From: Candidatus Levyibacteriota bacterium | Lineage (GTDB): Bacteria > Patescibacteriota > Microgenomatia > Levybacterales > GWA1-39-11 | Length of the DNA stretch: 32,064 nt | Direction: 5' to 3' | NCBI GenBank assembly: GCA_018062815.1 | Contig: JAGORM010000006.1 | Location: forward strand, 1 to 32,064 | In this document: one piece after another, positions 1-32,064 of the stretch | How positions within the stretch are numbered: position 1 is the stretch's first letter | Layout: each line of letters starts with the position of its first letter | Made by a program: the position numbers and the translations under genes | The notes under the pieces: generated by a model | The model's input: the letters and a program-made list of their open reading frames with translations, nothing else | Databases searched by the model: none | Told to the model about the DNA's origin: nothing

Positions 1-2757
1 ACCCATAAAAATGGGGAGCTCGAAGAAACAGATAGTCTACCCGCTCTTAGCATAGAGAAGGCTGCAATTCAAGTAATATCAGAGGTTCTAGAACATGGAA
101 CATTAGAGCAACAACAATACGCTATAAGATGCACGCTAGCATTACAGGGTAAACATGAAGAATTAAATAAAATTTTAGAAAAATGTCTAAAGAGTTCAGA
201 ACCCGCTATTAGAAATTACGCAATAGATCAAATATCTATTCTTTCAGAGGGGATGTTCCCTTCAACTGCTCTTTTAGTTTTAGAGAATTACGATGTATTG
301 AAAAATAACCTAGAGAATTCAACAAAAAACGCTTTTTCTAAAAACGTGGCAAAACTATTCATTAGCGGTTCACCATTGGCTTTGGATAATCTTGACACTG
401 TATCTGAAATTTTAGATATTCCAAAAGAGTCTATCTTAAAAATCCAAGAAATCGTTGCGGGATACAAGGAAAAATTTGGGCATCTTCCTTATGTTGATTC
501 ATTAGGCGACTTTCAACAGATACTGCATGTTTCAAAAAATCTTGAGCTATCCGAGCTTGCCCTTGATTTATTTAAAAGAAATGTTAATAGTGATTTGGTT
601 TTTAGAAACATAGATATGCTTATGCAGCAAAAAGATAAAGTGCTTACGGAGATTGATGATATACAGCTCTTTGTTCCTGACTATAAATACATTCCCGTTA
701 TAGGTTATGAAGGAAAAATTCTTATGCCATATGAAGAATTATCGGATACTGACATAAAAGTTTTTGTAAAGACTTTTGAAGAAGTCCACAGAATAAACCC
801 TGTAAGAACAGCTATTGCTGCAAGTAGGCTTATGGATGTACTTTCTGAAACTGACCCACTATTACACGGTCTTCCTAATGCTGAACACTCACAAGAAACC
901 AGAAAACTTTTCCTTGACAGTTTATTGCAAATCTCTGCGTCAGCAAATCTTCCTGAAAATGATCCAAGACAGGCAATAGGCAAATTAGTGGACAATAAAT
1001 ATATGCTACACTACTTAGCACGTCAACCTGAAAAAGCTCAGGAGGTTATAAATCTTCCTGAAACTCAACCTGAATTTTTTACACTCATACAACCAGGGGG
1101 TCCTTTATACTCAAATAGAGAAATTGTATTAAGAGATATCTTCTCAAATGGTCGTGTAGAAAGAAGAGCGAAAGAAATATCATCAGTATTCACAAAGAAA
1201 GTGCCATACTGGAAGCAGCTCTACATGTTTACAAACACACGAATAGGTGACGCGCTTGCTAATGCACAGACTTATTATCCTATTTCTGAAGTTAGTGGTG
1301 TAACATGGACAAGTTTAACTCAACAACATAAGACAGTGAAAGCAGAAAATCCCGACAAAGCTTCACGTCTTGAGGGAATAGTCTCAAACCCTGAGGTTAT
1401 AAGAGAGTTAGTCGAAGGGGAGATTGATACTGTCCCATTTCATGATATAAGCGGCATCTATAAAAAAGTGGTCTTCAGAGACTATCTGAGAAGGTCTATT
1501 GAAACATCGCGTTCCTCCACCGCAAAAGAGTTTGCTGGAGAAAGAAATAGGGAAAAAACTTCGAGCACATTTAAATTCAAGCCAGAAATGTACATTCATG
1601 GTAGCAGACTAGACATTATTGATGACGTGCTCTCAAAAGGAAACCTTCCACAAGAGGCTCTTGGAGAGCGTTCTGGTACTGACTCTTTTCCTTTTCAAGT
1701 CGACTTTTCAAGAGTTACTACAGATTTATTGAACTCACAAGGTAACTCAATTAAGGAAGTAATTGATAAGACTATATCAAAAAACTATGGGGATGGAGTG
1801 TATTATGTGTACGACAGAACAGATACCGATTGGGAACCTGGAAAAGTTGCTTACGGGTACGGAGAAGGACACGCACTGATGCTAGGAGGAGTTCCCTCAA
1901 CAGAGATAGGAGCAATACTTCTTAATAATCCAGAAATTCAATTTGATATTACAAGAAACGCTATTCTTGAAAACGGAATGTACATTCCGGTTTATGCTTT
2001 TGACGGTAAGTTATTATTTTCACCTGAAGAATATGACCAGAAACGACAAGATCTTAATCTAGATGTTCCAGTAGAACTCTGGGACTATTCTCTTAAAACA
2101 GGAGAGCAAAAAGGCAGTAATCCCGGAGCTGAATTCACCATACCCACTAAGACAGGCCCAGAGAAGTACTATGTAAAATACGTTGAAAGAGATGAACTTG
2201 ATCACTTATGGAGTGAGCAGTTAGCAGATAATCTTTATAGAATTTTAGATATTCCTGTTCCTGAAACTAAGATTGTTAAAATTAACAATTCTTTTGGTCA
2301 TGCCTCCAAATTGCTACCTATTGACGATACCAGTGAGCGACCAGGTCTCAAAGAGGGTTTTATAGCAGATTCACTGCTGGCCAATTGGGATGCTGTGTAT
2401 AACCAAGGAAACAACATTGCATCTGGCGGGGAAACCTACAGGATTGATAATGGAGGTGCTTTACAGTTTAGAGCCAGGGGTCAAAGAAAGGAAGATATAT
2501 TCTTTAGTAATGTTACACGTGAAGTTGAATTTGGAACAGATAGACAACGTCTTGGACTTGGAATGAGACAGGAATACCCTGACCTTACAGATGAAGATAT
2601 TAAAACTCAAACTACAATTCTAAAAGAAAAATTAACTGATGATGAAATAGAAAAACAAATAAATTCCGTAAGACTTCCTTCCTCTGAAAGAGAGATGCTC
2701 TCAAAAGTACTCAGAGAAAGAAGGGACTATATTATTGATAGGTTTTCTTCTTTATAG
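1..2757 (+). CDS. Large multidomain protein, 5'-truncated by window: helical repeats + possible ART-like domain + kinase-fold domain
   Basis: The frame is open from base 1, so the gene starts outside the window; the ATG at 253 is internal and 918 residues are visible. The first ~110 residues look like HEAT/ARM-type amphipathic helix pairs, followed by a mostly helical region to about nt 1550. A middle domain (about nt 1585-2060) has MYIHGS (His codon 1597-1599), a GVYYVYDR strand and GGVPSTEIGAILL (Glu codon 1903-1905), an order that recalls His-Tyr-Glu ADP-ribosyltransferases; this is a guess. The C-terminal domain (about nt 2130-2757) has a kinase-like series: VKY Lys (2176-2178), a Glu in the next helix, NWD (Asp 2389-2391) with a later NN, and RIDNGGAL (Asp 2446-2448) in the DFG position, as in HipA/actin-fragmin-kinase-like proteins. 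No signal peptide can be assessed. It converges on dnaB. Substrate unknown; the kinase-fold call is moderate. Confidence 0.7.
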   Translation, partial: THKNGELEETDSLPALSIEKAAIQVISEVLEHGTLEQQQYAIRCTLALQGKHEELNKILEKCLKSSEPAIRNYAIDQISILSEGMFPSTALLVLENYDVLKNNLENSTKNAFSKNVAKLFISGSPLALDNLDTVSEILDIPKESILKIQEIVAGYKEKFGHLPYVDSLGDFQQILHVSKNLELSELALDLFKRNVNSDLVFRNIDMLMQQKDKVLTEIDDIQLFVPDYKYIPVIGYEGKILMPYEELSDTDIKVFVKTFEEVHRINPVRTAIAASRLMDVLSETDPLLHGLPNAEHSQETRKLFLDSLLQISASANLPENDPRQAIGKLVDNKYMLHYLARQPEKAQEVINLPETQPEFFTLIQPGGPLYSNREIVLRDIFSNGRVERRAKEISSVFTKKVPYWKQLYMFTNTRIGDALANAQTYYPISEVSGVTWTSLTQQHKTVKAENPDKASRLEGIVSNPEVIRELVEGEIDTVPFHDISGIYKKVVFRDYLRRSIETSRSSTAKEFAGERNREKTSSTFKFKPEMYIHGSRLDIIDDVLSKGNLPQEALGERSGTDSFPFQVDFSRVTTDLLNSQGNSIKEVIDKTISKNYGDGVYYVYDRTDTDWEPGKVAYGYGEGHALMLGGVPSTEIGAILLNNPEIQFDITRNAILENGMYIPVYAFDGKLLFSPEEYDQKRQDLNLDVPVELWDYSLKTGEQKGSNPGAEFTIPTKTGPEKYYVKYVERDELDHLWSEQLADNLYRILDIPVPETKIVKINNSFGHASKLLPIDDTSERPGLKEGFIADSLLANWDAVYNQGNNIASGGETYRIDNGGALQFRARGQRKEDIFFSNVTREVEFGTDRQRLGLGMRQEYPDLTDEDIKTQTTILKEKLTDDEIEKQINSVRLPSSEREMLSKVLRERRDYIIDRFSSL

Positions 2758-2790
2758 CATAGTACTATAAATTGCCTGCATTCTTTTTAT

Positions 2791-2814
2791 GAATTTTCAA
2801 TTCTAATTTTCTTT
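2791..2814. terminator. Weak hairpin between convergent genes
   Basis: A 5-bp stem GAATT/AATTC with a 3-nt loop (2791-2803) is followed on the + strand by a T-rich run. It lies in the 68-bp gap between the convergent large gene and dnaB, where a terminator is expected. The stem is short and AT-only, so the call is weak. Confidence 0.25.
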
Positions 2815-2825
2815 ATGGGTTAACT

Positions 2826-4166
2826 TTAATTTTGAAGCGGAGGCGGAGTGTCTTCTCTTTTTCCTTCTATATTATAAAATCTAATCCTGTCTCCCCTAAA
2901 CAATAAATCCTTTTCCCCAACAGGACCGTTTCTGTGTTTGGCAATATTTATGGAAACAATTCTTTGAGAAGAAAATTCCTCGTCTTTTGTGTACAAAAAC
3001 ATAACTACGTCTGCATCCTGTTCTATTGCTCCTGATTCGCGAAGATCCGCAAGCTGTGGCTTTCGCTCTCCTCTGTGCTCTACTGCACGGGACAACTGAG
3101 AAACTGCTATAACCGGAATTTTAAGCTCACGTGCCAAATTTTTTAAATTTTGAGAAACATATGATACTTCTTGCACACGGTTTTCAAACCTCCTACCAGG
3201 ATTAACCAACTGCAAATAATCAACTATTAATAGCTTAAGGCCAGATTCTGCCTGCAATCTTCTCGCTTTTGTGCGTATCTCAGCAATTGAAATTCCCGGT
3301 GTGTCGTCTATAAAGATTGGAGCTTCAGCGAGTTCTCCCATAGCTGTTGAAAGTTTTTCAAAATCATCTTCAGAAAGCCTCCCTGTCTTTAGTCTCCATG
3401 CGTCTATATCCGACTGCGACACAAGAAGCCTATCAACAAGTTCTTCTTTACTCATTTCCAAAGAAAACACACCTACTGGAAGCTTTGAGTGAATAGTAAT
3501 GTGCTGTGCAATATTTACAACAAATGCAGTCTTTCCCTGTCCCGGACGAGCTGCAAGAACAATTAAATTAGAAGGCTGTAATCCTGAAAGTAAAAAATCT
3601 AAATCAACAAATCCTGTCTCTACACCACGAAATCTCCCCCCGTCTTTTTGAAGCTGATCAAGTCTGTCAAAGCTTTCAGCAAGCGAATCTTTAATATGTA
3701 TAAATCCTTGTTTTATACGCTCTTGACTTATTTTAAAAACATCTTGCTCAACTTTATCAAGAACCTCCGGCGTTTCTCCTTCTTCAGAAAATGCCTGCTC
3801 AGTCATATGTCCAGCAAGCGTAATAAGCCTTCTGCGCACATATTTTTCCCTCAATATGCCTGTGTAGTGTTCTATGTTTGAAGCTGTTGGAACTGCATTT
3901 ACAAGCATTGTAAGGTAAGACGCACCCCCAACTTTTTCATACATCTTACGCGCCTTCAATTGACTAGTCAGAGTGACTAAATCAATGGGTTTTCTTGCTT
4001 CATATAGCTCCACCATTGCCAAAAATATCTCTGAGTGATTATCGTCATAGAAGTAGTCTGCTTTAATAAGTTCTGAGCCTAATGTAGCTGCCTCTTTATC
4101 AATGAGAATACAACCTAATACGGCTTGTTCTGCATCTGTGTCATGAGGCGGAATTCTTTGTGGCAT
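2826..4166 (-). CDS. dnaB: Replicative DNA helicase DnaB
   Basis: This is the hexameric 5'-3' helicase that unwinds DNA at the replication fork. Its 446 residues are the normal family length. The N-terminal primase-interaction domain (about 1-150) starts with the typical PHDTDAEQAVLGCIL. The RecA-like domain follows, with Walker A ARPGQGKT at 206-213, the Walker B-like LLIVDYLQL at 312-320 and the C-terminal motif with SQLSR (356-360), QLADLRESGAIEQDAD (371-386) and KHRNGP (410-415). The gene starts 8 nt after the stop of the upstream metallo-beta-lactamase relative, with no Shine-Dalgarno in the gap, so it is probably co-transcribed with that gene. No intein or truncation is seen. Confidence 0.97.
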   Translation of the reverse strand: MPQRIPPHDTDAEQAVLGCILIDKEAATLGSELIKADYFYDDNHSEIFLAMVELYEARKPIDLVTLTSQLKARKMYEKVGGASYLTMLVNAVPTASNIEHYTGILREKYVRRRLITLAGHMTEQAFSEEGETPEVLDKVEQDVFKISQERIKQGFIHIKDSLAESFDRLDQLQKDGGRFRGVETGFVDLDFLLSGLQPSNLIVLAARPGQGKTAFVVNIAQHITIHSKLPVGVFSLEMSKEELVDRLLVSQSDIDAWRLKTGRLSEDDFEKLSTAMGELAEAPIFIDDTPGISIAEIRTKARRLQAESGLKLLIVDYLQLVNPGRRFENRVQEVSYVSQNLKNLARELKIPVIAVSQLSRAVEHRGERKPQLADLRESGAIEQDADVVMFLYTKDEEFSSQRIVSINIAKHRNGPVGEKDLLFRGDRIRFYNIEGKREDTPPPLQN

Positions 4167-4174
4167 GATAAGGA

Positions 4175-4672
4175 CTAGCTAAGAATAAATGTTTTTCCTA
4201 ATATTTCTGCGGTTTTTTTAATATTTATCTTTGCAGTAGTCTCTTGGTTGTCTGATTTAATTGTAGCCAAAGCTAAATCACCATAAACTACAATACATTT
4301 TGAGTTAATAGGACCTAAGACATCATCCTTAAACTCACCTATAACTTTTACTATTACACAATCAAACTCCTCATCATCAGGAATTGAGACGACACTAGCG
4401 GATGTAGCAATAGCAATTCGACTCTGTTCATATATATAGTAAAGTATTCCTTCCTTTACCTCTTTGCTTGTTATGCTTATGCCACCTACTTCATATTCTC
4501 CGGGGCCTGATACGATAAGTCTTGTACCTGATACTTTATCAATACTCAAACTATCTTGTGACTGTGTCGCTAGAATTATCTCAGCATCAACCTTAACTGT
4601 TGGATCCAGAACAATTGAAGCGTTCTTTCCTTTAATCTTTATTGTAATGTCAGAAAGTTTTGATATTTCCAT
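4175..4672 (-). CDS. Metallo-beta-lactamase-fold protein lacking the metal site
   Basis: The 165 residues contain VSGPGEYEVGGISI, a signature of UlaG-like/PF13483 metallo-beta-lactamase-fold proteins, and the alternating short beta-strands expected of that fold. The HxHxDH zinc motif is absent and the sequence has no histidine at all, so hydrolase activity is unlikely. At 165 residues it is also shorter than active family members (usually over 200). It is the first gene of a likely two-gene operon with dnaB, 8 nt downstream. The role is unknown; a structural or regulatory role beside the replicative helicase is only inference. Confidence 0.65.
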   Translation of the reverse strand: MEISKLSDITIKIKGKNASIVLDPTVKVDAEIILATQSQDSLSIDKVSGTRLIVSGPGEYEVGGISITSKEVKEGILYYIYEQSRIAIATSASVVSIPDDEEFDCVIVKVIGEFKDDVLGPINSKCIVVYGDLALATIKSDNQETTAKINIKKTAEILGKTFILS

Positions 4673-4684
4673 TGGTTTTTCATA

Positions 4685-4738
4685 CTATCATAAAACTCAC
4701 TTCCTTGACAAGTAATACAATTTGTCCTATCATAAAAC
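4685..4738. repeat. 12-bp direct repeat in divergent promoter region
   Basis: CTATCATAAAAC occurs exactly at 4685-4696 and 4727-4738, with starts 42 bp apart (about four helical turns). The last eight bases, CATAAAAC, occur a third time at 4764-4771 just before the ATG at 4772. The repeats sit between the divergent genes starting at 4672 and 4772, and the second copy overlaps the proposed -10 box TATCAT. Confidence 0.5.
4705..4733 (+). promoter_or_regulatory. Promoter for the 4772 gene
   Basis: TTGACA (4705-4710), a 17-bp spacer and TATCAT (4728-4733). The ATG lies 38 nt downstream, so this transcript would have a short leader, unlike most promoters here. A second option, TTGTCC (4722-4727) with GATACT (4745-4750), is also 17 bp apart and closer to the start. 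Confidence 0.5.
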
Positions 4739-4771
4739 CTCTGCGATACTGATTCTCTCCTGCCATAAAAC

Positions 4772-5194
4772 ATGAAAGAACGAATTGTCATTATTTTTAT
4801 TGCTGTAACATTAGGGCTTCTGGTAACAACAATAGGATTCTTCCTGTATGAAACCTCGAAGCCAAATAAGGAAATAAAACCTGATCTGACAAAAAAAGAA
4901 AAAACTGAACCGCAACCTAGTGGAAAAACAAAATTAACAATTCTTTCTCCTAAAGATGAGGCCGTTACAACAAACAGAACAATTCAAGTAAAAGGAATTA
5001 CTGATTCTCAAAACACCGTTATTATTTCAACAAACTCTGAGGATGTTGTAGTAAGTCCCACAAGCGAAGGAGAATTTACTGCTACAATCACTATAGATGC
5101 AGGTGAGAATAAGCTGATAGTCAGAGCTATTGACACATCAGGGGAAACGGAAGAAGTCATACAAACAATTTCTTTTTCATCAGATTCACTTTAA
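4772..5194 (+). CDS. Membrane-anchored protein with an Ig-like extracellular domain
   Basis: The 140 residues begin with a single hydrophobic segment (about 5-27, IVIIFIAVTLGLLVTTIGFFLY), so the protein is anchored or exported. A lysine-rich linker follows, then one beta-sandwich-like domain (about 52-135) with LTILSPKDEAVTTN, IQVKGITDS and ENKLIVRAIDTSGE, the pattern of bacterial Ig-like/glucodextranase-B-type domains. Such domains usually act as spacers or adhesion modules on the cell surface. The gene probably forms a pair with the next one, whose ATG comes 4 nt after this stop codon. No catalytic motif is seen. Confidence 0.7.
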   Translation: MKERIVIIFIAVTLGLLVTTIGFFLYETSKPNKEIKPDLTKKEKTEPQPSGKTKLTILSPKDEAVTTNRTIQVKGITDSQNTVIISTNSEDVVVSPTSEGEFTATITIDAGENKLIVRAIDTSGETEEVIQTISFSSDSL

Positions 5195-5198
5195 CTAT

Positions 5199-5972
5199 AT
5201 GAAAAAAATATTTATTATTTTGGTAATATTGCTTGGAACAGTTTCTATTATTCCTACTTATTCTTACTCCCAGGGAGCAACCTCATCTGCATCTACTGCC
5301 CCATTGGATGAATCCGAGATGAAAAACGTAAAAAAAATTATTGATCTCGTAGCAAGCAGCTCTGCAGAACAAAAAACAACTTCTAAAGCAGGGGTTATCG
5401 GCGCAGTTCAAGAGGTAAATAATACATCCATAAATATTAAAACAATTAATGGCGCAAGTAGAATCATAGACATTGATGAAATAACAAAGTTTTCAGACCC
5501 AAACTCAAAAACCTTTGGTATATCTGATATCACAGTTGGGGAAACTATAGGCATCATCGGAATATTAAATAAGGTTTCAAATCATATTTTAGCGCGCTCC
5601 GTTGACAGGCTAGATACATTACCCATATTTTTTGATGGTGTTATAACTGCAATCAATAAAGGCAATTTTCAAATTACAGCTGTGGACAAAAATGGAAATG
5701 AGAAAATTCTGGATGTACAAACAACAACAAAAATATTTTCGTATACTAAAACTGAAGGGATGATTAAGGCGGGATTTAGCAAGGCTATTATTGGTGAGCG
5801 GGTTTTTGCCGCCGGTTTTCCTGACGGAAAAATTAAAAACCAAATTGCATCAACTCGAATTGTTCTACTTAAAAATACCGCATTATCTTTGCAAATGAAA
5901 AAGTATCAAGGAACAATAATAAGCCCTAAACAAACCCAGACTCCTAACCCAAGTATAAGCAGCTCCCAATAA
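5199..5972 (+). CDS. Exported protein with repeated small beta-domains
   Basis: The preferred start is the ATG at 5199, because MKKIFIILVILLGTVSIIPTYSYS is a good signal peptide; an in-frame ATG at 5130 would lie inside the preceding gene and precede the signal. The 257-residue product then has two similar units (about residues 60-130 and 135-210), each with a strand pattern around GVIGAVQEVNNTSINIKT or GVITAINKGNFQITAV followed by a VGE/IGERV turn. This resembles DUF5666-type OB-like repeats, but the family assignment is tentative. The tail is Thr/Ser/Gln/Pro-rich. It follows the Ig-like protein by 4 nt and ends 6 nt before the convergent cysS stop. Confidence 0.65.
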   Translation: MKKIFIILVILLGTVSIIPTYSYSQGATSSASTAPLDESEMKNVKKIIDLVASSSAEQKTTSKAGVIGAVQEVNNTSINIKTINGASRIIDIDEITKFSDPNSKTFGISDITVGETIGIIGILNKVSNHILARSVDRLDTLPIFFDGVITAINKGNFQITAVDKNGNEKILDVQTTTKIFSYTKTEGMIKAGFSKAIIGERVFAAGFPDGKIKNQIASTRIVLLKNTALSLQMKKYQGTIISPKQTQTPNPSISSSQ

Positions 5973-5978
5973 CAAGAA

Positions 5979-7379
5979 TTATATTTTCTTAATAATAATT
6001 GTCTTCTTCTTTTTTCCATCTATCAACTCGTCCTTTACGACATATCCCATTTTTTCAATTCTGTTTCTCAAATGATCTGCTTGGGTATATTGTCTATTGT
6101 GACGTAAAAAATCTCTATCTTCAGCAAGTTTTAACACTCGTGGTGGAATCTTATTCATGAGCTTTGCATTTTCAAAAATATCTAACCCCAAAACTTTATC
6201 CATCTCTCTAATTGTTGCTGCCTTATGTGATAACGCGACCTTAGGAGTTCTGAGTAATTCCCAAAGAATGGAAAGTGCCTTGGGCATATTTAAATCCTGA
6301 CCGAGTGCGTCAAAAAAATCACGCTCATACTCAATATCTGCATCTTTATGAATTTCAGTAAACACTGAGGCTGCCTCATAGATTTTATACAACGCACTAG
6401 TTGCTGCCTCCAAAGCTTCCCATGTAAAGTTCATTTCTGCCCTGTAGTGAGTCTGAAAGGTTAAATAGCGGAAAGCCAAGGGGCTGAATCCTTTATCTCT
6501 CAGGTCTTTAACGGTATATATATTTCCAAGAGACTTACTCATTTTCTCACCATCAACTCTTAGAAACTCGTGATGAATAAAAAAGCGGACAAATTCCTGT
6601 CCCGTTGCACATTCAGATTGGGCAATTTCATTTGTGTGATGAACGCTAATATGGTCTACGCCACCCGTGTGGATATCTATTGTTGGTCCAAGATAACGCA
6701 TCGCCATAGCACTACATTCTATATGCCACCCCGGAAATCCTTCACCCCAAGGTGAATCCCATCTTAAAACGTGGTTAGCAAACTTTCCAGTTGTAAAAAA
6801 CCATAAGGCAAAATCTGCCGGATTCTTTTTTTGCGAATCTACTACTACTTCTTGTCTTGACCCTGCAATCTTATCATCAAGATCTTGCCTTGAAAGCTTT
6901 GTGTATCCAGGAAATTTAGCAACATTAAAATATATTGCCTGTGTTGTTTCGTAAGTAAATCCTTTAGCTGTAAGCTCTTCAATGAGAGCTATTTGATCCG
7001 GAATATGTTCTGTTGCACGCGCAATTACAGTAGGTCTTAATACATTTACCAAAGCTATCGACTTTAGAAAATCATCTTCAAACAATCTTGCAACTTCCAA
7101 AACTGTCTTTCCAAACTTCTTTGCCCCCTTCTCCATTTTGTCCTCACCAAAATCTGCATCGGATGTCAGATGACCAACATCAGTAATGTTCATGACATGT
7201 TTAACCTCCCATTCGCGCTCCAAAGTTCTCCTTAGAATATCATCTCCTATATACTTACGAAGATGTCCTATGTGGGCATAATCATACACCGTTGGACCAC
7301 AGGCGTACATTTTCACCATCTTCCCATCTAACGGTTCAAACTCTGAAATTGTATGAGTAAGTGTATTGTAAAGTCTCAT
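5979..7379 (-). CDS. cysS: Cysteinyl-tRNA synthetase
   Basis: This class I synthetase charges tRNA-Cys with cysteine. The 466 residues are the normal length. It has the zinc/cysteine-binding start MYACGPTVYD (Cys27), the HIGH-type motif HIGH-like HIGHL at 36-40, the zinc ligand region GWHIECS (Cys222) with HHTNE (247-251), and the KMSKS loop at 279-283. The C-terminal anticodon-binding helical region is present. The gene has its own -10 box 7 nt before the ATG. It converges with the exported protein gene at 5972. Confidence 0.97.
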   Translation of the reverse strand: MRLYNTLTHTISEFEPLDGKMVKMYACGPTVYDYAHIGHLRKYIGDDILRRTLEREWEVKHVMNITDVGHLTSDADFGEDKMEKGAKKFGKTVLEVARLFEDDFLKSIALVNVLRPTVIARATEHIPDQIALIEELTAKGFTYETTQAIYFNVAKFPGYTKLSRQDLDDKIAGSRQEVVVDSQKKNPADFALWFFTTGKFANHVLRWDSPWGEGFPGWHIECSAMAMRYLGPTIDIHTGGVDHISVHHTNEIAQSECATGQEFVRFFIHHEFLRVDGEKMSKSLGNIYTVKDLRDKGFSPLAFRYLTFQTHYRAEMNFTWEALEAATSALYKIYEAASVFTEIHKDADIEYERDFFDALGQDLNMPKALSILWELLRTPKVALSHKAATIREMDKVLGLDIFENAKLMNKIPPRVLKLAEDRDFLRHNRQYTQADHLRNRIEKMGYVVKDELIDGKKKKTIIIKKI

Positions 7380-7386
7380 GAGGTCA

Positions 7387-7415
7387 ATTGTATCAAATCT
7401 GCACTAGTATTACAG
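7387..7415 (-). promoter_or_regulatory. Promoter of cysS, near-leaderless
   Basis: On the minus strand CTGTAA (7410-7415), 17 bp, TACAAT (7387-7392), then 7 nt to the ATG. The -35 is weak but the -10 position matches the other genes of the window. Confidence 0.45.
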
Positions 7416-7424
7416 TAGCTTTCC

Positions 7425-7928
7425 TTACCGAGGGTTAAAAAGTAGGTTATGTTTTTTTTCACGTGCATCTAAAATGCGCTCATACCGGGCAAAAATCTCA
7501 TTAGCAATATCTGGGGAAATATCTTTTTTATCCACATATCCGTAAATAGAAGTATATCTACCGTTACAGGATATGTGTCTTTGAATATTTACATATTGGC
7601 CGTTTAGCTCACCTTTTATATGCGTTTTTTCTTCACTATCGTAATGCATTATACCTTTAAAATAACTAACGTCTTTTATGTCCTCTAATAATTCTTTGTC
7701 TCTTGCTATTCTTGATGCTTCCTGAGCAATAGTCTCAAGTTCCTTTTTAGATCTTTGTATGTCCCAAAAGTTTATGACTCTACGCTTCAGGGAACCTGAA
7801 AGACTATCAAGCCTTTCTGCTACATCAACTGCCTCCCCTATTGTGACGTTTAGAGCGTTATCCAACTCACGCTTTTGACGCATATTCGCGTATGTATAAT
7901 CTTTTCCGCCTCCTGCTTCTATACCCAT
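7425..7928 (-). CDS. Hypothetical cytoplasmic protein, 167 aa
   Basis: I do not recognise this protein. Residues about 15-100 are strongly charged and helical, with a likely coiled-coil stretch (SLKRRVINFWDIQRSKKELETIAQEASRI, broken into short motifs here: RRVINFWDI and KKELETIAQEASRI). The C-terminal half looks mixed alpha/beta, with GELNGQYVNIQRHI and YTSIYGYVDKKDI. There is no signal peptide or membrane segment. A textbook promoter (TTGAAA-17-TATAAT) 8 nt before the ATG strongly supports expression and this start. It ends 45 nt before cysS, which has its own -10 box. Confidence 0.6.
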   Translation of the reverse strand: MGIEAGGGKDYTYANMRQKRELDNALNVTIGEAVDVAERLDSLSGSLKRRVINFWDIQRSKKELETIAQEASRIARDKELLEDIKDVSYFKGIMHYDSEEKTHIKGELNGQYVNIQRHISCNGRYTSIYGYVDKKDISPDIANEIFARYERILDAREKKHNLLFNPR

Positions 7929-7936
7929 AAATATGG

Positions 7937-7965
7937 ATTATACCTATACTATGGGGATATTTCAA
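7937..7965 (-). promoter_or_regulatory. Leaderless-type promoter of the 167-aa gene
   Basis: TTGAAA (7960-7965), 17-bp spacer, TATAAT (7937-7942), then 8 nt to the ATG at 7928. With a usual start 6-8 nt after the -10, transcription would begin at or next to the start codon. Confidence 0.75.
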
Positions 7966-8002
7966 TTGTATTATGTTTAAAGCTTTTTCTACTACTCTAT
8001 TA

Positions 8003-9289
8003 CTATTTTGTTAATTCTTGGATTGCCCTTTGAAGTTGGTTATCTAAAGTAGGTGTCTTTGCGGATTTTTCTTTATCAAAGATTATCTTTATGTCTGGAG
8101 TTAGCCCTTTTTTATCAACCCATGTACCATTTGGTGTCAACCATTTTCCAACTGACAAATGAACCGATGAACCATCAGCAAGATCTACGGGCTGCTGAAT
8201 TGTTCCTTTACCAAATGATGTTTCACCTATTAAAATTGCCCGCTTGTGGTCACGTAACGCCCCTGATACTATCTCCGAGGCAGATGCCGACCCCTTATTA
8301 ATTAACACCACAACTGGAATATCCAGTAGTATCCCATTACGAGACACAGGCATGTCTATTTTTTCTCCATTACCATCTGCTTGAGATACAATATTACCGC
8401 TCTTTACAAATTCAGATGCAATAAATACTGCGTCCTGTAAATACCCTCCGGGATTATTTCTCAGATCTAACACCAGTCCTTTAAAATTTTTAGATCCAAT
8501 CATCTTAGGATAAAGACTATTTATCATTTGTGTCCACTCCTGGTTTGTCTTATCTCCAAACTGAGATAGGCGTATATATGAAATTGTATTGCATGTTGGG
8601 CATTCTTTCTCTTCCTGACAACCATCTTTAGTGCATGAAAAATTCTTCACCCAACCAGTTACACTTTTTACCTGAATTGTATCTCTGACTATTGAAAGAT
8701 TCGTGGGCTTTGTCTCCTTATCATGCAAAACCGTAAGTTTTACAGTCGTACCCTTAGGGCCTCTTATCTTCTCAACTGTTTGAGGAAGGGTCCACCCATT
8801 TGTGCTTTGTCCGTCTACTGCTAATATTTCGTCTCCGCTCTCAATACCTGCTTTATCTGCAGGAGACTCATCTATGGGTGACATAACAGATATCTTATTA
8901 TCCTTGTTTAAACCCAACTCTGCCCCAATCCCGGAAAATTCACCTGCCATTTGGGTTTTAAAGTCAGTATTTTGTTTAGGTGGAAAAAAGGAGGTGAAAG
9001 GATCATCTAAGCTTTGCAAAGCTCCTGAAATAGCGCCATGTAAAATTTTCTGAGAGTTGATTTTAGACTTGTCATAATAATCACGATTTACCTTATCTAA
9101 TACTTCATAGAAAGGCGCCATATCTAAATTCTGATTTGCGGGAGGGTTTTTTTTGTTAATTGAAACAATGGGTACATAATTTTTCCATGATGCAGAAATT
9201 TGATTTGTTCCAAGAAGATATCCGATCCCTCCTGCTATAAGGATTATGAGAAGTACATGGAAGAATGATAATGAGAACTTTCTGCGCAT
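8003..9289 (-). CDS. ctpA: S41 carboxy-terminal processing protease (CtpA/Prc-like)
   Basis: This is an envelope serine protease that trims exported proteins. The 428 residues hold an N-terminal membrane anchor (about 7-26), a helical N-domain, a PDZ domain (about 118-200) and the S41 catalytic domain. The catalytic Ser-Lys dyad is seen as GSASASEI (Ser336) and FGKGTIQ (Lys361), 25 residues apart as in Escherichia coli Prc; the LRNNPGG motif is at 277-282. Between PDZ and catalytic domain is a small insert with four cysteines (219, 224, 230, 233; C-x4-C-x5-C-x2-C), which may bind metal or form disulfides and which I do not know as a usual family feature. It has its own promoter after the rpsR operon. 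Confidence 0.93.
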   Translation of the reverse strand: MRRKFSLSFFHVLLIILIAGGIGYLLGTNQISASWKNYVPIVSINKKNPPANQNLDMAPFYEVLDKVNRDYYDKSKINSQKILHGAISGALQSLDDPFTSFFPPKQNTDFKTQMAGEFSGIGAELGLNKDNKISVMSPIDESPADKAGIESGDEILAVDGQSTNGWTLPQTVEKIRGPKGTTVKLTVLHDKETKPTNLSIVRDTIQVKSVTGWVKNFSCTKDGCQEEKECPTCNTISYIRLSQFGDKTNQEWTQMINSLYPKMIGSKNFKGLVLDLRNNPGGYLQDAVFIASEFVKSGNIVSQADGNGEKIDMPVSRNGILLDIPVVVLINKGSASASEIVSGALRDHKRAILIGETSFGKGTIQQPVDLADGSSVHLSVGKWLTPNGTWVDKKGLTPDIKIIFDKEKSAKTPTLDNQLQRAIQELTK

Positions 9290-9297
9290 AGAAATAT

Positions 9298-9327
9298 ATT
9301 GTAACCTGTGCTATCCCACAAGAGCAA
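9298..9327 (-). promoter_or_regulatory. Leaderless-type promoter of ctpA
   Basis: TTGCTC (9322-9327), 18 bp, TACAAT (9298-9303), then 8 nt to the ATG at 9289. Confidence 0.6.
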
Positions 9328-9358
9328 TAGGAAATTATACCTAAAACTTGTAATACTA

Positions 9359-9601
9359 TTAATCAGGTAATACTACAAACGGAAGAAGCGCTAAGTGTCG
9401 TGCCCGCTTAACTGCAATGGTTATTTTTTTCTGATGCTTCAGGCATACACCTGTTTTAGATGCTGAGAGAATTTTGCCTCTATCTGTTGTGAATTTATGC
9501 AGCACTTCAGTATCCAAGAAATCAGGATTTTTTTTATCTTTGCAAAAAATGCAATTTTTTGGTACTTCTCTTTTAGTATGTAATTTTTTTTGGTTTGCCA
9601 T
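9359..9601 (-). CDS. rpsR: Ribosomal protein bS18
   Basis: This small-subunit protein pairs with S6 on the platform of the 30S ribosome. The 80 residues match the family length. It has the central KFTTDRGKILSASKTGVC and the C-terminal KRARHLALLPFV signatures. The N-terminal part has CIFC and later GVCLKH, giving a possible Cys3His zinc site (zinc-type S18). It is the last gene of the rpsF-ssb-rpsR operon; the usual next gene, rplI (bL9), is absent, and ctpA with its own promoter follows instead. Confidence 0.97.
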   Translation of the reverse strand: MANQKKLHTKREVPKNCIFCKDKKNPDFLDTEVLHKFTTDRGKILSASKTGVCLKHQKKITIAVKRARHLALLPFVVLPD

Positions 9602-9627
9602 ATTTATAAAATTTTCCTATTAATTGT

Positions 9628-10113
9628 TTAAAAAGGTATGTCGTCTGGATTTACGTCCTCAGAAACCTGCTCCTTTATATCCTTCTTTGCTTTTGGTTTT
9701 TCAACTTCCTCAACTTGTAACCCAGAATCCTGCTGTATAGGCTCTTCTGCATGTTCCGCTACAACTTCTTCTCCTGCTTTTCTACTATCTAAAATTATCA
9801 TATCTTCAATGACTATTTCAGTAGTATTCCGTTGTGCACCATCTTGTCCGGTCCAAGTCCTATTAGAAATCCTTCCTTCAACGTAAATTTTTCTTCCCTT
9901 GGTTAAAAGTTGTGAACAAAGTTCTGCAAGTTTATTCCATGCAACAATTTTGTGAAATTCTGCGTCTTCCTTTTTTTCTCCGTTATCAGTTGTCCAACTT
10001 CTGTTAGTAGCAAGGCCAAATGTACAAACAGCAGATCCCTGCGGTGTATACCTTAATTCAGGATCCCTCGTCAAATTTCCTATTAATTGTACCCTATTCA
10101 ATGAGCGTGCCAT
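9628..10113 (-). CDS. ssb: Single-stranded DNA-binding protein
   Basis: SSB coats single-stranded DNA during replication and repair and recruits partners through its C-terminal tip. The 161 residues comprise an OB fold (about 1-110) beginning SLNRVQLIGNLTRDPELRYT and including FHKIVAWNKLAE and GRKIYVEGRISNRTW. A charged, disordered linker rich in Glu and Lys follows, ending with the acidic tip DDIPF that is the standard protein-binding motif. The gene lies between rpsF and rpsR, the classical order. The gap to rpsF is 22 nt and A-rich, without a clear Shine-Dalgarno. Confidence 0.97.
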   Translation of the reverse strand: MARSLNRVQLIGNLTRDPELRYTPQGSAVCTFGLATNRSWTTDNGEKKEDAEFHKIVAWNKLAELCSQLLTKGRKIYVEGRISNRTWTGQDGAQRNTTEIVIEDMIILDSRKAGEEVVAEHAEEPIQQDSGLQVEEVEKPKAKKDIKEQVSEDVNPDDIPF

Positions 10114-10135
10114 CTTTTTTAAGTTAGTGCCAATC

Positions 10136-10408
10136 CTAATTTACTCTGATCATTAAGTGACGCAAAATACCATCAGTAATTACTAAGCGTTTCTCAAAGT
10201 CTACATCAATTTTTTCAGACCCGAATTCAAGTGTAACATAGTCGCCTTTTTTTTCATGTTTTATAGGATAGGCAAGTTTTTTTTCACCCATTTCTATAAC
10301 TTTTGTTTCCTGAGCCTTTGCCCAACCCTCAACTTGCGTTAAAACAGCTTTTTTCTTGTCTTTAGTTAGATCAGATTTTAACAATAATACTAATTTATAG
10401 CTTCGCAT
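10136..10408 (-). CDS. rpsF: Ribosomal protein bS6
   Basis: S6 is the S18 partner on the 30S platform. The start was set at the ATG at 10408, giving 90 residues that begin MRSYKLVLLLKSDL, the standard S6 start. An in-frame ATG at 10429 adds seven residues (MCIITQR) but would overlap the -10 box TATAAT at 10419-10424, so it is probably not used. The beta-alpha-beta ferredoxin-like fold is evident, with KKLAYPIKHEKKGDYVTLEF and KRLVITDGILRHLMIRV. It is the first gene of rpsF-ssb-rpsR. Confidence 0.95.
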   Translation of the reverse strand: MRSYKLVLLLKSDLTKDKKKAVLTQVEGWAKAQETKVIEMGEKKLAYPIKHEKKGDYVTLEFGSEKIDVDFEKRLVITDGILRHLMIRVN

Positions 10409-10418
10409 ACGTTGAGTT

Positions 10419-10448
10419 ATTATACACAAAATGGATAGTTGGTATCAA
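10419..10448 (-). promoter_or_regulatory. Leaderless-type promoter of the rpsF operon
   Basis: TTGATA (10443-10448), 18 bp, TATAAT (10419-10424), then 10 nt to the ATG at 10408. The -10 overlaps an upstream in-frame ATG, which argues for the shorter S6. Confidence 0.75.
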
Positions 10449-10492
10449 GAGGAAACAACACGGTACTTTTTTATGAAGTTTTTAATGAATAT

Positions 10493-11632
10493 TCAATGCT
10501 TAAATTCATGCAATTTTACTTCTAATTTTTGAGTTTCCCCTTTTCTATACAAGTCTAAGGCTACAGTATCCCCTATTTTTTTTCTTGATATTACAGCAGC
10601 TAATCCTCCATCCCGCTCACTAAGCTTCTTACCGTCTATGTGCGTAATAATATCTCCTGCTTGAATACCTGCCTTATCAGCAGCTGAATCAGGAATCACT
10701 TCCTGAATATACGCACCTTCTGGTAAATTGTTTAAAAGTGCTGACTGATAAGACAACATTGTATAAGAAATTCCTATATAAGGTCTATTAAACTGCCCTG
10801 TATTGTTAAAATTCTCTATTGATTCTTTTACGATATTTATAGGTATGGCAAATCCAATATTTTGCCCGTTTTGTGCAACTGCCGTATTAATTCCTATAAC
10901 CCGTCCACTAGAATCTAAGAGCGGACCACCACTATTCCCAGGATTAATTGCCGCATCTGTTTGAATTACATTATCTAATCTCTCTGCAAACCCTTGGAAA
11001 ACACTTCCTGCAGTGATCCCACGACCGAGCCCTGAAACAACTCCTGTTGTAACTGTATTGCTAAATTCACCCAGTGCAGTACCGATGGCTATTGCAAATT
11101 GTCCAACTTGGAGAGTGTCTGAGTCTCCTAATTTTGCTGCCTTAAATCCTCCTGTTGGGGTTTTTTCAGTCTTTAGTATTGCGAAATCATTAGCCGGATC
11201 ACGATAAATCTTAACTACCTTATATTTTTTCCCTTTCATGTCCACAACTATATAAGAGGCGCTATCATCAGACACAACATGTTTATTTGTAGCAATCAGC
11301 CCATCCTGCGTTAAAACAAATCCAGAGCCTATAAAATCTTCTCTTGATTTTTCACCCTGAAGTTCTTGCGGAACTTCTGAATTAAAAAATAAAGAGAATG
11401 AATCATTTAGGGGAGGTGTATTTGATGGAGGCACTATCACCCCGATTGTTACAACTGAAGGACCTACTCTTTTTACCACCTCTGTGATAGAATTTTCCTC
11501 TTGTAAAATCTTTCCCCGATCAATATTTTTTGACTCGTTAAAAAATGAATAATTTTGCAAAAAAGGTGAAACGCCTTTCCAAATAAGCACTGTGGCAATT
11601 AAAATAGTAAGAAGAACTACCAGCCTCTTCAT
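10493..11632 (-). CDS. htrA: HtrA/DegP-family serine protease (S1C) with PDZ domain
   Basis: This is an envelope quality-control protease and chaperone. The 379 residues have an N-terminal membrane anchor (about 4-24), a trypsin-like domain and one C-terminal PDZ domain (about 285-370). The catalytic triad is clear: His118 in ATNKHVV, Asp149 in NDFAIL and Ser234 in NPGNSGGPLL. The domain order is that of the DegS/HtrA-like membrane-bound single-PDZ proteases. It is divergent from the 11742 gene, and its own TTGACA-17-TAAACT promoter lies 8 nt before the ATG. The exact symbol (degS versus htrA) cannot be set from sequence. Confidence 0.95.
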   Translation of the reverse strand: MKRLVVLLTILIATVLIWKGVSPFLQNYSFFNESKNIDRGKILQEENSITEVVKRVGPSVVTIGVIVPPSNTPPLNDSFSLFFNSEVPQELQGEKSREDFIGSGFVLTQDGLIATNKHVVSDDSASYIVVDMKGKKYKVVKIYRDPANDFAILKTEKTPTGGFKAAKLGDSDTLQVGQFAIAIGTALGEFSNTVTTGVVSGLGRGITAGSVFQGFAERLDNVIQTDAAINPGNSGGPLLDSSGRVIGINTAVAQNGQNIGFAIPINIVKESIENFNNTGQFNRPYIGISYTMLSYQSALLNNLPEGAYIQEVIPDSAADKAGIQAGDIITHIDGKKLSERDGGLAAVISRKKIGDTVALDLYRKGETQKLEVKLHEFKH

Positions 11633-11640
11633 GAAAAAAT

Positions 11641-11669
11641 AGTTTAGTACCTGTTTCTCTTTTTGTCAA
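11641..11669 (-). promoter_or_regulatory. Leaderless-type promoter of htrA
   Basis: TTGACA (11664-11669), 17 bp, TAAACT (11641-11646), then 8 nt to the ATG at 11632. Confidence 0.7.
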
Positions 11670-11726
11670 TGAAATAAGCTCACAGCAACTTGAAAATTCG
11701 TACTTATTTAACTGATTATTGTATTG

Positions 11727-11732
11727 TATACT
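11727..11732 (+). promoter_or_regulatory. -10 box of the 11742 gene
   Basis: TATACT ends 9 nt before the ATG. The -35 region (TTATTT at 11704-11709) is weak. Confidence 0.4.
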
Positions 11733-11741
11733 TAATACTAT

Positions 11742-12143
11742 ATGCCAAAACCCGGAACAGTTTTTGGAGATGTATTGGAACAATTTTACGAGCAAGGTGA
11801 AAAAATTGGAAAAGAGGTTATTAAAGCTCCTGTAGATATAGTTAAGGCAAGCTTTGAACAACCCATCCCTCTTCCAACACAAGAACGCACACAACAACTT
11901 AAAGCAGAAGAAAAAGCGAAATTGGCAAAAGTCAGAAGTGGAATTGCAATGGAACAAGAATTTAAATCCACACAACCTGAAGAAAAAAGGGTAGAACAAG
12001 GCGCTACAATAACTGAAAAAGGCAAGCCTAATCAACAAGCACAAATAAATAATCAACTATCCGCCAACATGACCCCTAAGAAAAAACCAGAACCACTTGT
12101 GGTACAACAAAAAAGAAATAATAAGCTTCACGGTGCGGGATAA
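11742..12143 (+). CDS. Small charged, probably disordered protein
   Basis: I do not recognise a domain. The 133 residues are rich in Lys, Glu, Gln and Pro. The N-terminal ~45 residues look like an amphipathic helix (FGDVLEQFYEQGEKIGKEV) followed by a Pro-rich linker, then a coiled-coil-like stretch (about 46-70) and a low-complexity tail ending KRNNKLHGAG. There is no signal peptide or membrane segment. It has a -10 box 9 nt before the ATG and is divergent from htrA. A long antisense frame over the same bases is Cys/Phe-rich and is a shadow. Confidence 0.6.
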   Translation: MPKPGTVFGDVLEQFYEQGEKIGKEVIKAPVDIVKASFEQPIPLPTQERTQQLKAEEKAKLAKVRSGIAMEQEFKSTQPEEKRVEQGATITEKGKPNQQAQINNQLSANMTPKKKPEPLVVQQKRNNKLHGAG

Positions 12144-12198
12144 GTATACCAAGAGTGCTTTGTGCTAAATGTATATCTACCTAAGCGTTTTTTTCTGC

Positions 12199-12204
12199 TA
12201 CAAT
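12199..12204 (+). promoter_or_regulatory. -10 box of hisS
   Basis: TACAAT ends 8 nt before the preferred ATG at 12213, which matches the window's leaderless pattern. No convincing -35. Confidence 0.4.
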
Positions 12205-12212
12205 ATCTTCAT

Positions 12213-13397
12213 ATGATAATTACACCTAGAACACTGAAAGGCTTTCGAGATTTTCTTCCAGAGGAGGCAAGAAAAAGGCAATATCTAATAAGTGCTTTAA
12301 AAAAAGTTTTTGAGCGATACGGATTTGAACCACTAGAAACCCCTTCTATAGAATATGAAGACATACTATTGGGAAAGTATGGTGACGAAGGAAATAAATT
12401 AATGTACCGCTTTGAAGATAATGGCCAGCGTCGCGTTGCATTACGTTACGATCAAACTGTCCCGCTTGCTAGGGTCATCGCACAATACGAAAACGATCTT
12501 CCTCTACCCTTCAAGCGCTACCAAGTTTCAAATGTGTGGAGAGCTGAAAACACACAACGCGGACGTTTCCGGGAATTTCTTCAATGCGATATAGATACAG
12601 TAGGCGTAGATTCCGCCCTTGCTGATTCTGAAATCATTAAAGTTGTAATTACAACCCTAGAGTCATTAGGAGTCAAAAATTTTAAGATTCTTTTAAATGA
12701 CCGGGCAGTATTTGCCGACATTCCTAAAGAAGGAATAGCCACAATAGACAAGCTTAAGAAAATTGGAAAAGAGGGAGTTTTATCAGAGCTTAAAGAAAGG
12801 GGAATTGACAGTGAGATCCTAACAAGAATAACTGAATCTAAACCAACACAAAGAATCCAGGAAGTAAAAGAACTATTGGTAGACGAGCGAATTGTCTTTG
12901 AGCCTACTCTTGCACGCGGACTGGACTATTATACCGGTATTATAATTGAGGTAGAAATAGACGGATACGAGGGTGGTTCAATAGGAGGAGGCGGAAGATA
13001 TAATAATTTAATTGGTTTGTTTAATGGGAAAAACCAACCTGCAGTTGGGTTTGCGTTTGGATTTGATAGGCTTTTTTCTGCACTAACTTCCTTAAATCTA
13101 TTAAAGATCTCACCGTCAGTCGCTCAAGTTCTTGTAACTATTTTCTCTCCGGAATTAAAGCAAGATTCAATTGATGCCGCAGTAAAATTAAGGATGCGCG
13201 GAGTAAATACGGACCTTTGGCTTGAGGATGATTCCAAAATGGAAAAACAGGTAAAATATGCGCTTAAAAAACAGATTCCATACATGATAATCATTGGCCC
13301 TGAGGAGAAAGAAAAAAATATGGTAACCGTAAAAGCATTAGATATACGCGAACAGAAAACAGTAACACTAGATGAAGCAATCCAAATGATAGGCTAA
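12213..13397 (+). CDS. hisS: Histidyl-tRNA synthetase
   Basis: This class II synthetase charges tRNA-His. The preferred start is the ATG at 12213, giving 394 residues beginning MIITPRTLKGFRDFLP, the normal family start; a longer frame from 12162 adds 17 non-conserved residues and would include the -10 box. Motif 1 and 2 regions (LRYDQTVPLARV; FKRYQVSNVWRAE) are present, followed by the histidine-binding RGLDYYTG (about 235-242), GGGGRYNNLI and the motif 3 GFAFGFDRL. The C-terminal anticodon-binding domain is complete. The DMT transporter gene follows after 7 nt. Confidence 0.96.
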   Translation: MIITPRTLKGFRDFLPEEARKRQYLISALKKVFERYGFEPLETPSIEYEDILLGKYGDEGNKLMYRFEDNGQRRVALRYDQTVPLARVIAQYENDLPLPFKRYQVSNVWRAENTQRGRFREFLQCDIDTVGVDSALADSEIIKVVITTLESLGVKNFKILLNDRAVFADIPKEGIATIDKLKKIGKEGVLSELKERGIDSEILTRITESKPTQRIQEVKELLVDERIVFEPTLARGLDYYTGIIIEVEIDGYEGGSIGGGGRYNNLIGLFNGKNQPAVGFAFGFDRLFSALTSLNLLKISPSVAQVLVTIFSPELKQDSIDAAVKLRMRGVNTDLWLEDDSKMEKQVKYALKKQIPYMIIIGPEEKEKNMVTVKALDIREQKTVTLDEAIQMIG

Positions 13398-13404
13398 CTC
13401 TGCC

Positions 13405-14319
13405 ATGAAACTGTCCACAACAAAAAAAGCCGTCATAGCTCTTATTATTGCAAATACCATTTGGGGTGCTGCCCCACCGATTTTTAAGTGGGCACTTTAT
13501 GACATTGGCCCCTTTTCACTTGCATTTTACCGCTTTCTCTTGGCTACCCTAATTACACTTCCTTTTGTTTATAAAAATTTGTCATTTAACCCCAAGTATC
13601 TTTTGAGCATAATAATTATTGGCATAACAGGAGTTACTATTAATATCAGTTTTTTCTTTTTTGGCTTAGAGCTTGCACCATCCATTAACGCATCTATTGT
13701 GGGAAGTGCTGGTCCAATTATATTAATTTTCTCATCAATTTTTTTTCTGCATGAAAAATTTAAAAAAAAATTATTTTATGGTGCTCTTGTAGGGCTTTTA
13801 GGCGTTCTTCTAATCATCCTAAAGCCTCTTTTTACGAATGAACCAAATATAGCAATTCTAGGAAGCACGCTTATCTTCATTGGCATGCTTGGATCTATTG
13901 CCCACACTCTTCTTGCTAAAAAAATAATAAAAAAACTTAGCCCAATGACCATTACCTTTTGGACTTTTTTCTTTGGAACGGTAGGATTCATACCGTTTTT
14001 TTATGAAGAAGGGCTTGTTCAGGGGTTCATACCGCAAATGAGCGGAAACGTAATATTTGGAATCCTGTTTGGAGCTGTCTTATCTTCATTTGTCGCGTAT
14101 TTTCTGTCTTTCTGGGCGCTTAAATACTTACAGGCAGAGGATGTTGGAATTTTTGTTTATATAGATCCTGTTGTAACAGTTCTTATCGCAGGTCCGCTAT
14201 TGGGTGAATATCCGGATCTGCTATTTATTCTAGGGTCATTATTTGTGTTTGGTGGAATATTTATCGCAGAAAAACGAATTCATTGGCATCCTTTACATAG
14301 ACTAACAGGCAGGCAATAA
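13405..14319 (+). CDS. EamA/DMT-superfamily transporter
   Basis: The 304-residue integral membrane protein has about ten hydrophobic segments in two EamA halves (about 8-140 and 150-290), the usual drug/metabolite transporter layout and length. The first half has the typical IANTIWGAAPPIFKWAL and the second ends with LGEYPDLLFILGSLFVFGGI. Such proteins export or exchange small metabolites; the substrate cannot be read from sequence. It begins 7 nt after hisS and is probably co-transcribed. Confidence 0.88.
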   Translation: MKLSTTKKAVIALIIANTIWGAAPPIFKWALYDIGPFSLAFYRFLLATLITLPFVYKNLSFNPKYLLSIIIIGITGVTINISFFFFGLELAPSINASIVGSAGPIILIFSSIFFLHEKFKKKLFYGALVGLLGVLLIILKPLFTNEPNIAILGSTLIFIGMLGSIAHTLLAKKIIKKLSPMTITFWTFFFGTVGFIPFFYEEGLVQGFIPQMSGNVIFGILFGAVLSSFVAYFLSFWALKYLQAEDVGIFVYIDPVVTVLIAGPLLGEYPDLLFILGSLFVFGGIFIAEKRIHWHPLHRLTGRQ

Positions 14320-14349
14320 ATGGTTATTTCACACAGTAGGCAACAACTC

Positions 14350-14378
14350 TTGCGTAAATGCCTGAAAAAAGATATAAT
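14350..14378 (+). promoter_or_regulatory. Leaderless-type promoter of rpmE
   Basis: TTGCGT (14350-14355), 17 bp, TATAAT (14373-14378), then 8 nt to the ATG at 14387. Confidence 0.72.
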
Positions 14379-14386
14379 AATGCATT

Positions 14387-14677
14387 ATGAGAGCACAGAT
14401 TCATCCACAATATAACGATACAGCAGCAGTGATTTGCTCATGCGGCAACCAATTCAACGTGGGATCAACTAAGGGCACTATACATGTAGAGCTTTGCTAC
14501 AATTGCCATCCTTTTTACACTGGACAGCAAAAATTTGTTGATACTGCTTCAAGAATTCAAAAATTTGAAGATAAAATGAAGGCTAAAAAGATTATTGTAA
14601 AAAAGGAAACTGAAAGAAAAGAAGACGACGGCCCAAAGTCCCTCAAAGAAATGCTCGCAGCTCTCAAAAAGAAATAA
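14387..14677 (+). CDS. rpmE: Ribosomal protein bL31, zinc type, with long tail
   Basis: L31 sits on the 50S central protuberance and bridges the subunits. Residues 1-67 are a standard zinc-type (C+) L31, with four cysteines at 17, 19, 37 and 40 and the CYNCHPFYTGQQKFVDT signature. The protein is 96 residues, about 25-30 longer than usual, with a Lys/Glu-rich, probably helical tail ending LKEMLAALKKK. The promoter is textbook and leaves almost no leader. prfA follows, as commonly seen in bacteria. Confidence 0.95.
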   Translation: MRAQIHPQYNDTAAVICSCGNQFNVGSTKGTIHVELCYNCHPFYTGQQKFVDTASRIQKFEDKMKAKKIIVKKETERKEDDGPKSLKEMLAALKKK

Positions 14678-14721
14678 GATTTTCCTCTTCTTGCGCATAC
14701 GGTTAAATTGCCGGAATTGTG

Positions 14722-14727
14722 TATAAT
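14722..14727 (+). promoter_or_regulatory. -10 box of prfA
   Basis: TATAAT ends 9 nt before the ATG at 14737; it is preceded by TGTG as at rpsF. The -35 is not clear. The box lies inside an alternative GTG-started frame, which argues against that longer start. Confidence 0.5.
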
Positions 14728-14736
14728 AAAACCCAT

Positions 14737-15666
14737 ATGGACGGAATAGAATCTCATATTATAGAACTAGATAAAAAAATTAAAGAAGCACAAGAGCTTA
14801 TAGCGGATCCTGACATGGGTGCGTTGGCATCTGAAGAACTTATACACCTAAAGGCAGAAAAAGACGCACTATTGATGGCGCTTTCAGGGGCTACGAATCA
14901 AATAACCCAAAGCGGCGCACAAATCGAATCCGAAAGAAACGACTTAAATCACAGAAATGCGATACTCGAAATAAAAGGAGCTGCCGGTGGAGATGAAGCA
15001 AAGATCTTTGCAAACGAACTACTGCGTATGTATAACCGCTTTTCCCAACTTAAGGGCTATCGAGTTGAGCAGCTAGACGAATACACCATAAAAATTATTG
15101 GAAAAAACGCCTTCTCCTACTTTAAATACGAATCTGGAGTTCATAGAGTACAAAGAGTGCCTGAAACTGAAAAACGTGGGCGAGTTCATACATCTACAGT
15201 TGTCGTCTCCATCTTGCCAGAGCTTGAAGATATAGACTTGCATATTAATCCCGATGATATTGAATTTACTGCATACAGAGCTGGCGGACATGGAGGTCAA
15301 AATGTAAATAAGGTATCAACTGCCGTGCGCCTTAAACACATACCAACCGGAATAGTCGTTACCTGTCAAGATGAAAGACAGCAAAATCAAAACCGCGAAA
15401 ACGCGATGAAAGTGCTGCGTGCAAAACTTTGGGAGCTTGAAGTTGCAAAACGCGATGAAATGATCGCAGAACTAAAATCTACTCAGGTTGGAAAAGGTAT
15501 GAGAGCTGAAAAAATAAGAACTTATAATTTTCCGCAAGACAGACTTACAGATCACAGAATTAATGAATCATTTCATAATTTACCCTCTCTTATGGACGGA
15601 AATATAAATGAGCTCATAAATATGCTTAAAAAGTCCCAAAATGATGCAGCTGATGCGCTTGTATAA
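14737..15666 (+). CDS. prfA: Peptide chain release factor 1, short form
   Basis: RF1 releases the finished peptide at UAA and UAG codons. The start at 14737 gives 309 residues; the in-frame GTG at 14719 would place the -10 box in the coding region. The catalytic [10 protein letters not shown] is present (GGQ at 186-188). The RF1-type recognition segment [14 protein letters not shown] is seen, with PET where many RF1s have PAT or PVT, and HTS rather than the RF2-type series. Usual RF1 is about 355-360 residues; the N-terminal domain is shortened by about 50. It is downstream of rpmE. Confidence 0.94.
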
Positions 15667-15726
15667 ATTAGATGTCTCTTGCAGCTAAATGCTAGATTAT
15701 CTCACAGAGCAATATTAAAAAATATC

Positions 15727-16650
15727 CTAAAGATTTTGGAGAACTTCAACTACCTCAGGAAGTGTTAATTTTGTTCCCTTCATCTGAGGATTTTTTGAAG
15801 ATCCATTGAGAAGCATTCTTTTTGAAACATGTAAGTACCATGATGCATCCGAATCCATTTTTTTTAACTTGTCGTATACTGGGGTGAAGTCCACATCTAT
15901 ACTTTCAAAACTATTGACAACTCTCCCTCGCCCACTCTTTTCCCTTTTTCTTGGCCTAGCTTTGATTCTAACTCCACCGTTTTTTGGATCTTTACGAACA
16001 GTTACAACATATCCCATGAGTTGAGCAAGCTTTAGTACTTCGTCATTTATTGTTTCTATGGCTATCCCCTTTCCCCATTTTGTATTAAATTGAATTCCTT
16101 TTTTTTCTATTTCTTCCTCTGCCCACATTCTATTTTCAAATCTATGAATAGCAACGTCTAATAAATCAAATCCAAATCTTATACAAGTCGCGTCATCTCT
16201 TGGATACTGAAATTTTATTCCAGAAAGTAAAGAGACGAGTGAAAATTCATACATATCGGAAGAAGGATCTGGATAATAGACTTCCTGAAAGTGGTCATCA
16301 TCTACGACATAGTCGACCAAACGCATGAGAGCTTCAGCCTTGTGCTTATTTACTTTTAACTCTTCTGATTTAGGCAAAACATATTCGTAGGTAAGCTTTG
16401 CTGCACATGTATTCTCATTCTCTACTTGGTGATGATCAAGAGGTCCCATTCCAGTGTCAACATGTATAACTTCCCGACCATCTAAATGCTCTATAACGTC
16501 TTCGCTTGCACGTTCTGTATTTAATCTTCCACCAGCAGGAACAGTTATAACTTCAGCGTCTTCCCATCCAGGTAAAAAACGCTTAATAAGCCAAGAGGAT
16601 GTAACTGCGTCAAGATCTGGTGAGTTATGGGTTACTATGATTTTTGACAT
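15727..16650 (-). CDS. DHH/MYG1-like phosphoesterase family protein
   Basis: The 307 residues have the metal-binding pattern of the DHH superfamily: THNSPDLDAVTS (His8, Asp12, Asp14) and HVDTGMGPLDHHQ (Asp65, then DHH at 72-74). The spacing of the two motifs and the DHHQ ending recall MYG1-type nucleases as well as DHH phosphoesterases. The C-terminal part ends with ASWYLHVSKRMLLNGS, a beta-strand and loop typical of the MYG1-like C-terminus, but this is not certain. The expected function is metal-dependent cleavage of a phosphodiester or phosphoanhydride bond. It is convergent with prfA and divergent from the 16736 gene. Confidence 0.65.
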   Translation of the reverse strand: MSKIIVTHNSPDLDAVTSSWLIKRFLPGWEDAEVITVPAGGRLNTERASEDVIEHLDGREVIHVDTGMGPLDHHQVENENTCAAKLTYEYVLPKSEELKVNKHKAEALMRLVDYVVDDDHFQEVYYPDPSSDMYEFSLVSLLSGIKFQYPRDDATCIRFGFDLLDVAIHRFENRMWAEEEIEKKGIQFNTKWGKGIAIETINDEVLKLAQLMGYVVTVRKDPKNGGVRIKARPRKREKSGRGRVVNSFESIDVDFTPVYDKLKKMDSDASWYLHVSKRMLLNGSSKNPQMKGTKLTLPEVVEVLQNL

Positions 16651-16655
16651 GTTTT

Positions 16656-16684
16656 AGTATAAATTACTTGTGTAAGTATATCAC
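16656..16684 (-). promoter_or_regulatory. Promoter of the DHH-family gene
   Basis: GTGATA (16679-16684), 17 bp, TATACT (16656-16661), then 5 nt to the ATG. Moderate -35. Confidence 0.45.
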
Positions 16685-16699
16685 ATACGACCCTCATTC

Positions 16700-16729
16700 T
16701 TGATTATTTGTTCCGTATTCATATATCAT
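16700..16729 (+). promoter_or_regulatory. Leaderless-type promoter of the 16736 gene
   Basis: TTGATT (16700-16705), 18 bp, TATCAT (16724-16729), then 6 nt to the ATG at 16736. It lies back-to-back with the promoter of the DHH-family gene. Confidence 0.55.
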
Positions 16730-16735
16730 GAGTAT

Positions 16736-17263
16736 ATGCCTGATAAACCCACTGTAACACCTGAGCACATAAAAAAATATCAACAAATTATGAGTACTCC
16801 TAAACCTCAGACTGTACCAACCACTCCAAAAAGCACAACACAATCCGAAACAAAAGATGCACGCCTGTCATTCCTATCCTCTCTTCCTAAACCTACCGGA
16901 ATCGGAAATAAAATGTTTGTATTTACGGGAAAAAAGAAAATAATAATAGACGGAACTGATAAGGAAGTAGAAAATGTAAAAACCGTAGATACTCAAGATG
17001 TTAAAAAAGATGTACCTCAACCTGCTTCTCCCCAAGTTAAAAAAGAGGATTTAGTAGCAAAACAGGTAGAAACCATAACCATTCCTGCCACACAAAAAAA
17101 GGAAGAAGAAAAACCTAAGGATGTAACACCACCTCTCACCAAGAATGGGAAGACAGATCAAAAGAAAAAATTTCCGCTAGCATTAGTGCTTGTGTTTTTC
17201 TTACTCTTTATGGGCGTATGGATTCTTTTTTGGCTAGTTTTTTTTGGATTTATCAAAATGTAA
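16736..17263 (+). CDS. Tail-anchored Lys/Pro/Thr-rich protein
   Basis: I do not recognise a domain. The ATG at 16736 was chosen over the one at 16700 because the longer form would include the promoter. The 175 residues are low-complexity and rich in Lys, Pro, Thr and Gln for the first ~145, then end with a single strong membrane segment (LALVLVFFLLFMGVWILFW) close to the C-terminus. The layout is that of a cytoplasmic, largely disordered protein held at the membrane by its tail. It converges on proS with a 37-nt gap. Confidence 0.6.
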   Translation: MPDKPTVTPEHIKKYQQIMSTPKPQTVPTTPKSTTQSETKDARLSFLSSLPKPTGIGNKMFVFTGKKKIIIDGTDKEVENVKTVDTQDVKKDVPQPASPQVKKEDLVAKQVETITIPATQKKEEEKPKDVTPPLTKNGKTDQKKKFPLALVLVFFLLFMGVWILFWLVFFGFIKM

Positions 17264-17300
17264 AAAAACGTGAGGCAGGAAAAAAAATTGAATCTAAAAA

Positions 17301-18536
17301 CTACTTTAAGAGAATTTTGAAAATTTCCTCAGTTGATAGTAATTTAACCTCATTTTCATTTCTATTCTTCCATTCAATTTTTCCTTCTGATTTTTTTGAG
17401 ATTACTAATCTTACTGGAATTCCTAATAGGTCAGCATCTGCAAATTTCTCGCCAGGAGAAACATCTCTGTCATCCCATAAGACTTCCACTCCTGCATCAT
17501 TTAGTTTGTGATATATCATCTCTCCCTCCGTCAGTATCTCCGGGTTTTGACTTGCAAGCGTGATCAGGTGTACTCTATACGGCGCAACAGACTCAGGCCA
17601 TAATATCCCTCTCTCATCATGGTGTACTTCAACTATAGTACCCATAAGACGTGTTATGCCTATTCCGTAACAACCCATCAATACCTTCTTCTCTACCCCA
17701 TCCGTGTCTTTATAAGTTATATTAAATGAGTCAGAAAACTTAGTACCCAAAGGAAAAATATTCCCCACCTCTATAGTCTTTGCCTTTTCTAACGCTCCAT
17801 GTCCAAGATCGCACTGCTTTCCTGCCTGAACTGGAGAAACTTCTGTATTCGCCGAAAAATCACCACCTGGACAGTAAATAATCTCATCCTCACCCGCCGG
17901 AGTTATAACCTGATACTCATGAGAAACATCTGAAAATGCTCCACCTGATGCCTGCGTTTCAATTGCAGCCAGACCTACTCTTTTAAAAACGTTCATATAT
18001 GCTTTTTTCATAATTTCATAGTATGCCTTAAAATCTTCTTCTGTCGCATGGAATGAGTACAAATCCTTCATAAGAAATTCTCTACCTCGTAAGATTCCAG
18101 ATTTTGCACGTGCCTCATCTCTAAATTTTGTTTGAATTTGATAGACATGTATAGGCAAATCCTTATAAGAAGAAATAAATTGTGATGCTAGAGGTGAGAT
18201 TACTTCCTCATGAGTCGGCCCAAGCGCGTATTCGTGCTTATACTGGGATATTACTTTAAAAAGCGCATCAAAAGAATCCCAACGGTTTGTTTGCAACCAT
18301 GAATCTTTGTTTTGCAATGATGACAATTCTAATTCTTGTGCATCTGCTGCGTTCATTTCATCACGAACAATTTTATTAATTTTCTCAACTACCCGAAGTC
18401 CTAAAGGCAAATAATTATATACTCCCGCTAACTCCCGTCTGATATATCCTCCCCTAGTTAAAAGCTTCGCGTTTATTGACGTTTCCTCAGCTGAAACATT
18501 TTTTGTGGTTTTTCCGAAAAGCTTTGAATATCGCAT
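17301..18536 (-). CDS. proS: Prolyl-tRNA synthetase lacking the editing insert
   Basis: This class II synthetase charges tRNA-Pro. The start at 18536 gives 411 residues beginning MRYSKLFGKTTKN; the longer frame from 18590 adds a hydrophobic leader that spans the promoter. Seen are YNYLPLGLRVVEKI, GPTHEEV, the motif 2 region TKFRDEARAKSGILRGREFLMKD (in parts: KFRDEARAKSG and RGREFLMKDLYSFH) and the motif 3 region GCYGIGITRLMGT. The usual bacterial enzyme is about 570 residues and has a ~180-residue INS editing domain between motifs 2 and 3; only about 90 residues lie there. Alanine mischarging would then need another factor. Confidence 0.94.
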   Translation of the reverse strand: MRYSKLFGKTTKNVSAEETSINAKLLTRGGYIRRELAGVYNYLPLGLRVVEKINKIVRDEMNAADAQELELSSLQNKDSWLQTNRWDSFDALFKVISQYKHEYALGPTHEEVISPLASQFISSYKDLPIHVYQIQTKFRDEARAKSGILRGREFLMKDLYSFHATEEDFKAYYEIMKKAYMNVFKRVGLAAIETQASGGAFSDVSHEYQVITPAGEDEIIYCPGGDFSANTEVSPVQAGKQCDLGHGALEKAKTIEVGNIFPLGTKFSDSFNITYKDTDGVEKKVLMGCYGIGITRLMGTIVEVHHDERGILWPESVAPYRVHLITLASQNPEILTEGEMIYHKLNDAGVEVLWDDRDVSPGEKFADADLLGIPVRLVISKKSEGKIEWKNRNENEVKLLSTEEIFKILLK

Positions 18537-18542
18537 ATGTGT

Positions 18543-18571
18543 AGTATAAGAACATAAGAGAAAGAATGCAA
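18543..18571 (-). promoter_or_regulatory. Leaderless-type promoter of proS
   Basis: TTGCAT (18566-18571), 17 bp, TATACT (18543-18548), then 6 nt to the ATG at 18536. Confidence 0.62.
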
Positions 18572-18583
18572 TAATAAGTTGTG

Positions 18584-18612
18584 TTGACAATTGGTTTATA
18601 GCACGCTATGCT
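18584..18612 (+). promoter_or_regulatory. Leaderless-type promoter of the 18619 gene
   Basis: TTGACA (18584-18589), 17 bp, TATGCT (18607-18612), then 6 nt to the ATG at 18619. It lies only 12 bp from the divergent proS -35. Confidence 0.7.
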
Positions 18613-18618
18613 TCAACT

Positions 18619-18852
18619 ATGGTTGAGGGTCACAAACCACAAGAACCAAGCAGAAAAGTGGCAAAAGTACTCGGGGGCATTGTTGGAAGTGGTCTAATAC
18701 TTCATGGAATAAGTGCCTTTGCGCTAGCTACTCAACCAGACGCAGAATTGAAAAATAATGAGAAATCAGTAATCTTGACAGAACAAGGAGCGGTTGAGGT
18801 TGTAGCTGGATCTATTGTTCTATTCACCACTTTCTCACGCAGAAAGAGATAA
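18619..18852 (+). CDS. Small membrane protein, 77 aa
   Basis: I do not recognise this protein. It has a charged N-terminus, a hydrophobic segment (about 17-37, VLGGIVGSGLILHGISAFAL), a short polar loop and a second hydrophobic segment (about 57-71) ending RRKR, giving a likely two-pass membrane protein with both ends inside. A consensus promoter 6 nt before the ATG supports it as a real gene. Its last 18 bases overlap the 3' end of the convergent prs gene. Confidence 0.6.
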   Translation: MVEGHKPQEPSRKVAKVLGGIVGSGLILHGISAFALATQPDAELKNNEKSVILTEQGAVEVVAGSIVLFTTFSRRKR

Positions 18853-19734
18853 GGCTATTGTTGGGGCCACAGAAACAATTTCTAATTTTTTAAATTGCTT
18901 TTCTTTAGGGATATATATTGTATCAGTTACAAAAATCTTCTCCGCCCGACAATCTTCAAGTAAACTCGGAGCTTTATCAGAAAACACCGCGTGCGTTGCC
19001 ATAACAAATACTTTTTTTGCTCCCATATCAATTAATTCATTCACGCTTTGGATAATTGTACCTCCCGATGAAATCATGTCATCCACTATAAAACATGTAT
19101 CTTTTACCTCTCCGGTAACCCTAGCAACACTTATTTCTCCTGTTACTATGTCCCGATCTTTCTCAACTGACACATAGTCTATACTTCCTATTAAATTCTT
19201 GAGCAATTCAATTCTTCTTATTCCTCCCATATCAGGTGTCACCAAACATGCATTTGATAAATCAGGCTCAATTTGTTTAATCATTTCAGCAAATAAAGGA
19301 AGCGCTGAAAGATGGTCTACTCCAATGCTAAAAAGTTCAGGAATTTTTATGGAATGTAAATCAATTCCCATAAAACAATTCGCACCTGATGCCTCAATCA
19401 TCTTTACAACCACCTCAAGTGAGCGGGCTTCACCTGTTCTAAAAATATGATCCTGACGCTGATATCCTAAGTATGGAACTATCGCTGTAATATTTTTTGC
19501 ACCGCTTCTTTTAGCTGCATCTAATAACAAACATAATTCCATTAAGTTTGAGTCTACTGGAGGACAGGTAGGCTGACAGATCAAAACATCTTCATCTACC
19601 ACACTCTCCATTAATTTTATCCTCCGCTCACCATCAGGGAATAAATGATTCTCAACTTCTGACAACGATAACCCCAAATCGTGAGCGATTTTTTCAGCCA
19701 GTGGTCTATTTGCGCTACCAGAAAATATTTTCAT
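18835..19734 (-). CDS. prs: Ribose-phosphate pyrophosphokinase, archaeal-like loop type
   Basis: This enzyme makes PRPP from ribose 5-phosphate and ATP for nucleotide synthesis. The start at 19734 gives 299 residues beginning MKIFSGSANRPLAEKIA. It has FPDGE, the ATP-loop RQDHIFRTGEARS (93-105), the metal/ribose site GIDLHS (123-128) and the PRPP loop VDDMISSGGT (217-226). The RQDxxFxxGE form is that of archaeal enzymes rather than the RQDRKxxxRxPIxA of bacterial class I. It follows a second prs gene by 43 nt and has its own promoter in that gap. It could also be a regulatory PRPP synthase-like subunit, but no key residue is clearly missing. Confidence 0.88.
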   Translation of the reverse strand: MKIFSGSANRPLAEKIAHDLGLSLSEVENHLFPDGERRIKLMESVVDEDVLICQPTCPPVDSNLMELCLLLDAAKRSGAKNITAIVPYLGYQRQDHIFRTGEARSLEVVVKMIEASGANCFMGIDLHSIKIPELFSIGVDHLSALPLFAEMIKQIEPDLSNACLVTPDMGGIRRIELLKNLIGSIDYVSVEKDRDIVTGEISVARVTGEVKDTCFIVDDMISSGGTIIQSVNELIDMGAKKVFVMATHAVFSDKAPSLLEDCRAEKIFVTDTIYIPKEKQFKKLEIVSVAPTIALSLSA

Positions 19735-19740
19735 GTGATA

Positions 19741-19770
19741 ATTGTACGAAGGATAAGCATCTATAATCAA
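19741..19770 (-). promoter_or_regulatory. Leaderless-type internal promoter of the second prs
   Basis: TTGATT (19765-19770), 18 bp, TACAAT (19741-19746), then 6 nt to the ATG at 19734. It lies between the two prs genes. Confidence 0.55.
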
Positions 19771-19777
19771 GATGGTG

Positions 19778-20746
19778 TTATAAAATCAGCTTGCGGCTTA
19801 ATGATTCTCCTGACTCTATTCTTTCAATCGCCGAAGCTAAAAGATCTGCTACTGATACAACAGTAATACGTTTGTTTTTTTTCATTTCCGAATTTAATGG
19901 TACTGTATCAGTAATTATTACCTCATCTACTGTACTTTTTTCAAACTTTGCAGGCGCGCTACCAGAAAACAAACCATGAGTCGCGCAAATTATAACTTTT
20001 TTTGCACCCGATTTTTTTAAGTATTCAGCCGCATGAATTACTGTTCCACCTGTGTCTATCATATCATCGACTAATAGTATGTTTTTCCCTTCAACATTTC
20101 CAATCATGGCGAGGGCATTTGAAGTATTGTTTACCGCTATATCCCTCTCCTTATATACTAATGCTATTTCATTTACCCCTAAAAGCCTTGCATAACCAGT
20201 AGCCCTAGTCATACCCCCTTTATCAGGAGCTGCTATAACCAAATTTTTTAAATTTCTTTTTTTTATCTCTGGAATAAGTGAATAAGAACCATATAGGTTG
20301 TCCCAAGGTCCTTTTATGAATCCTTGCTGCTGCTCAGAATGAATATCAAGAGTCACAATTCTATTAACACCCGCGTTTTCCAAGATGCTCGCGACCACAG
20401 ACGCTGAGATTGGAACTCGGGGCATTTCTTTTCTGTCTTGCCTGCTATATCCAAAGTACGGAATAACTGCTGTTATCTCATCTGCTGATGACCTACGAGC
20501 TGCATCAATCATAAAGACTAACTCCATGAGGGAATCGTTTACAGGAGGGCATGTGGGTTGAATTATAAAAACATGCCTACGACGAACATTTTCTGGAACT
20601 TTAATTCGTATTTCACCATCTGAAAATACACTAACAGGATTAAATAATTCTTTCTTTAAAAAACTTGCCACTTTTTTAGCAAGTACCAAGTTAGATCTTC
20701 CAGCAAGAAGTACATAATTATTTGACTGCTTACTATCCAAAGCCAT
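19778..20746 (-). CDS. prs: Ribose-phosphate pyrophosphokinase, bacterial class I type
   Basis: This is a second PRPP synthase. The start at 20746 gives 322 residues beginning MALDSKQSNNYVLLAGRSN; the longer frame from 20776 adds ten non-conserved residues. It has FSDGEIRIKV (41-50), the class I ATP loop SRQDRKEMPRVPISA (101-115), TLDIHSEQQQGF (132-143) and the PRPP loop LLVDDMIDTGGTV (224-236). Class I enzymes form hexamers and are feedback-inhibited by ADP; both are family knowledge. It lies downstream of ybaB (48 nt) and upstream of the archaeal-like copy. Confidence 0.93.
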   Translation of the reverse strand: MALDSKQSNNYVLLAGRSNLVLAKKVASFLKKELFNPVSVFSDGEIRIKVPENVRRRHVFIIQPTCPPVNDSLMELVFMIDAARRSSADEITAVIPYFGYSRQDRKEMPRVPISASVVASILENAGVNRIVTLDIHSEQQQGFIKGPWDNLYGSYSLIPEIKKRNLKNLVIAAPDKGGMTRATGYARLLGVNEIALVYKERDIAVNNTSNALAMIGNVEGKNILLVDDMIDTGGTVIHAAEYLKKSGAKKVIICATHGLFSGSAPAKFEKSTVDEVIITDTVPLNSEMKKNKRITVVSVADLLASAIERIESGESLSRKLIL

Positions 20747-20794
20747 AATATATTTCGCTAAATAGAAGGGCTGCACTTAAGATTAAAACCGCTG

Positions 20795-21082
20795 CTATTT
20801 CCCAAGTAATCCTCCTAATCCCCCTCCCATTTCTTGCATCTTTGAAGCCGCTTTTTTTTGTGCCTTTTCTAGAGCCTCATTTAATGCGTCAACTGCATCT
20901 TTCATCTCTTCACCGTTCATAACAAAACTTTTTACTTTCATGTCAGCTGTTAATTCAACAGACACGCGACCACGGGATGCTGTGACAACAATAGTTTGCA
21001 GTTCTTTTTGAATCTTTATTGCTTCGTCTCTTAGTTTTTTTACGTCTCCTAGAGCACCGAGACCTTTCATTGGATTAAACAT
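20795..21082 (-). CDS. ybaB: YbaB/EbfC nucleoid-associated protein
   Basis: This small dimeric DNA-binding protein is usually encoded beside dnaX. The 95 residues have the family form: a basic helical start (GALGDVKKLRDEAIKIQKEL), a strand region ASRGRVSVELTADMKVKSFVM, a helix DAVDALNEALEKAQKKAASKM and a Gly-rich tail GGGLGGLLGK. It follows dnaX by 69 nt. A strong Shine-Dalgarno (AAGGGTGGTG, 21091-21100) lies 8 nt before the ATG, unusual in this window. Confidence 0.93.
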   Translation of the reverse strand: MFNPMKGLGALGDVKKLRDEAIKIQKELQTIVVTASRGRVSVELTADMKVKSFVMNGEEMKDAVDALNEALEKAQKKAASKMQEMGGGLGGLLGK

Positions 21083-21090
21083 ATTTTAAA

Positions 21091-21100
21091 CACCACCCTT
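21091..21100 (-). promoter_or_regulatory. Shine-Dalgarno site of ybaB
   Basis: AAGGGTGGTG matches AAGGAGGTG at eight or nine positions and sits 8 nt before the ATG of an intra-operon gene. Confidence 0.7.
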
Positions 21101-21151
21101 CTTATTTAAAATTCTTAGATTAAACTCACCTAACTTTATCTGTCAATTATC

Positions 21152-22546
21152 CTAATTTTTTATGGTAATTGCAACTTCTTTTTGTAAGATGTCTTGCATG
21201 TGAGATGCAATTTTGGCATAGTTTTGCTTTTCAGTCAACTTTCCCAGGTGAAACGATGAGGGCGCAAGAATAATAACCCCCCCCACATCCCTTGAAAGCT
21301 TACAGCCGCGCAACAATCCTGCAAGAATTTTATTTTCTTTATTGATTGAATCTAATAGTCTTTTAAATAGGGCGTATACATCATCTTCTGCAATTTCAAG
21401 AGGTTTTTCCTTTTGCTCAATTTCCTTCTCTGCTACTTTTATAGCTTCAGTATTCTTCTTGGTTTCCTTTTTAATATCATTTGAAGTTTCCTCTGAAATT
21501 TTGCCCTCATCATCCTTCATGCAAAACTCTATAACTGCAATCTCCAAGGGCAACTGAGGCAAAACTGCCCCTCTTAATCCCTTGTATGCCTCGTCTAAAA
21601 GACGCAACATCCTCTCCCCCCTCACAATATCTGTGTTTTTTTTCTTCAAAACATGCTTCAACAAATCTTCATGTAAAATATTTGCCATCCTCTCAATAAT
21701 GATTGCAAAATCTGTGTTTAAAGAAGCCAATGATTCAATTTCCGATAAAGCCTTTTGCGCATCCATATGAAAGCAAAAATTGATAATAGACGCAGCTGAA
21801 GATTCTATTGACCCTGTTTTAAATTGTGACTCAATTAGACTGAGTGTAATTTTCCCTTTTGCTTGAAGACTTAATTCTTCAAGTATTTTTGCAGCATCCC
21901 TAAATGCCCCTTGAGAGAGCTCTGCCACTCGTAATAATACGCCTTCCTCCAGCTCTAAATCTTCTCCTTCAACAATTCGCTTCAGGCTTCGTGATAATTC
22001 ATCTGTGCTTGGCTTTTCAAACGGAACCAAAAATACCCGGGAAATAATTGTTTCAGGCAATTTCCCCGTTTCAGTTGTTGCCAAAATAAAAACTACATGT
22101 GCCGGTGGCTCCTCAAGAGTCTTTAGGAGAGCATTAAATGCTTCAGTTGTGAGCATATGTACTTCATCTATAATGTAGACTTTTTTTGAAAGAGCTGATG
22201 GGGAAAATTTTATACGCTCACGAAGTTCTCTTATTTCATCTATCCCGCGGTTGCTTGCAGCATCAATTTCTAAAACATCCACTGCTGTGCCGTTTGTGAT
22301 AGAAATACATGCAGAACATTTATTGCAAGGTTCAATACTGGAATTATCCTCCTGTTTTCTTTTTTCACAATTTATAGCCTTAGCTAAGATTCTTGCGGAA
22401 GATGTTTTTCCAAGTCCTTTTGGACCGGCAAATAAAAATGCATGGGGTATAGAATTAGAGGAAAGAATTGCAGAAAGTCTTTTACGAACCTCAACAAGAT
22501 CAAGCTCTGCAATCAATTGAGGACGGTATTTTCTATAGTAAACCAT
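21152..22546 (-). CDS. dnaX: DNA polymerase III subunit gamma/tau
   Basis: This AAA+ protein is the clamp-loader motor of the replisome. The 464 residues start MVYYRKYRPQLIAEL. Walker A is GPKGLGKT at 41-48, a four-Cys zinc module lies at 60, 74, 77 and 80, Walker B/DEVH is YIIDEVHM (124-131) and the sensor region LATTETGKLPETIISR is at 155-170. Domain III follows, then a Lys/Glu-rich linker (about 355-385) and a short C-terminal domain (about 385-464). Thus a short tau-like tail is present. It begins 9 nt after ybeY. Confidence 0.96.
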   Translation of the reverse strand: MVYYRKYRPQLIAELDLVEVRKRLSAILSSNSIPHAFLFAGPKGLGKTSSARILAKAINCEKRKQEDNSSIEPCNKCSACISITNGTAVDVLEIDAASNRGIDEIRELRERIKFSPSALSKKVYIIDEVHMLTTEAFNALLKTLEEPPAHVVFILATTETGKLPETIISRVFLVPFEKPSTDELSRSLKRIVEGEDLELEEGVLLRVAELSQGAFRDAAKILEELSLQAKGKITLSLIESQFKTGSIESSAASIINFCFHMDAQKALSEIESLASLNTDFAIIIERMANILHEDLLKHVLKKKNTDIVRGERMLRLLDEAYKGLRGAVLPQLPLEIAVIEFCMKDDEGKISEETSNDIKKETKKNTEAIKVAEKEIEQKEKPLEIAEDDVYALFKRLLDSINKENKILAGLLRGCKLSRDVGGVIILAPSSFHLGKLTEKQNYAKIASHMQDILQKEVAITIKN

Positions 22547-22555
22547 ATTTGAGAA

Positions 22556-22942
22556 CTACTCGTGGTGCTCACCTAATAAGTGCTGGAGACCATGGGCAAC
22601 CCAAAAACAAATCTTGTCATCTACCAATTTATTTTCAAATGAAGCTTCATCAATTATTACCGGGTATGAGATGATTACATCACCTAATATAAGCTTATCT
22701 GATTTCACCACCATCCCCTCTCCTTCAGTTTGTGAAAATGATAAAACATTTGTAGTTTTATCCAATCCCCTATATTTTTTATTTAAAGCACGCATCTTAC
22801 GGTCACCGACTATCGCAATTGAAACTTCAACCGGAGTTGTAATTCCACGATCTGATATTACGCGCTTAACCGTTTCTTTTATTTTTTTTCTATTAACTCT
22901 GTACCTACTCTCTACAAAAATTTGGGTGGTTATATCACTCAT
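22556..22942 (-). CDS. ybeY: rRNA maturation endonuclease YbeY, C-terminally short
   Basis: YbeY is a zinc-dependent endonuclease acting in 16S rRNA 3'-end maturation and ribosome quality control. The 128 residues include DKTTNVLSFSQ and GDVIIS, both family motifs. The zinc motif is HGLQHLLGEHH near the C-terminus, with three His at the canonical spacing (0, +4, +10) although the usual LHLxGYDH core is altered. The protein ends one residue after the third His, whereas most homologues continue for 15-25 residues. It is in a cluster with rpsU upstream and dnaX 9 nt downstream. Confidence 0.9.
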   Translation of the reverse strand: MSDITTQIFVESRYRVNRKKIKETVKRVISDRGITTPVEVSIAIVGDRKMRALNKKYRGLDKTTNVLSFSQTEGEGMVVKSDKLILGDVIISYPVIIDEASFENKLVDDKICFWVAHGLQHLLGEHHE

Positions 22943-22961
22943 GTGTTTTGGACAGCGTATA

Positions 22962-22980
22962 CCTAATACAAAATATTAGG
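22962..22980. repeat. Inverted repeat at the 3' end of rpsU
   Basis: Perfect 7-bp arms CCTAATA/TATTAGG with a 5-nt loop overlap the rpsU stop codon. No T-run follows on the minus strand, so it may be an RNA processing or stability hairpin rather than a terminator. Confidence 0.5.
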
Positions 22981-23170
22981 CTGCCCTTTGAGCCATTTGT
23001 TTTGCGAATTTACGAGTTAACTCTTTTTTAAATTTTCGTCTCACTGATGGTTTATGATAAAACTCACGTTTTTTCATTTCTAAAATGATCCCAGAAGCTG
23101 CTACGCCACGAGAAAATTTTCTTATCATTGAGTCATTACTATCCCCTGGTTGCTTTTTAATAAATACCAT
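22976..23170 (-). CDS. rpsU: Ribosomal protein bS21
   Basis: S21 is a small, basic 30S protein that helps start translation. The start at 23170 gives 64 residues (MVFIKKQPGDSND...); an ATG four codons upstream is less likely because it lies closer to the Shine-Dalgarno. The family pattern is clear: SNDSMIRKFSRGVAASGIILEM, then the basic RREFYHKPSVRRK-type stretch (here KKREFYHKPSVRRKFKKE). It is first in the likely rpsU-ybeY-dnaX-ybaB-prs cluster. Confidence 0.93.
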   Translation of the reverse strand: MVFIKKQPGDSNDSMIRKFSRGVAASGIILEMKKREFYHKPSVRRKFKKELTRKFAKQMAQRAA

Positions 23171-23181
23171 AAAAATAAACA

Positions 23182-23191
23182 CCCCCTTTTT
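23182..23191 (-). promoter_or_regulatory. Shine-Dalgarno site of rpsU
   Basis: AAAGGGGGTG-type purine block lies about 10 nt before the ATG at 23170, on the minus strand. One of the few clear sites in the window. Confidence 0.6.
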
Positions 23192-23296
23192 TACTAGGAA
23201 ACAATACTAAATTGATGCCTAGAGCACATTTGAATTTACTCCAAGATGTGGCTTCATTATATTCCATTCAGTGCATATTGGCAAGTTTTATATGCT

Positions 23297-23620
23297 TCAC
23301 TCTGAGCCTACTGGACCCCGAAGATGAAAATGTAGATGGTAAACGTCTTGTGCTCCGCCACCATTTACGACAATCCTATACCCTTTACCCATCAACTTTT
23401 CCTTATCTATAAGCCGTCTGACTCCGTCAGTAATTTTTACTGTAATGTCACGGTCAGCGTGGAAAAAGTCCTCAACGTGTTTTTTGGGAATTATAAGAAG
23501 ATGAACTTTGGACATTGGATTAATATCGGGAAACGCCAATATGTCTGAGTCTTCATACGTAAACTCTTTTGGAATTTCGCCTGAAACAATCTTGCAAAAA
23601 ACACACGTCTTATCTTTCAT
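23297..23620 (-). CDS. HIT-family (histidine triad) nucleotide-binding protein
   Basis: HIT proteins hydrolyse nucleoside phosphoramidates and related dinucleotides. The 107 residues match the family length: CVFCKIVSGEIP at the start (CxxC zinc pair), FPDINPMSKVHLLIIPKKH in the middle, and the triad YHLHFHLRG near the end, with three His in HxHxH spacing. Homology is closest to HinT-like proteins. It lies 114 nt upstream of rpsU on the same strand; co-transcription is uncertain. Confidence 0.93.
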   Translation of the reverse strand: MKDKTCVFCKIVSGEIPKEFTYEDSDILAFPDINPMSKVHLLIIPKKHVEDFFHADRDITVKITDGVRRLIDKEKLMGKGYRIVVNGGGAQDVYHLHFHLRGPVGSE

Positions 23621-23655
23621 GATTATGTAAGTTTGTAAAAAATAATAAGATCTAT

Positions 23656-24144
23656 CTATCTCTTAAAAAAGTTATTTATACCGTTTCTTAATTTTGATGG
23701 ATGATCCTTCTTCCGAACAGCCTTGGCAAACGCGTCCTTTAGTTCACTCATATAAACATAAGGAAGGTCTTCAGATATATGCCCACTTTGTTTTTCATTT
23801 TGAGATACTAAAAATAGTTGGTCCAAAACACCCATCTCCCGACGCGATAAATCCACTTCAACGCGTGCGCTTAGGCTTTGTCCGGGAATAGGCAGAAATC
23901 TTTCTTTCACTATTTCCACTAAGTCTACTCCATGTTTTAGATATAAAAAATCATGAAATCTTCTTGCTCTATGACGCCTGAGGGCGAAGAGTAAAAAATC
24001 ATCTTTCAGACGCCTTTGCCAAAACGAAACGTCTTGGTAGGATAATTCAACTGGATACGGTTTATTGCTCTCAAACACTTTGGGGTCTGAATACATTAGC
24101 TCAACCTCGCGCAATATTCTCCTTGGATTCAGTTCAGATGACAT
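23656..24144 (-). CDS. Hypothetical protein, 162 aa
   Basis: I do not recognise this protein. It is highly charged, with Arg-rich helices (WQRRLKDDFLLFALRRHRARRFHDF) in the first half, here cited in part, then PIPGQSLSARVEVDLSRRE and a Lys/Arg-rich C-terminus (KAVRKKDHPSKLRNGINN). There is no membrane segment or signal peptide. A possible -10 box TAAAAT (24153-24158) ends 8 nt before the ATG. It lies between ychF and the HIT gene, 118 nt after ychF. Confidence 0.6.
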   Translation of the reverse strand: MSSELNPRRILREVELMYSDPKVFESNKPYPVELSYQDVSFWQRRLKDDFLLFALRRHRARRFHDFLYLKHGVDLVEIVKERFLPIPGQSLSARVEVDLSRREMGVLDQLFLVSQNEKQSGHISEDLPYVYMSELKDAFAKAVRKKDHPSKLRNGINNFFKR

Positions 24145-24243
24145 ATTATACTATTTTATCATATATATTTTTTGAATATAAACCTAGAGTACTTATAGCT
24201 CCAGGCGTGAAAAAAAACATATATTGATTTAAAAAAGTGCAAA

Positions 24244-24263
24244 AAATATAGGCATTCTCCTAT
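24244..24263 (-). terminator. Intrinsic terminator of ychF
   Basis: On the minus strand ATAGG-AGAATG-CCTAT (24248-24263) is followed directly by ATTTTTT. The 5-bp stem overlaps the ychF stop region. Confidence 0.45.
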
Positions 24264-25363
24264 TACCTTCCTATTTTAAATTCTGTAACATCCCCGTCTT
24301 GCATGACATAGTCGCGTCCTTCCATCCTGGCTTTTCCTGAAGTTCTTGCGTTTTTCCAACCATTCTGCTCAATAAAGTCAGCGTATGAAACGATTTCTGC
24401 CTTAATAAATTTATTCATAAAATCAGTATGAATGGTACCTGCTGCTTCCACTGCGTTACTGCCTTTTTTAATAGTCCATGCCTTAACTTCCACTTCTCCG
24501 CAGGTAAGATAAGAGATCAAGTCAAGCTGTGAATACGCTTTTTGAATTAACCGTTCAAGCCCTGATTTTTCAACCCCAAGCTCTTTCAAATATTCTTTCG
24601 CGTCTTCTATTCCCAACTCTGCAAGTTCCGACTCCACCTTTGCGCAAATGACAACTAACTGTTCTGAGGAAGTGCCCAGTATTTCTGAATATTTCTTAAT
24701 TGTTTCTTCATTTTTCACATCGGAATATTGATCTTCTGAAACATTTAAGATAATAACTTCGGGCTTGGATGACAATAGCTGTAGGTCTTGGATTAATTCT
24801 TTTTCTTCATCTTCAAGCACTACATTTCGAGCCGCTTTTCCTGTATTCATTTCTGAGATTAATTTATCTACTAATTTTTTCTTAGCCGGATCTGCTTTTA
24901 ATGTCTTTTCATTCACCTTGCTTAATGTCTGAAGGTCAGATAAAACTAACTCAGTAACTATTGTCTCGTAATCGCTCTTTGGATCCACTGCCCCTTCTTT
25001 AATAACATCTGCATCTTCAAATGCACGCACGACATGTGCCACAACTTTTACCTCCCTGATGTGAGACAAGAATTTATTTCCTAGCCCCGCTCCTTCACTG
25101 GCACCCTTAACTAAACCTGCAATATCAACAAATTCAATAAGTGCATTTTTAATAGGAGGAAGATGTGTCATACCGTCTTCTCTTTGAGTAATTTCAGCTA
25201 AGCTTTGAAGGCGCTCGTCAGGGACAGGAACAACACCAATATTTGGCTCAATTGTGGCAAACGGATAGTTAGCCGCCAACGCCTGCTGCTTCTTAAGTAA
25301 CGCATTAAATAACGTAGACTTACCAACATTTGGCAACCCCACAATTCCAACTGATAGGTTCAT
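24263..25363 (-). CDS. ychF: Ribosome-binding ATPase YchF (OLA1 family)
   Basis: YchF is an Obg-family protein that binds ribosomes and prefers ATP. The 366 residues match the family. The P-loop GLPNVGKST is at 9-17, DIAGLVKGASEGAGLG follows at about 78-93, and the G4 motif NVSE replaces NKxD, as expected for ATP specificity. The C-terminal TGS domain is present (about 280-366), with TCGEVEVKAWTIKKGS and MQDGDVTEFKIG. It starts 42 nt after the 172-aa membrane protein gene, with AAAGGA 11 nt before the ATG. Its first 14-19 bases recur upstream at 26531 and 27792. Confidence 0.97.
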   Translation of the reverse strand: MNLSVGIVGLPNVGKSTLFNALLKKQQALAANYPFATIEPNIGVVPVPDERLQSLAEITQREDGMTHLPPIKNALIEFVDIAGLVKGASEGAGLGNKFLSHIREVKVVAHVVRAFEDADVIKEGAVDPKSDYETIVTELVLSDLQTLSKVNEKTLKADPAKKKLVDKLISEMNTGKAARNVVLEDEEKELIQDLQLLSSKPEVIILNVSEDQYSDVKNEETIKKYSEILGTSSEQLVVICAKVESELAELGIEDAKEYLKELGVEKSGLERLIQKAYSQLDLISYLTCGEVEVKAWTIKKGSNAVEAAGTIHTDFMNKFIKAEIVSYADFIEQNGWKNARTSGKARMEGRDYVMQDGDVTEFKIGR

Positions 25364-25405
25364 ATCCCAACTTTTCCTTTCAGATTATTAATCATAACTT
25401 ATATT

Positions 25406-25924
25406 TTATACTCCAACCCTCAAAACACTAATATTTCCAGTCCAAGAAAGAATAAAAAGCACAACATAAACTGCTGTGAATAAAAAAATCAATAAATATA
25501 GGCCTGGCTCAGTAGCAAATAAACGACCCCAAACCGGTCTTTTATACCTTTTTAGCAAATTATTCTCATCCCTAAAATCAAATTCAACTTCTTTATTATT
25601 TCTAAAGTTTGCTCCCTGAGTTAACACTTTTACTCCTGACATTTTCTCTTCTTGATTGCGCGCACTGAGACTCCAAAATTTGTTAAATGCAAATCCACGA
25701 ATTGTTGTTTCCATCCAAATTATCGACAATAAAAAACCAATTACCGAAAGGGGAATTAAAACGTAAACATTGGGTCTGTCAGAGCCTAAAAAAATCCCAA
25801 TAGCCGCCAACAGGATTGTATTGGCTACTAACATAGTTTGAGAACGCGACCAAACTAAGTTTCCCTCGTATATCTTCAATTGTATTGCTTGCTCGTATGC
25901 AATTTGGTGCTCATCTTTTTTCAT
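25406..25924 (-). CDS. Small three-pass membrane protein
   Basis: The 172 residues have a helical cytoplasmic N-terminus (about 1-28), two close membrane segments (about 30-47 and 53-71), a cytoplasmic charged middle (about 85-130) and a third segment (about 141-162). The layout and the KIYEGNLVWSRSQTMLVANTI region recall RipA-type bacterial membrane proteins, a weak match. It lies 18 nt after the 156-aa gene but has its own extended -10 promoter 7 nt before the ATG. Function unknown. Confidence 0.6.
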   Translation of the reverse strand: MKKDEHQIAYEQAIQLKIYEGNLVWSRSQTMLVANTILLAAIGIFLGSDRPNVYVLIPLSVIGFLLSIIWMETTIRGFAFNKFWSLSARNQEEKMSGVKVLTQGANFRNNKEVEFDFRDENNLLKRYKRPVWGRLFATEPGLYLLIFLFTAVYVVLFILSWTGNISVLRVGV

Positions 25925-25931
25925 GAAGCTA

Positions 25932-25940
25932 ATTATAGCA
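25932..25940 (-). promoter_or_regulatory. Extended -10 promoter of the 172-aa gene
   Basis: TGCTATAAT (25932-25940 on minus) ends 7 nt before the ATG at 25924. No good -35, as expected for an extended -10 promoter. It lies in the 18-nt gap after the preceding gene. Confidence 0.6.
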
Positions 25941-25942
25941 GA

Positions 25943-26413
25943 CTATGGGAAGGTTATGGGATCGATATTGTATTCTCTTATCTTTTTATCAAACCAATCC
26001 TTTTCTTCACCTTCAAGCGCCTTCATGAATGACTTTATGGTTAACTCCATTCTTGATTTAATCCTAATTACATTCCATCCTTTAGTTCTAAAATTATAAT
26101 TGTTCCTTGCATAGGTTAAATGCGAAACTTGTTTATTGGTTTTTTGTGACAAATTACTGAGACCTGTCTTTGAGGGACGAAATTTATTACCGGGATGAAT
26201 ATAGTCAAGAGCAATAATATCGTCAGATTGGCTACGATTTTTATAGAAGAAATCAAACAAAGTCCTACTATGAATCGCGAAAGATTCAATAATCATGTTC
26301 TTTAATAGTTGCTCTTGAATAGGAGACGTTAAGAACTCGCTGGTTCTCCTAAACATCATGAATTCATAAATTATGTGTTCTACCGCTTTTCTTCTTTGTG
26401 TTTTAGTTTTCAT
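25943..26413 (-). CDS. Hypothetical helical protein, 156 aa (possible HEPN-like)
   Basis: I do not recognise a named family. The protein is mostly helical and starts with a basic MKTKTQRRKAVEHIIYE. The IESFAIHSRTLFDFFY and VSHLTYARNNYNF motifs are typical of a widespread uncharacterised bacterial family that looks like HEPN-type helical bundles, but a canonical C-terminal R-x4-6-H motif is not obvious (only RKAVEH near the N-terminus). Its neighbour, the 172-aa membrane protein, is 18 nt downstream. Both lie between the repeated ychF-like module at 26515 and ychF itself. Confidence 0.5.
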   Translation of the reverse strand: MKTKTQRRKAVEHIIYEFMMFRRTSEFLTSPIQEQLLKNMIIESFAIHSRTLFDFFYKNRSQSDDIIALDYIHPGNKFRPSKTGLSNLSQKTNKQVSHLTYARNNYNFRTKGWNVIRIKSRMELTIKSFMKALEGEEKDWFDKKIREYNIDPITFP

Positions 26414-26473
26414 AATGACGTATGAGAAAATCGTGACTTCCGAAAGTATGATCTAGTCGTTGGAAGTTTGAAT

Positions 26474-26547
26474 TTGAAGCTAAATTCTAAGGTTGGGTTA
26501 GCAACCTGACTATCCCGACGCTTAGGTTCATGATGGATATTTTACCA
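26474..26547 (-). repeat. Repeated promoter-start module, copy E1
   Basis: Read on the minus strand: TGG-TAAAAT extended -10 (26539-26547), 7 nt, ATG at 26531, then AACCTAAGCGTCGG. The 33-bp block 26515-26547 matches 27776-27808 at 26 positions. The exact 12-bp block ATTTAGCTTCAA lies at 26474-26485, 47 nt after the A of the ATG. The codons from 26531 read MNLSVGIVRLLTQP then TAG; YchF starts MNLSVGIVGLPNVGK. Between the blocks is a 6-bp hairpin AGGTTG/CAACCT (26490-26507). The rest of the 265-bp gap (26414-26678) holds no convincing gene. Confidence 0.6.
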
Positions 26548-26678
26548 CAAGTAAAGATGTTTATTGTCTTTTAGAGGACGCTTTTAGCAACTCTAATAGC
26601 CTGTGCATGATTACCTCTAACTTCTATCCACAATTTAGTCTTAAAACACCACAAGTAGTAGCAAGTAACCGCGACAAA

Positions 26679-27134
26679 CTATAAAGTCTTACTATTTAAA
26701 ACCTGTTCAATTAAAAGTAGTTGGCTTTTGGAAATATTAGGTAAATTTTTGAGGGTAAAAAATCCATATTCTGAAACCTCAGCGGACGGTTTAAATTCTC
26801 CCCCCATAAATTTCCCCGTAACTGTTATGTCCAACCTAGACGAATTTCTATCAGTTCTAATTCGTACCTCTTCATCCGCGCTCACAATAAACCCTGACTC
26901 CTCCTCTATCTCCCGCTCTAATCCCTCTAGCGGATGCTCGCGAGCTTTCATATATCCACCCGGAAGACTCCACACTGGTCCTGACCTGTAGGTGTGTTTA
27001 AAAAGAAGAACTTCATTTTTGTCATTTGTAATAACACCCGTTATTCCAACTAAAAATTGGGACTGAAACAAACGCATGATAAAAAGTTGAAGACCTGTAG
27101 GAAGTGAAAGTTTTTGCCAAAGTTTACCAAGCAT
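26679..27134 (-). CDS. NUDIX hydrolase
   Basis: NUDIX enzymes hydrolyse nucleoside diphosphates linked to another group. The 151 residues contain a perfect Nudix box at 60-82: Gx5E (Gly60-Glu66), then RE at 74-75, EExE-type acid cluster and SGF (80-82). It is preceded by VWSLPGG. The N-terminal SLPTGLQLFIMRLFQSQFLVGITGVI region suggests an ADP-ribose or NDP-sugar type, but the substrate cannot be set. It begins 5 nt after the LapA-like gene and is probably co-transcribed. In frame after the TAG stop, 35 more codons stay open (26571-26678). Confidence 0.9.
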   Translation of the reverse strand: MLGKLWQKLSLPTGLQLFIMRLFQSQFLVGITGVITNDKNEVLLFKHTYRSGPVWSLPGGYMKAREHPLEGLEREIEEESGFIVSADEEVRIRTDRNSSRLDITVTGKFMGGEFKPSAEVSEYGFFTLKNLPNISKSQLLLIEQVLNSKTL

Positions 27135-27139
27135 GTTTT

Positions 27140-27484
27140 CTACAAGGATTTATCATCAGACGGAAGATTTGCTGCTGTTTCAAGTCTGGCGTTGGTTATT
27201 TCTAGCTGGTGAATTTGCCTGAGCAGCTCTGCGTTTTCTTTTTTATAGTCTGTAATCTTGTGTTCTTTTCCTCGCATCGCAAATCCTGTCCCAATACTTT
27301 TTCCCATAATAACAATCCAGGAAAAAATAAGTCCCACAAGAAGTGCGCCAATAACAACCATGTAGATAGGGATTGATAAGGAATAAGTTAATAGATTAAG
27401 TGTAACAGATCCTGTGTTCTGTGTTGCAAAAAATGCAATAATGAGTCCTAGAAAAATTGTTGCAATAAGTGTTGTGATATACAT
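27140..27484 (-). CDS. LapA/DUF1049-like membrane protein
   Basis: The 114-residue product from the ATG at 27484 has two membrane segments (about 3-23 and 36-60) with FFATQNTGSVTLNLL between them, the family signature of LapA (lipopolysaccharide assembly A)-domain proteins. A cytoplasmic helix with coiled-coil character follows (about 75-104, ITDYKKENAELLRQIHQLEI). A GTG start at 27496 would add four residues. LPS assembly need not apply here; in non-LPS bacteria these proteins have no settled role. It heads the pair with the NUDIX gene. Confidence 0.7.
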   Translation of the reverse strand: MYITTLIATIFLGLIIAFFATQNTGSVTLNLLTYSLSIPIYMVVIGALLVGLIFSWIVIMGKSIGTGFAMRGKEHKITDYKKENAELLRQIHQLEITNARLETAANLPSDDKSL

Positions 27485-27496
27485 ATCATACCACAC

Positions 27497-27731
27497 ATGA
27501 GGTATTAAGAAGTGGCTTATTCGTGTTTTCGCTCATAATACGCTTCTGCCTGCTCAAGAGTTACAGTAATAATTCTTTATGAGGATTGTTATACCATGAC
27601 GTAAATCAAAAATTTACTTGCCAATCTTAAAAAGATGTTTTTTTACGAATTGGAGACTAGCCTTCCCTATCTGCCCCAATCTATTTATTTCAATGATAAC
27701 CCTCTATTTTCGCAAGGATGACAAACGCAAA
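27497..27731. other. Gene-free stretch upstream of the LapA-like gene
   Basis: This is most of a 380-bp gap without a gene of usual size. It holds two hairpins (27601-27617 and 27624-27636) and a short run of sense codons on the minus strand (27517-27573, ITVTLEQAEAYYERKHE then stop) with no start. No tRNA, SRP RNA, RNase P RNA or tmRNA was recognised. The neighbouring module E2 could transcribe through it. Confidence 0.4.
27601..27644 (+). terminator. Two AT-rich hairpins followed by a T-run
   Basis: GTAAAT/ATTTAC (6 bp, 27601-27617), then ATCTT/AAGAT (5 bp, 27624-27636), then GTTTTTTT (27637-27644). It looks like a + strand terminator, but no + strand gene is seen upstream. Confidence 0.3.
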
Positions 27732-27808
27732 TTGAAGCTAAATGGAACAAATAATATGTTTCAGTCTCGCAGGTTCCGACTGATAGGTTCATGAAGGTAA
27801 TTATACCA
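27732..27808 (-). repeat. Repeated promoter-start module, copy E2
   Basis: On the minus strand: TGG-TATAAT extended -10 (27800-27808), 7 nt, ATG at 27792, then AACCTATCAGTCGGAACC. The first 14 bases from the ATG equal those of ychF. The 12-bp block ATTTAGCTTCAA is at 27732-27743. Between the blocks GGAAC and GTTCC can pair. From the ATG, 34 codons stay open (MNLSVGTCETETYY...), with no similarity to YchF after residue 6. Confidence 0.6.
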
Positions 27809-27854
27809 AATACTTTTTTTGATAGGATAGTTTTATAATTGACTAGTGAAGATT

Positions 27855-27884
27855 AATCTCGTTTTCTCAAAGAAAATTAAGATT
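27855..27884. repeat. Interrupted inverted repeat at the end of the 65-aa gene
   Basis: AATCT-cg-TTTTC/GAAAA-tta-AGATT around a 5-nt loop. It spans the stop codon of the gene at 27877; no strong T-run follows on the minus strand. Confidence 0.35.
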
Positions 27885-28074
27885 GACCGTATTTGCGGAT
27901 GATCCAAGTGGCAACTATCACTACTAAAAATACTTCAAGGGCCAACATAAGTCCGCTTCCAAAAATAAATGCTATTGCGCCTCCTACTGCTCCTGGTACA
28001 AAAAAGTGCCAGGTAATTCCGTCAAACATTCCCTTTTTAGAATGTGTCCTTTTAACTACTTTTTTCTTTGCCAT
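27877..28074 (-). CDS. Small basic-headed membrane protein, 65 aa
   Basis: I do not recognise this protein. It begins with a basic stretch (MAKKKVVKRTHSKKG), followed by two close hydrophobic segments (about 22-40 and 44-59), WHFFVPGAVGGAIAFIFGSG and EVFLVVIVATWIIRK. A likely two-pass membrane protein with the basic head inside. A TTGACA-17-TAATAA promoter lies 7 nt before the ATG. It is followed, after 68 nt, by module E2 on the same strand. Confidence 0.6.
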   Translation of the reverse strand: MAKKKVVKRTHSKKGMFDGITWHFFVPGAVGGAIAFIFGSGLMLALEVFLVVIVATWIIRKYGQS

Positions 28075-28081
28075 ATAATAA

Positions 28082-28110
28082 TTATTATTATACTAGTAAG
28101 AGATTGTCAA
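28082..28110 (-). promoter_or_regulatory. Leaderless-type promoter of the 65-aa gene
   Basis: TTGACA (28105-28110), 17 bp, TAATAA (28082-28087), then 7 nt to the ATG at 28074. Confidence 0.6.
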
Positions 28111-28151
28111 TCCCAATCAAATCACACAAAATATATCATTCTATTCCAGAA

Positions 28152-28340
28152 TCATAATTTCATTGAACCTTTACTTTTACTTTTTTGCCAAGATTTTTTT
28201 TCATATTCGGAAACTAGCTCTGCGATGATCTTGGATGGGTTCCGCGTGAGCTTTAGAACTCGCCCTGTTTTTTTATCAATAGTAAGCCCGTCTACATGAG
28301 GCGCTATATCAAGCGCGCGTTCCCCCACCTTCTGCCTCAT
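28152..28340 (-). CDS. Small hypothetical protein, 62 aa
   Basis: I do not recognise it. The sequence is basic, without membrane segments: ERALDIAPHVDGLTIDKKTGRVLKL, cited in parts as APHVDGLTIDKKTGRV, then NPSKIIAELVSEYEKKSWQK. A TG-A-TACATT extended -10 (28347-28352) ends 6 nt before the ATG. It lies 81 nt after the 28422 gene on the same strand. It could be a chance frame, but composition and start context support a gene. Confidence 0.45.
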   Translation of the reverse strand: MRQKVGERALDIAPHVDGLTIDKKTGRVLKLTRNPSKIIAELVSEYEKKSWQKSKSKGSMKL

Positions 28341-28421
28341 ATTAAAAATGTATCAGACACAGGTTCATAAAAAACCCGCTCGTCCTTGCGTACCCCCATA
28401 CAGACAAATTCATATTGAGAA

Positions 28422-29261
28422 TTATATAACGCGCTTGAGATATTTATTCACAAACCGTGCGCTGTCACAGAGCTTTGCTAGCCCAGCGTTTACTTCAAGA
28501 GTAATAAGCCCATCATACTTGACTTCTTTTAGCAGACTTAAAAACTCATCTATTGGTAATTCTCCTTCACCCAACGGCAAATGAGAGTATATTTGAGAAA
28601 CTAAGTGAACATTCACCCAATTTCTTTTGTAATCGCTTAGATGAATATTTACAATTTCTTTTTTATTTTTTCTGTAAAAATTAAGAATATCTTCCCCTGC
28701 CTGAGCCAAATGTGTAGTGTCAAAAGTCATATGTAAGTTTGTACTATGGACTACATTTGCAAAATCTTTTCCTTTATATGTAAAGCCGTCAGAGCTAAAC
28801 GCTTTCTTTGGCATGTTTTCGATTCCAAATATAACTTTGTATTTTTTTTGCAATTTACTAAGATTATTCACAAATTCAGTATCTAAAAGTTGCCGTCTAA
28901 AAGTCGTTATGTGAAGTACAATAACTCGGGACTTAAAACCCTTGGCTATTTTACAAAGGTTTTCAATATCAGATATCACAACTTTTCTCCCGTAATAGAG
29001 GGGTTGATGAACGCTTATCACCGGTACGTTATATGAATTAAGTTTTTTTCCCGCCAGAGCAATACTCTTCTCAGAGCTATGAACTGATATCAATAGCTCT
29101 ACTCCATCAACGCCTGCTTCCTTTAACTGTTGAAAAACCTGCCTATGAGAAGTGTTTTTGTAAATAGAATGTTTTTTATCAAATTTTTCAATAATCCGCT
29201 CTAGGAGTGTTTGAGGAACGGGAACCAATTCATTAACGCTAATCCACGCTAGTAATTTCAT
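28422..29261 (-). CDS. Sugar-phosphate isomerase/epimerase-like TIM-barrel protein
   Basis: The 279 residues follow the xylose-isomerase-like/AP-endonuclease-2 barrel: GVDGVELLIS (about 50-59), PVISVHQPL (about 80-88), VIVLHITT (about 113-120), VIFGIENMP (about 143-151), HMTFDTTHLAQ (about 177-187), VNIHLSDY (about 203-210) and LITLEVN (about 257-263). Glu in GIEN, Asp in FDTTH, His in IHLSD and Glu in LEVN are at the usual metal-ligand positions. The substrate is unknown; members act on sugars, keto sugars or abasic DNA. It starts 12 nt after the GH16-like gene. Confidence 0.8.
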   Translation of the reverse strand: MKLLAWISVNELVPVPQTLLERIIEKFDKKHSIYKNTSHRQVFQQLKEAGVDGVELLISVHSSEKSIALAGKKLNSYNVPVISVHQPLYYGRKVVISDIENLCKIAKGFKSRVIVLHITTFRRQLLDTEFVNNLSKLQKKYKVIFGIENMPKKAFSSDGFTYKGKDFANVVHSTNLHMTFDTTHLAQAGEDILNFYRKNKKEIVNIHLSDYKRNWVNVHLVSQIYSHLPLGEGELPIDEFLSLLKEVKYDGLITLEVNAGLAKLCDSARFVNKYLKRVI

Positions 29262-29273
29262 TTTATTTCAAAC

Positions 29274-30083
29274 TCACAGATTTTTAATTTTCACGTAGTC
29301 AACATCTAGCCATTGCGGACCAGACTTTGTACTGCCAAAATGCAATTCCCCCTTAGGGGTTGCTACTGCAAACTCATTATCCAACCACGCAACAAAACCT
29401 AACGGTCGAGTTGGAACAAGAGAAGTTTCTAGAATTAGCTTTTTATCAATCCAGAAAAGACATTTATCTTTTCTCCACTCTAGCGAATAAGTATGCCACT
29501 TGGTCATATCTTCAGTAATGAGTGACTCACTAGCTCCTGCAAATTTTTGCATAAAATGTTGAGCAGGTTTTGTGTATCCGGATGCCCGCGCAAGAAGTGC
29601 CGCTGCTGACAAGGGGATCGAGTGGATAGCAGCGCCCGGCCGCATGGCATGAACTACCTGAGCTTTCCATCCCCATCCGGGAATATTGGGAACTAATGAC
29701 ATATTAGATGGGGGTGCTGAATAAAAATACCAGACAGATTCAGGCATAGTATAGATATTCCCTTGCATTGAGAAGGGCTTATTCCAAAACCCAAATCCGG
29801 CAGTACCCCTCAGAACCCCAGCACTTTTGCTAGTACTCTTTGCATCTGCTGAAGGATGCGAGAAGCGAGCGCGCACTTCCATTTCAAGAGAAGGCTTCCA
29901 TAGATATTTTGATTTTGACAACATCGTGTAGTCATCTATCTGAGCATCTGTATATTTTCCTTTCTGTGCACTTTCATAATACATTCGTAGAATAGAATTG
30001 GATATTTTCAGTTGTCCACCACCTGTGGTAACCTGAGTCCAATGAGGATCGTATTTGTTTTTGAAGTTATCAAATATCTTCAT
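29274..30083 (-). CDS. GH16/lectin-like beta-sandwich protein without the usual active site
   Basis: The 269 residues look like a concanavalin-type beta sandwich: DPHWTQVTTGGGQLKISNS at the start, SLEMEVRARFS (about 64-74), GTAGFGFWNKP (about 93-103), TKWHTYSLEWRKDKCLFWID (about 205-224) and a final WLDVDYVKIKNL. The KWHTYSLEWRKD-type strand is characteristic of GH16-like domains. The GH16 catalytic ExDxxE motif is not seen and there is no signal peptide, so it may bind a carbohydrate rather than cut it, or belong to a related family. It precedes the TIM-barrel gene by 12 nt. Confidence 0.6.
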   Translation of the reverse strand: MKIFDNFKNKYDPHWTQVTTGGGQLKISNSILRMYYESAQKGKYTDAQIDDYTMLSKSKYLWKPSLEMEVRARFSHPSADAKSTSKSAGVLRGTAGFGFWNKPFSMQGNIYTMPESVWYFYSAPPSNMSLVPNIPGWGWKAQVVHAMRPGAAIHSIPLSAAALLARASGYTKPAQHFMQKFAGASESLITEDMTKWHTYSLEWRKDKCLFWIDKKLILETSLVPTRPLGFVAWLDNEFAVATPKGELHFGSTKSGPQWLDVDYVKIKNL

Positions 30084-30095
30084 AAATATTGATTC

Positions 30096-30124
30096 ATGGT
30101 ATATATTAAGTGAACCAGTGTCAA
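30096..30124 (-). promoter_or_regulatory. Promoter of the GH16-like gene
   Basis: TTGACA (30119-30124), 17 bp, TACCAT (30096-30101), then 12 nt to the ATG at 30083. Confidence 0.5.
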
Positions 30125-30139
30125 GAATAAGAATTTTTT

Positions 30140-30889
30140 TTATTTTCTTCCAACAACAAACTTGGGTTTATAATACCAAGGAACTTTTCTTTCACTAGTT
30201 TTAGTATCCACTAGGGATGAGTATTTACTGCTTAACTCCCTGTCTATTGAAAACCCGGCTCTTTTAAAGTGACTTACTACTCCGTTAAAACTCGTTTCCT
30301 GAGATAAACCCATATCTGAATGCCTTTTCCATGGAATAAAATCTATTAAAAATACAGGAAGCACAAACACTCCTCCAGGCTTCAATACTCTGTGAGCTTC
30401 TGACAACCATGCATCAAAATCCTTTATAAATCTCGTCGCCCTCAAAGAAGTAACAGTATTAAAAGACCCATCCGCAAAAGGCAATGATTCATTCATGTCT
30501 GCCTGAACAGCCACTATAGGAACTTTTTGACTTTCCATTTGCTCTTTCTTTTTCATCCATCTTAAAGGCTCATGAAACAAATCAAGAGCAGTCACATCAA
30601 ATCCTCTTCTCATAAGTTCTAGCGACAAAAATCCGGTTCCAGCTCCAATTTCTAAAACACTTGTACTTCCTGGATTATTACTGACCATTTCTACAACGTC
30701 AGCAACGCCTCTTGCCAAATTATCTCTTTTGTATACTCTACCTTGTGCTCCACTGTCATACATGGCGGGATTTTTATATATATCAAACTCTTTTTCACCC
30801 TTACCTGCTAGGTAACGAATGAGGACGTTAGGGTATAACTTTCTTTTTTCAGAATTTTCGTCTGATCTAACCTTCTCAGATTTTGCCAT
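30140..30889 (-). CDS. Class I SAM-dependent methyltransferase
   Basis: The 249 residues form a typical methyltransferase type 11/25 domain: motif I VLEIGAGTG at 78-86, ALDL (101-104), QADMNESLPFADGSFNTV (129-146) and RVLKPGGVFVLP (167-178). A basic N-terminal extension (about 1-45) and a C-terminal part with KRAGFSIDREL and WYYKPKFV flank it. The substrate cannot be read. The promoter is perfect consensus and is divergent from the 30981 gene. It lies 56 nt before the GH16-like gene, which has its own promoter. Confidence 0.88.
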   Translation of the reverse strand: MAKSEKVRSDENSEKRKLYPNVLIRYLAGKGEKEFDIYKNPAMYDSGAQGRVYKRDNLARGVADVVEMVSNNPGSTSVLEIGAGTGFLSLELMRRGFDVTALDLFHEPLRWMKKKEQMESQKVPIVAVQADMNESLPFADGSFNTVTSLRATRFIKDFDAWLSEAHRVLKPGGVFVLPVFLIDFIPWKRHSDMGLSQETSFNGVVSHFKRAGFSIDRELSSKYSSLVDTKTSERKVPWYYKPKFVVGRK

Positions 30890-30897
30890 AAGAGAAG

Positions 30898-30926
30898 ATT
30901 ATATCTATTTAACTATAGGGTGTCAA
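30898..30926 (-). promoter_or_regulatory. Consensus leaderless-type promoter of the methyltransferase
   Basis: TTGACA (30921-30926), 17 bp, TATAAT (30898-30903), 8 nt to the ATG at 30889: perfect consensus in both boxes. Confidence 0.85.
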
Positions 30927-30955
30927 CATAAACGCGTGAGATATAACGCTTAATC

Positions 30956-30964
30956 TGCTATAAT
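30956..30964 (+). promoter_or_regulatory. Extended -10 promoter of the 30981 gene
   Basis: TGCTATAAT ends 16 nt before the ATG, so the leader would be about 9 nt. No Shine-Dalgarno follows. Confidence 0.55.
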
Positions 30965-30980
30965 TCCCTCCAAATCCAAA

Positions 30981-31853
30981 ATGGGAATAGAAAATCAAAG
31001 AAAATTCTTTATACGACCTCAGGACATAACCCATCTTCAAGCGGTGATTGGGGTAAACCAAGCTGTTTACACTCTATTTAAATCACCCACTCATAAAACA
31101 CCGCATTTGGAAGTTGCAGGAATGATAAAAGAAACTATTCAACCGCTACAACCTCCTATTTATAACATTGAATATGATCTGAGAACTTCCACAAGAGAAT
31201 TGGTTGATCCAAGAAAAAAAAGAAAACTAAAAGGCAAGGAACTCATCCATATTGCCGGGGTAATGATGCAGTTTACCGATTACTCGGATTCACTACAAAT
31301 GTATGCAAAAACCCCACATGAGCATGTAGAAGCATTAACTGCAGGAATAACTAGAAAAGCCGCGGAAACCTTGAAACCAATCACTTTTCCTGAACAGCTG
31401 AATATTGCCCTTAGTCAAACAGAAGGTGACCTCCCAGAGGCATTATGGAGGCTTTTTATCATTTCGAGAATGAATGCCCGCTGGCTTGACGGAAAATCTA
31501 TACCAGATCTACCACAATTTACACAGGCTGAAAAAAGAAAAAAAATGATTGACTGGCAAGATTCTCTTGCTGCATGTAAAACTACTATTCCTCAAGATGT
31601 GGCGGGTGATACATACTATGCATGGACTCATGCTCTCGCCTCAGTTATATATGAGGCACTACCTGCCAGATCATCTTGGAAAACCGGTCTTGCGAAAATT
31701 ATGTTTCAAAATGGAACCAAAATCATGCATGGGGTTGCACATAAAGTTAACCCTCAATCGCTCCCAAACGATCACAACATTGCTTCAAAATACGGAAACG
31801 CCATAGGAAAGGAATGTGTAAACATGCTTAAAGTGAATTTCAGAAATTTATAA
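30981..31853 (+). CDS. Hypothetical protein, 290 aa
   Basis: I do not recognise this protein. It looks soluble and mostly helical, with no signal peptide or membrane segment. Recurring features are a charged middle (LVDPRKKRKLKGKELIHIAG), a helix-rich centre (PEALWRLFIISRMNARWLDG) and a C-terminal part with KIMFQNGTKIMHGVAHKVNP. The start is supported by an extended -10 box 16 nt upstream. It converges with the membrane protein gene cut by the window edge. Confidence 0.6.
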   Translation: MGIENQRKFFIRPQDITHLQAVIGVNQAVYTLFKSPTHKTPHLEVAGMIKETIQPLQPPIYNIEYDLRTSTRELVDPRKKRKLKGKELIHIAGVMMQFTDYSDSLQMYAKTPHEHVEALTAGITRKAAETLKPITFPEQLNIALSQTEGDLPEALWRLFIISRMNARWLDGKSIPDLPQFTQAEKRKKMIDWQDSLAACKTTIPQDVAGDTYYAWTHALASVIYEALPARSSWKTGLAKIMFQNGTKIMHGVAHKVNPQSLPNDHNIASKYGNAIGKECVNMLKVNFRNL

Positions 31854-31899
31854 TGCAATATAAAAACGATACAGGGCATAACATAACCTTTGACTTTGC

Positions 31900-32064
31900 T
31901 CAGAACAAGAATGTCCTATTTTGTCTATACACCCAACTACGAGATTCTAATCGTAATGTAATACCTACAATCGCAGACCCCATAATAATAAGTGCAATCC
32001 TATAAGTACTAATAAAACTATTGTTATTTTTCTCACCTTTGAGGTAACGCGCTATGAATGAACA
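31900..32064 (-). CDS. C-terminal part of a membrane protein, cut by window edge
   Basis: On the minus strand the frame is open from the last base of the window to a TGA at 31900-31902, giving 54 residues. They include a polar start (ARYLKGEKNNNS), one hydrophobic segment (TYRIALIIMGSAIVGITLRL) and a short tail VYRQNRTFLF. The composition is protein-like and no other gene covers these bases, so it is probably the 3' end of a leftward membrane protein gene. The family cannot be set from this piece. Confidence 0.45.
   Translation of the reverse strand, partial: CSFIARYLKGEKNNNSFISTYRIALIIMGSAIVGITLRLESRSWVYRQNRTFLF

What the first reader, a model, noticed from the sequence alone, without database searches (positions are those of the whole stretch)
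1..2757. Giant protein joining helical repeats to a HipA/actin-fragmin-kinase-like domain
More than 918 residues in a genome where most proteins are short is unusual. The C-terminal domain keeps the marks of a kinase fold (VKY Lys, helix Glu, NWD Asp, RIDNGG Asp), so it may be active. Large repeat-plus-kinase proteins often act on partner cells or host-like targets, relevant for episymbiotic lineages, but this is inference.
Basis: partly seen in the sequence, partly recalled or inferred. Interest (0 to 1): 0.6.

Follow-up and report, generated by a model that had tools for sequence, protein, structure and literature searches.

The report
Giant protein with ADP-ribosyltransferase-fold and kinase domains
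A very large bacterial protein ends in a fold like ADP-ribose-transferring enzymes followed by a HipA-like protein kinase, and belongs to an apparently undescribed family of giant solitary proteins, found in tiny-genomed bacteria and gut Bacilli, whose last domain differs from member to member.

Summary
The 918-codon frame is the 3' part of a gene split across two contigs: the window's first 127 bases equal the end of contig C25, which carries 626 codons in frame from an ATG, so the protein is about 1,502 aa. It has no obvious signal peptide or membrane segment. The C-terminal 230 residues are a HipA/CtkA-type kinase: confident AlphaFold model, CtkA at Z 16, and Lys, Glu, catalytic Asp, Asn and metal Asp invariant in 57 of 57 aligned relatives. 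Its sequence relatives sit in giant phage proteins. This domain recurs in giant proteins (47 of 49 named loci at least 1,000 aa) in Patescibacteria and gut Bacilli, followed by different C-terminal domains: nucleotidyltransferase (46 of 56), HD (6), kinase (2) or nothing (2). No immunity-like or conserved neighbour gene was found. I read it as a self-contained modular conflict effector. Whether it acts inside its own cell (sentinel, phage defence) or in a partner cell is open. Partner-cell action is not shown. New variant of a known kind.

The parts
1..2757 (+). 3' part (918 codons + stop) of a gene for a protein of about 1,502 aa; the 5' part (626 codons, ATG) lies at the end of contig C25 (L003:18122-19999)
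1..127 (.). assembly overlap with the end of contig C25 (127 bases identical, a 128-base overlap is not)
1..1530 (+). N-terminal part on this contig, probably helical; weak PUF-repeat match at residues 24-91; residues 333-433 shared with the G280 protein
1531..2061 (+). ART-fold domain ('M domain', P0001 residues about 511-687); candidate active-site His533 (motif I) and Glu635
2065..2754 (+). HipA/CtkA-type protein kinase domain: Gly-rich GSNPG 705-709, Lys726, Glu739, Asn795-Trp-Asp797, Asn805, Asp816-Asn-Gly-Gly
2826..4166 (-). convergent neighbour (replicative-helicase-like, recalled from its sequence): no room for an immunity gene in the 68-base gap

Best explanation
The gene encodes a single-polypeptide, probably cytosolic, modular conflict effector of about 1,502 aa. 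A long N-terminal part (about 1,050 residues over both contigs, probably helical) recognises or scaffolds something. An ART-fold domain follows, and a catalytically complete HipA/CtkA-type Ser/Thr kinase forms the C-terminus. Shown: architecture, folds by prediction, intact kinase motifs, and a C-terminal domain that differs among family members. Inferred: the kinase phosphorylates proteins, most likely translation factors or tRNA synthetases as HipA and HipT do (recalled), and arrests the cell it acts in; activity is held back in cis by the N-terminal part rather than by a separate antitoxin. My preferred site of action is the producer's own cytosol (a one-gene sentinel, for example against phage), with delivery into a partner cell close behind.
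For: Kinase fold and catalytic residues conserved in 57 of 57 rows. ART fold of the preceding domain. The kinase's sequence relatives sit in giant multidomain phage proteins: 19 phage records and 384 of 413 IMG/VR candidate stretches, with ORFs of at least 900 aa in 50 of 60 loci inspected, some with ADPrib_exo_Tox or NUDIX domains or next to portal or minor-head genes. The ART-fold domain is followed by different domains: NTase 46, HD 6, kinase 2, none 2 of 56. Sporadic distribution: 12 of 373 class genomes and 7 of 370 phylum genomes, 0 of 81 others of its own order. Genes are solitary: no neighbour family recurs in more than 3 of 50 loci. No signal or membrane segment in either piece.
Against: No activity, target or trigger is known. 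No PADLOC match, and the neighbours are housekeeping genes, not a defence island. The ART-fold domain of the kinase-type proteins is divergent: the family's His-x-Gly-Ile-Arg-Thr-Gly is lost, and in G280 the Glu position reads Asn. ART Z scores are moderate (8.9 at best). The N-terminal part has no identified recognition domain, and its repeats rest on one weak match.
Confidence: 0.45

Rival explanations
1. The protein is delivered into a partner or host cell, where the ART-fold and kinase domains modify proteins.
For: The closest solved fold is CtkA, described in its PDB title as a proinflammatory kinase. The family's carriers are small-genome Patescibacteria and gut Bacilli, lineages thought to be host-associated (recalled). 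No dedicated immunity gene was found, as expected if the target is not the producer's own. The genome has PilB/PilT-type ATPases and a weak VirB4-like match.
Against: No signal peptide or membrane segment in the pieces; 0 of 50 family members have an N-terminal hydrophobic segment at the cut-off used (crude hydropathy only). No known trafficking domain.
Confidence: 0.3
2. It is a remnant or domesticated copy of a phage polyvalent (head-injected) protein, with no present role for the bacterium.
For: The kinase's many relatives are in phage giant proteins.
Against: Neighbours on both contigs are housekeeping genes. The ART-fold domain was not found in any viral contig. The frame is intact over about 1,500 codons, and base composition is like the neighbours' (GC 0.370 against 0.371; GC3 0.27-0.28 against 0.29-0.32).
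Confidence: 0.1
3. It is an ordinary intracellular regulator or RNA/protein-modification enzyme of the cell, not a conflict protein.
For: Solitary gene among housekeeping genes, no signal peptide; Tpt1 (tRNA 2'-phosphotransferase) is the best ART-fold match.
Against: Patchy distribution (12 of 373 and 7 of 370 genomes) and a catalytic end that differs among relatives do not suit a housekeeping role.
Confidence: 0.15

Closest known systems
CtkA and HipA/HipT-type kinases (Pfam HipA_C PF07804, HipA_2 PF20613)
   Same: Kinase fold (Z 16.1, 12.0, 11.6); Lys, Glu, Asp, Asn and metal Asp present; 15 of 57 alignment members match HipA_C, best E 3.3e-5
   Different: C-terminal part of a giant protein; no HipB/HipS-like partner gene; the window domain itself stays below the Pfam cut-off (15.9 against 27 bits)
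HipA-family kinases of phages ('Gratiaviridae', PMC8008677, passages read)
   Same: HipA-like kinase encoded between portal and capsid genes; some phage relatives of this domain lie next to portal or minor-head genes
   Different: The window gene is in a bacterial housekeeping region, fused to an ART-fold domain of another family and a different N-terminus
Polyvalent proteins of phages and conjugative elements (Iyer 2017, PMC5512222, passages read)
   Same: Giant multidomain proteins mixing ART, kinase, NTase and other domains
   Different: Not in a mobile element here; the kinase described there is a truncated Ser/Thr/Tyr group, apparently not HipA-like ('HipA' occurs 0 times in the text)
ART-fold enzymes Tpt1/KptA and DarT
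   Same: Fold of the middle domain (Z 8.9 and 7.7)
   Different: No Pfam family and no PDB sequence match; Lys at motif I in 41 of 42 rows, His in this protein

Membership tests
HipA/CtkA-like protein kinase fold | Kinase fold of this type | tested here: met
   pLDDT 88, pTM 0.88; Foldseek E 1.7e-6; Z 16.1 over 203 residues, rmsd 3.3
HipA/CtkA-like protein kinase fold | ATP/Mg catalytic residues Lys, Glu, Asp, Asn, Asp | tested here: met
   invariant in 57 of 57 aligned rows
Pfam HipA_2 family (PF20613) | gathering score | tested here: not met
   15.9 bits against a cut-off of 27
HipBA/HipBST toxin-antitoxin system | co-directional antitoxin gene next to the kinase gene | tested here: not met
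   the upstream gene on C25 is divergent (L003:17320-17967, minus), the downstream gene is convergent
Actin-fragmin kinase | sequence or fold match to AFK | tested here: inconclusive
   no Pfam match at E<=10 and not among the listed structures; absence is not proof
ART superfamily | ART fold | tested here: met
   pLDDT 86, pTM 0.85; Tpt1 E 1e-4, Z 8.9; DarT Z 7.7; the highest-ranked rows are ARTs
ART superfamily | active-site triad (His/Arg, Ser/Tyr, Glu) | tested here: inconclusive
   His533 and Glu635 at candidate positions; no residue superposition was possible; Lys at motif I in 41 of 42 rows
Polymorphic toxin | C-terminal catalytic domain that varies on a shared upstream part | tested here: met
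   NTase 46, HD 6, kinase 2, none 2 of 56
Polymorphic toxin | immunity gene directly downstream | tested here: not met
   68-base gap to a convergent gene; no neighbour family in more than 3 of 50 loci
Polymorphic toxin | N-terminal trafficking domain or signal | tested here: inconclusive
   none found by Pfam/NCBIfam or hydropathy
Polyvalent protein | encoded in a phage or conjugative element | tested here: not met
   housekeeping neighbours on both contigs

The most novel reading that the evidence does not exclude
An undescribed family of giant one-gene immune or effector proteins is shared by Patescibacteria and host-associated Bacilli: a variable N-terminal sensor, a fixed ART-fold module that may work as a NAD- or nucleotide-sensing or modifying switch, and an interchangeable output domain that is a cGAS/OAS-like nucleotidyltransferase, an HD hydrolase or a HipA/CtkA-type kinase. 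All three outputs would be alternative ways to shut down or signal from one trigger.
Probability: 0.3. Interest if true: 0.78.

Novelty: new variant of a known kind. Interest (0 to 1): 0.58.

Why it matters
Genomes under 1 Mb rarely keep 1,500-residue proteins without strong reason. A family with a constant ART-fold module and exchangeable kinase, NTase or HD ends would give a concrete, testable handle on how Patescibacteria (and gut Bacilli that carry the same family) fight phages or manipulate partner cells, a field with few identified effectors. It also links a bacterial chromosomal gene to a HipA-like kinase family that is common in giant proteins of phages.

Tried and rejected
Rejected: (1) a plain HipBA toxin-antitoxin pair, for lack of a co-directional partner; (2) a prophage protein, for housekeeping neighbours; (3) the truncated kinase group of Iyer 2017, because its listed features differ.

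Led nowhere: the search for related loci with the single kinase sequence in genome contigs and viral contigs and with alignments A2, A3 and A4 in viral contigs; relatives in the own family (0 of 7 others) and order (0 of 81 others); PADLOC (no match for five of six proteins; a weak Cas3-HD match, E 7.5e-4, for the sixth); Pfam for the ART-fold domain and PDB sequences; N-terminal homology of the window protein to the rest of the family (only the G280 protein). NTase-type ends match cGAS entries only at E 0.6-0.9 and HD-type ends poly(A) polymerase at E 0.02: weak. Actin-fragmin kinase did not appear in any list.

Caveats on counts: my regular expression labelled five NTase members 'other'; I reclassified them by eye, so the NTase figure of 46 is partly by eye (44 of 49 named loci plus L024 and L029). 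The tree needs 4 changes for HD (3-4 in bootstrap), but strongly supported branches force only 1, so repeated swapping is likely, not proven. Of the 14 other class genomes hit, two (G099, G285) proved unrelated on reading and were dropped. Some of the 49 ORFs run off their contigs. The ORF caller for neighbours was a crude longest-ORF one. Rows dropped: of 80 viral kinase loci, 60 were inspected and 56 aligned; of 49 ART-fold loci, 41 were aligned with the window.

Literature searches on which 'undescribed' rests: (listings seen; passages read only of PMC5512222, PMC7824862, PMC9503650 and PMC8008677). The library holds open-licence papers only.

Full report
What is there. The window is the whole of contig C9 of an 885 kb, 25-contig genome. 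Frame 1 is open from base 1 to 2757, 918 codons. The first 127 bases are identical to the last 127 of contig C25 and match nothing else in the genome. C25 ends in a 626-codon frame that begins with ATG and runs in phase into the overlap, so the protein should be about 1,502 aa. I kept the two pieces apart throughout. Neither piece has a membrane-like segment (best 19-residue mean hydropathy 1.18 and 1.07). The gene stands alone between a divergent gene on C25 and a convergent one 68 bases downstream. Its base composition is that of its neighbours.

The C-terminal domain. Window 2065-2754 (230 residues) was aligned with 56 relatives from IMG/VR. Lys726, Glu739, Asp797, Asn805 and Asp816 (numbering of the 918-residue piece) are invariant in 57 of 57 rows. 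The AlphaFold model has pLDDT 88 and pTM 0.88. Foldseek's only matches under E 0.001 are seven chains of CtkA. The second look gives CtkA Z 16.1 (203 residues, rmsd 3.3), CotH 14.5, HipT 12.0, HipA 11.6, then RIO and PI3-kinases near 9. Fifteen of 57 members match Pfam HipA_C, best E 3.3e-5; the window domain itself only reaches 15.9 bits with HipA_2, below the cut-off. It is therefore a divergent HipA/CtkA-type kinase with a complete set of catalytic residues.

Where else this kinase occurs. tblastn finds it in 19 phage and 3 plasmid records, and a profile-guided scan in 384 of 413 candidate viral stretches. In 50 of 60 inspected loci it lies in a frame of at least 900 codons. In the annotated cases it is part of proteins of about 1,220 to 3,290 residues, in some next to a portal gene or a minor-head gene, in some with ADPrib_exo_Tox or NUDIX domains in the same chain. 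HipA-family kinases between portal and capsid genes have been reported before (PMC8008677, passages), and giant multidomain 'polyvalent' phage proteins are known (PMC5512222, passages). The kinase is thus a new member of a known kind.

Window 1531-2061 encodes a domain of about 180 residues that Pfam does not know. Its model (pLDDT 86, pTM 0.85, 42 rows) matches ART-fold enzymes: yeast Tpt1 E 1e-4 and Z 8.9, DarT Z 7.7, archaeal Tpt1, CteC and others. Z near 8 is moderate, but the highest-ranked rows are all of this superfamily. The motif-I position is His533 here and Lys in 41 of 42 aligned rows; Glu635 is Glu in 37 of 42. The window and G280 members have lost the family's H-x-G-I-R-T-G stretch, and in G280 the Glu position reads Asn. 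Activity of this domain in the window protein is therefore uncertain.

A family with an exchangeable end. A protein search found matches in 14 of 372 other class genomes, most of them in the middle domain alone and inside very long frames; two of the 14 (G099, G285) proved unrelated on reading. A profile of the domain finds 12 of 373 class genomes including its own and 7 of 370 phylum genomes; none of the 81 other genomes of the order had a match to the C-terminal 408 residues. A scan of named genomes gave 49 loci in Patescibacteria and gut Bacilli. Their proteins have 696-3,017 residues, median 1,538, and 47 of 49 have at least 1,000. After the ART-fold domain comes a nucleotidyltransferase-like domain in 44 of 49 and an HD domain in 5 of 49 (read by eye). 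Adding seven further members (window, L020, L024, L027, L029, L030, L031) gives NTase 46, HD 6, kinase 2, none 2 of 56. Four phylum hits outside the class are also NTase-type, some of them probably the same genomes as named loci; they are not in the 56. Only the window protein and the G280 protein carry the kinase; of 5 class genomes with a kinase hit, the other three have it outside such proteins. In a tree of the ART-fold domain the two kinase-type proteins are sisters (100/91). HD-type members need 4 changes on the tree, though strongly supported branches force only 1. The 26 Bacilli-type rows form one clade (100/100) among Patescibacteria rows. One member (L024, 4,079 aa) also has a PRTase-CE match, E 3.7e-6.

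Context. In 50 loci no neighbour family recurs in more than three, so no common immunity gene, antitoxin or operon partner was seen. PADLOC finds nothing of weight. The neighbours of the window gene are housekeeping genes. The genome has type IV pilus-type ATPases and one weak VirB4-like match.

How it most likely works. Shown: a long N-terminal part, an ART fold (predicted), a kinase fold with intact catalytic residues (predicted), and a last domain that differs among relatives. Inferred: such designs are typical of conflict effectors, and the HipA type of kinase is best known for arresting translation by phosphorylating tRNA synthetases (recalled). With no separate antidote, activity is probably held back within the same chain until the N-terminal part meets its trigger. 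I favour action in the producer's own cytosol (a one-gene sentinel), with delivery into a partner cell as a close rival. The evidence does not separate them.

Novelty. The kinase family and ART folds are known. The constant ART-fold module with exchangeable kinase, NTase or HD ends in solitary giant genes of Patescibacteria and gut Bacilli did not appear in my searches, which cover open-licence papers only.

Noticed in passing
L024 (G306:C3), frame of 4,079 aa: Carries a PRTase-CE match (E 3.7e-6) and a methyltransferase-like match upstream of the ART-fold and NTase domains.
   Followed up: no
L051 (G086:C14:4809-5159): A separate 608-codon frame with a kinase-like match (E 4.1e-9) in a genome that also has an ART-fold plus NTase protein.
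   Followed up: partly
L106 (Streptomyces plasmid NZ_CP108366.1), 2-4678: The same kinase type sits at the very C-terminus of an unannotated frame of more than 1,550 codons.
   Followed up: partly
L072-L101: Gut Bacilli, Erysipelotrichaceae and Tenericutes carry ART-fold plus NTase giant proteins forming one clade (26 rows, 100/100), suggesting transfer between phyla.
   Followed up: partly
window 5130-5969 and 30981-31850, + strand: Two frames of 280 and 290 codons without a Pfam match.
   Followed up: no

Follow-up and report, generated by a model that had tools for sequence, protein, structure and literature searches.

The window analysed here, the whole 32,064-nucleotide stretch of a Candidatus Levyibacteriota contig, contains two related sequences, E1 and E2, that are very probably the decayed attL scars of two mobile elements integrated into the start of ychF by means of a large serine recombinase (LSR) with attP inside its own gene. 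The scars and the genes that surround them are listed in Table 1.

Table 1. Probable scars, putative remnants and neighboring genes at the ychF locus of the window
Feature	Position	Strand	Basis
E1: former ychF promoter TGGTAAAAT, ATG at 26531, first ~19 nt of ychF; putative left half of attL scar	26515..26547	-	
E1: putative remnant of serine-recombinase C-terminal tail (LEFSFKFKLPTTRS..., frame +2), includes ATTTAGCTTCAA	26451..26512	-	model without own genome
E2: former ychF promoter TGGTATAAT, ATG at 27792, first ~19 nt of ychF; putative left half of second attL scar	27776..27808	-	
E2: putative decayed recombinase tail VPFSFNLRLSSLRK*RVIIEINRLGQIGKAS, frame +2, internal stops	27666..27774	-	peptide and DNA models
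LapA-domain gene in the E2-E1 interval; either cargo or an old neighbor	27140..27496	-	
NUDIX gene in the E2-E1 interval; either cargo or an old neighbor	26679..27134	-	
156-aa gene, directly behind E1	25943..26413	-	
Gene for 8xMP-family membrane protein, probable cargo, in the E1-ychF interval	25406..25924	-	
Probable attR remnant: last codons of lost recombinase (KEKLGYE, frame +2), now ychF ribosome-binding region	25364..25386	-	short similarity
ychF, intact target gene downstream of E1/E2, putatively regenerated start ATGAACCTATCAGTTGGAAT	24263..25363	-	

E1 and E2 as copies of the ychF 5' end

The 33-bp blocks of E1 and E2 are identical at 26 of 33 positions (79%), and on the minus strand both read, as the earlier note had it, as a -10 box of the extended type (TGGTAAAAT in E1, TGGTATAAT in E2), 7 nt and an ATG. 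The second block reported there also stands: 15 bp around the 12-bp ATTTAGCTTCAA lie in register in both copies, at a spacing of 1258 vs 1261, a 3 nt difference. Within the window the pattern is confined to these two sites (0 matches in 100 shuffles). Outside its own genome the block was matched once in the 60 genomes searched, in G038, at the start of an intact ychF (TGCTATAAT...ATGAACCTATCGGTTGGGATAG, reading MNLSVGIV). The ychF of the window itself begins ATGAACCTATCAGTTGGAAT, the first 19 nt being common to E2 with one mismatch, and many relatives have a promoter of the same kind directly before ychF. Among named organisms, the closest ychF sequences come from Candidatus Levyibacteriota (Microgenomates group). 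Together the matches to the ychF start identify E1 and E2 as copies of its promoter and start; by homology each appears to consist of the promoter, the ATG and ~19 coding bases joined to a conserved ~110-nt tail code, agreement of attL with ychF reaching about nucleotide 19.

With models trained without the own genome, E1 and E2, tested INDEPENDENTLY, are the sole significant sites in the 32 kb, and the next match is the ychF start. E1 is found at 26531-26451 with an E value of 3.4e-11 (1.3e-8 when its closest cousin, in G066, is also removed), and E2 at 27792-27666 with 4.7e-5 by the DNA model; the peptide model, likewise made without the own genome, finds E2 at an i-E of 2.9e-6 and E1 weakly, at 0.01.

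Leaderless starts seem to be common in this organism. The start of the 8xMP gene (25920-25940) has the same architecture as E1 and E2, TGCTATAAT followed by 7 nt and ATG, and its promoter shares 90% identity over 21 nt with that of E2.

Recurrence upstream of ychF in relatives

DNA upstream of ychF was gathered from ~70 genomes of the order, the compared genomes being drafts. Scanning this DNA (351 kb) with a 22-nt matrix of the ychF start gives 22 additional copies ahead of the gene in its own orientation vs 2 in reverse, and many of these then carry a second, shared sequence that is not ychF and that reads, in frame +2 from the ychF ATG, as PFxFKxKLPxPRKxRIIxERDxxGRIIHS; across relatives the consensus is PFxFxxKLPxPRxEREIxxRDxxGRIxHS. 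The 12-bp block ATTTAGCTTCAA is part of the code for this tail peptide, within its F-S-F stretch. The further copies that the earlier note proposed to look for are thus present upstream of ychF in relatives and are found nowhere else in the own genome (885 kb).

In the order, 13 of the 82 genomes match one version of the tail peptide, with E2 weakly among the matches (E 0.04); in the class, the tail-peptide profile has matches in 54 of 233 genomes, in 51 genera, often with 2-3 copies 1-3 kb apart. ychF was located in 50 of the 54 genomes, and wherever peptide and ychF share a contig the peptide lies upstream on the same strand in all but G180, a weak match; the two copies in G132, a single contig, count as upstream only if that contig is circular. 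In the fetched regions all 59 peptide copies share the strand of ychF; since these regions are mostly upstream DNA, strand and not side is the fair test of linkage to ychF.

A number of other irregularities occur at the same locus. A short palindromic repeat (~CCTTCGACnnnnCTCAGGA) is repeatedly inserted inside scars (L135 of G055 near 2720, L144 of G053, L158 of G066 near 2900) and also lies between promoter and ychF start in the leaders of L097, L100, L105 and L129. In G001, G005, G051 and G053 (L093, L125, L148 and L144) a near-perfect ychF start, MNLSVGIVGLPNVG, lies 146-154 nt ahead of ychF; next come GGCCCC and a hairpin-like stretch that they share, CGCGTCGAAGGGGCGTTTATACGGGGC, and then the second, functional start, the unit forming a recurring short upstream ORF. 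Behind the scar, G001 (L093 -3586 to -186) and G053 (L144 -3616 to -222), which belong to different families, have in common an insert of two minus-strand genes (393-395 aa + 751 aa). An NYN-domain-like gene stands directly before the scar in L173 (G005) and L222 (G276), of two orders, with sequence similar up to the core. Assembly breaks fall at the ychF start or a short way before it in G063, G031, G015, G054, G006, G066 and G005:C42, as would be expected if strains within one sample differ there.

The tail peptide and the large serine recombinase

The tail shows the substitution pattern of coding DNA, with 0.25, 0.17 and 0.48 differences per site at codon positions 1, 2 and 3, and 6 of the 59 tail copies have an in-frame stop, whereas each of the alternative frames is interrupted in 54 of them. 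Counted from the ychF ATG, the peptide almost always lies at a distance of 2 modulo 3 (35, 41, 44, 47, 56, 74, 86 ... nt; 22 of the 24 best cores), and the reading frame therefore passes through the ychF start.

A gene that enters the ychF start in this same frame +2, directly upstream of ychF, encodes an LSR in G160, G199, G132, G273, G198, G276 and G228, and 3' pieces of such a gene lie upstream of ychF in G084 and G033. The LSR has the Pfam domains Resolvase, Recombinase and Zn_ribbon_recom and is annotated as an integrase in PHROGs. The 13 recombinase pieces all share the strand of ychF, and 9 of them end at its ATG. In G227 a single ORF, itself broken at the N-terminus, runs through recombinase, ychF-like core and tail peptide and is the only contiguous LSR-tail ORF. 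Used as query against 374 genomes, it gives 33 other LSR matches, without the tail, whose alignments stop at residues 371-407 of 449, where the recombinase meets ychF, and a fragment in G183 that matches the tail alone. LSR matches ending at the junction, the fusion ORF and the tail-only fragment together indicate that the tail peptide is the C-terminal tail of the LSR, apparently severed at the ychF core. The tail alone has no match in Pfam, and no LSR is found in the window or its genome (G000) at E <= 1e-20, the window retaining only the tail.

AlphaFold2 models the tail of the G227 protein as a disordered linker and a short beta-hairpin (mean pLDDT 73, the last two blocks 89 and 80). The nearest solved structures to the recombinase are LSR-DNA complexes; one of these bears the title autoinhibited phiC31 integrase on attL and by analogy might offer a lead on a possible role of such a tail. 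A tyrosine recombinase was also considered as the agent and rejected; about two conserved copies are present in nearly every genome, and none lies beside the scars.

The tail also bears on a simpler origin of E1 and E2, in which the 5' end of ychF was partly duplicated, in tandem or dispersed form, and the copies then decayed, no site-specific recombinase taking part. Short partial ychF copies do occur just upstream of the intact gene in some genomes, an internal ychF fragment (STLFNALLK) just before ychF in L143 of G040 and a truncated 100-aa piece in G250 (G250:C16:51191-51490). Duplication, however, leaves unexplained the shared non-ychF tail with its coding pattern and fixed frame, as well as an LSR that stops at the ychF start with precisely this tail missing, and is considered very unlikely.

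A probable severing of the integrase by its own integration

For the preferred reading, site-specific integration by the LSR, sequence comparison establishes the homology to ychF, the homology of the tails, the class-wide link to ychF, and an LSR ending tailless at the ychF start with the tail at the far end; from these we infer the recombination reaction, which of the two insertions came first and any consequence of losing the tail. The attB site would be the first ~20 bp of ychF, and attP would lie within the 3' end of the LSR gene, as ~19 bp that match the ychF start and are read in frame +2 for the LSR and in frame 0 for ychF. Integration would then create, at the far end of the element, an attL composed of the old ychF promoter, the ychF start and the severed LSR tail, and, at the other end, an attR in which the tailless LSR, having lost ~55 C-terminal residues, reads into a regenerated ychF start. 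In the window's genome the recombinases and most of each element would since have been lost, leaving a few genes behind former ychF promoters. Because both E1 and E2 carry promoters, ychF presumably regained a promoter between the two insertions; in G071 and G122 a promoter precedes a GGGAT-type end at ychF.

A remnant of attR is probably also retained in the window, as the sequence that precedes ychF (AAAGGAAAAGTTGGGAT) translates in frame +2 to KEKLGYE, similar to the recombinase ends EKLGHEP and NIGYEL. GGNT before the ychF ATG is commoner in loci with scars (10 of 34 vs 4 of 53, p 0.014).

Mobile elements and their cargo

Intact elements in relatives are ~6-19 kb and carry an LSR that has Resolvase, Recombinase and zinc-ribbon domains; where the recombinase is complete, scar and ychF are about 7-19 kb apart, and in G084 they are 5.6 kb apart. 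The ychF start is found at both element ends, and scars and LSR are linked to ychF on its strand. The G198 element has terminase subunits and an HTH_17/MerR-like protein adjoining the recombinase, and other cargo includes a primase-polymerase in G273, methyltransferases in G132 and G198 and a ThsB-like TIR protein in G160, which suggests phage-satellite-like elements with defense cargo. No free circular element was found in viral contigs. Large cargo genes are present at L208 5226-9244 (G160), L214 8937-12797 (G198) and L222 4242-8697 (G276), part of them matching defense families (ThsB-like TIR, Ppl-like, methyltransferases) and the rest having no match.

In the window E2 is followed by the LapA and NUDIX genes, and E1 by the 156-aa and 8xMP genes. 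A homologue of the 156-aa protein, 85% identical, is encoded directly behind the matching scar in G066, of another family, which fits transfer; the protein has no match in phages. The LapA-NUDIX pair is also found upstream of ychF in G058 and G276 and is thus possibly an old neighbor rather than cargo.

Arrays of 2-3 scars, 1-3 kb apart, with 1-2 genes each and mostly no recombinase between them, resemble integron cassettes, short gene units gained successively at one chromosomal site behind a resident promoter. An integron-like system, in which an enzyme supplied in trans would swap small recombinase-less cassettes at the ychF start, was accordingly considered and was dropped once the recombinase upstream of ychF was found. 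Intact members are, however, ~6-19 kb long with their own LSR at attR, the short cassettes are better read as eroded elements, and the scars show neither an integron integrase nor a folded attC-like site (there is no consensus fold), nor any adjacent tyrosine recombinase. Cassette exchange is therefore improbable to much the same degree as duplication.

The reading that the earlier note placed before insertion ends, a family of small leaderless RNAs or of leader peptides under the conserved promoter, is the least probable of the three: although the extended -10 box stands 7 nt before the ATG in both copies and the promoters may still work, E1 and E2 match no Rfam family, the stems proposed for them find no support (short-fold z-scores of -1.7 for E1 and -0.4 for E2), RNAalifold yields 0 consensus pairs in 14 homologues, and the frame-0 peptides are short and unconserved past the ychF part, conservation belonging to the +2 frame. 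The promoter-plus-start module is instead that of ychF, its promoter and start codon, and the conserved distal block is the serine-recombinase tail code in another frame. The earlier interpretation is thus supported in part, its last suggestion, the ends of insertions near ychF, having been right.

Comparison with known systems

Suicidal integrases have been described as exclusively archaeal tyrosine recombinases (SSV, pTN3 and pT26-2 families; PMC8371274). As in those systems, where attP lies inside the integrase gene and integration splits the gene between the element ends, the 33 LSR matches end at the ychF junction and the tail is found at the other end. Unlike them, the ychF elements employ a serine recombinase, not the tyrosine recombinase (Phage_integr_3, PF16795) of the SSV type, in a bacterial host (Patescibacteria), and they insert at the start of a protein gene, not into a tRNA gene; moreover the LSR loses only its C-terminal tail, its catalytic, recombinase, zinc-ribbon and coiled-coil parts staying together. 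The ychF LSR would thus work like a suicidal integrase but is not a member of the SSV type.

With the large serine integrases phiC31, Bxb1, TP901-1 and LI/A118 it shares the Resolvase, Recombinase and zinc-ribbon domains. In the open-licence literature, where absence carries little weight, no report was found of a serine integrase with attP inside its coding sequence and tail loss, and nothing matching on split serine integrases or on serine recombinases or integrons of Patescibacteria. Prophages and satellite prophages of pneumococci (PPH005, PhiBM6001.4) are likewise inserted just upstream of ychF, but their attB is an intergenic 26-bp site (PMC8637289, PMC10383233) and not the ychF coding start, the host is unrelated, and no split integrase has been described for them.

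Significance

A bacterial serine version of the suicidal integrase looks to be new, a recombinase that appears to split itself in Patescibacteria, whose mobile elements are little studied. The ychF start would be an unusual dual-coded attachment site inside a conserved gene, and its scars are a marker by which mobile elements and their cargo can be found in genomes of Patescibacteria; an orphan repeat of promoter plus ATG in a gene-free gap can thus be an integration scar. A wider proposal, to which an even chance is given, is that class-wide elements of the Microgenomates encode an integrase that severs its own tail on integrating through ~19 dual-coded bp, that tail loss is the switch between integration and excision, and that successive insertions pile up cargo including defense genes. 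The ychF LSR system would offer a direct test of control by an integrase tail over the direction of recombination.
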